A stretch of 51,711 nt of DNA from Streptomyces torulosus (GTDB lineage Bacteria; Actinomycetota; Actinomycetes; Streptomycetales; Streptomycetaceae). The position numbers were made by a program, and so were the translations under genes. The stretch covers positions 1-51,711 of the forward strand of contig NZ_LIRK01000151.1 of assembly GCF_001419765.1 (NCBI RefSeq), given 5' to 3'. Positions 1 through 51,711 of the stretch are shown here, piece by piece (the stretch's first letter is position 1; every line of letters starts with the position of its first letter). Below the pieces are notes generated by a model, which saw only the letters and a program-made list of their open reading frames with translations, made no database searches and was not told the origin of the DNA.

Positions 1-26
1 GGGTGGCGGGCCGGATGCCGAGCGGG

Positions 27-677
27 CTACGCCCGTGACCGGTGTGCCACGTACGCCAGGGTGCCCAGCAGCAGCCGCGCGGCCGGTGGCCTCGTCGCCG
101 AGTCGAGGGCGGGGGAGCGGAGCCAGCGGACCGGGCCGAGGCCACCACGGTCGGACGGCGGGGCGGTGATGTGGGCGCCGGGGCCGAGGCCGCGCAGGTC
201 GAGGGCGGACGGGTCGTCCCAGCCCATGCGGTAGAGCAGCTCCGGCAGCTCGGCGGCGGCCCCGGGCGCGACGAGGAAGTGGGCGCGGCCCTCGGGGGTG
301 GCGATCACCGGGCCGAGCGGCAGGCCCATGCGTTCGAGCCGGACCAGCGCGTGCCGCCCGGCGGACTCGGCGACCTCGATCACGTCGAACGAGCGGCCGA
401 CCGGCAGCATGATCGAGGCGCCGGGGTGCTCGGCCCAGGCTGCGCTCACCTCGTCGAGGGTGGCGCCGGCGGGCACCGGGGGAGCGAAGTCGAGGGGGTG
501 CGCGCCGGGCGCGTCACAGGTCGTCCTGCCGCAGGAACAGGCGCCCGAGACCGCCCGTGCGCCGGGGGCGACGTCCCAGCCCCAGAGGCCGGTGAACTCG
601 GCCACCGCCGTGCAGTCCGAGGAACGGCCGCGCCGCCCAGATCGCAACTCGCGAATGCCGCCGATCGTGAAGCCCAT
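27..677 (-). CDS. Bifunctional primase/polymerase N-terminal domain-like protein
   Basis: A 216-residue protein that resembles the N-terminal primase-polymerase (AEP-type) domain found in Streptomyces chromosomes next to nsdA. The start chosen is the ATG at 677, because GGAGGGGG lies just upstream of it; the frame stays open further upstream but that part is low-complexity and has no ribosome site. Visible features are a Cys-rich stretch (GACSCGRTTCDAPG) followed by the HPLDFAPP segment typical of this family. It stands alone and is divergent from nsdA. Whether it is catalytically active cannot be judged; the acidic metal ligands are not obvious, so it may be a degenerate family member. Confidence 0.6.
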   Translation of the reverse strand: MGFTIGGIRELRSGRRGRSSDCTAVAEFTGLWGWDVAPGARAVSGACSCGRTTCDAPGAHPLDFAPPVPAGATLDEVSAAWAEHPGASIMLPVGRSFDVIEVAESAGRHALVRLERMGLPLGPVIATPEGRAHFLVAPGAAAELPELLYRMGWDDPSALDLRGLGPGAHITAPPSDRGGLGPVRWLRSPALDSATRPPAARLLLGTLAYVAHRSRA

Positions 678-1103
678 GCCCCCTCCAACGGGTCCAGCGC
701 GCCGGTGGTTACGTGACGGAGGCGGATCGTGACGCTCCGTCTCCGCCGGGGCGGCGCACTGCGGCACCCCCGGGTGGTGCGATCGGAGCGCACGCCCTTG
801 AATGCATCGCTCCGCCGACCCCCGGCCGTCATGTGTCAAGTGAATCGCGTACGGGGGACCGTTAGTTCATTCGAAGGGGTGGCGAATGGTGGCGATTCTG
901 GGATCGCCGTGGCCGGACGCGTGATCGTGGGATTACTTTGAGTGCACAGATCCTGGGGATGCACGCGCTCGTGGGTATGCCGGAGGCAAGTCGTCTTTCC
1001 GTTCGACGGGTGACAACGGACGGACGTACGGCGCGGTAACCGGCATTCTGGTAGGGCTTGGCGCACACAGCGCACAAGTGGTTTCAGGGATGGGGGCGTT
1101 CCA
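678..1103. other. Intergenic region between the divergent primase-like gene and nsdA
   Basis: This 426-bp gap must hold promoters for two divergent genes. I see no convincing coding sequence: the open frames here are short and differ in character from real genes. No clear -10/-35 pair stands out, and no strong hairpin was found. Confidence 0.4.
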
Positions 1104-2579
1104 GTGGGCGGCAACGGCGGAAGCGGTACGAACGCTGAGAAGCGCCCGAACGAACTGCTGGGCTCGTGGTTCGTCCGCAGCGGCTGGTCCAAGGGGGAAC
1201 TCGCCCGTCAGGTGAACCGCCGCGCCCGCCAGCTCGGGGCCAACCACATCTCCACCGACACCTCGCGCGTACGGCGCTGGCTCGACGGGGAGAATCCGCG
1301 CGAGCCGATCCCGCGGATCCTGTCCGAGCTGTTCTCCGAACGGTTCGGCTGCGTCGTCGCCGTCGAGGACCTGGGGCTGCGCGCCGCGCACCAGGCGCCG
1401 TCCGTGTCCGGCGTCGATCTGCCCTGGACGGGCCCGCAGACCGTGGCGCTGATCAGTGAGTTCTCGCGCAGCGACCTGATGCTGGCGCGGCGCGGCTTCC
1501 TCGGGAACTCACTGGCCCTGTCCGCGGGCCCGGCCCTCATCGAGCCGATGCAGCGCTGGCTCGTCCCCACATTGCCCGCGCCCCGCCCGGAGCCCGAACC
1601 CTCCGCCGCCGCGCGCCGCGGCGGTCGCCTGTCCAAACCCGAGCTGGACCTCCTGGAGTCCACCACGGTGATGTTCCGGCAGTGGGACGCCCAGTGCGGG
1701 GGCGGCCTGCGCCGCAAGGCGGTCGTCGGCCAGCTGCACGAGGTGACCGACCTCCTCCAGGAGCCCCAGCCCGAGGCCACCAACCGGCGTCTGTTCAAGG
1801 TCGCCGCCGAGCTGGCGGAGCTGGCCGGCTGGATGAGCTACGACATCGGCCTCCAGCCCACCGCCCAGAAGTACTTCGTCCTCGCCCTGCACGCGGCGAA
1901 GGAAGCGGGCGACAAGCCCCTCGGCTCGTACGTCCTCTCCAGCATGAGCCGCCAGATGATCCACCTCGGCCGGCCCGACGACGCGCTCGAACTGATCCAC
2001 CTCGCCCAGTACGGCAGCCGCGACTGCGCGAGCCCGCGCACCCAGGCGATGCTGTATGCGATGGAGGCCCGCGCCTACGCCAACATGGGACAGCCCGGCA
2101 AGTGCAAGAGGGCCGTCCGGATGGCCGAGGACACCTTCGCCGACGCCGAGGAATGGGACGACCCGGACCCCGACTGGATCCGCTTCTTCAGCGAGGCCGA
2201 ACTGCACGGCGAGAACTCCCACTCCTACCGCGACCTCGCCTATGTCGCCGGCCGCAGCCCCACGTACGCCTCCCTGGCCGAGCCCGTGATGCGCCGCGCG
2301 GTCGAACTCTTCGCGACGGACACCGACCACCAGCGGTCGTACGCGCTGAACCTGATCGGCATGGCCACGGTCCATCTGCTGCAGCGTGAGCCCGAACAGG
2401 GCGCCGACCTGGCGCAGCAGGCCATGACGGTCGCCCGGAAGGTCCGCTCGGAGCGGCTCAACACCCGTATCCGCAAGACCGTCGACACGGCCGTACGCGA
2501 TTTCGGCGACCTCGCCGAGGTCGTCGAGCTCACCGACCAGCTCGCCGTGCACCTCCCGGAGACCGCCGAAGCGGTCTGA
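1104..2579 (+). CDS. nsdA: NsdA-type TPR regulator of differentiation and antibiotic production
   Basis: A 491-residue protein matching the Streptomyces NsdA family, a negative regulator of sporulation and antibiotic synthesis (established for S. coelicolor). The N-terminus has an HTH-like segment (SGWSKGELARQVNRRARQLG), followed by a linker and an alpha-helical part with TPR-like repeats (for example WMSYDIGLQPTAQKYFVLAL and LHAAKEAGDKPLGSYVLSSM). The GTG start at 1104 gives the family length. Position directly upstream of the amtB operon is conserved in streptomycetes. The biochemical activity of NsdA is not known; protein-protein interaction through TPRs is the likely mode. Confidence 0.88.
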   Translation: MGGNGGSGTNAEKRPNELLGSWFVRSGWSKGELARQVNRRARQLGANHISTDTSRVRRWLDGENPREPIPRILSELFSERFGCVVAVEDLGLRAAHQAPSVSGVDLPWTGPQTVALISEFSRSDLMLARRGFLGNSLALSAGPALIEPMQRWLVPTLPAPRPEPEPSAAARRGGRLSKPELDLLESTTVMFRQWDAQCGGGLRRKAVVGQLHEVTDLLQEPQPEATNRRLFKVAAELAELAGWMSYDIGLQPTAQKYFVLALHAAKEAGDKPLGSYVLSSMSRQMIHLGRPDDALELIHLAQYGSRDCASPRTQAMLYAMEARAYANMGQPGKCKRAVRMAEDTFADAEEWDDPDPDWIRFFSEAELHGENSHSYRDLAYVAGRSPTYASLAEPVMRRAVELFATDTDHQRSYALNLIGMATVHLLQREPEQGADLAQQAMTVARKVRSERLNTRIRKTVDTAVRDFGDLAEVVELTDQLAVHLPETAEAV

Positions 2580-2871
2580 CCCGGCCCGGCCCGCCGACCC
2601 CGAGGGCCCCCGACTCCGGCCGCGGCCGGTCATCCCTACTGCCCGACTCGGCTCCCCCATGCCAGGTCATCGGATGGCCGCCGTGGCCGGTCCCGTACAC
2701 GACACGCGCGAAGGCGACGCACCGTCGCGCCCCTGCCGCGGCGGGTGCGTCGTCCCCCGCACGGCCCACGGCCGGAGTTCCATCGGATACGAAGCCGGTG
2801 CCCGCGGACCCGCCCGCAGGGGCCGGGCCCCGCGTGGTCCCAATCCGCCGTGACCCACGTTTCACCCGCCC

Positions 2872-2907
2872 GTAACGCGACATGCGGGTTCGTCACGTGC
2901 AGGAAAC
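2872..2907 (+). promoter_or_regulatory. GlnR-binding box upstream of amtB
   Basis: GTCAC at 2892-2896, six bases, then GAAAC at 2903-2907 fits the actinobacterial GlnR consensus (gTnAC-n6-GaAAC). A further GTAAC half-site sits at 2872-2876. The site lies about 125 bp upstream of the amtB start. GlnR is the global nitrogen regulator that activates amtB-glnK-glnD under nitrogen limitation in Streptomyces, so position and sequence agree. Binding itself is inferred. Confidence 0.75.
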
Positions 2908-3029
2908 AATTCCAATCTCCCCGTGAAACGGTGCTGCGCCAGTCTCCTCAGCACAGTCGGCCCTCCCCGAGAGCTCCCCCAGGCTTCAGCATCCGCACGG
3001 GCCGTTCCGACCACGAGGAGATACCGGCA

Positions 3030-4660
<1,631 letters not shown>

Positions 4661-4686
4661 CCGCACAGAAGAACAGGAGTCACTGG

Positions 4687-7146
4687 GTGACGAGTACGGA
4701 CGTACGTACGGATGCAGAGGACTCGGGACCCAGCGGCTACGCGGCGGCCCGGCTGCGCCTCCTCCAGGAGGAGGCGCGGTCCGGGCCGCCGCGCCGTGGC
4801 GCCCTCGCCGAGCTGACCGACGACTGGCTCGCCGGACTCTTCGGCGCGGGCGCCGGCGAGCTGCGGGGCGCCTCCCTCGTCGCCGTCGGCGGATACGGGC
4901 GCGGCGAGCTGTCCCCCCGCAGCGACCTCGATCTGCTGCTCCTGCACGACGGCTCCGACGACAAGGCCGTGGCCGCCCTCGCCGACCGCATCTGGTACCC
5001 GGTCTGGGACCTGGGGCTCGCCCTCGACCACTCGGTCCGCACCCCCGCCGAGGCCCGCAAGACCGCCGCCGAGGACCTCAAGGTGCAGCTGGGGCTGCTG
5101 GACGCCCGGCACCTCGCCGGTGACCTCGGTCTCACCGCCGGACTGCGCACCGCCGTCCTCGCCGACTGGCGCAACCAGGCGCCCAAACGCCTCCCCGAGC
5201 TCCAGGAGCTGTGCGCCGAGCGCGCCGAGCGGCAGGGGGAGCTGCAGTACCTCCTCGAACCCGACCTGAAGGAGGCGCGCGGCGGGCTGCGCGACGCCAC
5301 CGCCCTCCGCGCGGTCGCCGCCTCGTGGCTCGCCGACGCCCCGCGCGAGGGGCTCGCCGACGCCCGGCGCCGCCTCCTCGACGTACGGGACGCGCTGCAC
5401 CTCACCACCGGGCGCGCCACCGACCGGCTCGCGCTCCAGGAGCAGGACCAGGTAGCGGCCGACCTCGGGCTGCTGGACGCCGACACCCTGCTGCGCCAGG
5501 TGTACGAGGCGGCGCGGGTCATCTCGTACGCCAGCGATGTCACCTGGCGTGAAGTGGGGCGCGTACTGCGTTCGCGCGCCGTGCGGCCCAGGCTGCGCGC
5601 CATGCTCGGCGGTGGCAAGCCGGTCGCCGAGCGGTCACCGCTGGCCGAGGGCGTGGTCGAACAGGACGGCGAGGTCGTGCTCGCGCGCGCCGCCCGGCCC
5701 GAACGCGACCCGGTGCTGCCCCTGCGCGCCGCCGCCGCGGCGGCCCAGGCCGGACTGCCGCTGTCCCTGCACGCCGTACGGCGGCTCGCGGCCACCGCCC
5801 GGCCGCTGCCCACGCCCTGGCCCGCCGAGGCCAGGGAGCAGCTCGTCACCCTGCTGGGGTCCGGGCGGCCGACCGTCGACGTCTGGGAGGCCCTGGAGGC
5901 CGAGGGGCTCATCACCCGCCTGCTGCCCGACTGGGAGCGGGTCCGCTGTCGCCCGCAGCGCAACGCCGTCCACATCTGGACCGTCGACCGGCACCTCATC
6001 GAGACCGCCGTCCGCGCCTCCGCGCTGACCCGCCGGGTCCACCGGCCCGACCTCCTCCTCGTCGCCGCGCTGCTACACGACATCGGCAAGGGCTGGCCCG
6101 GCGACCACTCCGTGGCCGGGGAGATCATCGCCAAGGACGTGGCGGCCAGGATCGGCTTCGACCGCGAGGACGTGGCCGTGCTCGCCACCCTCGTCCGCCA
6201 CCACCTGCTGCTCGTCGACACCGCCACCCGGCGTGACCTGGAGGACCCGGCCACCGTGCGGTCCGTGGCCGAGGCCGTCGGGTCGCCGGGCACCCTCGAA
6301 CTGCTGCACGCCCTCACCGAGTCGGACGCCCTGGCGACCGGACCGGCCGCGTGGTCGTCGTGGCGGGCCTCGCTCGTGTCCGACCTGGTCCAGCGGGTGG
6401 CCGCGCTGTTCGCCGGGGACGTCCCGGAGGAGCCGGAGCCGGCCGCGCCCACCGCGGAGCAGGAGCGGCTCGCCGTCGAGGCGTTCCGCACCGGTGGACC
6501 CGTGCTGTCGCTGCGCGCGCAGACGGAGGCGCCGGCGGAGGACAACGACGACAAGGACGAGAAGGCCGACCCGGAGCCGCTCGGCGTGGAACTCCTCATC
6601 GCCGTGCCCGACCAGCCCGGCGTCCTGCCCGCGGTCGCCGGAGTCCTCGCCATGCACCGGCTCACGGTGCGCACGGCGGAGCTCCGGGCGCTCGACCTGC
6701 CGGACGGCGTCGAGGGCTCCGTCCTGCTGCTGGACTGGCGGGTCGCCGCCGAGTACGGCTCGCTGCCCCAGGCGGCCCGGCTCCGCGCCGACCTCGTACG
6801 GGCCCTCGAGGGCTCGCTGGACATCGCGGGACGGCTCGCCGAGCGCGACGCCGCCTACCCCCGGCGCCGGGGCGTGGTCGCGCCCCCGCCGCGCGTCACG
6901 GTGGCCGCGGCCGCCTCCCGGCACGCGACGGTGATCGAGGTCCGCGCCCAGGACGCCCCCGGTCTGCTGCACCGCATCGGGCGGGCGCTGGAGGACGCGC
7001 GCGTGCGGGTGCGCAGCGCCCACGTCAGCACGCTCGGGGCCAACGCGGTGGACGCCTTCTACGTCACCGGCCGCGACGGCGCCCCCCTCCCGGGCGACGA
7101 CGCGGCCTCCGTGGCGCGGAAACTGGAGGAGACGCTGCGCGGCTGA
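4687..7146 (+). CDS. glnD: GlnD nucleotidyltransferase acting on PII
   Basis: An 819-residue protein with the full GlnD layout. The nucleotidyltransferase motif GGYGRGELSPRSDLDLLL lies near residues 68-86. A GlnE-adapter helical part follows, then an HD phosphohydrolase domain (LLHDIGKG, then HSVAG and RHHLLLVD), and two C-terminal ACT domains (GVELLIAVPDQPGVLPAVAG; ATVIEVRAQDAPGLLHRIGR). In Streptomyces this enzyme adenylylates GlnK on Tyr51 instead of uridylylating it. GTG start at 4687 with AGGAG 8 bases upstream. It is the third gene of the amtB operon and is followed by a strong hairpin. Confidence 0.94.
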   Translation: MTSTDVRTDAEDSGPSGYAAARLRLLQEEARSGPPRRGALAELTDDWLAGLFGAGAGELRGASLVAVGGYGRGELSPRSDLDLLLLHDGSDDKAVAALADRIWYPVWDLGLALDHSVRTPAEARKTAAEDLKVQLGLLDARHLAGDLGLTAGLRTAVLADWRNQAPKRLPELQELCAERAERQGELQYLLEPDLKEARGGLRDATALRAVAASWLADAPREGLADARRRLLDVRDALHLTTGRATDRLALQEQDQVAADLGLLDADTLLRQVYEAARVISYASDVTWREVGRVLRSRAVRPRLRAMLGGGKPVAERSPLAEGVVEQDGEVVLARAARPERDPVLPLRAAAAAAQAGLPLSLHAVRRLAATARPLPTPWPAEAREQLVTLLGSGRPTVDVWEALEAEGLITRLLPDWERVRCRPQRNAVHIWTVDRHLIETAVRASALTRRVHRPDLLLVAALLHDIGKGWPGDHSVAGEIIAKDVAARIGFDREDVAVLATLVRHHLLLVDTATRRDLEDPATVRSVAEAVGSPGTLELLHALTESDALATGPAAWSSWRASLVSDLVQRVAALFAGDVPEEPEPAAPTAEQERLAVEAFRTGGPVLSLRAQTEAPAEDNDDKDEKADPEPLGVELLIAVPDQPGVLPAVAGVLAMHRLTVRTAELRALDLPDGVEGSVLLLDWRVAAEYGSLPQAARLRADLVRALEGSLDIAGRLAERDAAYPRRRGVVAPPPRVTVAAAASRHATVIEVRAQDAPGLLHRIGRALEDARVRVRSAHVSTLGANAVDAFYVTGRDGAPLPGDDAASVARKLEETLRG

Positions 7147-7148
7147 AG

Positions 7149-7188
7149 CCCGGGGTCACGGGGCCGCGACCTGCTCCGTGACCCCGGG
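7149..7188 (+). terminator. Hairpin terminator after glnD
   Basis: Perfect 13-bp inverted repeat, CCCGGGGTCACGG at 7149-7161 and its complement at 7176-7188, with a 14-base loop, starting 3 bases after the glnD stop. There is no U-tract, as is usual in actinobacteria. Confidence 0.8.
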
Positions 7189-7288
7189 CCGGGCACCGTT
7201 GTCCACAGGGGTGGAGACCCGACCACACCCAGACAGATACCCTGGAGGGCACGTCAGACTGCCCCCGACTCCGAGGACCGACACCGCC

Positions 7289-8851
7289 GTGTTCGATACG
7301 CTCTCCGATCGCCTCTCAGCGACTTTCAAGAACCTGCGCGGCAAGGGGCGCCTCTCCGAGGCGGACATCGACGCCACGGCACGCGAGATCCGCATCGCGC
7401 TCCTCGAGGCGGACGTGGCGCTGCCGGTCGTCCGGGGCTTCATCAAGAACGTCAAGGAGAGGGCGCTCGGCGCCGAGGTCTCCAAGGCGCTCAACCCCGC
7501 CCAGCAGGTCCTCAAGATCGTCAACGAGGAGCTGGTCGGGATCCTGGGCGGCGAGACCCGCCGCCTCCGCTTCGCCAAGAACCCGCCGACCGTGATCATG
7601 CTCGCGGGTCTCCAGGGTGCCGGTAAGACGACCCTCGCGGGCAAGCTCGGCAGGTGGCTGAAGGAGCAGGGCCACTCCCCGCTGCTGGTCGCCTGTGACC
7701 TCCAGCGGCCGAACGCGGTGAACCAGCTGAGCGTCGTCGCCGAGCGCGCGGGTGTGGCGGTCTACGCCCCCGAGCCGGGCAACGGCGTGGGCGACCCGGT
7801 CAAGGTCGCCAAGGACTCCATCGAGTTCGCGAAGTCGAAGGTCCACGACATCGTGGTCGTCGACACCGCCGGTCGTCTGGGCATCGACCAGGAGATGATG
7901 CGGCAGGCGGCGGACATCAGGGACGCCGTCTCCCCGGACGAGATCCTCTTCGTCGTCGACGCGATGATCGGTCAGGACGCGGTCAACACCGCCGAGGCCT
8001 TCCGCGACGGCGTCGGCTTCGACGGCGTGGTGCTCTCCAAGCTCGACGGTGACGCCCGCGGTGGTGCCGCCCTGTCGATCCGCCAGGTCACCGGCAAGCC
8101 GATCATGTTCGCGTCGAACGGCGAGAAGCTCGACGACTTCGACCAGTTCCACCCGGACCGGATGGCCTCCCGCATCCTCGACATGGGTGACCTGCTCACC
8201 CTGATCGAGCAGGCGGAGAAGACCTTCAGCCAGGAAGAGGCCGCCAAGATGGCCTCCAAGCTGGCGTCCAAGAAGGGTCAGGACTTCACCCTCGACGACT
8301 TCCTGGCCCAGATGGAGCAGGTCAGGAAGATGGGCAGCATCAGCAAGCTGCTCGGCATGCTGCCCGGCATGGGCCAGATCAAGGACCAGATCAACAGCAT
8401 CGACGAGCGCGACGTCGACCGCACCGCCGCGATCATCAAGTCGATGACCCCGGGCGAGCGCCAGGACCCGACGATCATCAACGGCTCCCGCCGGGCCCGC
8501 ATCGCCAAGGGTTCCGGTGTCGAGGTCAGCGCGGTGAAGAACCTGGTCGAGCGGTTCTTCGAGGCCCGCAAGATGATGTCCCGCATGGCCCAGGGCGGCG
8601 GCATGCCCGGGATGCCGGGCATCCCCGGCATGGGCGGCGGCCCCGGCCGGTCCAAGAAGCAGCCCAAGAGGGCCAAGGGCAAGCAGCGCTCCGGCAACCC
8701 GATGAAGCGCAAGCAGCAGGAGCAGGAGGAGGCCGCCCGCCGGGCGGCCGCCGCCCAGGGCGGCGCTCCGGGCGGTGCCCTCGGTCTGCCGGGCCAGCAG
8801 GCCGGGCAGGACTTCGAACTGCCGGACGAGTTCAAGAAGTTCATGGGCTGA
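7289..8851 (+). CDS. ffh: Signal recognition particle GTPase Ffh
   Basis: A 520-residue SRP54-family protein that binds 4.5S RNA and signal sequences of nascent chains and pairs with FtsY at the membrane. It has the NG domain with G1 GLQGAGKTT, the DTAGRLG and SKLDGDARGG motifs, and a Met-rich M domain (MGSISKLLGMLPGMGQ; RFFEARKMMSRMAQGGGMPG) followed by a basic, Gln/Ala-rich tail. The GTG at 7289 is chosen as start because GAGGA lies upstream and Ffh proteins begin MFDTLSDRL; the frame is open further upstream without family similarity. Confidence 0.96.
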   Translation: MFDTLSDRLSATFKNLRGKGRLSEADIDATAREIRIALLEADVALPVVRGFIKNVKERALGAEVSKALNPAQQVLKIVNEELVGILGGETRRLRFAKNPPTVIMLAGLQGAGKTTLAGKLGRWLKEQGHSPLLVACDLQRPNAVNQLSVVAERAGVAVYAPEPGNGVGDPVKVAKDSIEFAKSKVHDIVVVDTAGRLGIDQEMMRQAADIRDAVSPDEILFVVDAMIGQDAVNTAEAFRDGVGFDGVVLSKLDGDARGGAALSIRQVTGKPIMFASNGEKLDDFDQFHPDRMASRILDMGDLLTLIEQAEKTFSQEEAAKMASKLASKKGQDFTLDDFLAQMEQVRKMGSISKLLGMLPGMGQIKDQINSIDERDVDRTAAIIKSMTPGERQDPTIINGSRRARIAKGSGVEVSAVKNLVERFFEARKMMSRMAQGGGMPGMPGIPGMGGGPGRSKKQPKRAKGKQRSGNPMKRKQQEQEEAARRAAAAQGGAPGGALGLPGQQAGQDFELPDEFKKFMG

Positions 8852-8913
8852 CGGTCGCCCGCGTTCGACCGCTCCGCCCGTGTTCGCGGCCGTGTACGGT
8901 CCCGGGCCCGCAT

Positions 8914-8959
8914 ACGCCACTTGGGGCGCCCTCCGAGCGGAGGGCGCCCCAAGTGGCGT
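8914..8959. terminator. Strong hairpin terminator after ffh
   Basis: Perfect 21-bp arms (8914-8934 and 8939-8959) around a GAGC loop, 62 bases after the ffh stop. It is symmetric and can act in both directions. The rest of the 374-bp gap up to the convergent methyltransferase holds only the second hairpin at 9104-9133. Confidence 0.88.
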
Positions 8960-9103
8960 GTCAGGTGTGGCGGCGGGCGCCGCGCGGTCGGCCGGGGGGT
9001 GTGGCCGGGCGCGCGGCGCCCGTGCCGTGCGTGGACGGCACATTCGTGGTTGTCGGCATCCGAGTGCGTGTTTCGGCCGGACGGTGCGTCAGGCTATGAG
9101 GAT

Positions 9104-9133
9104 GGTGCTTCACTTCGCGAAGTGAGAGGCACC
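9104..9133 (-). terminator. Hairpin after the leftward methyltransferase gene
   Basis: A 16-bp perfect palindrome TCACTTCGCGAAGTGA (9110-9125) is nested in an outer GGTGC/GCACC pair. It lies about 90 bases past the stop of the convergent methyltransferase, so a terminator is the simplest reading. A protein-binding palindrome is the alternative. Confidence 0.5.
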
Positions 9134-9225
9134 CCGTCCCGCTTTCTCCACATCATTCACACGTGTATCGGCCGAAAGTGTCGAAGACCTTCTCAGCGCA
9201 CCCATGTCGGGGCCGTCCACGCCTC

Positions 9226-10086
9226 TCAGGGCGTCCGCGCGATCAGATACCGGAACACGTTCGGCATCCACACCGTGCCGTCCTGGCGGCGGTACGGGTG
9301 CAGGGCCTCGGTCAGTTCCTTGTTCACCTGGACCGGGTCCGTGGCCGCGATCGCCGCGTCGAACAGCCCCGTCGACAGCAGCCCCCGCACCGCGTTGTCC
9401 ACGTTCGCGTACCCGAAGGGGCAGGCCACGCGCCCGGAGCCGTCCGGCCTCAGGCCGGCCCGTTGGGCGACCTCCTCCAGGTCGTCCCGCAGCGCGAGGC
9501 GCCAGCCACCGGTGCCGCGCAGCGGATCGGCGAGCTTGGTGGCGACACGGAGCACCGTGGACGTGGCACAGCGCTCGGGGGGACCCCATCCCGCGAGCAC
9601 CACGGGGGTGCCCCGCCCGGCGAGCGGGGTCGCGCGGGCGAGCAGCTCGCCCAGGCCCTCGGAGTCCCCGGCCAGACAGCCGATCGGCTCGAAGGCGGTC
9701 ACCACGTTGTACGGGGGAGCGCCGGATGCCCCGGCCGCGTCCTCGGGAGCGCCCTCCACGACGCGGGCGTCGGCACGCGCGTGTGCGCCCCATCCCTCCG
9801 GCAGCAGCCGCTCCCGCGCGAGAGCGGTTCTCTCGGGCGACGACCCGTCGACACCGGTGACCGTGGCGCCCCGCGACGCCGCCATCAGCAGTGCGAGCCC
9901 CGACCCGCAGCCGAGGCCCAACAGCCGGGTGCCGCTGCCCACGTCGAGCCGGCGGTAGACCGCCTCATAGAGCGGGACCAGCATCCGTTCCTGGATCTCG
10001 GCCCAGTCACGCGCGCGTGCACACCGGTCCACACGGGGTGCGGTCCCCGGGCGAGGCAGTTGCTGCCGCACGAGCGTAGGTGTCAT
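9226..10086 (-). CDS. SAM-dependent methyltransferase
   Basis: A 286-residue class I methyltransferase. The SAM-binding motif I reads LLGLGCGSGLALLMAASRGA, followed by the acidic loop GVDGSSPERTALAR that would hold the ribose. The remaining motifs are less conserved (VVTAFEPIGCLAG). The substrate cannot be told from the sequence. The gene is monocistronic, runs against ffh and away from proS. ATG at 10086 is the only good start; the ribosome site is weak (GGGGCG). Confidence 0.75.
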   Translation of the reverse strand: MTPTLVRQQLPRPGTAPRVDRCARARDWAEIQERMLVPLYEAVYRRLDVGSGTRLLGLGCGSGLALLMAASRGATVTGVDGSSPERTALARERLLPEGWGAHARADARVVEGAPEDAAGASGAPPYNVVTAFEPIGCLAGDSEGLGELLARATPLAGRGTPVVLAGWGPPERCATSTVLRVATKLADPLRGTGGWRLALRDDLEEVAQRAGLRPDGSGRVACPFGYANVDNAVRGLLSTGLFDAAIAATDPVQVNKELTEALHPYRRQDGTVWMPNVFRYLIARTP

Positions 10087-10251
10087 ATCGAAAGCGCCCC
10101 AATCCGCCGAGAGTCGTCTCTGTGCCCGTTTTCAGGGCCCCCGTGACAGTGCGCTCGCACTCCCCCCGTATGCCAGATAACTCCGCACATGCCGTGCCGT
10201 CCAGGGGTAGCGGACACCGGTTTGCGGACTGTCTACGCGTGGATAAAAGAA

Positions 10252-10288
10252 TTCACATCCCCGCAACGTGGGCCCGTACGATCGCGAC
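10252..10288 (+). promoter_or_regulatory. Promoter of a leaderless proS transcript
   Basis: A TACGAT -10 element at 10277-10282 ends 6 bases before the ATG at 10289, so transcription would start on the A of the start codon. TTCACA at 10252-10257 is a possible -35 with a 19-base spacer. No ribosome-binding site precedes the ATG. Confidence 0.6.
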
Positions 10289-11704
10289 ATGGCTAAAGCA
10301 CCCGTTCTCACCCCCCGGGCGGACGACTTCCCGCGCTGGTACCAGGACCTGATCGCCAAGGCGGAACTGGCCGACAACGGCCCGGTGCGCGGCACCATGG
10401 TCATCCGACCGTACGGGTACGGCATCTGGGAGCGGATGCAGCAGGAGATGGACGCCCGGATCAAGGAGACGGGCACGCAGAACGCGTACTTCCCTCTCCT
10501 GATCCCGCAGTCGTACCTGACCAGGGAGGCCGAGCACGTCGAGGGCTTCGCGCCCGAACTGGCGGTGGTGACGCACGGCGGCGGCAAGGAGCTTGAGGAG
10601 CCCGCGGTGGTCCGCCCCACCTCCGAGATGATCATCAACGACTACTTCTCGAAGTGGATCCAGAGCTACCGTGACCTGCCCCTGCTGATCAACCAGTGGG
10701 CCAACGTGGTCCGTTGGGAACTGCGGCCCCGGCTGTTCCTGCGCACCAGCGAATTCCTCTGGCAGGAGGGCCACACGGCGCACGCGACGTACGAGGAGGC
10801 GCGCGACTTCGCCGCGCACATCCATCGGGAGGTCTACGAGGACTTCATGGTGAACGTCCTCGCGATGGACGTCGTCCCCGGCCGCAAGACCGTCAAGGAG
10901 CGCTTCGCGGGCGCCATCAACACCCTCACCCTCGAAGGCATGATGGGCGACGGCAAGGCCCTCCAGATGGCCACCAGCCATGAGTTGGGCCAGAACTTCG
11001 CCAAGGCCTTCACCACCCAGTACCTGTCGAAGGAGGGCAGGCAGGAGCTCGTCTGGCAGACCTCCTGGGGCTCCACCACCCGCATGATCGGCGCCCTGGT
11101 GATGATGCACGGCGACGACAACGGCCTGCGGGTCCCGCCGCGGCTCGCCCACATCCAGGCCGTCGTCCTCGCGATCAAGGGCGACGACGCGGTTCTGGCC
11201 AAGGTCCGCGAGATCGGCGACCGGCTGAAGGCCGCGGGCGTACGCGTCCACGTGGACGACCGCACGGACGTCCCGTTCGGCCGCCGCGCCGTCGACTGGG
11301 AGCTGAAGGGCGTCCCCGTCCGCATCGAGGTCGGGCCCCGCGACCTGGAGAACGGCACCGCGATGCTCGCCCGCCGCATCCCCGGCGGCAAGGAAGCGGT
11401 AGCGATCGACTCCCTCGTGGGGCTGCTGCCCACGATCCTCGAGGAGGACCAGGCGCTGCTCCTGAGGCAGTCGCGCGAGCGCCGGGAGTCCCGTACGACC
11501 GAGGTGTCGACGATCGGAGAGGCCGTCGAGGTCGCCGGCGCGGGCGGCTGGGCGCGCATCCCCTGGGCCGTGCTCGGCGAGAAGGGCGAGGCCGAGCTCG
11601 CGGAGCACGCCGCGAGCGTACGGTGTCTGGTCGCCGAGGACGGGTCGGTGCCCGACTCCTACGACGCACCCGGTAACGTCGCGGTCGTGGCGCGCGCTTA
11701 CTAG
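10289..11704 (+). CDS. proS: Prolyl-tRNA synthetase, short archaeal/eukaryotic-like type
   Basis: A 471-residue class II aminoacyl-tRNA synthetase that charges tRNA-Pro. Class II motifs are visible: motif 1 region around RGTMVIRPYGYGIWE, motif 2 RWELRPRLFLRTSEFLWQEGH, and motif 3 in the family context. The length and the lack of the long editing insertion place it in the archaeal/eukaryote-like ProRS group, which some streptomycetes carry besides the bacterial-type enzyme. The start is set at the ATG at 10289 (MAKAPVLTP), which the promoter suggests is the first base of the mRNA. A hairpin follows. It could be the second copy of ProRS in this genome. Confidence 0.88.
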   Translation: MAKAPVLTPRADDFPRWYQDLIAKAELADNGPVRGTMVIRPYGYGIWERMQQEMDARIKETGTQNAYFPLLIPQSYLTREAEHVEGFAPELAVVTHGGGKELEEPAVVRPTSEMIINDYFSKWIQSYRDLPLLINQWANVVRWELRPRLFLRTSEFLWQEGHTAHATYEEARDFAAHIHREVYEDFMVNVLAMDVVPGRKTVKERFAGAINTLTLEGMMGDGKALQMATSHELGQNFAKAFTTQYLSKEGRQELVWQTSWGSTTRMIGALVMMHGDDNGLRVPPRLAHIQAVVLAIKGDDAVLAKVREIGDRLKAAGVRVHVDDRTDVPFGRRAVDWELKGVPVRIEVGPRDLENGTAMLARRIPGGKEAVAIDSLVGLLPTILEEDQALLLRQSRERRESRTTEVSTIGEAVEVAGAGGWARIPWAVLGEKGEAELAEHAASVRCLVAEDGSVPDSYDAPGNVAVVARAY

Positions 11705-11765
11705 AGCGATCCGTTCCGTCGCGAGAGCGACCGAAACGCCCCTTGCGCATCTGACGACCACAGGT

Positions 11766-11800
11766 GCCCCGGCGTGCGTACCTTGTCTACGCGCCGGGGC
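11766..11800 (+). terminator. Hairpin terminator after proS
   Basis: GCCCCGGCG (11766-11774) pairs with CGCCGGGGC (11792-11800), 17-base loop, about 60 bases after the proS stop. Confidence 0.65.
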
Positions 11801-11963
11801 TACGTGTTACTACGTACCGCCTTGCGTGGAGCTGCGAGGCTTCTCCGCAGATCAGCGCACCCGCCCTCGTCGGGACGCACTAGTGGCAACTGACGGGTAC
11901 GTGCAAATTATTTGGGATGCCCCGGAATCGGAACACAGGGGCACTCAGGCTCGTTGTCATTAC

Positions 11964-12560
11964 GTGAGCACGACACAGACACCACCCGTTCTCGCCGCAG
12001 AACTGGCGCAGGCGTGGGCCGACATTCAGCGGTACCACCCCGAGCTGCCGGATCTTGCCGCCCCCGAGTCCCTGATCGGGGAGTCGTCGTCCGCATGCGG
12101 GCACGAACTCTCCTTCGAGCGACTGCTCCATGAGGCAGTCCACGGCATCGCCGCCGCCCGCGGGGTCCGCGACACCTCCCGCGCCGGCCGCTACCACAAC
12201 CGGAGATTCCTCGCGATCGCCGAGGAACTGGGTCTCGACCACCCCGAGGAACCGCATCCCAGCAGCGGCTTCTCACTGGTCACCCTCAACCCCGAGGCGA
12301 AGCGTCGCTACCGCCCGACCATCGAGAGACTGCAACGCGCCCTGAAGGCCCACACGGCGGCCACCTCCGCCGACACGGCCCGCAGCTTCCGGGGCCCGGC
12401 CGCCCGCCACGGCTCCTCCGGCGGAGGTGTCCGGGTCAAGGCGGTCTGCGACTGCGGACGCAACGTCCGGGTCGTCCCCTCCGTACTCGCCCAGGCCCCC
12501 ATCGTCTGCGGCGGCTGCGGAAAGCCCTTCCGGATCCCGGAGGTCGTGGGCGCGGCGTGA
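11964..12560 (+). CDS. SprT-like zinc metalloprotease-family protein
   Basis: A protein of 198 residues from the GTG at 11964 (MSTTQTPPVLAAEL). It carries HEAVH within LLHEAVHGIAAARG, matching the HExxH zinc site, then a downstream conserved stretch (GRYHNRRFLAIAEELGL) that could supply the third ligand, and a C-terminal zinc ribbon (CDCGRNVRV...CGGC). This is the arrangement of SprT-like proteins. The start is uncertain: the frame is open back to 11826 with an in-frame GTG at 11883, and none has a good ribosome site. Function in streptomycetes is not established. Confidence 0.6.
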   Translation: MSTTQTPPVLAAELAQAWADIQRYHPELPDLAAPESLIGESSSACGHELSFERLLHEAVHGIAAARGVRDTSRAGRYHNRRFLAIAEELGLDHPEEPHPSSGFSLVTLNPEAKRRYRPTIERLQRALKAHTAATSADTARSFRGPAARHGSSGGGVRVKAVCDCGRNVRVVPSVLAQAPIVCGGCGKPFRIPEVVGAA

Positions 12561-12918
12561 CGCGACGACGAACTGAACAGACGGCTGCTCGTGGCGGCCG
12601 TACCAGTGAGTCGTACGTCGAGTCGTACATCGAGCCTCACGTCGAGTCGGGAGTGGAGGGTGCCGTCCCGGCGGCATCCTCCACGCGCCGGTGAGCGCGA
12701 CGCACCCCTGGCGCGGGGTGCCGCTCCGGCATGGCCGCACGCGCCCCCTCGCGGCAAGCGCGACCCGCGGGGTGTGGCACAATGGCTAGCTGTACTCGAC
12801 AGTCGCATAGGACCCCTCTCTCCTCCGGCTGACGCGTCCATCGGGCACTCGGGTACCGCAACCCCACGCGGCTTTCTCGCCGTGCCCAACCACGTCAAAT
12901 CCAGGAGAACCCACTCCC
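12561..12918 (+). promoter_or_regulatory. Leader and promoter region of the rpsP operon
   Basis: This 358-bp gap precedes the rpsP operon. A CACAAT -10-like box at 12778-12783 (context TGTGGCACAATGG) lies about 135 bases upstream of the start; a similar TGGCGCACAATGG occurs before the DUF2469 gene at 19788-19793. No good -35 is visible. The remainder seems non-coding; four short repeats of TCGTACGTCGAG/CACGTCGAG type occur at 12610-12650. Confidence 0.4.
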
Positions 12919-13347
12919 GTGGCAGTCAAGATCAAGCTGAAGCGTCTGGGCAAGATCCGTTCGCCTCACTACCGCATCGTCGTCGCCGACTCCCGTACCC
13001 GTCGTGACGGTCGTGCGATCGAGGAGATCGGCAAGTACCACCCGACGTACAACCCCTCGGTCATCGAGGTCGACGCGGACCGCGTCGCCTACTGGCTGGG
13101 TGTCGGCGCGCAGCCGACCGAGCCCGTGCTCGCCATCCTGAAGAAGACGGGCGACTGGCAGAAGTTCAAGGGCGAGCCCGCCCCGGCGCCGCTCCTCGTC
13201 GCCGAGCCGAAGTCCACGCGCCCGTCGTTCGAGGCCCTCGGCGGCGACGACGAGGGCAAGGGTGAGGCGATCACCCAGAAGAAGAAGGCTGAGAAGAAGG
13301 ACGAGGCCGCGGCCGAGTCGTCTTCGTCTGAGTCGACCGAGGCCTGA
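12919..13347 (+). CDS. rpsP: 30S ribosomal protein S16
   Basis: A 142-residue S16. The N-terminal 80 residues are the conserved core ([40 protein letters not shown]). The C-terminus is the long charged Lys/Glu/Ser tail typical of actinobacterial S16. GTG start at 12919 with AGGAGA upstream. It is the first gene of an rRNA-processing and translation operon with the KH protein, rimM, trmD and rplS. Confidence 0.97.
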
Positions 13348-13349
13348 GC

Positions 13350-13589
13350 ATGCTCGAGGAGGCTCTCGAGCACCTCGTCAAGGGCATCGTTGACTACCCC
13401 GACGACGTACAGGTCGCTTCGCGCAACCTGCGTCGCGGGCGCGTCCTCGAGGTCCGGGTCCACCCCGATGACCTCGGCAAGGTGATCGGCCGCAACGGCC
13501 GTACCGCCCGCGCCCTGCGCACCGTCGTGGGTGCCATCGGCGGCCGCGGAGTCCGTGTCGACCTCGTCGACGTGGATCACGTCCGCTGA
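13350..13589 (+). CDS. khpA: KH-domain RNA-binding protein (KhpA family)
   Basis: A 79-residue protein made of a single KH domain with the GxxG loop ([19 protein letters not shown]). It is placed between rpsP and rimM as in most actinobacteria and starts 2 bases after the rpsP stop. KhpA-type proteins bind RNA, often with a partner (KhpB/Jag). Confidence 0.9.
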
Positions 13590-13692
13590 CGCAATTCGCA
13601 GCACCGGCTCGGGCCGGGGAAGGCCATCGAGCCGTCCCCGGCCCGACGTCGTACGGTCGTCCGGACCGTCCGATGACAGGAGATCAAGCACA

Positions 13693-14235
13693 GTGCAGCT
13701 GGTAGTCGCACGGATCGGCCGCGCCCATGGCATCAAGGGCGAGGTCACCGTCGAGGTACGTACCGACGAGCCGGAGCTGAGGCTCGCGCCCGGCGCCGTA
13801 CTGGCCACCGACCCCGCCTCGACGGGGCCCCTCACCATCGAGACCGGCCGGGTGCACAGCGGCCGCCTCCTGCTGCGCTTCGAGGGCGTGAAGGACCGCA
13901 ACGCCGCGGAGGCGCTGCGCAACACCCTGCTGATCGCCGAGGTGGATCCGGAGGAACTCCCCGAGGAAGAGGACGAGTACTACGACCACCAGCTGATCGA
14001 CCTGGACGTGGTCACGAAGGACGGGGTCGAGGTCGGGCGGATCACGGAGATCTCGCACCTGCCGTCCCAGGACCTCTTCATCGTCGAGCGGCCCGATGGC
14101 AGCGAGGTGATGATCCCCTTCGTCGAGGAGATCGTCACCGAGATCGACCTCGAGGAGCAGCGCGCGGTCATCGACCCGCCGGCCGGACTGATCGACGACC
14201 GCGCGGAGATCGCGTCGTCGCGGGACGAGGCCTGA
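13693..14235 (+). CDS. rimM: Ribosome maturation factor RimM
   Basis: A 180-residue protein with an N-terminal RimM barrel ([20 protein letters not shown]) and a C-terminal PRC barrel ([28 protein letters not shown]). It binds S19 and helps mature the 30S head. The GTG at 13693 is the start: AGGAG lies 10 bases upstream and the protein then begins as family members do. The stop overlaps the trmD start by one base. Confidence 0.94.
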
Positions 14236-15068
14236 TGCGGCTCGACGTCGTCACGATCTTCCCCGAGTACCTCGACCCGCTGAACGTCTCCCTCGTCGGG
14301 AAGGCACGCGCGCGTGGACAGCTGAATGTGCACGTGCATGATCTGCGCTCCTGGACGTACGACCGGCACAACACCGTCGACGACACGCCGTACGGCGGCG
14401 GCCCCGGCATGGTCATGAAGACCGAACCCTGGGGTGACGCGCTGGACTCCGTCCTCGCCGACGGTTACGAGACCGGCGCCCGCCGGCCCGCCCTCATCGT
14501 CCCCACCCCGAGCGGTCGCCCCTTCACCCAGACCCTCGCCGTCGAACTCTCCGAGCGGCCCTGGCTGGTCTTCACCCCGGCCCGCTACGAGGGCATCGAC
14601 CGCCGTGTCATCGACGAGTACGCCACCCGGATGCCCGTGTACGAGGTCTCCATCGGCGACTACGTGCTCGCCGGAGGAGAGGCGGCCGTCCTCGTCATCA
14701 CGGAGGCCGTGGCCCGTCTGCTGCCCGGTGTCCTCGGCAACGCCGAGTCCCACCAGGACGACTCCTTCGCGCCCGGCGCCATGGCCAACCTCCTGGAGGG
14801 GCCGGTCTACACGAAGCCGCCCGAGTGGCGGGGCCGGGACATCCCCGACGTGCTGCTCAGCGGCCACCACGGCAGGATCGCGCGCTGGCGCCGGGACGAG
14901 GCCCTGAGGCGCACGACGGCCAACCGGCCCGATCTCATCGAGCGCTGTGACCCCAAGGCCTTCGACAAGAAGGACCGGGAGATGCTCTCCATCCTGGGCT
15001 GGGCACCCGACCCCGAGGGCGAGCCCCACGGCCGATTTTGGCGTCGGCTGGAGGGCGTGGAAGAATAG
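14235..15068 (+). CDS. trmD: tRNA (guanine37-N1)-methyltransferase TrmD
   Basis: A 277-residue SPOUT-class enzyme that methylates G37 of tRNAs. Visible signatures are the N-terminal RLDVVTIFPEYLDP, DDTPYGGGPGMVMK, and the knot region (ARYEGIDRRVIDEY; SIGDYVLAGGEAAVLVI) that binds SAM. The C-terminal domain (PPEWRGRDIPDVLLSGHH) recognises the tRNA. Overlaps rimM by one base (TGATG), so the genes are coupled. Confidence 0.96.
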   Translation: MRLDVVTIFPEYLDPLNVSLVGKARARGQLNVHVHDLRSWTYDRHNTVDDTPYGGGPGMVMKTEPWGDALDSVLADGYETGARRPALIVPTPSGRPFTQTLAVELSERPWLVFTPARYEGIDRRVIDEYATRMPVYEVSIGDYVLAGGEAAVLVITEAVARLLPGVLGNAESHQDDSFAPGAMANLLEGPVYTKPPEWRGRDIPDVLLSGHHGRIARWRRDEALRRTTANRPDLIERCDPKAFDKKDREMLSILGWAPDPEGEPHGRFWRRLEGVEE

Positions 15069-15202
15069 GCCGCTGTTGTGCGTCGTCCGGCGTGCGCCCC
15101 TGCCACAGGGGGACACGACGCCCGCCCCGACACGGACAGCATCCTCTTGGAAAACCTAACTCCCGCTTATGACCTGTGGCATGGGCGAAGAAAGCAGACG
15201 CA

Positions 15203-15553
15203 ATGTCTCACCTGCTCGACTCCGTCGACTCCGCGTCGCTGCGCAGCGACATCCCGGCCTTCCGCCCGGGTGACACCGTCAACGTCCACGTCCGCGTCAT
15301 CGAGGGCAACCGCTCCCGTGTGCAGCAGTTCAAGGGCGTTGTGATCCGCCGCCAGGGCGCCGGTGTCCGCGAGACCTTCACGGTCCGCAAGGTCTCGTTC
15401 TCCGTCGGCGTCGAGCGCACCTTCCCGGTGCACACCCCGATCGTCGAGAAGATCGAGCTCGTCACCCGCGGTGACGTCCGTCGCGCCAAGCTGTACTACC
15501 TGCGCGAGCTGCGCGGCAAGGCGGCGAAGATCAAGGAGAAGCGCGAGAACTGA
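15203..15553 (+). CDS. rplS: 50S ribosomal protein L19
   Basis: A 116-residue L19 ([59 protein letters not shown]). ATG at 15203 is chosen over an in-frame start 27 bases upstream because it gives the normal L19 N-terminus. A 134-bp gap separates it from trmD and holds TTGGAA (15147-15152) and TTATGA (15167-15172), a possible own promoter. Confidence 0.95.
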
Positions 15554-15599
15554 GCGCGCGCCCGCGTGTCACAGAGGGGCCGGATACGATCTGGCCCCG

Positions 15600-16346
15600 A
15601 TGGACACCGAGGCACAGCAGTACAAGGAGCGCGACCGCTCCCCCCGCCCTTCCGAAGCCGGGACGTCATCCGTCCCGGCCGGTTCCGAGGAGACCTCGGA
15701 CACGGAGCGGCCGGAGGGGCGGTCGCGTTTCGCATGGGCGGGCCGGGCCGCCGAGTCCGTTCCGGGTGGGCGATACACCCTTGCCGTACTGATCTGCCTG
15801 CTTTTTCTGACGCTCTTCAGCAACTTCGTGATGCAGCCGTTCCAGATTCCCAGCAGCTCCATGGAGCGTTCATTGAGGATCGGGGACCGCGTTCTCGTAA
15901 ATAAGTTGGCGTACCGTTTCGGTTCTGAGCCGCGGCGAGGTGACGTCGTCGTCTTCGACGGCACCGGCTACTTCGGGAACGCCGACTACGTCAAGCGCGT
16001 TGTCGGCGTGGGGGGAGATCGGGTGGTCTGCTGCGACCAGGAGGGGAGGCTTGAGGTGAACGGCCGGTCGGTCGACGAGTCGTCGTTTCTGTACCCGGGG
16101 GACAGCCCGTCGAGCGTGCCCTTCGACGTGGTCGTACCCGAGGGGCGCCTGTTCCTCCTCGGCGACCACCGCGGCGACTCCAGCGACTCCCGCAACCACC
16201 TGGGCTCCCCGGGTGGCGGCATGATCCCCCTCGACGCCGTGATCGGCCGGGCCGACTGGATCGCCTGGCCCGCGGACCACTGGACGCGTCTGCACCGCCC
16301 CGACGCCTACGCGCGCGTGCCCGCCGCCGGCGGTGCGCATGGGTAA
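15600..16346 (+). CDS. sipW: Type I signal peptidase (SipW type)
   Basis: A 248-residue membrane peptidase that removes signal peptides on the outer face of the membrane. One N-terminal membrane segment (YTLAVLICLLFLTLFSNFVM) precedes the catalytic Ser box (IPSSSMERSLRIGDRV), box D with the Lys (YVKRVVGVGGD) and box E (LLGDHRGDSSDSRNH). It lacks a C-terminal membrane segment, as SipW of S. lividans does. TACGAT at 15585-15590 sits 9 bases before the ATG, so the transcript may have almost no leader. First of four tandem signal peptidase genes. Confidence 0.9.
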   Translation: MDTEAQQYKERDRSPRPSEAGTSSVPAGSEETSDTERPEGRSRFAWAGRAAESVPGGRYTLAVLICLLFLTLFSNFVMQPFQIPSSSMERSLRIGDRVLVNKLAYRFGSEPRRGDVVVFDGTGYFGNADYVKRVVGVGGDRVVCCDQEGRLEVNGRSVDESSFLYPGDSPSSVPFDVVVPEGRLFLLGDHRGDSSDSRNHLGSPGGGMIPLDAVIGRADWIAWPADHWTRLHRPDAYARVPAAGGAHG

Positions 16347-17457
16347 CCGTGGCAGGCCCCGCGGTGCCGCCAGCGCCCCGTCCGACAATCTGCTGCCCAC
16401 CGGCACCCGGCGAGCCGGCGGTGCCGCCCGGCCGAGCCGGGTCGAGCGGCGCAAGCTCGCCCGCAAGATCAAACGACGCAGGCGCCGCTCGGCGGTCAAG
16501 GAGATCCCGCTCCTCGTCGGCGTCGCCGTCCTGATAGCGCTGGTCCTGAAGACCTTCCTCGTCCAGGCGTTCGTGATCCCGTCGGGCTCCATGGAGCAGA
16601 CGATCCAGATCGGCGACCGCGTCCTGGTCGACAAGCTCACCCCGTGGTTCGGCTCGAAACCTACCCGGGGGGACGTCGTCGTCTTCAAGGACCCCGGCGG
16701 CTGGCTGGAGGACGAGCAGACCACGGCCACGACCGAGGACCCCATCGTCATCAAGCAGATCAAGGAGGGTCTGCAGTTCATCGGACTGCTCCCGTCCGAC
16801 GATGAGCAGGACCTGATCAAGCGGGTCGTCGCGGTCGGCGGCGACACCGTCAAGTGCTGCGACCTCCAGGGCCGCGTCACCGTCAACGGCATGCCCCTGG
16901 ACGAGACGGCCTACGTCCACCCGGGCAACAAGCCCTCCACACAGGAGTTCCAGGTCACCGTGCCCCAGGGACGGCTCTGGGTCATGGGCGACCACCGCGA
17001 GAATTCGGCCGATTCACGCGCCCACCAGGCGGACGACTCGAAGACGGCCCAGTTCAGCGGTACGGTCCCCATGGACTCCGTGGTCGGCAGAGCCGTGGTC
17101 ATCGCCTGGCCGGTCGGCCACTGGGGGCAGTTGGAGGAACCTGACACGTTCTCCGCCGTGCCGAGCGGGTCGCCCATCGCCCTCGGCGCTTCGCATAGGG
17201 TGGCCCCCGCGGATCGAAACGGATTGATCCCCCTCCCGACCCCTGCGGAACTCCCGCTCGTTATGGGAGTGGTGGGCCTGCACCGGATGTGGCGCGGGCG
17301 GCGGTACGGCGTGAGGAGTGGATGTGGGGGATTTGGCGGTCGGCGCACGGTCCGGACACGGTGGTTCCGAGGAGCGGCCCGAGCAGTCCGACGAGGCGGC
17401 TTCCCCGGCCGCGGAGAACGCCGTGGGTTCCGAGGGTTCCGTGTCCGACGGGAGTGA
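16339..17457 (+). CDS. sipX: Type I signal peptidase (SipX type)
   Basis: A 372-residue frame; the peptidase part occupies about residues 50-320. It has a basic N-terminus, a membrane segment (IPLLVGVAVLIALVLKTFLV), the Ser motif PSGSMEQTIQIGDRV, the Lys motif LIKRVVAVGGD and GDHRENSADSRAH. A weakly hydrophobic segment (LPTPAELPLVMGVVGLHRMW) near the end may be the second membrane anchor. The last ~45 codons (Arg/Gly-rich) overlap the start of the next gene by 134 bases in another frame, so the true C-terminus is uncertain. ATG at 16339 overlaps the sipW stop. Confidence 0.85.
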   Translation: MGNRGRPRGAASAPSDNLLPTGTRRAGGAARPSRVERRKLARKIKRRRRRSAVKEIPLLVGVAVLIALVLKTFLVQAFVIPSGSMEQTIQIGDRVLVDKLTPWFGSKPTRGDVVVFKDPGGWLEDEQTTATTEDPIVIKQIKEGLQFIGLLPSDDEQDLIKRVVAVGGDTVKCCDLQGRVTVNGMPLDETAYVHPGNKPSTQEFQVTVPQGRLWVMGDHRENSADSRAHQADDSKTAQFSGTVPMDSVVGRAVVIAWPVGHWGQLEEPDTFSAVPSGSPIALGASHRVAPADRNGLIPLPTPAELPLVMGVVGLHRMWRGRRYGVRSGCGGFGGRRTVRTRWFRGAARAVRRGGFPGRGERRGFRGFRVRRE

Positions 17458-18313
17458 CCACCCGGACGGGGCGGACGGCGGGGAAGACACCCTGACCTCG
17501 ACGGACGACGGCGAGCAGAACCGTACGCCCAAGAAGAAGCAGCGCTCCTTCTGGAAGGAACTGCCGATCCTCATCGGGATCGCGCTGGTCCTCGCGCTGC
17601 TGATCAAGACCTTCCTGGTCCAGGCGTTCTCCATCCCGTCGGACTCGATGCAGAACACCCTCCAGGAGGGCGACCGGGTCCTGGTCGACAAGCTCACCCC
17701 CTGGTTCGGCTCCGAGCCGGAGCGCGGCGAGGTCGTCGTCTTCCACGACCCGGCCGGCTGGCTCAAGGGCGAGCCCACCCTGGAGCCCAACCCCGTGCAG
17801 CGGGTCCTCGGCTGGATCGGCCTGATGCCGTCCGCGGAGGAGAAGGACCTCATCAAGCGGGTCATCGGTGTCGCCGGCGACACCGTGGAGTGCAAGGGCA
17901 CGGGCCCCCTGAAGGTCAACGGCAAGGCGCTGAACGAGCCGTACGTCTACCCGGGCAACACCCCCTGCACCGTCGACGACACCGGCGGCCAGTTCAAGGT
18001 GAAGGTACCCAAGGGCAAAATCTGGGTCATGGGTGACCACCGGCAGAACTCGCTGGACTCCCGTTACCACCAGAACGACAAGAACAAGGGCATGGTCCCG
18101 GTGGACAGTGTCGTCGGCCGCGCCATCGTGGTCGCCTGGCCGCCCACCCGCTGGTCCACGCTGCCGATTCCCGACACGTTCGACCAGAACCTGAGCGCCG
18201 CCGCGCCCGGCGCGCTCGGTCTCGCGGGCGCGGTTCCGCTGGTGCTCTGGCGTCGGCGTCGTCTCCTCGCGACCGAGAGCCCGAGGGTTTCTGGCACGGG
18301 TACCGCCGGGTAG
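17324..18313 (+). CDS. sipY: Type I signal peptidase (SipY type)
   Basis: A 329-residue signal peptidase with a long acidic cytoplasmic N-terminus (about 75 residues, Ser/Glu/Asp-rich), a membrane segment (LPILIGIALVLALLIKTFLV), Ser motif PSDSMQNTLQEGDRV, Lys motif LIKRVIGVAGD, GDHRQNSLDSRYH and a C-terminal membrane anchor (GALGLAGAVPLVLW) with an RRRR stop-transfer. The GTG at 17324 is preferred because AGGAG (17314-17318) is 5 bases upstream; the GTG at 17318 overlaps that site. In S. lividans SipY is the main enzyme of the four. Confidence 0.88.
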   Translation: MGDLAVGARSGHGGSEERPEQSDEAASPAAENAVGSEGSVSDGSDHPDGADGGEDTLTSTDDGEQNRTPKKKQRSFWKELPILIGIALVLALLIKTFLVQAFSIPSDSMQNTLQEGDRVLVDKLTPWFGSEPERGEVVVFHDPAGWLKGEPTLEPNPVQRVLGWIGLMPSAEEKDLIKRVIGVAGDTVECKGTGPLKVNGKALNEPYVYPGNTPCTVDDTGGQFKVKVPKGKIWVMGDHRQNSLDSRYHQNDKNKGMVPVDSVVGRAIVVAWPPTRWSTLPIPDTFDQNLSAAAPGALGLAGAVPLVLWRRRRLLATESPRVSGTGTAG

Positions 18314-18394
18314 GGTGCCGTCCCAGATCGCCGATCATCCGTGGCTCCGCACGGCGCCCGGGCGATCGAATCTCCGAACTGGGGGAGCACTGGG

Positions 18395-19138
18395 ATGAGC
18401 GGGACGACAGGCCGTACGGACGAGGGCCGCGGACGGCTCGGCAGCAAGCTGTCGGGGCTGGCCGTGGCCCTCGGCTGTGTGCTCTTCCTCGGCGGCTTCC
18501 TGTGGGGTGCCGTCGCCTACCAGCCCTACACGGTGCCGACCGACTCCATGTCGCCCACCATCACCTCCGGCGACCGCATCCTGGCCCAGAGGGTCGACGG
18601 CGCCGACGTCCAGCGCGGTGACGTCGTGGTCTTCCGGGAGGAGGCCTGGGGCAACTCGCCCATGGTCAAGCGGGTCGTCGCCGTCGGCGGGGACACGGTC
18701 GCCTGCTGCACCGACGGCAAGCTGACCGTCAACGGCAAGAAGATCGACGAGGCGTATCTGCCGAAGGGCCAGGACGCCGAGCTGACCGGCATCCCCGAGA
18801 TCACCGTCCCCAAGGGCCGCCTCTTCCTCCTCGGTGACGAACGCAGCGGTTCCCTGGACTCCACCGCCCACCTCACCGAGGCCGGCCAGGGCACGGTGCC
18901 GCGGGGCAACGTCGACGCGCGCGTGGACGCCGTCGTCTGGCCGATGGACGGCATGCTGGCCCGCCCCACGGGCTTCGAGAAGCTGGGCGCGCTGTCCTCT
19001 CCCGGCCCGCTGCGGCTGATCACCGCCGCGCTGGTCGTGGGCATGCTGCTCGTCCTGGTCGGCGCGGCCTACGGCCCCGTGGCCAAGCGGCTCGGCGGCC
19101 GCGACCGCACGCCGACGGAGCCCGCTCGTGTCGGCTGA
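18395..19138 (+). CDS. sipZ: Type I signal peptidase (SipZ type)
   Basis: A 247-residue signal peptidase with N-terminal (LAVALGCVLFLGGFLWGAVA) and C-terminal (LRLITAALVVGMLLVLVGAA) membrane segments, Ser motif VPTDSMSPTITSGDRI, Lys motif MVKRVVAVGGD and GDERSGSLDSTAH. ATG at 18395 with GGGGGAG 7 bases upstream. An 81-bp gap separates it from sipY; in S. lividans sipZ heads a separate operon with the downstream Nudix gene, and here the two genes also overlap (by 11 bases). Confidence 0.9.
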   Translation: MSGTTGRTDEGRGRLGSKLSGLAVALGCVLFLGGFLWGAVAYQPYTVPTDSMSPTITSGDRILAQRVDGADVQRGDVVVFREEAWGNSPMVKRVVAVGGDTVACCTDGKLTVNGKKIDEAYLPKGQDAELTGIPEITVPKGRLFLLGDERSGSLDSTAHLTEAGQGTVPRGNVDARVDAVVWPMDGMLARPTGFEKLGALSSPGPLRLITAALVVGMLLVLVGAAYGPVAKRLGGRDRTPTEPARVG

Positions 19139-19769
19139 GCCGTCGCGTGAGCCGTCGTACGGTGCGTCACCGAAGCCGTCGCACGCGCAGCAGCCGGTGT
19201 CGTCGTACGGGGCCTCGTACAGCCCGTACGGCGGTGACGACCGGGATGCCGGGCACGCGGCCGAGGACACGTACGAGGGCGGGCTGCGCAAGGTGGCCCG
19301 GTTGATCCTGTTGGATCCGCTGGACCGGATCCTCCTGCTGCACGGGCACGAGCCGGACGATCCGAAGGACGACTGGTGGTTCACCCCCGGCGGCGGCGTC
19401 GAGGGCGCGGAGACCCTGGAGGAGGCCGCCCTGCGGGAGCTCGCCGAGGAGACCGGGATCACGGACGCGGAACTCGGCCAGGTCCTCTGGCGGCGGAGGT
19501 GCTCCTTCCCCTTCGCCGGGCGCCGCTGGGACCAGGACGAGTGGTACTTCCTGGCCCGTACGGCCGTCGCGCACCAGCCGCTGCCCGGTGCGGCGGGCCT
19601 GACCGAGCTGGAACGGCGCAGTGTCGCGGGAGCACGCTGGTGGACGTGCGGGGAACTCACCCGCACGCATGAGACTGTGTACCCGACCAGACTCGCCGAA
19701 CTGCTGCGCACGCTGCTCGACGAGGGTCCCCCGGCCCAGCCCGTGGTCCTCGAGACCGAAATTGTCTAG
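19128..19769 (+). CDS. Nudix hydrolase
   Basis: A 213-residue protein with a perfect Nudix box (GGGVEGAETLEEAALRELAE followed by ETGI). The N-terminal ~50 residues are low complexity (Ser/Tyr/Pro) and specific to streptomycetes. The substrate, a nucleoside diphosphate linked to another group, cannot be assigned. The GTG start overlaps the sipZ stop. Confidence 0.88.
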   Translation: MSAEPSREPSYGASPKPSHAQQPVSSYGASYSPYGGDDRDAGHAAEDTYEGGLRKVARLILLDPLDRILLLHGHEPDDPKDDWWFTPGGGVEGAETLEEAALRELAEETGITDAELGQVLWRRRCSFPFAGRRWDQDEWYFLARTAVAHQPLPGAAGLTELERRSVAGARWWTCGELTRTHETVYPTRLAELLRTLLDEGPPAQPVVLETEIV

Positions 19770-19825
19770 AGGCGTGCGGGGCTGGCGCACAATGGTGGGA
19801 TCGCACGGCTGAAGGGGAACATGCC

Positions 19826-20134
19826 ATGAGCGCCGAGGACCTCGAGAAGTACGAGACCGAGATGGAGCTGAAGCTCTACCGGGAGTACCGCGATGTCGTC
19901 GGTCTGTTCAAATACGTGATCGAGACCGAGCGGCGCTTCTACCTCACCAACGACTATGAGATGCAGGTGCACTCGGTACAGGGCGAGGTGTTCTTCGAGG
20001 TGTCCATGGCGGACGCCTGGGTGTGGGACATGTACCGCCCGGCCCGGTTCGTGAAGCAGGTGCGGGTGCTCACGTTCAAGGACGTGAACATCGAGGAGCT
20101 CAACAAGAGCGATCTGGAGCTGCCGGGCAGCTGA
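19826..20134 (+). CDS. DUF2469 protein conserved in actinobacteria
   Basis: A 102-residue acidic protein ([40 protein letters not shown]). It is nearly invariant among actinobacteria and always near yraN and yifB; its function is unknown. ATG at 19826 with AAGGGGA upstream. Confidence 0.9.
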
Positions 20135-20276
20135 GTCCGGGGCCGGGTGTCGCTGGGCGGCGGGTGCTGTCGTCATCCGTGTGGGTGACGAGGTTGTCCA
20201 CAATCGTCGGCTTTTCCACCAAGATCCAATAGCGGGCGGGGATGCCCTCAGTGTTGGCGCCGGAGGTGGTGCCGAC

Positions 20277-20642
20277 ATGGGCAACGTACGAGGAGCACTC
20301 GGCAGGTACGGCGAGGAGCTGGCCGCACGGCGGCTGGCCGAGGCCGGGATGACGGTCCTGGAGCGCAACTGGCGCTGCGGCAGGACCGGTGAAGTCGACA
20401 TCGTGGCCAGGGACGGCGACGCGCTGGTCGTCTGCGAGGTCAAGACCCGAAGGGCCGGCCCCTTCGAGCACCCGATGGCGGCCGTCACGACCACCAAGGC
20501 GGAACGCCTGCGCGGCCTCGCCGAACGCTGGCTCCAGGAACACGGAGGGGCCCCACCGGGCGGCGTCCGCATCGACGTGGTGGGAGTCGTCCTGCCCCAC
20601 CGCGGCGCACCCGTCGTGGAACACGTGCGGGGGGTGGCCTGA
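20277..20642 (+). CDS. yraN: YraN family endonuclease-fold protein
   Basis: A 121-residue member of the YraN/UPF0102 family, which has a restriction-endonuclease-like fold ([40 protein letters not shown] with the D-ExK pattern). ATG at 20277 with GGAGGTG upstream. The stop overlaps the yifB start by one base, so it forms one unit with yifB and dprA, as in many bacteria. Role unknown; a link to DNA uptake or recombination is inferred from the neighbours. Confidence 0.9.
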
Positions 20643-20917
20643 TGGGATTCGCCCGCACCTGCTCCGTGGCCCTCGTGGGCGTGGAGGGCGTCGTCGTCGA
20701 GGTCCAGGCGGACCTCGAACCGGGCGTTGCGGCGTTCACGCTGGTGGGCCTACCGGACAAGAGCCTGACGGAGAGCAAGGACCGGGTCAGGGCGGCGGTG
20801 GTGAATTCCGGCGCCGAGTGGCCCCAGAAGAAGCTGACGGTGGGCCTGAGTCCCGCGTCGGTGCCCAAGGCGGGCAGCGGCTTCGACCTGTCAAGCACTA
20901 CGACAGGACGCCTTTAA
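20642..20917 (+). pseudogene. yifB: 5' fragment of yifB/comM, cut by the integrated element
   Basis: The first 83 codons of a YifB/ComM-type protein (GFARTCSVALVGVEGVVVEV; FTLVGLPDKSLTESKDRVRA; NSGAEWPQKKLTVGLSPAS), covering about half of the Lon-like N-terminal domain. The frame then runs into the element and stops at 20917 after eight foreign codons. The rest of the gene lies at 47983-49365. The two parts join exactly in frame through the shared TTCGACCTG. Confidence 0.93.
20882..20890 (+). other. Left attachment site core (attL)
   Basis: TTCGACCTG, identical to 47983-47991. The left flank belongs to yifB (codons Ser-Gly before Phe81), the right flank to the element. It encodes Phe-Asp-Leu of yifB. 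The length of common sequence is typical of large serine integrases, which need only a short core. Confidence 0.85.
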
Positions 20918-20935
20918 GCGCTACCCTCATCCGCT

Positions 20936-22756
20936 ATGAAGACCGAGCCTGCCAACGGCGCACGGCGCCGCGTCGTGATCTACACCCGGATCTCAGACGA
21001 CCGTGAAGGCCGCCGCTACGGCGTCAGACGCCAGGAACGCGACTGCCGGAAACTGGCCGAAGAACTGGGCGTTGACGTCGTCGAGGTCCTGGTGGAGAAC
21101 GACATCTCCGCATACTCCGGCAAGCCGCGCCCGAAGTACGACCGCATGCTCAAGATGCTCCGCGCCGGGCAGGCTGACGGCGTCCTAGCCCTGACATCCC
21201 GGCGTCTCCAGCGCCGCTACCGCGAAGCCTTCGACTTCCTGGACCTCGTCGAGGAGAAGAACCTCCTCGTCGCCACGGTCAAGGGCGGCACCTACGACCT
21301 CACCACCGCCGACGGCCGACGCGAAGCCCGCCGCAAGGCAGTGGACGACCAGCACGAGGCCGAGGAGATCGCCGAGCGCGTCCGGGACGCCAAGAAGGAC
21401 AACCTCCGCGAGGGCACCTACCGAGGCGGCCCGCGGCCCTTCGGGTACGAGCGCGACGGCGTCACACCGCGCTCGCTGCGGTGCCCGCAGTGCCCCGCCA
21501 AGGACGGCTTCATCATCGACCGCGAGGACGCCCCCGATACCGGCGACTTCATCGTCACCACCACCTGCGGCGAGTGCGGAGCCGAGGCGGAGATCGCCGA
21601 AGGATCGGAGGCATGGCACCTCGGCAAAGCCATTGACGCGATCATCGCAGGCGACTCGCTGCGCTCGGTCTGCCGAGAGTGGGCTGAGAAGGGCGTGCGC
21701 ACGGTGCCCCGCCGCAAGCGGACGGAGGATGGCGGCCGTACAGAGCCGGTCGCGCGCGAGTGGCAGGCGACCGAGCTGCGCCGCACACTGCTGCGGCCAC
21801 GGAACGCAGGCCTGATCGACCACCGCGGGGAGATCGTCGGCAAGGCCGCTTGGCCGCCTCTGACGACCGAGGACAAATGGCGGGCGGTCAAGGGCATCCT
21901 GGAACAGCCGGAGCGCCGTACGACGCCCGGCAACGCCCGCAAGTGGCTCGGCTCGGGCATCTATCGCTGCGGAGCGCTCGTGACGCTCTACAGGGCCGCA
22001 GACGGCCGGGAGTTCGTGCACACGGGCCAGTACACCGACGACGAGATGGCGTGGCCGTTGTACGCCGCCGCAGAGGCCCCAGGCGGGCAGCGGTGGACCC
22101 CGCCAGAGCTGGAAGCGTCCTTCGGTAAGCTCAAGGCGGCCAAGGTTGAGCCTGAGCCAGAAGGCCGGCGGGGGTGCCGCGAAACCCTGCGCTGCTCTAC
22201 CTCAGGCACTGGCGCCGAGCGGAAGCACCTCGTGGCCTACCGGTGCCGCTCTGCCGTCCACGTCACGCGTACCGCCGAGCTGCTGGATGGCTACGTTGAA
22301 GCCGTGGTCGTCGAGCGGTTGAGCAGTCCGGACGCCGTGAGTCTGTTCGCTCCGACCCCGGACAAGGGTGAGTCGACGGAGCACCTGGCGACGAGGGCGA
22401 ACACGCTGCGCGCGAAGCTCGATCAGTACTCCGCCGACTACGCCGACGATCTGATCACCCGGAAGCAGATGATCGACGGCACGGCCCGCGCTCGCGCGAA
22501 GTTGGCGGAGATCGAGGCGGAGATGGAGCGCCGGGCCACGGTGCCTGTCCTCGCCCGCCTACCGCTCGGCACCCCGGAAATCGGGAAGGCGTGGGAGGGG
22601 TACACGCTGGAGCGGAAGCGGGCGATCCTCGACGCCATCATGGAGGTGACCGTATTGCCGTCGCGGCGGGGTCGGCCGAAGGGGTTCAAGCCGGGGACCG
22701 GGCAGGTGTACTTCGATCCGGAGTACGTACGGATCAAGTGGAAGACACCCAACTGA
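20936..22756 (+). CDS. int: Large serine integrase
   Basis: A 606-residue large serine recombinase. The resolvase domain has the nucleophile Ser20 (IYTRISDD), the conserved ENDISAYSGKPRPKYDRML segment and the DG.LAL.SRRL strand. The recombinase domain and a coiled-coil region (LRAKLDQYSADYADDLITRK) follow. Between the two DNA-handling parts lies an extra Cys4 module (Cys183, 186, 211, 214), not usual at that place. The start lies 46 bp from attL and the gene reads into the element; TACCCT at 20922-20927 could give a nearly leaderless mRNA. It is presumed to recombine the attB in yifB with attP of the circular form. No excision factor was recognised. Confidence 0.93.
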   Translation: MKTEPANGARRRVVIYTRISDDREGRRYGVRRQERDCRKLAEELGVDVVEVLVENDISAYSGKPRPKYDRMLKMLRAGQADGVLALTSRRLQRRYREAFDFLDLVEEKNLLVATVKGGTYDLTTADGRREARRKAVDDQHEAEEIAERVRDAKKDNLREGTYRGGPRPFGYERDGVTPRSLRCPQCPAKDGFIIDREDAPDTGDFIVTTTCGECGAEAEIAEGSEAWHLGKAIDAIIAGDSLRSVCREWAEKGVRTVPRRKRTEDGGRTEPVAREWQATELRRTLLRPRNAGLIDHRGEIVGKAAWPPLTTEDKWRAVKGILEQPERRTTPGNARKWLGSGIYRCGALVTLYRAADGREFVHTGQYTDDEMAWPLYAAAEAPGGQRWTPPELEASFGKLKAAKVEPEPEGRRGCRETLRCSTSGTGAERKHLVAYRCRSAVHVTRTAELLDGYVEAVVVERLSSPDAVSLFAPTPDKGESTEHLATRANTLRAKLDQYSADYADDLITRKQMIDGTARARAKLAEIEAEMERRATVPVLARLPLGTPEIGKAWEGYTLERKRAILDAIMEVTVLPSRRGRPKGFKPGTGQVYFDPEYVRIKWKTPN

Positions 22757-22778
22757 GACTCCCCCGACGAGACGTGAA

Positions 22779-22813
22779 GATGGCCCGGCTGGGGTGTCCC
22801 CAGCCGGGCCATC
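22779..22813. terminator. Bidirectional hairpin terminator after int
   Basis: Perfect 16-bp arms (22779-22794 and 22798-22813, GATGGCCCGGCTGGGG) around a TGT loop, placed between the convergent int and the 192-aa gene. Confidence 0.88.
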
Positions 22814-22824
22814 TGGTGAGTCCT

Positions 22825-23403
22825 TCAGCGGAAGCCGATCTCGAATTCATACCTGAGCTTGGGGCCAGCCTCGGCGCCGGCTCGGCCCTTGACGCTGGGT
22901 CCTAGCCATTCCTCGCGGCGGGCCCTGGCTACCCATGTGCGGATCGTCTCTTCAGGGCGCTGGAAGTCTGCGGCAAGGCGCTTGATGGCGCCTGATGGCT
23001 GACCCGGTCCTGTGTAGACCCAGTACCGGTGTGCCACCTCACGCAGCAGTTCGTCGTTGAGTGTCACTCGACCGCCCTCGCGAATGCGACGCACAAGCGG
23101 TGTGTCCTCAAAGGTGGTCGGCGGCGGCCCAGAGTCGGGCCCCAGTTCGGCCCGCACGTGGCGCAAGATGTGACCGACGGGGACTTTTTGCAGCATTCCG
23201 CCGGTCACGCCCCCGATGCCGTTGGGGCCCGGGCTTACTTCGAGCCGGGAGATGACAAGGCCTTGCTCTCTGCGGCTCACGTCCCCGGACGCCAACCACT
23301 CGCCAGCATCTGATTCGCACTTGAAGGTGGCCACCACGTCGGTCTCGTCGTCGGCGCTCAACGAGACACGAATGGCCGGCTCTGCCCCGGGCGCGCTTGT
23401 CAC
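22825..23403 (-). CDS. Unknown protein with C-terminal HTH
   Basis: A 192-residue protein from the GTG at 23403, where AAAGGAGA lies 5 bases upstream; the frame is open further upstream but without a ribosome site. The N-terminal half is acidic (RVSLSADDETDVVATFKCES); the C-terminal part has a helix-turn-helix-like stretch (AIKRLAADFQRPEETIRTWV) followed by a basic segment. It runs against int and is divergent from the XRE gene, so a regulatory or excision role is possible. Not assignable to a known family. Confidence 0.7.
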   Translation of the reverse strand: MTSAPGAEPAIRVSLSADDETDVVATFKCESDAGEWLASGDVSRREQGLVISRLEVSPGPNGIGGVTGGMLQKVPVGHILRHVRAELGPDSGPPPTTFEDTPLVRRIREGGRVTLNDELLREVAHRYWVYTGPGQPSGAIKRLAADFQRPEETIRTWVARARREEWLGPSVKGRAGAEAGPKLRYEFEIGFR

Positions 23404-23414
23404 CACGTCTCCTT

Positions 23415-23510
23415 TAGACACCTGGTGAGTATGTCTACGGGGGAAACAGGGCGTCAACTCACACCACGTCGGGTGAGGTGGTTGTTTTGAGTCACCATCT
23501 CTGGTTACAT
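23415..23510. promoter_or_regulatory. Divergent promoter/operator between the 192-aa gene and the XRE gene
   Basis: For the rightward gene, TTGTTT (23482-23487), a 17-base spacer and TTACAT (23505-23510) place the start of transcription on the ATG at 23517, giving a leaderless mRNA. On the leftward side, TAGACA (23415-23420) and TGTCTA (23432-23437) form an inverted repeat just upstream of the 192-aa gene, a likely operator. Confidence 0.55.
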
Positions 23511-23516
23511 GGCTAC

Positions 23517-23756
23517 ATGACCGCAACGGTAGCGGAGAAAATCCGCTCACGGCTGCGTGTCCACCTCGATCTGCCGCCCCCGGACGAACGCCGGGAGCTC
23601 AGGGAGAAGGCCGGACTCTCGCAGCAGGAACTCGCCGACGTCATCGGCGCGACCCGTCAGGCCGTAAGTCACTGGGAAGCCGGTCTTCGCACCCCGCGCG
23701 GAGTGCTGCTCGATCGGTACGTCGAAGCGATCCGCACCCTCAGGGAGGCGGCGTGA
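23517..23756 (+). CDS. XRE-family HTH regulator
   Basis: A 79-residue protein whose HTH covers about residues 31-58 (LREKAGLSQQELADVIGATR, QAVSHWEAGL). No ribosome site precedes the ATG; the promoter position suggests a leaderless message, which is common for repressors of actinobacterial elements and phages. It overlaps the next gene as GTGA. Probably the element's maintenance/excision repressor or a modulator of it (inference). Confidence 0.82.
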   Translation: MTATVAEKIRSRLRVHLDLPPPDERRELREKAGLSQQELADVIGATRQAVSHWEAGLRTPRGVLLDRYVEAIRTLREAA

Positions 23757-23941
23757 GGGCGGCGGAGCGGGCTCGCATCGCCCGCGAGCAGGGCAACGAG
23801 CGTGAAGCCACCTACTGGCAGAGCATCGCCGACCTGGTCGCTACCGCGCCGCCCCTCAGCCCCGAGCAGAAGGCCCGCCTCCAGATCCTGCTCCACACGG
23901 AGGACACGGCACCGACGGTGTCTCGGCAGAGCGCCGCATGA
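23753..23941 (+). CDS. Small unknown protein coupled to the XRE gene
   Basis: 62 residues, charged N-terminal helix (RAAERARIAREQGNEREATY) and no known motif. The GTG start overlaps the XRE stop by 4 bases, so the pair is translated together. It could be a partner of the regulator or an excision factor; neither is shown. Confidence 0.65.
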   Translation: MRAAERARIAREQGNEREATYWQSIADLVATAPPLSPEQKARLQILLHTEDTAPTVSRQSAA

Positions 23942-23945
23942 AAGC

Positions 23946-24018
23946 GGCCCCCAGCAGGCGCGCCAACGCCTGTAGCCGGGGGCCTATCCGATCCCAGGAA
24001 ACGCCGAAGCCCCGGCGT
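23946..24018 (+). terminator. Two hairpins between the regulator pair and the 231-aa gene
   Basis: First hairpin GGCCCCC (23946-23952)/GGGGGCC (23978-23984) with an inner AGGCG/CGCCT; second ACGCCG (24001-24006)/CGGCGT (24013-24018). They lie in a 117-bp gap and could end the regulator transcript or be processed RNA structures. Confidence 0.5.
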
Positions 24019-24058
24019 AGACCTTCCACAGCCAGCCGGGGCCCCAACAAGAACGGAT

Positions 24059-24754
24059 GTGAACAGCATGGCACACGCTGCGCTCCCCAGCACCACCCCG
24101 GCCCCCGCCGACATCCCGTGCATGCTCGCGGGTCAGAGCCGCAAGGTCCGCGTCGCCGGACTGAAGCCCGTCACCGTCATGCTCCGCCCCGGCCAGCTCG
24201 AAGACGACGGCAGCCTGACCATCCAGTGGTCGTACCTCAAGGGCGGCACCTACGACATCGAAGCCGCCTACGACCACCGGATGATCAGCCGCGAGGACGC
24301 CGAGACCCGGCTCAGCGCCGACCTCGCCGAGCGGGGCATGACGGTCACCGCGTTCCTCGACGAGCAGCGCACCACCGCCCTCGCCGCCGCCCTCTGGATC
24401 GCCCGCTACGGCTACGCGCAGGCCATCACCAGCCCCAACCCGGCCGCCAGGCTCGACGACATGTGCGACGCCGTCGCCGAACTCTGGGACGACATCACGC
24501 CCACGCTGCCAACGGAGTTCGCGGGCGTGGACTTGGAGTTCGCCAAGACCATGCAGGCCGCCGTCGCCGACAGGCTGTGGGCGTTCACCGCCGTCGAGTA
24601 CGCCCGTATCGAGGCGGGCGACGGATACGGCTACCTGTTCGACCTGCTGGCCGATGGCCTGAAGGGCGGCGCCGACCCGCAGACGATCAGGACGGCCGCA
24701 CTCGACGCGCCCCGCCGGATCCGCGAACTCGCCGAACTGGCCGACTGCGCGTGA
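24059..24754 (+). CDS. Unknown protein in the replication operon
   Basis: Up to 231 residues; the GTG at 24059 or the ATG at 24068 could be the start. The sequence is balanced and globular, with SLTIQWSYLKGGTYDIEAAY in the N-terminal part and an Ala-rich helical C-terminal part. No family recognised. It is the first gene of a rightward run leading to the primase-helicase, so a role in replication or its control is possible. Confidence 0.7.
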   Translation: MNSMAHAALPSTTPAPADIPCMLAGQSRKVRVAGLKPVTVMLRPGQLEDDGSLTIQWSYLKGGTYDIEAAYDHRMISREDAETRLSADLAERGMTVTAFLDEQRTTALAAALWIARYGYAQAITSPNPAARLDDMCDAVAELWDDITPTLPTEFAGVDLEFAKTMQAAVADRLWAFTAVEYARIEAGDGYGYLFDLLADGLKGGADPQTIRTAALDAPRRIRELAELADCA

Positions 24755-24915
24755 TGTCCCGTCCGGCCGCCGCACCCGCCGCCCCGCTCGTGGCCGGGCG
24801 AGGGTGCGGCGGCCGGACACCACAACCCGCACTTCCCATCCGTTCGCGAAGCCGCCTTCCTTCCAAATCAACCCGCACTGGCCGGCTCCGCTGCTCGCGA
24901 CAGGACACGCACGAC

Positions 24916-25227
24916 GTGAACACGAACGAGCCGACGGCATCCGCCGACGGCACCACCGCGGGAATCACCAGCCTGGACCTGAATGCGGCCTTCGCCCGCA
25001 TCCCAGATCTCGACGACGAGACGTTGCGAGAGCTGGTCCACGGCCTCGACACCGACCTGAAGGACTGCCGAAGCGGTCACCTCGACGAGTCCGACTTGGA
25101 CCTGATCGCCGTAGCAGCCGCCGCGCGCATCACCCTGCGCCGCCGCAAAGCAGCTGCCGCCCGAAGCCGGGCAATCCACCGCGTTAGCCAACTGATCAAC
25201 AACGACACCCCCGGCGGTACGGCGTGA
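24916..25227 (+). CDS. Small unknown protein upstream of the primase-helicase
   Basis: 103 residues from the GTG at 24916. Acidic middle (LDDETLRELVHGLDTDLKDC) and a basic, Ala/Arg-rich C-terminal helix (RITLRRRKAAAARSRAIHRV). The stop overlaps the start of the primase-helicase as GTGA. Size and placement suggest an accessory replication protein, not more. Confidence 0.65.
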   Translation: MNTNEPTASADGTTAGITSLDLNAAFARIPDLDDETLRELVHGLDTDLKDCRSGHLDESDLDLIAVAAAARITLRRRKAAAARSRAIHRVSQLINNDTPGGTA

Positions 25228-27653
25228 CGACTGTTGCCTACACCGCCATCGACAGACTTCGTGACGTCCTGCGCGACCTCGGCGAGCCGCCCCGCATGGA
25301 CCGCGGCGACAGCTTCCGCACCCGCGGCCTGTGCCACGACGGCGACAGCCCCGACACCGTGTCCGTGCGGCGCGGCGACGGCAAGGTCGACATCCACTGC
25401 CACAAGTGCGACGGCGACGACCAGTACCTGACCGCGATCGGATGGACTGCGGCAGATCTGTACGACGAGCCACGTGAGCGCGGCCAAGGGCCGTCCACGG
25501 CGCTGCCCCGGCCACGGCCGAAGCCTTCCCGGCCGAAGACCCCACGGGCGCGCACAAAGGCCAAGAGGCCCCTTCGTGGCGAGACCGCCAGCTACCCGTA
25601 CTGCGACGAAGACGGCGTACTCCTCTTCGAGGTCGTCCGGATCGAGATCCCAGGCCAGAAGAAGACCTTCCAGCAGATCAGCGCGGACGGCTACTACGGC
25701 ACGTCCGGTATCCGCCGTGTCCTCTACCGACTGCCGGGCGTCATCAAGGCCGCGCAGGCCGGTGAGATCGTCGCCGTCGCCGAGGGCGAGAAGGACGTCG
25801 AGACCCTCGCCGCAATGGGCATCACTGCGACCACGATGCCCGGCGGTAGCGGCATGGGATGGAGCGATGACTACACCCAGTCGCTGAAGGGCGCGGTCGA
25901 GGTCATTGTCATCGCCGACAACGATGAGTCCGGATTGGCACACGCCGAGACTGTCGCGGCGTCCCTCGACCGGCACGGGATCGGCTACCGCGTTCTCGTC
26001 TCCGACCGAGCGAAGGACATCACCGACCACGTCGCGGCCGGCGGAACCCTCGAAGACCTGGTGCCCGTGGAAGCACCATCAGCTGCACCCGCCACCTTCA
26101 ACGACTACCTTGCGCAGCGCGGCCCGACAGATGCCGGCCTCAACGCCGTACGCCACCACAGCGCCGACGACAGCACGCGGAAGCCGGAGCCCACCCAGGG
26201 GCTGGCGACGCTGTCCGAGTCGCCCAACATGCGGCTTCCCGAAACGTTCTGGAGCAAGAGCACGCAGCTCACCGCCATCCGTGAGGCAGCCCGCCGACGG
26301 CACAACTCGCCGGAAATGCTCATGGTCATCGTCCTCACCCGTATCGCCGCGCTGTGCGGTCCAACCGTCCGCGTAGCCACCGGCGCCGGTGACCCTGCCA
26401 CCTTGAGCGTCTTTGGCGCGGGCGTCGGCGAATCAGGGTCCGGGAAGGGCCGCGGCGACAAGACCGGCAGGAAGCTGGTCCCGTTCGACTACAAGACCCT
26501 CGGCGAGGACTTCGTGTCGATCGGCATCAGCACCGGTCGGGGCATCACCGCCGCCTTCCTCGCGAAGAAGGAAGTGCAGCTCGGGCACCCGGACTTCGAC
26601 GAAGAAGCCGACGCGAAGGGGAAGCCGCAGGAGAAGCGACTCACGCAGGTCGCCACCCGCGCGTACGCCACCGAAGACGAAGGGTCGACGATGATGGCGG
26701 CGATCCAGTCGAAGCACGGCGCCGACATCCCCGGAACCCTGTGCAAGTGCTGGATTGGGGAGGAACACCGGCAGTCCAACGCCACCGAGGAACTGCGGCG
26801 GAGTCTCGATGCGGACAGCTACACCATGTCGATGTTCGCAACCTTCCAGCCGGAACCGGCGGCCGAACTGCTCGCTACGGGCAGCATCGGCCTGCCGCAG
26901 CGGACTCTGTTCACGCTCGCCTACCGGTCCGAGGAAGAGATCGAGGCGACCCGTGACCGGACCGAGATCACGGATGCGGACTGGGACGACTACGGCGACG
27001 ACAGGCAGCAAAACTTTGTGCACGTCGCCGAGTTGATCGCGCCGGGAACCAACGGAATGACGGTCGCCAAGTTCGCCGAGAACCTCCGCGACGTGGTGAT
27101 CCGGCTGCCCGTCGCGGCGCAGCGTGAGATCGCCCGGATGATCGCGGACGGCGAGTCGCGGGAAACGACCGTGCACCCGCTCGACAAGCACCGGCCGCTT
27201 CAACTCGCCAAGACCGCAGCAGTGTTCGCGCTCCTTCACGGGGAGACGGCCGTCCGCCGACTCCACTGGGAGATGGCGAACGACCTGTGGGGCGTGTCCG
27301 CCGCTGTGCGGTCCATGATCGAGGCGCTCGCCGAGACGAAGGTACGACAGGCAGCGGAGGCGCGCAGGGCGGACGCGGTGGCAACGAGCCGGGCCGTGAA
27401 GGCGGCGGAGATCGAAGTGGAGACCGGTGCGAATCCTGTCGTTGTTCGGCTGGCACGCAAGCTCGCTCGGAAGCTTCAGGCCAAGGGTCCGATGCGTTCC
27501 AGCGACGCTCAGCGCGGCCTGATCACAGGCGCCGACCGCAGGGCATACCAGGAGACGGGGGCGGACGCGCCGGTGTGGCCTGCGGTCGCCCGGTACGCAT
27601 CCGATTCGGGCATCGTCAGCATCGACGGCGATGGGGTGTTCTCGGTTGTCTAG
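25224..27653 (+). CDS. Toprim primase fused to a P-loop helicase-like domain
   Basis: An 809-residue replication protein. Residues ~35-65 hold a CHC2-like zinc site (CHDGDSPDTV...HCHKC). A Toprim domain follows (VAVAEGEKDVETLAAMGITA with its Glu, then VIVIADNDESG with the DxD-type motif). The C-terminal half has a Walker A-like loop (GAGVGESGSGKGRGDK, ~residue 400) in a DUF3987-like ATPase. It should prime and unwind DNA at the element's origin. Most AICEs carry RepSA or a primase-polymerase instead; this type is closer to phage and plasmid primase-helicases. The iteron array lies 65 bp downstream. Confidence 0.82.
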   Translation: MTTVAYTAIDRLRDVLRDLGEPPRMDRGDSFRTRGLCHDGDSPDTVSVRRGDGKVDIHCHKCDGDDQYLTAIGWTAADLYDEPRERGQGPSTALPRPRPKPSRPKTPRARTKAKRPLRGETASYPYCDEDGVLLFEVVRIEIPGQKKTFQQISADGYYGTSGIRRVLYRLPGVIKAAQAGEIVAVAEGEKDVETLAAMGITATTMPGGSGMGWSDDYTQSLKGAVEVIVIADNDESGLAHAETVAASLDRHGIGYRVLVSDRAKDITDHVAAGGTLEDLVPVEAPSAAPATFNDYLAQRGPTDAGLNAVRHHSADDSTRKPEPTQGLATLSESPNMRLPETFWSKSTQLTAIREAARRRHNSPEMLMVIVLTRIAALCGPTVRVATGAGDPATLSVFGAGVGESGSGKGRGDKTGRKLVPFDYKTLGEDFVSIGISTGRGITAAFLAKKEVQLGHPDFDEEADAKGKPQEKRLTQVATRAYATEDEGSTMMAAIQSKHGADIPGTLCKCWIGEEHRQSNATEELRRSLDADSYTMSMFATFQPEPAAELLATGSIGLPQRTLFTLAYRSEEEIEATRDRTEITDADWDDYGDDRQQNFVHVAELIAPGTNGMTVAKFAENLRDVVIRLPVAAQREIARMIADGESRETTVHPLDKHRPLQLAKTAAVFALLHGETAVRRLHWEMANDLWGVSAAVRSMIEALAETKVRQAAEARRADAVATSRAVKAAEIEVETGANPVVVRLARKLARKLQAKGPMRSSDAQRGLITGADRRAYQETGADAPVWPAVARYASDSGIVSIDGDGVFSVV

Positions 27654-27693
27654 CGCTCCCGGCGGGTGGGCGCCGGCTCGCCCTTCACACTCG

Positions 27694-27711
27694 AACTTGT
27701 TCAAACAAGTT
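27694..27711. promoter_or_regulatory. Perfect palindrome AACTTGTT-CA-AACAAGTT
   Basis: 8-bp perfect arms with a 2-base centre, 40 bases after the primase-helicase stop and 8 bases before the first iteron. It is low in GC compared with its surroundings. A regulator or initiator binding site is likely. It contains GAAC-N2-GTTC, which differs from the LexA box GAAC-N4-GTTC. Confidence 0.6.
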
Positions 27712-27718
27712 GCTCCGA

Positions 27719-27930
27719 TGCAGTCGTGCAGTCGTGCAGTCATCGCGTCGGCCAGTGCAGTCATGAATCCAGGAATCCGAGTAACCGGAGAACACGGAGC
27801 GTCACACTCGGGATTCCATACAGGTTACATATGCGGACAAATTGCCCCAGTAGTGGTTACGCGTACCGCGAGGGACGGTGAAAAAGGGATGCAGTCAATG
27901 ACTGCACGACTGCATGACTGCATGACTGCA
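27719..27930. repeat. Two inverted clusters of 8-bp iterons (candidate replication origin)
   Basis: TGCAGTC occurs at 27719, 27727, 27735, 27756 and 27890 on the + strand and as GACTGCA at 27900, 27908, 27916 and 27924. Within each cluster the spacing is 8 bases. Units at 27890-27906 form a perfect palindrome. Between the clusters are a GGAATCC/GGATTCC inverted pair (27772 and 27811), three GTAACC/GGTTAC motifs (27781, 27823, 27855) and a relatively AT-rich stretch. The 333-bp gap holds no gene. Location right after the primase-helicase gene suggests an oriV. Confidence 0.7.
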
Positions 27931-27986
27931 CTGAGAGTCGAGGCGAGCGCACACACTGCCGAAACCCGATCCGAACGGAGACCCCC

Positions 27987-28367
27987 ATGCCCAAGGACAT
28001 CGACTTCTACCCCGCACCCCGCCCGGTGTGGGTGCTGTTCAACGACGAGGAAGGCGTCACTTTCTCGCTCATGCCCGGCTGGGCAGCCGTCGAGAACGAC
28101 GACGGCATCAGGTGGACGACCCTCACCCGGCAGAACCTCCACAACTTCGAAGCGGAGTCGCTCGATACAGACGAGCACAACCTGATCCGCATGTGGGACT
28201 TGGCAGTCCACGGCGCACCGACCCTCGAAGACGTCCTCGACGCGGTTCGGGCGCGGCACCACGGCGCGACGGCCAGCGAACTGGAGGCGGCCGAGGCCGA
28301 CTACCGGATGTTCTTCAACATGCCGCCCGCACGGGGAAATACCGCTGAGTCTGAGGCGAAGCCGTGA
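27987..28367 (+). CDS. Unknown protein
   Basis: 126 residues, beginning PKDIDFYPAPRPVWVLFNDE, acidic overall, no motif recognised. Clear ribosome site (GGAG upstream of ATG 27987). It heads a run of short rightward genes downstream of the iterons and overlaps the next gene as GTGA. Confidence 0.7.
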   Translation: MPKDIDFYPAPRPVWVLFNDEEGVTFSLMPGWAAVENDDGIRWTTLTRQNLHNFEAESLDTDEHNLIRMWDLAVHGAPTLEDVLDAVRARHHGATASELEAAEADYRMFFNMPPARGNTAESEAKP

Positions 28368-28519
28368 TCCCGCTCCCGTACCGCCAGAAGGGCGGCGCTC
28401 CCCAGGTCGGCGCCAAGGGTCCGGGCCAGACCGGTCCGTTCGGCCCGTACGGCGCCGACGACGAGCAGCTCCTCGACGAGGACCACGACCAGGACGACGA
28501 GCCCGACTGTTTCAGATGA
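28364..28519 (+). CDS. Small Gly/Pro-rich acidic protein
   Basis: 51 residues starting VIPLPYRQKGGAPQ, with a Gly/Pro middle (GPGQTGPFGPYG) and an Asp/Glu tail (DEDHDQDDEPD). The GTG start overlaps the preceding stop by 4 bases, which supports it as a real coupled gene. Function unknown. Confidence 0.55.
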   Translation: MIPLPYRQKGGAPQVGAKGPGQTGPFGPYGADDEQLLDEDHDQDDEPDCFR

Positions 28520-28584
28520 AACACCCGCCACTGACTTCCGACCGCCGACCGGCGGCCGACCAACCCAACCGAAGGAGAAGCACC

Positions 28585-29016
28585 GTGACCATCACCAGCA
28601 CCGACATCCGCAACCTCAACCACTGGATCGACGAAGCCACCGCCACCTACATCGCCGACCTCTGGAACACCGCCTACCCCGGCATGCGCGCCGACCTCAC
28701 CGACGAGATCAAGCGCGCCACCCCCTTCGCCGAGACCGGCGACGAGAACAGCGACTACTGGAAGGGCCACCTCCTGCGCGCCAAGAACACCCGCAAGCGG
28801 CTCGCGCAGCTGGACAACGGCACCTTCAAGGGCTGCACCCGAAGCCCTGGCGGCTTCTCCGTCTCCGGCGCCCTGAGCGAGGTCAGCGCCCTCGTCCACA
28901 TGCGTGCCGGTCACCTCGCCCGTCCGAACGACGGCAACGTCTACCGGCTGCTCGCCGAACTCTCCGACTCCACAGCAGCGCGGCACGCCGAACTCTCGAC
29001 CCCGTCCACCGCCTGA
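28585..29016 (+). CDS. Unknown protein
   Basis: 143 residues from the GTG at 28585, which has AAGGAG upstream. Helical, no membrane segment, no known motif (ITSTDIRNLNHWIDEATATY). Part of the run of small genes between the iterons and the terminator at 31163. Confidence 0.65.
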   Translation: MTITSTDIRNLNHWIDEATATYIADLWNTAYPGMRADLTDEIKRATPFAETGDENSDYWKGHLLRAKNTRKRLAQLDNGTFKGCTRSPGGFSVSGALSEVSALVHMRAGHLARPNDGNVYRLLAELSDSTAARHAELSTPSTA

Positions 29017-29093
29017 CCCCGCACGCATCGGTGGCCGCGCCTATCCGAGTTGGGCGCGGCCACCACCACCAGGATCACACCGAAGGAGAACCG

Positions 29094-29420
29094 GTGACCA
29101 TCACCCGCGACGAGAAGAAGAAGATCCGCGAAGAACTCCGCGACCTCCGCGGCGACCTGAAGGTCTGGACGCTCAAGGCGCCCGGCTCCCACCCCGAGCT
29201 GAACGTCCTCTGCACCGAGCACCGCAGTTGGCGGCGCGGCATCACAACAGGCTGTGAGCCGTGCTGCTTCGTGGCATTCCGAGCGGAGAAGGCCGACAAG
29301 ATCCGCGCCGAGATCCGCACGCTCACCAACCGGCTCGACGTCCCCGAGTCCGAGCCCGCACCGACGAGGAAGGCCACGGTCTTCACCGGCCGCGGCGAGC
29401 AGCTCGTCATGTTCGTCTGA
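29094..29420 (+). CDS. Unknown Cys-containing protein
   Basis: 108 residues from the GTG at 29094 (AAGGAG upstream). The N-terminus is a charged helix (TRDEKKKIREELRDLRGDLK); the middle has a C...C.PCC cluster (NVLCTEHRSW; TGCEPCCFVAF) that may bind zinc. Function unknown. Confidence 0.65.
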   Translation: MTITRDEKKKIREELRDLRGDLKVWTLKAPGSHPELNVLCTEHRSWRRGITTGCEPCCFVAFRAEKADKIRAEIRTLTNRLDVPESEPAPTRKATVFTGRGEQLVMFV

Positions 29421-29482
29421 CCGCACTCGGCCCGGTCGTCCACACGGCGGCCGGGCCCGACCTGACAGATAGGTGACCGCCC

Positions 29483-29878
29483 ATGACCAGAAATGGCCTG
29501 ACGGAACTCGACGCGAAGGCCCAGGCCGTCATCCTGCTCGCGCGCGGCACGAACAGTGACAAGGTCGGCGAAACGGTCGGCGTGTCCGGGCGCACCATCC
29601 GACGGTGGGCCGAACAGCCCGACTTCAAGTCCGAGGTGGACGCGGCCCGACGGGCACTGCTCGACGAGGCCGTGCGGGCGCTCGCCGCCGCCAGCCGCGA
29701 CGCCATCGCCACCTTGCACGCCGCCCTCGCCGACGACTCCCCGAACGTCCGCGTGCGGGCCGCGTCCGTGCTGTTGGGCAGCCTGCCCTCGCTCACGGAA
29801 CACCTGGAGCTTTCCGAGCGGATCTCGGCCCTGGAGGCCGCCCTCGAAGTCAACCCGGATGGAAGGACCGTCGCATGA
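29483..29878 (+). CDS. HTH protein resembling phage small-terminase/phBC6A51-type proteins
   Basis: 131 residues. The N-terminus holds an HTH (AVILLARGTNSDKVGETVGV, SGRTIRRW) followed by a long helix (PDFKSEVDAARRALLDEAVR) and an Ala-rich repeat-like part. This arrangement is seen in phage-borne HTH proteins annotated as small terminase or phBC6A51-like, and also in plain DNA-binding proteins. There is no large terminase in the element. Overlaps the next gene as ATGA. Confidence 0.6.
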   Translation: MTRNGLTELDAKAQAVILLARGTNSDKVGETVGVSGRTIRRWAEQPDFKSEVDAARRALLDEAVRALAAASRDAIATLHAALADDSPNVRVRAASVLLGSLPSLTEHLELSERISALEAALEVNPDGRTVA

Positions 29879-30180
29879 ACCGTCGTCTCGGAGCCCGGCT
29901 GGCACGACTGGAAGAGGTTGCGCCGAAGTCCACCGACCCGCCGATGTGCGTGCATCACGGCCCGGCCTGCGGTCTCGGCACGGTCGAGTTGCCGGAGATC
30001 TACCGGCTCGCCGTCAAGGCGAAGCAGCGGTTGGGGATGCCGGCGCCGCCGCTGGACGAGCACCGGGTAGCGACGCCGGCGGAGGCCGCCAAATGGCGGC
30101 GGGAGTACGCCGAGGCGTTGGCCGCGGCGCAGGCCCGGAACGCGCGCGCGGAGGCCGAACTACGGGGTGAAGCGTCGTGA
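29875..30180 (+). CDS. Unknown protein
   Basis: 101 residues starting NRRLGARLARLEEVAPKSTD, with a CVHHGPACG segment and a C-terminal Ala/Arg-rich helix. ATGA overlap with the preceding HTH gene and GTGA overlap with the next gene. This type of small protein often follows the HTH gene in streptomycete elements, but no function is known. Confidence 0.65.
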   Translation: MNRRLGARLARLEEVAPKSTDPPMCVHHGPACGLGTVELPEIYRLAVKAKQRLGMPAPPLDEHRVATPAEAAKWRREYAEALAAAQARNARAEAELRGEAS

Positions 30181-30368
30181 CCAGCCACGTCGAGGAACAG
30201 ATAGCCGCCCGGATCGCCGCGGCCAAGCGCAAGGTCGAGCAGGAGAAGCGGCGTCGCGCCGAGCTGGCCGCCGCCCGCCGCGCGGGGCTTGCCCGCAGGC
30301 ACGCCGCCAAGTTGGCCCGCGTCGCCGAGGCCGTCGAGAACACGTCGTGGGCCGCATCCGGCGCATGA
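30177..30368 (+). CDS. Small basic coiled-coil protein
   Basis: 63 residues, almost entirely one charged helix (EEQIAARIAAAKRKVEQEKR, then Ala/Arg-rich). GTGA overlap with the preceding gene. Function unknown. Confidence 0.6.
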   Translation: MTSHVEEQIAARIAAAKRKVEQEKRRRAELAAARRAGLARRHAAKLARVAEAVENTSWAASGA

Positions 30369-30415
30369 CCCACCAGCCAACCCGCACCCCCGTACCAACG
30401 AGAGCAGGAGACACC

Positions 30416-30904
30416 GTGACCGACTTCAACGGATCCGCCTTCCAGGCCGTCATCCCCGGCGACCGGGCGCACCACTTCGTCCTCCCCCTCGACCGCAGCA
30501 CGGTCCCGCCCAAGACCCTCGCCGCGGTGGAGGCCGTAGAGAAGGCGGTCAAGGCCGCGGCCACCACCCGCGAGAAGAAGCCCCACGACCTCGACGCGCA
30601 GCGGGCCGCAGCCGACACGGTGCGTACGGCGGTGCACGACCTGTACGACAGGGCCGCGTCGACGAGCCGGGCCGACCGGCAGCACCACGAGGAGAACTAC
30701 GCGTACGCGACGGCCAAGTTCGTTCGCGCGATCGGTGAGGCGCAGGCTGCACTTCAGTTGCTCGCCGACCACGCCCTTCAGGCCGACAACCCCGGCGGCG
30801 TCGGCTTCAAGGCCAACGAGCGGTCCACGTCGCCGACGGTGGCGCGTCTGCGGGTGATCGCGGACGCGTTGACGAACCTGCCGGCCGTGCCCGAGCTGGG
30901 CTGA
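30416..30904 (+). CDS. Unknown helical protein
   Basis: 162 residues from the GTG at 30416, which has AGGAG 6 bases upstream. Ala-rich helices, no known motif (FVLPLDRSTVPPKTLAAVEA). Function unknown. Confidence 0.65.
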   Translation: MTDFNGSAFQAVIPGDRAHHFVLPLDRSTVPPKTLAAVEAVEKAVKAAATTREKKPHDLDAQRAAADTVRTAVHDLYDRAASTSRADRQHHEENYAYATAKFVRAIGEAQAALQLLADHALQADNPGGVGFKANERSTSPTVARLRVIADALTNLPAVPELG

Positions 30905-30915
30905 GGGGAGCAGCA

Positions 30916-31143
30916 GTGGAGCGGAAGACGAGGACCAGGAGGGCCACTCCTGCGGAGCGGCACGCGGCCCGTGCCCTGGGCCAGCCGGAGCCCGAGGAGG
31001 TGATCGAGGACGTGACCCCGACGGCGGACCTGATCGTCGAGCGGATGACGGCACCACGGAAGTCGGCGAAGCCTCGCGGGATGCAGACCGCGGATTGGTA
31101 TGCGATTCGTGCCCGTGGAGGTGACGGGCCGGAGGCCGCCTGA
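30916..31143 (+). CDS. Small basic protein
   Basis: 75 residues from the GTG at 30916 with GGGGAG upstream; basic N-terminus (ERKTRTRRATPAERHAARAL). Last gene of the rightward run; a hairpin follows 20 bases later. Confidence 0.55.
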   Translation: MERKTRTRRATPAERHAARALGQPEPEEVIEDVTPTADLIVERMTAPRKSAKPRGMQTADWYAIRARGGDGPEAA

Positions 31144-31162
31144 ATTCATCATCTGCGGAATT

Positions 31163-31193
31163 GTGCCCGGTCGCCAGCTCGGTGGCCGGGCAC
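31163..31193 (+). terminator. Hairpin terminator of the 28-31 kb gene run
   Basis: GTGCCCGG (31163-31170) pairs with CCGGGCAC (31186-31193), and pairing continues inward with two G-U pairs to a 5-base loop. Located between the 75-aa gene and the convergent zinc-finger gene. Confidence 0.75.
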
Positions 31194-31199
31194 CGTCGC

Positions 31200-31744
31200 G
31201 TTACGGCTACGCGTGAGACTTTCGCCGCCGGTACGACTTCTGACGACAAGCGGGCGAGCAGTACCGGGAGTCCGCCCGCCCGGTCGTCACTGGCTCGCCG
31301 CACGACTCGCACGGCTGGCCGCTCCCCTTCCCGCCGTTACGTTTACGCGTGAGGGACGTAGAGCAGGAATGCGAGCACGTCACCCGCTTCAGTAGCGGGT
31401 CGCTGGCCCGGACGACCAGACGCCCGCACGCCGCGCACGGCGCTGGCGGCTGCTCGGCGCCCCGGCCGACGAGGCGGTACCACTCGAAGTGCGGGCGCTG
31501 GCGGGTTGTCGCGGCGGCCGTCACGGATCGGCCGTCCATGGTGAGCCAGCCGCGCCGGAAGCAGGGCTCACAGATCAACTCCCGTACGCCCCACCGCCGG
31601 CGCCCCTTGGATCGACTGCCCTCGACGAGAAAGCCGGAGCCGGTGAACTCGGCGTCGCACATTGGGCAGACGGCCGGAGACTGTTCCTCACTCATAGCCG
31701 TAACGCTACTCGGGCAGGAGGCGTCTGTCACGCGTAGCCGTAAC
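31200..31744. repeat. Exact 17-bp inverted repeats bounding the zinc-finger gene
   Basis: GTTACGGCTACGCGTGA at 31200-31216 and its exact complement at 31728-31744. A third copy with two changes (GTTACGTTTACGCGTGA) lies inside the gene at 31336-31352, and TAGCCGTAAC recurs at 31695-31704. The right copy is also part of a TCACGC...GCGTGA dyad (31728-31754). The tyrosine recombinase gene begins 65 bp beyond the right repeat. Confidence 0.75.
31207..31695 (-). CDS. Multi-zinc-ribbon protein
   Basis: 162 residues with several paired cysteines: CPMCDAEF near the N-terminus, CEPCFRRG, CAACGRLV with CSHSCS, and CESCGEPV with YCSPACRQKSYRRRK at the C-terminus. These look like four zinc ribbons in two pairs; the last resembles treble-clef/recombinase-type ribbons. 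The basic end suggests nucleic-acid binding. Start chosen at ATG 31695; TAGCGT close upstream hints at a short-leader mRNA. The gene lies between exact inverted repeats and points against the rightward genes. Confidence 0.7.
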   Translation of the reverse strand: MSEEQSPAVCPMCDAEFTGSGFLVEGSRSKGRRRWGVRELICEPCFRRGWLTMDGRSVTAAATTRQRPHFEWYRLVGRGAEQPPAPCAACGRLVVRASDPLLKRVTCSHSCSTSLTRKRNGGKGSGQPCESCGEPVTTGRADSRYCSPACRQKSYRRRKSHA

Positions 31745-31808
31745 AACTGCGTGACGGGGTCCCGGAGTCGAGTCCTCGCAGTCCTGACTAGAGATAATCT
31801 TCCTTCTT

Positions 31809-32945
31809 ATGAGCCAGAGTTCAGGGGTAGATGCATCCGGCAACAGCCTTGCGACCGCCGCTTCCGGCGGCCAGATCTTTCAACGGGTGAGCTTTCAACG
31901 GATGACAGACGACAACAGCCTTGCGGCCGTCGTCTCTAACGAGAGCCCCGCGCTCTCCGGTGCCGCACGCGAAGCCCTCGCCGCCGGCACCGCCGACTCA
32001 ACACGGCGCGCCTACTCCGCCGACTGGACCGAGTTCACCGCCTGGTGCGCCAGCAATGGACATACCCCGCTGCCCGCCACTCCCGAGGCGGTCGTCGAGT
32101 ACGTCGCCGCGCTGACGACCATCCCGCGCCCCCGGACCGGGCGGCCGTACTCGCCCAGCAGCATCGAGCGGGCCGTCGCCGCCATCCGCACCGCACACTC
32201 CGCCGCGAACGTCCCGCCGCCGTCGACCAAGGGGGCCCGCATCATCCTGCGCGGCTACCGCGACCGGCTCGCCCTCGCCAAGGACCCCGCCGCCAAGCCT
32301 CGCCGCGCGCAGCCAGCCGTGCCGACCGCGCTCCGCGCCATGCTGGCCACCCTCGACCGGGACACGCTGATCGGGAAGCGGGACGCCGCCCTTCTGCTGC
32401 TCGGGTATGCCACGGCCGCCCGCGTCTCGGAGCTGGTCGCCCTCGACCTGGCCGACGTCCCCGAGTCCGAGCACGGCATCGAAGCCTCGCTCTATCGCAA
32501 GAAGATCAAGGCGTTCAGCGACACCGCCGTGCCGTATGGCAGCAACCTCGCCACCTGCCCGGTGCGCGCCGTCCGTGCCCTGCGGGAGGCCCTGGCGGAA
32601 GTGGGCCGGACTGAGGGCCCGCTGTTCGTCCGGATCGACCGTCACGGCCGTATCGCGCCGCCGATGTACCGCCGCGGCGTACCGATCGGTGACCCGTCCG
32701 GTCGGCTCACCGCGCAGGCCGTTGCCCAGATCGTCGAGCGGACCGCCGCAGCGGCCGGCCTCGAAGGCCAGTGGACCGGCCACAGTCTGCGCCGCGGATT
32801 CGCCACCGCCGCCCGCAAGGCCGGTCACGACCTCGTACGGATCGGCCGGCATGGCGGATGGGCCGACGGCAGCAAGGCCCTGCTCGGCTATCTCGAAGAC
32901 TCCGACCGGTGGGAGGACAACCCCGTCGCCGGGACGGGGCTGTAG
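31809..32945 (+). CDS. Tyrosine recombinase/integrase
   Basis: A protein of up to 378 residues with a SAM-like N-terminal domain (STRRAYSADWTEFTAWCASN) and a full catalytic domain: Arg in ATAARVSELVALDL, Lys in KKIKAF, HSLRRGF (HxxR), HGGW, and Tyr in LLGYLED. GATAAT at 31793-31798 is a strong -10 just before the ATG at 31809; a later in-frame ATG at 31902 would drop 31 repetitive residues. It is the second recombinase of the element and of another class than the integrase at the left end. Its target is not evident; the 17-bp inverted repeats nearby are a candidate. Its 3' end overlaps the convergent XRE gene by 58 bases. Confidence 0.9.
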   Translation: MSQSSGVDASGNSLATAASGGQIFQRVSFQRMTDDNSLAAVVSNESPALSGAAREALAAGTADSTRRAYSADWTEFTAWCASNGHTPLPATPEAVVEYVAALTTIPRPRTGRPYSPSSIERAVAAIRTAHSAANVPPPSTKGARIILRGYRDRLALAKDPAAKPRRAQPAVPTALRAMLATLDRDTLIGKRDAALLLLGYATAARVSELVALDLADVPESEHGIEASLYRKKIKAFSDTAVPYGSNLATCPVRAVRALREALAEVGRTEGPLFVRIDRHGRIAPPMYRRGVPIGDPSGRLTAQAVAQIVERTAAAAGLEGQWTGHSLRRGFATAARKAGHDLVRIGRHGGWADGSKALLGYLEDSDRWEDNPVAGTGL

Positions 32946-33397
32946 ACGGCGACGTTGCGCACGGAGGACGCCCACCACGAACCGCCCTGCATGGTCGGCG
33001 TCCCCGTCGCATTCAGCCCGGCGGCGATGGCCCGCCAACTCCGGCCGGCCGCACGCTCGCCCGCGATACGGGCGCGAACCTCCGACGGCACCGGCTGCCC
33101 TCTGCGGTGAACGTGGCGCACGCCTCTGCGGCTCCTGAGCCGGTCGGCCTCGACGGCCGCGGCCTGGAGCACGGCGTCTTCCCATGGGCCGAGCCGTAGG
33201 GTCGCCGAGATCCGCTCGGCCACCTCGACGGACGGCGGACGAACTTCTTCCTCCAGGGCCTGCACGAGCCCCTTCGAGGTCATGGCGGCCTCCGCGAGAG
33301 CCTCGCGGGACAGGCCCGCCCGTAGCCGCGCGGCGACCAGTGCCGCGCCGAGGCCGGCCGGGAGCGGTGACCAGCGGGGGGAAGTGGTGGATGCCAT
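32888..33397 (-). CDS. XRE regulator with serine-recombinase-like C-terminal segment
   Basis: 169 residues. The N-terminal part is an XRE-type HTH (ARLRAGLSREALAEAAMTSK, then a helix ending in the PPSVEVAERI turn). The C-terminal part (RARIAGERAAGRSWRAIAAG followed by LNATGTPT and GGSWWASSVRNV) closely resembles the DNA-binding recombinase domain of large serine recombinases, but there is no catalytic domain. It is convergent with the tyrosine recombinase and divergent from the tape-measure cassette, which it may control. Confidence 0.75.
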   Translation of the reverse strand: MASTTSPRWSPLPAGLGAALVAARLRAGLSREALAEAAMTSKGLVQALEEEVRPPSVEVAERISATLRLGPWEDAVLQAAAVEADRLRSRRGVRHVHRRGQPVPSEVRARIAGERAAGRSWRAIAAGLNATGTPTMQGGSWWASSVRNVAVYSPVPATGLSSHRSESSR

Positions 33398-33447
33398 GTC
33401 CCACAGCTTTCACTAGGCAACGAATCAAAGGTGTGATGCGCCTCTAG

Positions 33448-33478
33448 CCTACGAATCGTAGGGCCGTTGGGGTATCCT
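33448..33478. promoter_or_regulatory. Palindromic operator and -10 element before the tape-measure cassette
   Basis: CCTACGA-A-TCGTAGG (33448-33462) is a perfect 7-bp palindrome. TATCCT at 33473-33478 is a good -10, so the palindrome falls across the -35 region. The 309-bp gap (33398-33706) between the divergent XRE gene and the HTH gene holds no convincing gene otherwise; a long leader of about 220 bases would result. Confidence 0.45.
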
Positions 33479-33706
33479 CCCAAGTAGGACGACCGAGAAA
33501 CCGCAGCCAGACCCATGACCGTGATGGTCACCCGGACGCGATGTCCACGGGCCAGAGCGGCGGAGCCAGGCGACAGCAGGACGGCCAGATGGGGGCCGCC
33601 CAGCGCTAGACCGTGATGGGAACGCCAGGGCAGGACGGGCGGGTCACTCGGGCCCGCGCGCGGTGCGTCTGCTCCCGCCAGCCCTCACGCCCGCCAGGGG
33701 TCCATC

Positions 33707-33928
33707 GTGCGTTCCTTTTCCGGCCAGCTGCTGCGCGCTCAGCGCGTCCGCTGCGGCCTCTCCGTCGCTGACCTCGCGGCCCGTACAGGGCGTTCCCCTT
33801 GGGTCGTCTACGACTACGAGACCGGCCGGGCCCAGCCCCCGCTCAGCGTCGCGGACGCACTCGCCGACGCGGTGGGCGTCAGCCTCGACGTGCTCCTCGC
33901 CGACGACCGCCAGGCGGTGACCGTCTGA
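33707..33928 (+). CDS. Small XRE-family HTH protein heading the tape-measure cassette
   Basis: 73 residues with an HTH (QRVRCGLSVADLAARTGRSP, then WVVYDYETGRAQPP). GTG start at 33707 with AGGGG upstream. Its stop overlaps the start of the tape-measure gene by one base, so the two are translated together. Possibly an autoregulator of the cassette. Confidence 0.8.
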   Translation: MRSFSGQLLRAQRVRCGLSVADLAARTGRSPWVVYDYETGRAQPPLSVADALADAVGVSLDVLLADDRQAVTV

Positions 33929-36900
33929 TGGCCGGCGCCTTTCGCATAGCCGAAGGTTTTGTCGAGGTCACGGCCGACGAGTCGGGCTACGACCGGGCGA
34001 TGCAGCGGCTGAAGAACAAGAAGAACACCGTCGGCGTCGAGGTCGTCCTCGACGACAGGTCCGCGCTCGCCCAGATCGGCCGCATCACCGCGGACCGCGT
34101 CCTGAACGTCCGCGTCGACCTCGACAAGACGGCCCTGTCCCGGCTGAGGATGCAGGACGTCGAGGTGTCGGTCCTGCCGAAGATCTCTGACGCCGCCTAC
34201 CGCCGCGTACAGACCCAGCTCGACCGGCTCACCGCCGAGCGCGTGGTCAACGTTCGCGCCTCGGTCGACACTCGGGTGGCTGCGCAGGAGATCCGCAATC
34301 TGCTTCAGCGCCGTCAGGTGCGGATTGGTGTCGACGTCGACACCCGTGTTGCCGCGGACTCGCTGGCGAACCTGACCCGACGGCGCACCATGACGGTGCA
34401 GGCCCGCGCGGACACCACGGCCGCCACGAACAGCCTGCGGTTCCTCACCCGTGACCGGACCGTCAACGTCCGCGCCAACATGTCGGGCCTCGGCGCCCTC
34501 ACCAACCTCGCATCGAACGCCGGGGGCGCGGCAGGCAGCGTCGGCATGCTCGGCTCCCGGTTCGCCGCCCTCGCCGCTGCCGCACTCACCGCTCTCCCCG
34601 CCGTCGCCTCCCTCAGCCAGGCCATCGTCTCGATGGGGCCTGCTGCCGCTGTGGCCGTTCCCGCGCTGGGTGGGCTGCTCACCATGGGCGCCGCTCTCGC
34701 CGTCGGACTGCGCGGGGTCGGCGGAGCGTTCAAAGCCGCGTCCGAGGCAGGCACCCAGACCGGCGCCAAGGTTGCTGGCGCTGCACGCGCTTTGGAGTCC
34801 GCGCACCTCAACGTGGCCCGCGCCGCCCGCGCCCTGAAGGAGGCCGAGACCGACGCGGCCCGGCAGATCGCCGACGCCCAAGCGCGGGTGAAGGACGCCG
34901 CCGAGGACGTCCGTGACGCCGAGGTACGGGCCGCCGCCGACCGCAAGGCTGCACTGCGCCGGGTCGCCGATGCCGAGCGGGACCTGGCCGACGCACAGAA
35001 GGACGCCAAGCAGGCCCAAGAGGACCTGAACGAGGCTCGGAAGGAAGCGGCCGAGCAGCTCGAAGACCTCAACAGCCGCCTCGCCGGCGCGCAGCTGGAC
35101 GAGCGGCAGGCCGTCCTCGACGTCACGGACGCGGAGAAGGACCTTGCCGCGGTCAAGGCCAAAGGCTCGAAGGCGACCGCTGAGGAGTTGGCGCAGGCCC
35201 AGCTCGACTACGAGCGCGCGGTGCAGCGGCTGCGTGACCAGCAGACGGAGACGGCCCGGCTCCGCGAGGAGACCGCCGAGGCGAACCGGGCGGGCGTCGA
35301 GGGTTCCGACACCGTCCGCGACGCACAGGACAGGCTCGCCGGCTCACAGCGCGCGGTGAAGGACCGCACGCGGGACGTTCGTGATGCGCAGGTCGAGGCC
35401 GCGCAGGTCGCCAAGGACGGCGCCGAGGCGGTACGGGACGCGCAGCAGCGCCTCGCCGACGCGCAACGTGGTGTCGCCGACGCGCAGATAGCCGCCGCCC
35501 GCCAGGTACGGAGTGCGCAGGAGTCCCTCGCTGACGCGCAGCGCGCGGTGACTGCGGCGACGGAGCGGGGCGCTGCGGCCACCGACAAGTACGCGGAGGC
35601 CATGGCGAAGCTGTCGCCGAACGCGCGGAGCTTCGTCACCGCCGTACGGGACATGGGCCCGGCGTTCTCGGCCCTGCGGATGGAAGTCCAGGACCGGCTA
35701 TTCCGGGGTCTCGGGGAGTCGTTCACCCGCATGGCGACGGCTTCGCTGCCGGCGCTGCGGTCGGGGCTCGGGGGGATGGCCGACGTCCTCAACCGCATGG
35801 GCCGCGGCCTGATGGACACCTTCACGCGGCTCGCCAATCAGGGCCTGTTGAAGCGCATGTTCGACGGCTTCACGGCCGGTATGAAGCCGCTCGAAAAGGT
35901 CCCCGGCCAGTTCTCGGAGATGTTCGTCAAGCTCGGCATCGCCGCCGCGCCCGCTATGAAGCGCGTCTCGACGGCGATCGGGAACGCCTTCACCCGCGTC
36001 AGCGGCAAGCTCGATAAGGCGTTCAAGTCCGGGGCGCTGGAGAAGGCCATCAACAAGGCCCTCGACGTGGCGGTCGCGTTCGGCAAGGTCCTCGGGGACG
36101 TCTTCGGGACCGTCGGCAACATCATGGGCGCCGCCAGCAAGGGCGCCGGCGACGTCCTCGGCGGGCTCGGCGCCACGTTCAAGGAACTGCGGCGCATCAC
36201 CGCAATGCCGGAGATCCAAGAAGCCCTCACGAGCATCTTCAAGGCCCTCAACGACATCGGAAAGCTCGTCGCCATCACCTTCGGCGCGGTCCTCCAGGCC
36301 GTCCTGCCGCTGCTGGCGAAGCTCGCCCCCGTGGTGTCGGAGCTGGCCCGGAAGTTCGCCCCCGTCCTGGTGCTCCTCGCCGACACCCTCGGCAAAGCCC
36401 TCGGCCCGATCATCGACGCGCTGCTGCCGGTGGTGTCCGACCTCGGTGACATCCTCGTGCGGGTCGTCCGTATGGTCCTGCCGCTGCTGAAGCCGATCGG
36501 TGACCTGCTCGGCACGGTGGTGAAGGCGCTGGCGCCGGTGCTGCCGGTCGTCGGGAACATCGTGACGACACTCGTCGGCGCCCTGGTCAAGGGCCTTCAG
36601 CCGGTGATTGCCGCGCTGATCCCGGCGGTGGCGACGTTCGGGAAGTTCCTCGGCCAACTGGCGCCGCTCCTCACGCCGCTGTACCAGGCGTTTGCGCCGC
36701 TGGTGCCGGTCCTCGGGCAGATGGCCGCCGCGCTGATCAACCTGGCGATGCAAGTGATTACGCCGCTGCTGCCGCTGATCGTCCGTCTGGCCGGCCTGAT
36801 GTCGGGTCTGCTGGCTGGTGCGATCAACACGGTGGTGCCGGTCATCACGACCGTCGTGAAGTGGCTGACGACGTTCGCGGAGAAGGCCGCCGAGGTCGTG

Positions 36901-38571
36901 AAGTGGGTGGTCGACAAGTTCCGGTGGCTGTATGACGTGCTGGTCGGGCACAGCATCATCCCGGATTTGGTGCGGGACATTGTCCGCTGGTTCACGTCGC
37001 TGTGGACGAACACGAAGCGGATCTTCAATGTTCTGAAGGACTGGCTCGTCAAGACCTGGCGCGACTTGTGGTCGGGCATCCGGGAGCGCTGGAACAACTT
37101 CTGGTCGGGGCTGCGGACGTCGATGTCGAATGCGTGGCAGTCCGTCCGCAACAGCGTGACGAACCTGCGGACGACGGTGTCGAACGCGTGGAACGGGCTG
37201 TGGAACGGCGCCCGCGACAAGATCACGTCGATCTTCTCCACGATCCGCGACCGGATCAGTTCCTTCAAGTCGGCGATGCGGGACGCGTTCACGGCGCTGC
37301 GGGACAGCCTGGGCCGGATCTGGGACGGCGTGAAGGGGAAGATCGCCAGCCCTGTCCGCTACGTGGTTTCCCAGGTGTACAACGGCGGAATCCGCCGCAT
37401 GTGGAACGCCATCGCCGGAAAGATCAACTCCAATATCACGCTGCCCACCATCAAGCTCGGCTTCAACAAGGGCGGCGTCGTCCCCGGCCACGGGAACAGC
37501 GACACCGTCCCCGCCATGCTCACCCCCGGCGAACGCATCCTCTCCACGCAGCAGGTCGCCCAACTCGGCGGGCACCGAGGCATCGACGCGATGCTCGGCC
37601 AGGACCGGCCCACCCAGACCGGGGGGAACCCGAGCAGGCAGGAAGAGCGCCGCCGTCAGCAGGGACCGGTGCAGCACTTCGACGAAGGCGGCATCGTCGG
37701 CAACATCACCTCCGGGCTGGGCAAACTCGGCGACGCCGCCTCCTGGGCGAAAGACCTCGTCGTCGGCGGGCTGAAAGAAGCCGCACAGAAAGCACTCCGG
37801 TCCCTGGTGCGCCCACTCATCGCCCGCATCCCCAACACGGGCATCGGGAACCTCCTGCGGGGCCTGTCGAACAAGGCAGTCGACGGAATGATGGGCTGGT
37901 TCACCAAGGAAGACAAGAAAGCCGTCGGCGGGCCCGGCGTACAGAAGGCGTTGTCGTGGGCGCGCACACAGGACGGCAAGCGGTACCAGTGGGGCGGCAA
38001 CGGCAACCCCTCGTGGGACTGCTCCGGGTTCATGTCCGCCATCGAGTCCGTGATCCGTGGGCAGCGACCGCACCGCCGGTGGGCGACCGGCGCGTTCGTC
38101 GGGAACAACGGCCCCGCCGGATGGGTCCGCAACCTGAACTCCCCGTTCATGATCGGTATCACGAACGCGGGTGTCGGCCACACCGCAGGCACGATCGCAG
38201 GCGTCAACGTCGAGAGCAGGGGCGGGGACGGTGTCATCGTCGGGAAGCGGGCCCGCTCCTACAAGGACAGCCTGTTCACCAGCCGGTGGGGTTTCGCGCC
38301 GGCCGCGAAGTTCGATTCGGGTGGCCTGCTTCAGCCGGGGGCGACGATGGCCATCAACAAGACCGGGAAGCCGGAAGCTGTCCTTACGGCCGAGGAGCAC
38401 GCCGCGTTCCGGAGCATGGTCCGCAGCGGAGGCAGTTTGACCGTGACCTTCGGAGACGTCGTGATCCGGGATGCCAACTTGACCAGCCCGGCCGACCGGA
38501 AGCGGGTCGTCAACACGCTGATCGGCGACATCAAGGAAGGCCTCCGGAACTTCGACAGGGCACGCGCATGA
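33928..38571 (+). CDS. Phage tape-measure-like protein with NlpC/P60-type peptidase end
   Basis: A 1547-residue protein starting at ATG 33928 (AGAFRIAEGFVEVTADESGY). The N-terminus, with FVEVTADESGYDRAM, is typical of tail tape-measure proteins. A hydrophobic stretch lies at about 205-255, a long Ala/Asp/Arg coiled coil with DAQ repeats at about 280-550, a second very hydrophobic part at about 790-990, the GHSIIPDLV motif near 1005, and GGVVPGHGNSDTVPAMLTPG near 1185. The end carries an NlpC/P60-like domain with Cys1365 (WDCSGFMS) and His1418 (VGHTAG). In phages such proteins set tail length and help DNA pass the envelope. Here no other virion gene is present. The frame is intact and long, so it is unlikely to be decay debris. 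Confidence 0.88.
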   Translation: MAGAFRIAEGFVEVTADESGYDRAMQRLKNKKNTVGVEVVLDDRSALAQIGRITADRVLNVRVDLDKTALSRLRMQDVEVSVLPKISDAAYRRVQTQLDRLTAERVVNVRASVDTRVAAQEIRNLLQRRQVRIGVDVDTRVAADSLANLTRRRTMTVQARADTTAATNSLRFLTRDRTVNVRANMSGLGALTNLASNAGGAAGSVGMLGSRFAALAAAALTALPAVASLSQAIVSMGPAAAVAVPALGGLLTMGAALAVGLRGVGGAFKAASEAGTQTGAKVAGAARALESAHLNVARAARALKEAETDAARQIADAQARVKDAAEDVRDAEVRAAADRKAALRRVADAERDLADAQKDAKQAQEDLNEARKEAAEQLEDLNSRLAGAQLDERQAVLDVTDAEKDLAAVKAKGSKATAEELAQAQLDYERAVQRLRDQQTETARLREETAEANRAGVEGSDTVRDAQDRLAGSQRAVKDRTRDVRDAQVEAAQVAKDGAEAVRDAQQRLADAQRGVADAQIAAARQVRSAQESLADAQRAVTAATERGAAATDKYAEAMAKLSPNARSFVTAVRDMGPAFSALRMEVQDRLFRGLGESFTRMATASLPALRSGLGGMADVLNRMGRGLMDTFTRLANQGLLKRMFDGFTAGMKPLEKVPGQFSEMFVKLGIAAAPAMKRVSTAIGNAFTRVSGKLDKAFKSGALEKAINKALDVAVAFGKVLGDVFGTVGNIMGAASKGAGDVLGGLGATFKELRRITAMPEIQEALTSIFKALNDIGKLVAITFGAVLQAVLPLLAKLAPVVSELARKFAPVLVLLADTLGKALGPIIDALLPVVSDLGDILVRVVRMVLPLLKPIGDLLGTVVKALAPVLPVVGNIVTTLVGALVKGLQPVIAALIPAVATFGKFLGQLAPLLTPLYQAFAPLVPVLGQMAAALINLAMQVITPLLPLIVRLAGLMSGLLAGAINTVVPVITTVVKWLTTFAEKAAEVVKWVVDKFRWLYDVLVGHSIIPDLVRDIVRWFTSLWTNTKRIFNVLKDWLVKTWRDLWSGIRERWNNFWSGLRTSMSNAWQSVRNSVTNLRTTVSNAWNGLWNGARDKITSIFSTIRDRISSFKSAMRDAFTALRDSLGRIWDGVKGKIASPVRYVVSQVYNGGIRRMWNAIAGKINSNITLPTIKLGFNKGGVVPGHGNSDTVPAMLTPGERILSTQQVAQLGGHRGIDAMLGQDRPTQTGGNPSRQEERRRQQGPVQHFDEGGIVGNITSGLGKLGDAASWAKDLVVGGLKEAAQKALRSLVRPLIARIPNTGIGNLLRGLSNKAVDGMMGWFTKEDKKAVGGPGVQKALSWARTQDGKRYQWGGNGNPSWDCSGFMSAIESVIRGQRPHRRWATGAFVGNNGPAGWVRNLNSPFMIGITNAGVGHTAGTIAGVNVESRGGDGVIVGKRARSYKDSLFTSRWGFAPAAKFDSGGLLQPGATMAINKTGKPEAVLTAEEHAAFRSMVRSGGSLTVTFGDVVIRDANLTSPADRKRVVNTLIGDIKEGLRNFDRARA

Positions 38572-38873
38572 CGACCCAACCGCCCGCCCTGCGCTGGCCC
38601 CTTCCCGGCCCCTCCATCGGCGTCACAGGACAGCCAGTCGTCTGCCCCGAGTGCGGGGAGCGGGAGCGTCTGCTGATCGGTCTCGACCTCGACGACCACA
38701 GCGACGAGCCCTCGTTCATGGCGTGCCCCGCCGGGCACCGGTGGCTCGAAGCGGGAATGCCGCGCCATGTCGGGGCGCAGCTGCTGGCGGATGCCTTCGA
38801 CATCGACCCGAGCCTGTACGGGCGGCTCGACGAGCTACGGGACGTGCACGGGGGAGAGGAGCCGGGGACGTGA
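38568..38873 (+). CDS. Zinc-ribbon protein A downstream of the tape measure
   Basis: 101 residues with CPECGERERL and CPAGHRW spaced about 35 residues apart, a probable Cys3His zinc ribbon. ATGA overlap with the tape-measure stop. The next gene encodes a paralogue. In phages the place after the tape measure is held by distal tail proteins, but this protein does not resemble them. Confidence 0.7.
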   Translation: MTTQPPALRWPLPGPSIGVTGQPVVCPECGERERLLIGLDLDDHSDEPSFMACPAGHRWLEAGMPRHVGAQLLADAFDIDPSLYGRLDELRDVHGGEEPGT

Positions 38874-39112
38874 TCGCCGACATCACCATGCCGCCCATGT
38901 TCAAGGCCGGCATCATCATCAAGTGCCCCGTGTGTGGGCGGGACGACGAGTTGCAGCTGACGGCGGACACGTCGGATACGAGTGAGACGGCGGCGTTCGT
39001 GAAGTGCGATGCCGGGCACCAGTGGGCCGAGCCGCGGGTGACCCGCCGGTTCGCCGCCGAGGTGTGCGAGATGCTGGCGAAGAACCACCCGGAGGTCATC
39101 ACCTGGGTCTGA
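38870..39112 (+). CDS. Zinc-ribbon protein B, paralogue of the preceding gene
   Basis: 80 residues with KCPVCGRDDELQL and KCDAGHQW in the same spacing as in the preceding protein, followed by a helix (RRFAAEVCEMLAKNHPE) aligned with its RHVGAQLLADAF. GTGA overlap with the preceding gene. Tandem duplication is evident; function unknown. Confidence 0.68.
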   Translation: MIADITMPPMFKAGIIIKCPVCGRDDELQLTADTSDTSETAAFVKCDAGHQWAEPRVTRRFAAEVCEMLAKNHPEVITWV

Positions 39113-39164
39113 GCGTCGGAGCGCGCCCCTCCACGGCCGTAACGACCGCGCTGGCCACCGCCAG

Positions 39165-39186
39165 GGGTCCGCACTACTGCGGACCC
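39165..39186. terminator. Bidirectional hairpin between the tape-measure cassette and the DUF5753 operon
   Basis: GGGTCCGCA (39165-39173) and TGCGGACCC (39178-39186) around a CTAC loop, between convergent genes, ending one base before the stop of the DUF5753 gene. Confidence 0.8.
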
Positions 39187-39187
39187 T

Positions 39188-40039
39188 TCAGCGAAGCGCC
39201 TCGATGGCTCGCAGGACCAGGGCGCGCGCCTCCGCCCCGTACACCGCCATACCGCGCAGATGCTCGAACGCCTTCGCATACTGGGCGATCTCAGAGGGCT
39301 GCGTGACCTGGACGCGGGCCGCCAACAGTTCCACCGAGACAAGCGCCTCGTCGTACATGTGGAAGGTCTCCTGAGGCCACAGAGGGCGGTCCGGTGTCGC
39401 GCTGGGGATGATGCCCAAGGAGACCGCCGGCAGCGCGCCGGCCGTAAGCAGGTAGCCGAGTTGCGCGGCCATCGCGTCACTGTCGCCCAACTGGTAGTAG
39501 AGCACTGCTTCTTCAACGACCATGGCGAACCGGTGCCCAGGTTCGTGGATGATGCGGGAGCGTTCCAGCCGCGCGGCAACGGCTTCTGCTACATCGTTGG
39601 GAATGTCGCGGAACCTGGTGATCGAGGACAGCAGCCCCAGCGCGTACCCCTCGGTCTGAAGCAGGCCAGGGACCAAGGTGGGCGAGTAGATCCGGAACAG
39701 CTTCGTCGCCTTGTACAGCGGCACGTAGCTGTTCTGTAGCTGCTTCAGGCCGGTGCGGACCTTGCGCCGCCATTCCATGTACATCGACTCGGCGGTGCGG
39801 GACTGGGCGATGATGTCGGCGGCCTGATCCGCCGCCCCGCACGCCTCGCACCATCTGCGGATGTCGTCGGCCGAGGGCGGCGTGCGCGCGCCTTCGATCC
39901 GATACGTCTTCGGGTGGCTCCAGCCGCAACGCACGGCCAGCTCAGACCCGGTGATCCCAGCGTCGGCGCGGAGTTCCTTCAGCCGCCCGGCGACTGCTTC
40001 GCGGGCGGCCTGGGCCGATGAGGACGGGGAGATGGGCAT
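39188..40039 (-). CDS. XRE regulator with DUF5753 (Scr1 family)
   Basis: 283 residues: N-terminal XRE HTH (LRADAGITGSELAVRCGWSH, PKTYRIEGARTPP) and a C-terminal DUF5753 domain (RIYSPTLVPGLLQTEGYALG; RFAMVVEEAVLYYQLGDSDA). Proteins of this family are abundant in Streptomyces and are usually paired with small DUF397- or DUF6879-type partners, as here. They act as transcription regulators, and some pairs behave like toxin-antitoxin modules. Last gene of a three-gene leftward operon. Confidence 0.88.
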   Translation of the reverse strand: MPISPSSSAQAAREAVAGRLKELRADAGITGSELAVRCGWSHPKTYRIEGARTPPSADDIRRWCEACGAADQAADIIAQSRTAESMYMEWRRKVRTGLKQLQNSYVPLYKATKLFRIYSPTLVPGLLQTEGYALGLLSSITRFRDIPNDVAEAVAARLERSRIIHEPGHRFAMVVEEAVLYYQLGDSDAMAAQLGYLLTAGALPAVSLGIIPSATPDRPLWPQETFHMYDEALVSVELLAARVQVTQPSEIAQYAKAFEHLRGMAVYGAEARALVLRAIEALR

Positions 40040-40062
40040 GAGCTGGCCTGGTCACCTTCGCG

Positions 40063-40590
40063 CTAGCTGATCGTGTACTTCTCGTGCGGGACAGCGCGTG
40101 CCCACACTGCCTCGAAGGCTTCGGCGCACAGCTTCACTGCGGCCGGATCCTCGCTGATCTCGCCGCCTCCGGAAGCGCCTTCACCAGTGAAGTGGTTCCA
40201 CCGGATCAGGCGGTCGTCGATCAGCCAGAAGTCGTTGCCGGGCAGAGCGAGATCGGATGCCTGGCGCCGGGGCAGCCACCTCACCTGCTCGCCCGCAGCG
40301 ATGTTGGTGAAGGTGCCGTCGTACAGGAAGCGGGTGTACTCGCTGACGGGTTCGGAGACGATGCGGGCTCGGCGCACGACGACCCCGCGGGCGACGGTCT
40401 CCTCGATGAGGTCGAGCCATGGCCGCCACCAGGAGGCCCGGTCGGCTGGGTCGTGGCGGAAGCCTGCTCGCCATTCGGCGAACGGTCCCATCTCGTAGTC
40501 GACGGCGTAGGAGTCGCGCATCTCCAGGTGGACGGCGGAGCGTTGCGCCGCTCCGAGCAGTTCATCGAACGTCGGCACGCTCGACGGCAT
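40063..40590 (-). CDS. DUF6879 family protein
   Basis: 175 residues of the DUF6879 type (TFDELLGAAQRSAVHLEMRD; RARIVSEPVSEYTRFLYDGT; GNDFWLIDDRLIRWNHF). These proteins occur next to DUF5753 regulators in streptomycetes and are thought to work with them. It overlaps the 86-aa gene by 29 bases and precedes the regulator by 23 bases. Confidence 0.78.
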   Translation of the reverse strand: MPSSVPTFDELLGAAQRSAVHLEMRDSYAVDYEMGPFAEWRAGFRHDPADRASWWRPWLDLIEETVARGVVVRRARIVSEPVSEYTRFLYDGTFTNIAAGEQVRWLPRRQASDLALPGNDFWLIDDRLIRWNHFTGEGASGGGEISEDPAAVKLCAEAFEAVWARAVPHEKYTIS

Positions 40591-40822
40591 CGCACGCCTC
40601 CCTGATCATGTCCACCATCCTGGCGGGGATGCGGATGACGGCCTCGTGGTCCGGGATTCCCTTGGCGTGGCCGGGAACCTCGAACGCGGCACACGTTGCT
40701 TCGAGTTCGGGATCGGGCTTCCAGCCTTGGAGTACGAGTTCCTTCTTCTCTTGGTCGACCCACACGGTGGGGCTTTCGCCGTCTCCAGTGTTGGGGTCGA
40801 TTCCGATGAACTGTAGGTGCAC
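40562..40822 (-). CDS. Small unknown protein heading the DUF5753 operon
   Basis: 86 residues starting HLQFIGIDPNTGDGESPTVW, acidic, no motif. First gene of the leftward operon with the DUF6879 and DUF5753 genes and overlapping the former. Such small proteins are a usual part of these clusters in streptomycetes. Confidence 0.7.
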   Translation of the reverse strand: MHLQFIGIDPNTGDGESPTVWVDQEKKELVLQGWKPDPELEATCAAFEVPGHAKGIPDHEAVIRIPARMVDMIREACDAVERADVR

Positions 40823-40960
40823 GGCCGCCTCCGTCGCGTGGTGTGTTCAGCGATGTACACCACCGTCCTGTGACGGTGATGACTGGTCAAGGCCGCCTCG
40901 TACTCGCGTGTACATCGGTGCACATTGCTGGAGGTGGTGCACAACGCGCTCCTAGCGTCG
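40816..40960. promoter_or_regulatory. Repeat-rich divergent control region
   Basis: CGATGTACAC (40851-40860) and GTGTACATCG (40908-40917) are perfect inverted repeats; GGTGCACA occurs directly at 40917-40924 and 40936-40943, and GGTGCAC at 40816-40822. A CACCGTC/GACGGTG hairpin lies at 40861-40878. The region separates the leftward DUF5753 operon from the rightward small genes. The repeats share GTGYACA and are probably operators of the XRE/DUF5753 protein or another regulator. Confidence 0.6.
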
Positions 40961-41030
40961 GCAGACACGACAAGGCCCCGGCGAGGTGGCTGCCTCCCGA
41001 GGCGTGGCCGACGCTACGAGGAGCGCCGAC

Positions 41031-41255
41031 ATGACAACTTCTACCACCCGCCCGGCCCAACAGACCACGGCGGAACAGCCGATCACTCTCGGCCTCCCCC
41101 TCGACGATCCGCAGCCGCCCGAGGACTGCGGGGTGTGTGCCGCGCTCGTGAAGCAGCGCGCCGAGGCCCGCGGGCGAGGAGACATGTCGAAGGTGTCGGA
41201 TCTGAACGTCGAGATCCGGAGCCATCACGCGTCGCGCCCCCGGAAGAGGCGGTGA
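41031..41255 (+). CDS. Small unknown protein
   Basis: 74 residues from the ATG at 41031 (AGGAG 8 bases upstream). Contains CGVCAALVKQRAEARGRGDM followed by a charged helix. GTGA overlap with the next gene. A WhiB-adjacent or DUF7257-like role cannot be claimed; unknown. Confidence 0.6.
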   Translation: MTTSTTRPAQQTTAEQPITLGLPLDDPQPPEDCGVCAALVKQRAEARGRGDMSKVSDLNVEIRSHHASRPRKRR

Positions 41256-41449
41256 CCGTGGAGACCCGCGAGAGCACCGAGACCGGTAGCTCGTTCCAGT
41301 GGTGTGCGTGGCACCAGGGCTACACCCGCACCGCGCGCCTGGTACGCGACCCTGCGGACCAGGGTTCCGGGGCCGGCGCACCCAGCCTGTACGCGTGCGC
41401 GCCGTGCCGCTACGCCCTCGACCTCGTCCCGCTCGGTGGGCAGTCGTGA
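41252..41449 (+). CDS. Small Cys/His-rich protein
   Basis: 65 residues with WCAWHQGYT and YACAPCRYA, a likely single zinc site. The start is the GTG at 41252 overlapping the previous stop, with an in-frame GTG at 41258 as alternative. The stop overlaps the next gene. Confidence 0.58.
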   Translation: MTVETRESTETGSSFQWCAWHQGYTRTARLVRDPADQGSGAGAPSLYACAPCRYALDLVPLGGQS

Positions 41450-41643
41450 GCGCGGCCACGGTGCCGACGGTGTGGGCCCTGTCGCGGCCGGTACGGGACG
41501 GTGTCCGCTGCCTCCGCTGCTCCCTGCCCCTCGACGACGAGCGGGTGCCCGCCGGGATAGCCCGCGGCTACTGGGGGGCCCATGATCTGAGCGTCACCGT
41601 GTACGCGCATCCGGCGTGTATGAGCCCCCGGCCTGGCGGCTGA
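41446..41643 (+). CDS. Small zinc-ribbon-like protein
   Basis: 65 residues with VRCLRCSLPLDDERVP and AHPAC, a probable Cys/His zinc site. Coupled by GTGA overlap to the previous gene; a hairpin terminator follows 37 bases after the stop. Confidence 0.58.
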   Translation: MSAATVPTVWALSRPVRDGVRCLRCSLPLDDERVPAGIARGYWGAHDLSVTVYAHPACMSPRPGG

Positions 41644-41680
41644 GCACCCCCGGCGGAGCCGCCAGGCCGGGCATGACGAA

Positions 41681-41712
41681 GGCCCCCGTCCTCGACGATC
41701 GAGGCGGGGGCC
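41681..41712. terminator. Bidirectional hairpin terminator
   Basis: GGCCCCCG-T-CCTCGA (41681-41695) pairs with TCGAGGCGGGGGCC (41699-41712) with one bulged T and a 3-base loop, between convergent small genes. Confidence 0.82.
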
Positions 41713-41723
41713 GTTGTCGTGCT

Positions 41724-41948
41724 TCAGCGGGCGCCGGCCTGGTGGGTGCGGCGCCAGGCGTTGTGGGCTCGGCGGCCGACGCGGAGCCGGAGCTTCTTGC
41801 CGAGGCAGCGCGGGCACATCCGGGTCTTGTCGCGGTGCTCGATCTCGCCGAGGCCGCCGCACCTGCGGCACGGGGCGAAGGGGCGGACGGCGCAGAGCAC
41901 GGCGTAGCCGCCGAGCCACAGGACGGCCGCGGCCATAGCGATCAGCAT
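41724..41948 (-). CDS. Small membrane-anchored zinc-ribbon protein
   Basis: 74 residues from the ATG at 41948 (GGGAGAG upstream). One N-terminal membrane segment (LIAMAAAVLWLGGYAVLCAV) and then a Cys4 ribbon (CRRCGGLGEIEHRDKTRMCP, RC). It follows the traB gene and the CTAG array in the leftward direction, about 150 bases downstream. Such small DnaJ-ribbon-like membrane proteins are common in Streptomyces conjugative elements; the role is unknown. Confidence 0.65.
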   Translation of the reverse strand: MLIAMAAAVLWLGGYAVLCAVRPFAPCRRCGGLGEIEHRDKTRMCPRCLGKKLRLRVGRRAHNAWRRTHQAGAR

Positions 41949-42001
41949 CAAGTCTCTCCCTCTCGATTCCGGCCGATTGCCGGGGTTCCAGCGGTGCCCC
42001 T

Positions 42002-42085
42002 GCTAGACGCTAGACACCTGCTCAGGGGCCGTATTGGGCGCTAGTGGGGGTGCTAGACCTAGCGGGGCGGGGTGCTAGGTCTAGC
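42002..42085. repeat. CTAG-rich repeat array after traB (candidate clt/TRS)
   Basis: Seven CTAG tetramers occur within 84 bp, although CTAG is rare in streptomycete DNA. GCTAGAC is repeated in tandem at 42002-42008 and 42009-42015 (the second as GCTAGAC within CGCTAGACACC) and again at 42052-42058. GCTAGACCTAGC (42052-42063) and GCTAGGTCTAGC (42074-42085) form a perfect 12-bp inverted repeat. The array starts 15 bp beyond the traB stop. In Streptomyces plasmids, TraB binds short direct repeats in the transfer locus clt, often near traB. Confidence 0.6.
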
Positions 42086-42099
42086 GGCCGTTTCGGGGC

Positions 42100-44157
42100 T
42101 CAGGCCGCGAGCCGGTCGGCCTCGCGGCGGGTGACGGCGGCGACCACGTCGGCCCGCTTGATGCCGCGCCGGTTCTTGCCCTCGCCGTCGTCGGTGGTGC
42201 CCCATACCTGGTCGGTCTTGATGCCCCACGCCTTGACGGTGGTGGTGACGTTCTCGCCCTTCCACTCGCCGTACACGTCGGGGCGGAGCTGGGCGAGCCG
42301 GTCGGCGAGCCGCTCGCACCACACGGCCTTCTCCTCCGGGCCCATGACGGCCAGGACGTCGCCGAGGACGTCCATGCCGACGGTGGCGGACGGGCCTTCG
42401 CCGAGGGCGTGGCCGGTGATGTTGCCGTACTCCTCGCGCATCTTCCGCGCCCGCGTCACGATCTGCTCGGCCTTGGGTGCGTCGACGAACGCCGAGGCGA
42501 CGATGCGCGGGTCGTCGCCCTCGCCGGACAGGTAGCAGATGCCGAGGTCGCGGCGGCTGAACATGGTCGCCCGGATCCCCGACTTGTACGCCCCGGTGCC
42601 GAGCACCATGTCGTTGGCCTGGTGGTTCATCACCTTCAGGCAGAACCGCAGGACGGCGTTCGCGGAGATACCGGTGGGCAGCGACTTCGAGTCGGGCCGC
42701 TGGGTGGCGAACATGCCGATGATGCCGAGGGCCGGGCCGCGCTTGGTGATGTCGGTGCAGATCGATTCAATCTCGGCGCCGTGCTTCTCGTGCTCAAACA
42801 CGACCTGGCACTCGTCGATGCCGATGACGATGGGGTGCAGGCCGAGGCTCTTGTCGTTCGCGAGGGCCGGGGTGACCTTCGATTCGGGGCAGCGGGCGTG
42901 CGGCAGGCCCTTGATGACCTTGGCCCGGCGGCGCAGCTCCTCCTTGACCTCGCGGAGCGCGTGGAGGATGTACTCGATGTCCTCGTCCTCCTCGCCGGCC
43001 CGGTAGCGGTGGGCGACGGGTTCGAGCGCGCGGAGGTCGCCGGTGCCCTTCAGGTCGAACGGCAGCAGCCACGCGCGCGGGTCGAGGGCGGCGATGAGCA
43101 TCAGCAGCCTGAGCAGGAACGTCTTGCCCATGCGGGGGATGGAGCCGATGACGATGGAGGCGAACATGAGGGTGACCTCGACCCACCGCATCCGCTGGTC
43201 GTTGCCGAAGATGACCGGGCGGAAGAGGTCGACCTGCCCGTCCTTGAGCAGCGGCCATGCGGGCTTGGTGGTCTCGTTCATCGGCTTGTCGCCGACCCAC
43301 AGCACCAGGCGGCCCTCGTGCTCGTTCTCGTCGCCGGACGGCCATACGCAGCCGACCTTGCGGCGCAGGCCGGACGCCAGCTGCTCGCGCTTCTCCATGA
43401 TGTCGTCGGGCGTGACGCCGTAGGGAAGGTCGAGGTCGGCGCGGTAGCCGGGCCCGTCGCGGACGATTTCGCTGGTGAAGCGCATGCCGTCCATGTCGCC
43501 GCCCTTCTTCAGCGCGGCGGAGATCTTCGGGTTACCGATGGAGTCGAGGCCGCGCAGCACGATCGTGCCGGTGAGCTTCTGCAACTCGGTGCGCATGACG
43601 GCCGGCCCGATGACGGGGGCATCGGGCTGCTGCCCGAAGTAGCCGAGGGTCATGACCCCGCCAGCGGCGAACGCCCACAGGAACGCGGGCGCCATCACGT
43701 ACAGCCACAGGGCGAAGCCGAGGCCGAACACCGCGGCGACGACGAGGACCAGGCCGCGAAGTCGGACGCGGTTGCCGCGGAGCCGGGCCAGATGCAGGTA
43801 CTCCTCGACGTCCTCGGTACGGACGGCGTGCCCGCGAAGCGGTGCGGCCTCGCGGTCCCACAGCCACCGGTTCGTCTCGGCGACGAAGCGGCAGGCACCG
43901 CGCGGGGCCATGACGGTCAACTGGATGCCGTACCAGGGCAGGCGGAGCCCGTGGTAGGCGGTGGCGTAGCCGAGGCGGCTGCTGGTGTGACGGGCGGCCG
44001 TGCCGAATTCGGTGCCGTCCTTCAGCCAGGCGGGGAGGATCGGCCGGCGCTTCTCGTCGGTGACGCCGGGCTTGGGCAGGTTCGGGTTGTCGACGGGCAC
44101 CGGGGCGGCGGGCGCCTCGGGTGCGTCGGTGCTGGCGGATACGACGGTGTCCGTCAC
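42100..44157 (-). CDS. traB: FtsK/SpoIIIE-type conjugative DNA translocase (TraB/TraSA)
   Basis: A 685-residue protein with two membrane segments near residues 135-180 (LVLVVAAVFGLGFALWLYVM; FLWAFAAGGVMTLGYF), Walker A GSIPRMGKTFLLR at about 338-350, Walker B IVIGIDECQVVF at about 443-454, FATQRPDSKSLP, and a C-terminal winged-helix-like part (IKRADVVAAVTRREADRL). This is the layout of the single-protein conjugation pumps of Streptomyces, which move double-stranded DNA between hyphae. GTG start at 44157 with GGAGAG upstream. It is the last gene of the leftward transfer module. Confidence 0.9.
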   Translation of the reverse strand: MTDTVVSASTDAPEAPAAPVPVDNPNLPKPGVTDEKRRPILPAWLKDGTEFGTAARHTSSRLGYATAYHGLRLPWYGIQLTVMAPRGACRFVAETNRWLWDREAAPLRGHAVRTEDVEEYLHLARLRGNRVRLRGLVLVVAAVFGLGFALWLYVMAPAFLWAFAAGGVMTLGYFGQQPDAPVIGPAVMRTELQKLTGTIVLRGLDSIGNPKISAALKKGGDMDGMRFTSEIVRDGPGYRADLDLPYGVTPDDIMEKREQLASGLRRKVGCVWPSGDENEHEGRLVLWVGDKPMNETTKPAWPLLKDGQVDLFRPVIFGNDQRMRWVEVTLMFASIVIGSIPRMGKTFLLRLLMLIAALDPRAWLLPFDLKGTGDLRALEPVAHRYRAGEEDEDIEYILHALREVKEELRRRAKVIKGLPHARCPESKVTPALANDKSLGLHPIVIGIDECQVVFEHEKHGAEIESICTDITKRGPALGIIGMFATQRPDSKSLPTGISANAVLRFCLKVMNHQANDMVLGTGAYKSGIRATMFSRRDLGICYLSGEGDDPRIVASAFVDAPKAEQIVTRARKMREEYGNITGHALGEGPSATVGMDVLGDVLAVMGPEEKAVWCERLADRLAQLRPDVYGEWKGENVTTTVKAWGIKTDQVWGTTDDGEGKNRRGIKRADVVAAVTRREADRLAA

Positions 44158-44194
44158 GATGGTCTCTCCGGTCGTTCTGATGGGACGTTCGGGG

Positions 44195-44237
44195 CCTGGG
44201 GGCGGCGCTGCTGTGGAGGCTGGACGCCGTCCCCAGG
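44195..44237 (-). terminator. Hairpin between the 60-aa gene and traB
   Basis: CCTGGGGG-CGGCG (44195-44207) pairs with CGCCGTCCCCAGG (44225-44237), one G-U pair, 17-base loop. Because it lies within the presumed transfer operon just before traB, it could be an attenuator that lowers traB expression. Confidence 0.55.
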
Positions 44238-44242
44238 CGTGG

Positions 44243-44425
44243 TCACTTCTTGGTCTTGCGGCGGGCGGCCTGCCGCTCGATGCGCTCGACCTTGCGCTTC
44301 AGGTCGCTGATGTCGACGCCGTCACCGGCCGCGCCGCGCTTGGCCATGCGGGCGGTCAGGGCGACGACCCGCAGCTTCTCCGTCGTGGTGAAGTCGGCGA
44401 AGCGGATGTCGGGGTTGTCGGCCAT
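44243..44425 (-). CDS. Small charged protein upstream of traB
   Basis: 60 residues from the ATG at 44425 (GGGAG upstream), starting ADNPDIRFADFTTTEKLRVV and ending in a Lys/Arg-rich helix. It overlaps the stop of the preceding gene by one base. A frequent neighbour of traB in AICEs; unknown function. Confidence 0.65.
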   Translation of the reverse strand: MADNPDIRFADFTTTEKLRVVALTARMAKRGAAGDGVDISDLKRKVERIERQAARRKTKK

Positions 44426-44631
44426 CACTTCTCCCCGTTGGTCTCGGCCATGACGGCGGCGATGGCGGCGTGCGCGCGGGCGGCGTTCGCCCAGGCGGTG
44501 CTCGCCGCAGCGAGGTTGGACACGATGGCGCGCTGGTCGGCGTGGTGGGCGGCCTTGTCGGTCTCCTCAGCGAGGGCGGCGGCCCGGTTGGCGGCGGTGG
44601 TGGCCTGGTCGATGTGCTGCTGGCGGGTCAC
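44425..44631 (-). CDS. Small Ala-rich helical protein
   Basis: 68 residues from the GTG at 44631 with GGAGG upstream (TRQQHIDQATTAANRAAALA). Predicted all-helical, no membrane segment. Coupled to the 60-aa gene. Function unknown. Confidence 0.62.
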   Translation of the reverse strand: MTRQQHIDQATTAANRAAALAEETDKAAHHADQRAIVSNLAAASTAWANAARAHAAIAAVMAETNGEK

Positions 44632-44683
44632 GGGTTCCTCCGGGGGTTGTGGGCTCGGCTGTTCCGGCCCCACCGCGCCCCCG

Positions 44684-44709
44684 CAACCGTGCTCATATCG
44701 ACACGGTTG
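44684..44709. promoter_or_regulatory. Inverted repeat CAACCGTG-N10-CACGGTTG
   Basis: Perfect 8-bp arms (44684-44691 and 44702-44709) in the only sizeable gap of the transfer module, between the SpdB2-like and 68-aa genes, upstream of traB. In Streptomyces plasmids traB is kept off by a GntR-type repressor binding such sites; here the binding protein is not identified. A terminator hairpin is the alternative. Confidence 0.5.
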
Positions 44710-44729
44710 ACGGAGGACGGAAGGGCAGG

Positions 44730-45062
44730 TCAGCGGCCCTTGCGCTGCATGTCGCGCCACATGTCCCGCAGGACGAGGACGACGATCGCGCCGACGCCGC
44801 CGAGGATCGCCAGGGCGAGGGACGCGAACGCGATGCCGACGCCCCCAACGCACACCGCGCACGCGATGCCGATCCATTCGCCGGTCGAGCGGCCGGCCTT
44901 GCGGTGGTCGTGCTGGCACTGGGGTGCGGGCGCCTGCGCCTGCTGCTGGGTGGCCAGCTTCGCCAGCTCCATCGCGGCGAGCGCCAGCTGCACGGCCGCG
45001 GTGTCGGTCTCGGCGGCGCGGACCGCGGCCTCGGCCTTCTCCACGGGGTTGAGGTCGGTCAC
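44730..45062 (-). CDS. Membrane protein, Spd-like
   Basis: 110 residues from the GTG at 45062 with AGGAGG 8 bases upstream. The N-terminal half is a charged helix (VEKAEAAVRAAETDTAAVQL) and the C-terminal half has two close membrane segments (GIACAVCVGGVGIAFASLAL, ILGGVGAIVVLVL). Small proteins of this layout in the spd cluster help spread the element along the recipient mycelium. Family call is by layout and place only. Confidence 0.6.
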   Translation of the reverse strand: MTDLNPVEKAEAAVRAAETDTAAVQLALAAMELAKLATQQQAQAPAPQCQHDHRKAGRSTGEWIGIACAVCVGGVGIAFASLALAILGGVGAIVVLVLRDMWRDMQRKGR

Positions 45063-45220
45063 CGCGACCACCTCCTCGGCCGGGCGAGGAGACCGGCGGC
45101 GAACGCCAGGATGACCGGCTGGGCAACCACGGCCGTGACGACCGTGGACGGCACGGTGACCGGCAACCCGAGGAGCAGCCCCAGCAGGGCGAGGACGGCC
45201 CCGTAAGCGAGCGGCTTCAT
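45059..45220 (-). CDS. Very small two-segment membrane protein (SpdD-like)
   Basis: 53 residues beginning KPLAYGAVLALLGLLLGLPV and continuing with a second hydrophobic segment and a C-terminal RPRRWSR. ATG at 45220 has GGGAGG 7 bases upstream, the start overlaps the DUF2637 stop as ATGA, and the stop overlaps the next start, so coupling on both sides supports a real gene. It resembles SpdD-type spread proteins in size and hydrophobicity. Confidence 0.68.
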   Translation of the reverse strand: MKPLAYGAVLALLGLLLGLPVTVPSTVVTAVVAQPVILAFAAGLLARPRRWSR

Positions 45221-46215
45221 GATCCGGCCTCCCCCGTGAACAGGGTCGCGGTGACCACTTCGCGCCGCAGCTCGGCCGCTTCACGGCGGCTCAGCCCGTA
45301 CTCCTCGCGAAGCTTGTCGATGGTCACCTGCCGTCCGGTGGAGGCGACCAGCTCACGGTTGAGCTTCGAGGCCCGTCGCCGCAGCTCGGACGGGGTGAGG
45401 GCGATGACCTGGGTGACCACTTCGCGGGGGGTGTCAGCGGGTACCGCGCTGGTCACCTTCTCGGCCTCGGCGTGATCTGCAAACGGGTCCTCGTCGTCGA
45501 GGGCGGGTGACCACTCGTCGTACGGGTCGGTGACCGGCTCCGGCTCCTCGGGGGTGGGCCAGTCGATGTATCCGTTCGTGCTCCCGGACGGCATCCAGCT
45601 CTGCCGCGAGTGGTCGAAGACGTACGTCGTCTTCGGCTCGGGGAGCGCCACGATCGGAAGCAGGCGGACACCGGCGGGGACGATCTCCGGGGCCTCGGTG
45701 AGGGCGCGGGGCTGGTCGTCGTCGACGCGCTCCACGGTCACCTCGGCGGTCACCTCGGGCTCGGTCTCCGGCAGGGAGACGTGTCCGGATCCGGACACGT
45801 CCGTCAGGTCGCGTCCCGCGAGGGCCTGATGGATCTGCCGCATGAGCGCGCCGAACGCGAGGAGCGCGGCCGACGGGGGAACGGCGGCCACCACGTAGTC
45901 GAGCGGCTCGGCGGCCTGGCCGACGCCGGCGACGTTCAGGGCGATCGACGAGCCGGAGCCGACGACCGTGAGGCCGATCGCCCATGGGTCGACGGTGCCC
46001 TTGAGGGCGGCGCGGAGCATGAGCAGTTCCCCAGCGACGATGAACAGATCCAGGGTCGCGGGCCAGGCCCACGCCCGGATCTCCTTGTCCTCCATGCCGT
46101 GGGCGAGGGCGACCTCGGCGAGGTGCGCGTACGACAGCCAGAACGCGGCGGCCGTGAGCGCGACGATGACGAGGCCGGCCGCGATGGCGAGGGCCCGTGA
46201 CGGGTTGGTCTTCAT
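45217..46215 (-). CDS. DUF2637 membrane protein (SpdB-type spread protein)
   Basis: 332 residues with four membrane segments in the first ~130 (LAIAAGLVIVALTAAAFWLS; WPATLDLFIVAGELLMLRAA; IGLTVVGSGSSIALNVAGVG; YVVAAVPPSAALLAFGALM), then an acidic linker and a C-terminal HTH-like part (STGRQVTIDKLREEYGLSRR). DUF2637 proteins are standard in AICEs and Streptomyces plasmids, where Spd proteins act with TraB in intramycelial spread. Sits in the middle of the transfer operon. Confidence 0.82.
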   Translation of the reverse strand: MKTNPSRALAIAAGLVIVALTAAAFWLSYAHLAEVALAHGMEDKEIRAWAWPATLDLFIVAGELLMLRAALKGTVDPWAIGLTVVGSGSSIALNVAGVGQAAEPLDYVVAAVPPSAALLAFGALMRQIHQALAGRDLTDVSGSGHVSLPETEPEVTAEVTVERVDDDQPRALTEAPEIVPAGVRLLPIVALPEPKTTYVFDHSRQSWMPSGSTNGYIDWPTPEEPEPVTDPYDEWSPALDDEDPFADHAEAEKVTSAVPADTPREVVTQVIALTPSELRRRASKLNRELVASTGRQVTIDKLREEYGLSRREAAELRREVVTATLFTGEAGS

Positions 46216-46415
46216 GCTTCGCCCACCTCCGTGGGGGCGGCGGCGCGCACGACGAGGTGCGCGGCGAGGGTGACGCCTTCACGGTCACGGCGCTCGTTCG
46301 CTTCGAGCAGCGCGGCCATCAAGGCGGGGACGGAAGGGAGTCGCCGGGCCGACCGGGCGACCGCGCGGAGGGCGGCCATTTCGGTCGGGCGGGCGATACG
46401 GGAGCGGCCGGCCAT
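46212..46415 (-). CDS. Small basic protein
   Basis: 67 residues from the ATG at 46415 (AGRSRIARPTEMAALRAVAR). Overlaps the DUF2637 start and the preceding 28-codon gene. Unknown function. Confidence 0.6.
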   Translation of the reverse strand: MAGRSRIARPTEMAALRAVARSARRLPSVPALMAALLEANERRDREGVTLAAHLVVRAAAPTEVGEA

Positions 46416-46501
46416 CAGCGCGGCCTTTGCTGGGTGCGCCGGTTGGCCTCGGCGACCTTGCGGGCCAGTTCGGCGCGCTCGGCGTCGGTCAGGGCGGTCA
46501 T
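46415..46501 (-). CDS. 28-codon coupled reading frame
   Basis: A frame of 28 residues (TALTDAERAELARKVAEANR...) preceded by GAGGT. Its start overlaps the upstream stop (ATGA) and its stop overlaps the downstream start (TGATG). The double coupling in an otherwise gapless operon suggests it is translated. Confidence 0.45.
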   Translation of the reverse strand: MTALTDAERAELARKVAEANRRTQQRPR

Positions 46502-46872
46502 CGGACCTCACCCCCGTCGAGGACCGTGGCGAGCTGGTCGGCGAGGCCGCGCAGTTGGTCGGCGTACGCGTCGAGGCGGGCCGCCAGTTCGTACGCGGAG
46601 ACCGGGTCGAGGGTCCGGCCGATCGCGGACACGGACACGCCGGGCGTACGGCCCCCGAGACCGGGGGTGGTGTGCTCTGCGAACGGGGACTGGACGAGGC
46701 TGGCGGCGGTGATGTGCTGGCCGTGGAAGGCGAGGACTACGTCCGGGCCCTGGTGGAGGATGTCGGCGCGGTGTCCGCCGTCCTCGTGGCGGCCGATGCA
46801 CCAGGCGGGTTCGGGCAGGGTGACGGGGCCGTGGTCGAGGGTGTGCACGGTGATCGTGCGGGGCTCGGTCAC
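46498..46872 (-). CDS. DUF6907 family protein
   Basis: 124 residues with the features of DUF6907 proteins: a short N-terminal strand region, WCIGRHEDGGHRADILHQGP and a C-terminal helix (LAARLDAYADQLRGLADQLA). These proteins are common in Streptomyces mobile elements; role unknown. GTG start at 46872 overlapping the preceding stop. Confidence 0.7.
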   Translation of the reverse strand: MTEPRTITVHTLDHGPVTLPEPAWCIGRHEDGGHRADILHQGPDVVLAFHGQHITAASLVQSPFAEHTTPGLGGRTPGVSVSAIGRTLDPVSAYELAARLDAYADQLRGLADQLATVLDGGEVR

Positions 46873-47399
46873 CGCTGCTCACCCCTCGCACGGACTTCGT
46901 CGCGGGAGAGCTGCTCGTCGCGGGTGCGGGGGCCGTCGACCCAGCAGAAGGGGCGGATGCTGGCGGCGGCCTTGAAGACGCGGATGGCGGTGCCGGGGGT
47001 GGCGTGGGGGAGGCCGTAGACGCGTCCGCCGTTGAGGGAGGCGAGCATGCGGGCGGCGTGGTGCTGGCAGCCGTCCGCGCCGGCGTTCTTGGCGTCGAGG
47101 ACGGTGACGGTGGGCGGGCCGCTGCACGGGGTGGGGTCCTCGGGGTGCGCGGCCGGGCAGCGTTCTCCCAGGTCGTTCAGCTTCCCCGATCGGGTAACCG
47201 GCTCGGAGTCGAGGGCGCGCAGCAGGATCCGCAGGGCCTCGGCGAGGCCGCCGTGCGCCTGGGCGTAGGCATAGATGTCGTAGCCGCTGGTGTTGCCGTA
47301 GTCGGCGAGCATGCGCTGCGCGACACGGATCGCGGTGTCGAGGCCGCTCGGCTCGGGGAGGGCCGGGGGCAGGGCGCCCGGCGTGGTGGTCTTCTCCAT
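46869..47399 (-). CDS. Unknown Cys/His-containing protein of the transfer operon
   Basis: 176 residues from the ATG at 47399. A helical N-terminal part (TAIRVAQRMLADYGNTSGYD) is followed by a segment with spaced Cys and His (RCPAAHPEDPTPCSGP; DGCQHHAARMLASL). No family recognised. Coupled by overlap to both neighbours. Confidence 0.65.
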   Translation of the reverse strand: MEKTTTPGALPPALPEPSGLDTAIRVAQRMLADYGNTSGYDIYAYAQAHGGLAEALRILLRALDSEPVTRSGKLNDLGERCPAAHPEDPTPCSGPPTVTVLDAKNAGADGCQHHAARMLASLNGGRVYGLPHATPGTAIRVFKAAASIRPFCWVDGPRTRDEQLSRDEVRARGEQR

Positions 47400-47884
47400 C
47401 AGGCAGCCACCCCCGCCAGAACCTCGCCAGCGGTCGGGACGACGTCGACCAGCTCGACCTTCAGCGAGGGCGCGCATGCCTTCATCGGCACGGGGCCGAG
47501 ACCGAGGCGCTTGTACGTGGCGGTGATGGCGGCGAGGTCCGGGGTCTGCCGGGAGGACGGGGTGCGGAAGATTCGCCACGTGCCGTAGATACCGGCGGGC
47601 AGCTTGTCGAGGACCTTCTTCGCGGCGCGCTTGCTGCGGTCGGCGCGGCGGGCCTGGTCGGCGGCGCGGTCGTACTCGCGGGCGGCGGCCTCGATGGTCT
47701 CGACGGCGGGGATCTCGTCGGCGGTGTAGAGGCCGGCCGGGTCCGGGGCCTCGACGACGACGGGCGTTTCGGTCTGCTCGACGAGCGTCGCGGGGGCGAC
47801 GACGGAGCGGACGGCGTCGGCAACCGTGCCGAGGATGCCGCGCACGGTGCGGGCAGTGCGAGGGGACATGAGAAGCTGAATCAC
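47399..47884 (-). CDS. Unknown protein, first gene of the transfer operon
   Basis: 161 residues from the GTG at 47884 with AGGAG 6 bases upstream. Middle part is a charged helix (AAREYDRAADQARRADRSKR). It starts 100 bp inside the right end of the element, so the whole leftward operon of about 5.8 kb is probably transcribed from a promoter in 47885-47982. Unknown function. Confidence 0.65.
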   Translation of the reverse strand: MIQLLMSPRTARTVRGILGTVADAVRSVVAPATLVEQTETPVVVEAPDPAGLYTADEIPAVETIEAAAREYDRAADQARRADRSKRAAKKVLDKLPAGIYGTWRIFRTPSSRQTPDLAAITATYKRLGLGPVPMKACAPSLKVELVDVVPTAGEVLAGVAA

Positions 47885-47982
47885 AGCGGACTCCTGTTGC
47901 GTCAGGCTGTTCCGTCAGGCCCTCGGCTGGTGCTGGTAACACCGCCGGGGGCCGCTTTCGTGAGAAGCGTCTCAGCTCAACA

Positions 47983-47991
47983 TTCGACCTG
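47983..47991 (+). other. Right attachment site core (attR)
   Basis: TTCGACCTG, identical to attL. The left flank is element DNA (CTCAGCTCAACA), the right flank continues yifB (GCGGTCGCC). The circular form would carry attP made of this left flank, the core and the sequence following 20890. Confidence 0.85.
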
Positions 47992-49365
47992 GCGGTCGCC
48001 TGCGCGGTCCTCGGAGCCTCCGAGCGGATCGATCCACGGGTGCTCTCCGACATCGTGATGATCGGTGAGCTGGGACTCGACGGGAGGGTCCGCCCGGTGC
48101 GGGGCATCCTGCCCGCTGTCCTGGCCGCCGCAGAGGCCGGGTACGAACAAGTGGTCGTGCCGGAGTGCTCCGCGGCGGAGGCATCCTTGGTGCCCGGGGT
48201 GTCGGTGCTGGGCGTTCGCACCTTGCGACAACTGATCGCCGTGCTCGCCGATGAGCCCGTGCCGGACGAGGAGCCCGACGAGGGACGTCCGGATCCCCTG
48301 CTGGCGGGGCTGCGTATGCCAGGCACGGGCGCCGCCACCGGTATGCACACCACGGGTGCCGCCCAGCAGGACCAGGGCCACGACCTGGCAGATGTCGTCG
48401 GGCAGCTCGCGGCGCGGACCGCGGTCGAGGTGGCGGCAGCGGGTGGACACCACCTCTTCCTGGAAGGCCCACCGGGCGCAGGGAAGACGATGCTCGCGGA
48501 GCGGCTGCCGGCCATCCTGCCGGAACTGGGCCGGGAGGAGTCCTTGGAGGTCACGGCTGTCCACTCGATCGCCGGGCTGCTGCCGGCGGGAAAGCCGCTG
48601 GTCGATACGGCGCCCTACTGCGCGCCGCACCACTCGGCGACGATGCAGGCCCTCGTCGGGGGAGGCCAGGGCGTCGCGCGGCCCGGCGCGGTGTCGTTGG
48701 CCCACCGAGGGGTGCTCTTCCTCGATGAGACTCCCGAGTTCAGCAGTCAGGCGCTGGACGCCCTGCGCCAGCCATTGGAGGCCGGCCACGTCGTGATCGC
48801 GCGCAGTGCCGGGGTCGTCCGGTTCCCGGCGAAGTTCCTCATGGTGCTTGCCGCCAATCCGTGCCCGTGCGGGCGTTTCTCCCGGACCGACGACCTGTGC
48901 GAGTGCCCGCCGGCCTCGATTCGCCGGTATCAGGCCCGGTTGTCCGGGCCGCTGCTGGACCGGGTCGATCTGCGTGTCGAGATCGACCGGGTCACCCGTT
49001 CCGAGCTGACCCAGCGAGGCGCCCGAGGCGAATCCACGGCGACGGTGGCAGCCCGGGTGCGCGCGGCCAGGGAACGAGCCGCGCTGCGACTGGCCGGCAC
49101 GCCGTGGCGCACGAACAGCGAGATCCCCGGGCGTGAGCTGCGCAGCAGGTGGCATGCGGCGCCCGGTGCCATGGACGAGGCCGAGCGGAGCCTGGAGAGG
49201 GGCATCCTGACGGCGCGGGGACTGGACCGGGTTCTGCGGGTCGCCTGGACGATCTCGGACCTCGTCGGCCACGAGCGTCCCGATGCAGCGGACGTCAACC
49301 TGGCTCTGCAACTGCGCACCGGCGTTCCGCGTGGAGTGCCCATGGCGATCGGAGCCCTGGTATGA
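47983..49365 (+). pseudogene. yifB: 3' fragment of yifB/comM (AAA+ Mg-chelatase-like)
   Basis: Codons 81 to 540 of yifB, from TTC-GAC-CTG onward in frame with the 5' fragment at 20642. It has the remainder of the Lon-like domain (IVMIGELGLDGRVRPVRGIL), Walker A GPPGAGKTMLAERL, Walker B GVLFLDETPEF, the zinc-type ANPCPCGRFSRTDD...CECPP segment and the C-terminal helical domain (GILTARGLDRVLRVAWTISD). No promoter or natural start belongs to this piece; a GTG at 48040 could start a truncated ATPase. Intact ComM is a branch-migration helicase in natural transformation of other bacteria; its role in streptomycetes is not known. Confidence 0.93.
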
Positions 49366-49399
49366 AGCCGGAGCACCGCGACGCGCGGGTGGGTGGGCC

Positions 49400-50560
49400 A
49401 TGACTGGTGGCGGCGACTCGGACGCCGAGCGGGTCGCTCGGGCCTTCCTCGCCCGTGTCATCGAACCCGGGGACGAGCTCGCCGGGCGATGGCTACGGGA
49501 ACTGGGAGCGGCAGAGACCGCGCGGCGGCTTTCCGAGGGTGGTGGGCCGCTGCCGGGCGCGTCGGAGAAGCGGTGGGCGGGGCTGCGGTCCCGCGCCGCA
49601 CGCGCCGACCCGGAGGAAGACCTCGCACAGGCCCGAGCGGCCGGCGTCAGGTTTCTGGTGCCCGGGGACGTGGAGTGGCCCGGACAACTGGATGATCTGG
49701 GGGACGGGAGGCCGGTCGGGCTCTGGGTGCGGGGGACGGCCCATGCCCGGATGTGGGCCCTGCGGTCCGTGGCCGTCGTCGGGGCCAGGGCCTGCACGGA
49801 GTACGGGGCGCACATGGCGGGCGTCCTGGGGGCGGGGCTGGCCGAGCGCGGCTGGGTGGTGGTGTCCGGCGGCGCCTACGGCGTCGACGGTGCCGCTCAC
49901 CGGGGCGTGCTCGGGGTCGGCGGGGCCACCGTCGCCGTGCTGGCCTGCGGGGTGGACCGGCCGTATCCACGGGGCCATGCCCAGTTGATCAACAGGATCG
50001 CCGAACAGGGGCTCGTGGTGGGGGAACTGCCGCCGGGGGAGCATCCCACCCAGAGCCGCTTCATCCTGCGGAACAGGGTCATCGCCGCCCTCACCAGAGG
50101 CACCGTGGTCGTCGAGGCGGCCCACCGCAGCGGCGCCCTGGTCACCGCGCGGGCCGCGCAGCGGCTGGGGCGGTTCACGATGGGCGTGCCCGGACCGGCG
50201 ACCTCGGCCCTGTCGGCGGGGGTGCACGAACTGCTGCGCGGCGACGCCGTGCTCGTGTCGGACGCCGCGGAGATCGTCGAGCTTGTCGGCGACATGGGCG
50301 AGCTGGCGCCCGCCAAACGGGGCCCGGTCCTCCCGCGTGACCTGCTCGAACCCGGTGCGCGACAGGTCCTAGCCGCGCTGCCGGGGCGGGGCGCGGCGGC
50401 CGTCGACGCGGTGGCCAGGGGCGCCGGAACGACCGTGGACGACGCGGTCGGGAGACTGTACGAACTCCGCGCACTTGGTTACGTCGAACGACACGGCGAC
50501 AGCTGGAAGTTGACACGCCAGGCGATGATCTCCGTTTCTTCGGATCGGAGGCCAAGTTGA
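49400..50560 (+). CDS. dprA: DNA processing protein DprA
   Basis: A 386-residue DprA/Smf protein. The Rossmann-like core shows [51 protein letters not shown] and the C-terminal winged helix ([20 protein letters not shown]). DprA loads RecA on single-stranded DNA in transforming bacteria; actinomycetes keep it without known natural competence. The ATG at 49400 is chosen; it lies 34 bp after the yifB stop, so dprA normally follows yifB in one operon, and the element separates it from the upstream promoter. Confidence 0.92.
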
Positions 50561-50832
50561 CCGTGCGTGTTCGGCCGTCCGGGGGAACGCCGACAGCCTT
50601 GCGGTTTCCGGTAGTTGGGCCCGGCGCCTCCGTCACGCAGTGCGACCGGCGTGACCTCGGGGTGCTCCCAGCGGAACGTATCTGCGCGCGGGTGATCCCT
50701 CGACCTTCGCGCACTGCGACTCCCCAGTCACGCTACGCTCACGAGGATTCCGACTCAGACAGGCATCTCGACATCAGACCGACAGCTCACCCAGGCACCC
50801 CCAGTTCACGGCAGAACGGCACAAGGCGACGA

Positions 50833-51669
50833 ATGCCCCAGCACACCTCCGGGTCTGACCGGGCGGCGGTACCGTCCGCCGCTCGCGGCACCGTGCGCCC
50901 GCCCGCCCCCTCGACACTCGACGAGCTGTGGCGGACGTACAAGACGACGAACGACGAACGACTGCGCGAGCAGCTGATCCTCCATTACTCACCCCTGGTG
51001 AAGTACGTCGCGGGCCGGGTGAGCGTCGGCCTGCCGGCCAACGTCGAGCAGGCGGACTTCGTCTCCTCCGGGGTCTTCGGGCTCATCGACGCGATCGAGA
51101 AGTTCGACATCGATCGGGAGATCAAGTTCGAGACGTATGCGATCACCCGGATCCGGGGCGCGATGATCGACGAACTGCGCGCGCTGGACTGGATCCCGCG
51201 CTCCGTGCGGCAGAAGGCGCGCAACGTGGAGCGGGCCTACGCCACCCTGGAGTCCCGCCTCAGACGCACCCCGTCCGAAGGGGAGGTCGCCGCCGAGATG
51301 GGTATCCCGGTCGACGAACTCCACTCCGTCTTCAGCCAGTTGTCGCTGGCCAACGTGGTGGCCCTGGAGGAGCTGCTGCATGTCGGGGGCGAGGGCGGTG
51401 ACCGGCTGAGCCTGATGGACACGCTGGAGGACACCGCCGCGGACAACCCGGTCGAGGTGGCGGAGGACCGGGAGCTGCGGAGGTTTCTGGCACGGGCGAT
51501 CAACACGCTGCCCGAGCGGGAGAAGACCGTCGTCACGCTGTACTACTACGAGGGGCTCACCCTCGCCGAGATCGGCAACGTGCTCGGGGTGACGGAGAGC
51601 CGGGTGAGCCAGATCCACACGAAGTCGGTGCTCCAGCTGCGGGCCAAGCTGGCGAGTTTCGGCCGTTGA
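50833..51669 (+). CDS. whiG: RNA polymerase sigma factor WhiG
   Basis: A 278-residue FliA/WhiG-class sigma factor that starts the sporulation cascade in aerial hyphae. Region 2 ([57 protein letters not shown]), region 3 ([20 protein letters not shown]) and region 4 ([35 protein letters not shown]) are complete. ATG at 50833 gives the known length; the frame is open 92 codons upstream without similarity. The 272-bp gap after dprA is its promoter region, where TACGCT (50734-50739) is a possible -10 element. Confidence 0.95.
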
Positions 51670-51711
51670 GCCGCGGGGCCGCTGGGGCGCCGGGGTAGCG
51701 GGGGCCGGGAG

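Follow-up and report, generated by a model that had tools for sequence, protein, structure and literature searches.

Mirrored octamer clusters behind a primase-helicase gene, a probable replication origin in an AICE-like element of Streptomyces torulosus

To our knowledge, few AICE origins and few actinophage origins have been mapped. A 51,711-nucleotide stretch of Streptomyces torulosus DNA (contig NZ_LIRK01000151.1; hereafter the window) carries an array of short repeats directly behind a gene for an 809-aa primase-helicase, and a previous sequence-only reading had proposed that these repeats are iterons of a replication origin tied to that gene. Here we ask whether the array is such an origin, what its relatives have in common with it, and which protein would act on it.

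The array and the element that carries it

All nine copies of TGCAGTC/GACTGCA that had been claimed were recovered as exact matches, five on the + strand (27719, 27727, 27735, 27756, and 27890) and four on the - strand (27900, 27908, 27916, and 27924). The repeat unit is the 8-bp RTGCAGTC, in which the first base is a purine, and the five forward and four reverse octamers together span about 214 bp (27718-27931; Table 1). The copies had been described as two groups of opposite orientation with an 8-base period inside each. The opposition holds overall, but the right group is not purely reverse, as its innermost copy (27890) is forward; likewise, the period holds for the tandem copies but not for the fourth left copy, which lies 21 bp from its neighbor. 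Left and right arms pair as a 26-bp inverted repeat (96% complementary) with 154 bp between them. When the whole window was subjected to 20 dinucleotide-preserving shuffles, with very simple words excluded, no 7-mer count within 212 bp exceeded 7, compared to 9 in the array. The exact two-unit pattern TGCAGTCRTGCAGTC has 5 matches in the organism's own genome (98.5% complete), all of them in the array, and the 17 further matches among those listed carry 1 or 2 mismatches each.

The middle of the array is AT-rich relative to its surroundings, as the sequence-only reading had it: its 46% A+T compares with roughly 30% for the element, and only 0.4% of the element's 123-bp windows are as AT-rich. 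The GGTTAC and GGAATCC/GGGATTCC repeats reported from the array region are both present, and so is the 333-bp gap (27654-27986) that houses the array behind the primase-helicase gene. The gap is flanked by that gene on the left and a 126-aa ORF (27987) on the right, with the array beginning approximately 65 bp past the stop codon of the former. On the - strand, the inner inverted octamer pair (27889-27907) forms a hairpin followed by a T-run and resembles a terminator. An 18-bp palindrome separates gene and array, and its 16-bp core has no second copy in the window at up to 3 mismatches. The sequence GGTTACAT has only two exact copies in the window, one at 27823-27830 and one at 23503, at the start of an XRE gene. 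The copy at 23503 is followed by GGCTACAT (together 23503-23518), and it is GGCTACAT that overlaps an ATG at 23517 in frame with the XRE regulator ORF. The two copies suggest a shared operator.

Table 1. Coordinates of the array, the neighboring gene and sites, and the element in the window.
Feature	Position	Strand	Remark
Candidate attL core TTCGACCTG, inside comM	20882..20890	+	9-bp direct repeat
Serine recombinase, 606 aa, likely integrase	20936..22756	+	just inside left end
Primase-helicase, 809 aa	25224..27653	+	Toprim N-terminal half, DUF3987-like helicase with predicted MCM fold, C-terminal winged helix
Helicase half, residues 338-809	26235..27650	+	conserved partner of array
Predicted winged-helix domain	27426..27650	+	proposed iteron reader (putative binding)
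Palindrome AACTTGTT-CA-AACAAGTT	27694..27711	.	18 bp, between gene and array
Left cluster	27718..27741	+	three tandem RTGCAGTC octamers (27718, 27726, 27734)
Fourth left octamer GTGCAGTC	27755..27762	+	21 bp from neighbor
Middle region	27766..27888	.	46% A+T; candidate unwinding region
CAGGTTAC	27821..27828	+	window's form of CAGGTYA element
Forward octamer	27889..27896	+	inner edge of right cluster
Right cluster	27900..27931	-	four tandem reverse octamers (27900, 27908, 27916, 27924)
FtsK/SpoIIIE-like TraB-type transfer protein	42100..44157	-	
Candidate attR core TTCGACCTG	47983..47991	+	9-bp direct repeat

The array lies in a 27.1-kb AICE-like element integrated in comM. Joining the flanks at TTCGACCTG restored a comM frame of 540 aa with no internal stops; the flanks hold two ChlI/Mg-chelatase parts, and behind the right-hand one lie dprA and a sigma factor. 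The overall arrangement is that of an actinomycete integrative and conjugative element (AICE). Two features of AICEs were found, site-specific insertion with a serine recombinase, likely the integrase, beside the candidate attL and an FtsK/SpoIIIE-type Tra protein, the latter matching FtsK/SpoIIIE at E 9e-4 in Pfam (below the curated cut-off) and an FtsK/SpoIIIE-like PHROG at E 5e-30. The right part of the element also encodes a DUF2637 protein. The replication types given for AICEs in the relevant passages of PMC3218068 are RepSA, RepAM (DUF3631), and Prim-Pol; we call the element AICE-like because the 809-aa protein matches neither RepAM nor Prim-Pol. Prim-Pol is present in the relatives L168, L179, L181, and L182 (described below).

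Other genes of the element are of mixed type. A 1590-aa tail tape-measure protein (33799-38571, + strand; PHROG 6090, E 2e-139) lies inside this conjugative-looking element, and a weak small-terminase match was detected at 29483-29878 (+ strand); phage and AICE genes thus stand side by side. In addition to the serine recombinase at the left end, a tyrosine recombinase is encoded in mid-element (31809-32945, + strand), possibly a nested or second integrase. A tRNA scan and Rfam searches yielded nothing useful.

The helicase and its array in relatives

The 809-aa protein combines a primase half with a helicase half. Its Toprim half scored just under the curated Pfam cut-offs (E 2e-4 to 4e-4), while the primase half matched phage primase families at E 1e-21. 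The helicase half matched DUF3987 above the cut-off (E 1.4e-9), and DUF927, the helicase domain of SaPIbov1-type Rep, had no match in the protein at E 0.01. An AlphaFold model of the helicase half, built from an alignment with 40 viral relatives, had a mean pLDDT of 90.6 and a pTM of 0.84. Its top structural match was an MCM protein (6skl chain 2; Z 17.6, rmsd 4.4, 284 residues), and all of the 50 matches listed were MCM chains or MCM-containing complexes, pointing to a predicted AAA+ fold of the MCM type. A PDB sequence search with the helicase profile gave nothing beyond 6 weak matches, at E 0.003 to 0.6, which were an ATPase inhibitor and P-loop proteins.

The last 75 residues of the protein were modeled as a winged helix behind a 56-residue helix. 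Modeled alone and with no alignment, this domain had a pLDDT of 82 and structural matches up to Z 8.4, with the list led by cullin, Rpa2, Mcm4, and other assorted winged helices; these matches were tied and indicate no function. PMC5862659 suggests that DUF3987 is a helicase and that primase fusions of this kind recognize origins through their winged-helix domains. Scans of genome and viral contigs with the 809-aa protein as sole query, and a search of plasmids for homologues of the 231-aa protein encoded in the window, produced nothing useful.

Relatives of the helicase half were collected with a profile built from 5 sequences, at a cut-off of E 1e-30 or better. Such relatives were found in 50 viral contigs and, at 12 places, in 11 of the 392 genomes of the genus, a number that counts the organism's own genome. 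Together with a Nonomuraea plasmid and genome G044 these make 64 loci, of which 63 have DNA past the gene after removal of L217, a relative without downstream sequence. At each locus we scored the most frequent 6-mer present at least twice per orientation in the 400 bp past the helicase stop codon. With a threshold of six copies, set after a first look at the data, 55 of 63 loci had six or more. The 55 include the window itself (L174) and the four loci at which the layout was first sighted (L173, L175, L157, and L172); with these five left out, the count was 50 of 58. Six or more copies were also reached by 79 of 835 stretches past other ORFs of at least 150 aa and, among the remaining 400-bp windows of these loci (taken in overlapping 100-bp steps), by 227 of 3365. 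Because near-identical Mycobacterium prophages (L223-L233) inflate the 63, we also give the count after dereplication at 70% identity, which was 28 of 36 loci. Conservation in sister elements, which the sequence-only reading had named as a check, does not extend to the exact octamer, but it does hold for the presence of an array at this position.

L195 and L196 reach six copies through very GC-rich words, and when the stretch behind the helicase gene was compared to the other windows of its own locus, it scored best at 41 of 63 loci, tied at 7, and was outscored at 15. Among the eight loci below six copies, four have no array (L187, L205, L206, and L219), three have five copies only (L179, L199, and L231), and the array of L201 straddles the stop codon. 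In a separate comparison, a 7-mer motif with one mismatch allowed beat all 20 shuffles at 55 of 63 loci, a partly different set. Within this shuffle-tested set, the right cluster was mainly opposite to the left in 41 loci and not so in 14, the middle exceeded the 300 bp around it in A+T content in 52, and the gap had a median of 107 bp (5 to 166). The commonest same-orientation spacings were 8 bp (55) and 9 bp (59).

Arrays were also found in 7 of 8 named phage and prophage records, namely the Gordonia phages Hibiscus, Santhid, Reyja, and TinyDot, Mycobacterium phiGD17-1 and prophiGD12-2, and Dulem virus 32; phage Catdawg had no array past its helicase gene. Other windows scored as high in Santhid (3 of 51) and Reyja (1 of 51). 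Directly past the helicase stop codon of L235, L236, L239, L241, L242, L237, and L240, small hypothetical genes are annotated wholly or partly on the arrays (Hibiscus 55, Santhid gp52, Reyja gp57, prophiGD12-2 33, TinyDot 58, phiGD17-1 77, and Dulem XCD05793.1). These may be spurious gene calls on origin DNA.

A second short element, CAGGTYA, was first spotted by eye. In a set of 39 loci (36 representatives and 3 of the 8 named records), it occurs within 320 bp past the helicase gene at 12, compared to an average of 1.4 loci and at most 5 in 100 shuffles, and in the reverse direction at 4 of the 39. Its places fall 85 to 172 bp past the stop codon, except for one extra copy in L231. The element could be a priming or host-factor site.

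The repeat motif diverges between lineages while the layout stays. Units across the loci include GGGGGAC, GTGGACA, GTCGGAA, GTAGGAA, GTTGGAA, GTGTACC, GTGTCAG, and the GTGCAGTC of the window. Across the 32 loci left after dereplication, the similarity of motifs was correlated with identity of the helicase core (rho 0.48) and of the winged helix (rho 0.36), and neither rho was reached in 500 permutations. The underlying set of 59 loci includes L190, L198, L212, and L213, which failed the shuffle test but look arrayed and were added by hand. The partial rho was larger for the helicase core (0.37) than for the winged helix (0.16), and the comparison therefore does not single out the reading domain. 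The correlation may partly be plain co-inheritance. More telling is a natural swap in the sister element L167, which is close to the window in its TraB protein (79% identical over the part compared), XRE regulator (62%), and 169 residues of primase sequence (88%), yet its helicase half is of another subtype, with 24% identity to that of the window compared to 48% to that of L172. The array unit of L167 is AGGACA, and its GGACA recurs in the units of L172 and L157.

The N-terminal halves of the relatives vary, being Toprim, Prim-Pol, unassigned, or lacking altogether (as in the 540-aa protein of L183), but the pairing of helicase and array persists. A link of the array to the primase half, or to DUF3987 at large, was considered and rejected: seven genes that have the primase half without this helicase subfamily gave two-orientation counts of 0 to 6. 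Three of them are of the AAA_25 type (L155, 5; L156, 0; L169, 6), three have canonical DUF3987 at E 1e-85 or better (L159, 4; L170, 6; L171, 5), and the last is L158 (0). The sixes of L169 and L170 are GC-rich words, with no two mirror clusters by eye. Behind the Toprim-AAA_25 gene of L155, a plasmid of Streptomyces sp. NEAU-sy36, lies a weaker array of inverted 12-bp repeats of the CCATGTTCGTCA type (L155:5490-5700), which may represent another type of origin, served by a different helicase.

Other readings of the array

Tandem octamers can be read as a chance microsatellite, a product of slippage with no function, and arrays of the same unit do occur in unrelated genomes. A scan of genome contigs for (TGCAGTCN)3 found at least 120 stretches; in viral contigs there were 2, compared to 12 for a reversed control unit. 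Among the 80 matches listed, the stretches are mostly from Bacteroidales or other Bacteroidota; L022-L141, mostly Bacteroidales MAGs, hold many (TGCAGTCN)n tandem arrays, with several per genome in some Bacteroidales. One-way octamer arrays are also present in Polaromonas pPNAP02 and Arthrobacter pA2H2. The octamer as such was accordingly rejected as a conserved signal, and a match in genome G118, about 585 kb from that genome's helicase gene, was put down to chance. All 17 inspected octamer loci are tandem arrays that run one way, save for one stray reverse copy in L065, and only L080 among the 80 matches listed matches on both strands, whereas the clusters in the window mirror each other. 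A random microsatellite is strongly disfavored because the position of the array is conserved in relatives with different repeat units, and we consider it the least probable of the readings weighed here.

The element encodes a TraB-type protein, and the array might instead be a clt, the conjugation site recognized by an FtsK-like TraB translocase. Short repeats are a feature of Streptomyces clt loci, with 8-bp motifs in the case of pSVH1 TraB, and in pIJ101 the clt is found near korB, so adjacency to tra is not required (both from the passages on conjugation in PMC3583192). We nevertheless hold a clt to be quite improbable: like arrays are carried by phage or prophage records of Gordonia and Mycobacterium, in which no conjugation would be expected, and the position of the array is tied to the helicase gene and not to the tra gene, from which it lies 14 kb away in the window; in L167 the array differs along with the helicase in spite of the similar TraB. 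An operator through which an XRE or other repressor controls the downstream operon, from the 126-aa gene onward, is about as improbable. The array does lie upstream of the gene at 27987, with the palindrome and the GGTTACAT shared with the XRE gene nearby. Against this, the array goes with the upstream helicase gene while differing genes follow it in the eight annotated phage records, a simple consensus scan of 27600-28050 found no sigma-70-type promoter, and nine copies over 214 bp, in mirror clusters around an AT-rich middle, exceed an ordinary operator. A parS-like partition site or a copy-number or incompatibility locus, rather than a start point, is less probable again: no ParA or ParB family was detected among the element proteins scanned against Pfam, and the AT-rich middle and the helicase linkage are better fit by an origin. 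Both the operator and the partition readings are less economical than an origin.

A proposed origin and its known counterparts

Collectively, we consider it highly probable that the array is the replication origin of the integrated 27.1-kb element and is fired by the adjacent 809-aa helicase. The tie between iterons and the primase-helicase gene that the sequence-only reading had put forward gains support from the arrays past homologous helicase genes, and the features of an iteron origin were found together, with repeats directly past the helicase gene, an AT-rich segment beside them, and a predicted C-terminal DNA-binding domain. The initiator is most likely the 809-aa protein itself, acting by way of its C-terminal winged helix, in preference to the 231-aa and 103-aa proteins. 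After excision, the primase-helicase would bind the octamers through this winged helix, with a hexamer probably assembling on each of the inverted clusters; the AT-rich middle would then open, the MCM-fold helicase would unwind outward, and the Toprim half would make primers. The excised circle would replicate theta-wise, probably in both directions.

More tentatively, and with slightly more doubt than belief, we suggest that the array belongs to an unrecognized and widespread family of origins in actinobacterial AICE-like elements, phage-plasmids, and tailed phages, served by self-loading helicases of MCM fold, each with its own octamer "address", two opposed hexamers, and a cassette that swaps primases. 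If this were true, the mirror clusters just behind the gene would place two hexamers in opposition, so that DNA sequence alone would set up a bacterial equivalent of the MCM double hexamer, and helicase and origin would travel as a cassette in which primases are interchangeable and have been swapped. We found no description of an origin family of this kind in the portions of the open-licence literature covered, which is weak evidence of absence. The layout itself yields a simple rule, to search within about 300 bp past genes of this helicase subfamily, and the rule points to origins in dozens of elements already sequenced. It also hints that certain small genes annotated in phages are origin DNA, and it makes many natural helicase-iteron pairs available for working out a recognition code.

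Several known systems resemble the proposed origin in part. The alpha protein of satellite phage P4 is a multifunctional primase, helicase, and origin binder with octamer iterons at ori1 and crr, but its helicase superfamily differs from that of the helicase in the window. A close layout is that of the SaPI Rep and SCCmec Cch2 origins, in which the C-terminal domain of the initiator binds iterons downstream of the helicase gene (PMC7581432, sections on Rep and Cch2). As here, an integrated mobile element has its own primase and short iterons directly past the initiator helicase gene. The helicases differ according to the same sections, with DUF927 in SaPIbov1 Rep/Cch and a Primase_Cterm/D5-type domain in SaPI5 Rep/Cch2, compared to a DUF3987-like domain with predicted MCM fold in the window. 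The present system also differs in being actinobacterial, in having octamers in two mirror clusters, and in its diverging motif.

Among Streptomyces plasmids, pWTY27 offers an experimentally tested counterpart. Its replication, which is bidirectional, needs repA, the prim-pol gene repB, and a 300-bp stretch that RepA binds and that contains five 8-bp repeats together with five inverse ones of 7 bp (PMC3583192, replication passages). A prim-pol gene, a second rep gene, and adjacent 8-bp repeats in both orientations are shared in outline, whereas pWTY27 uses two separate proteins (RepA has 522 aa) in place of one fused protein and its repeat is GTGGGAAC/TTCCCAC. SLP1-type AICEs with Prim-Pol or RepPP modules (PMC3218068, in whose main text the word "iteron" is absent) have in common with the element an integrase, an FtsK-like Tra, and a primase-type replication module, but here the primase half is Toprim (DnaG-like) and fused to the helicase. 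The principle of a helicase-adjacent iteron origin is therefore known already from SaPI, SCCmec, and pWTY27, while the helicase subfamily, an MCM fold in such a role, mirror-cluster octamers across AICE-like elements and phages, and the cassette behavior look new.
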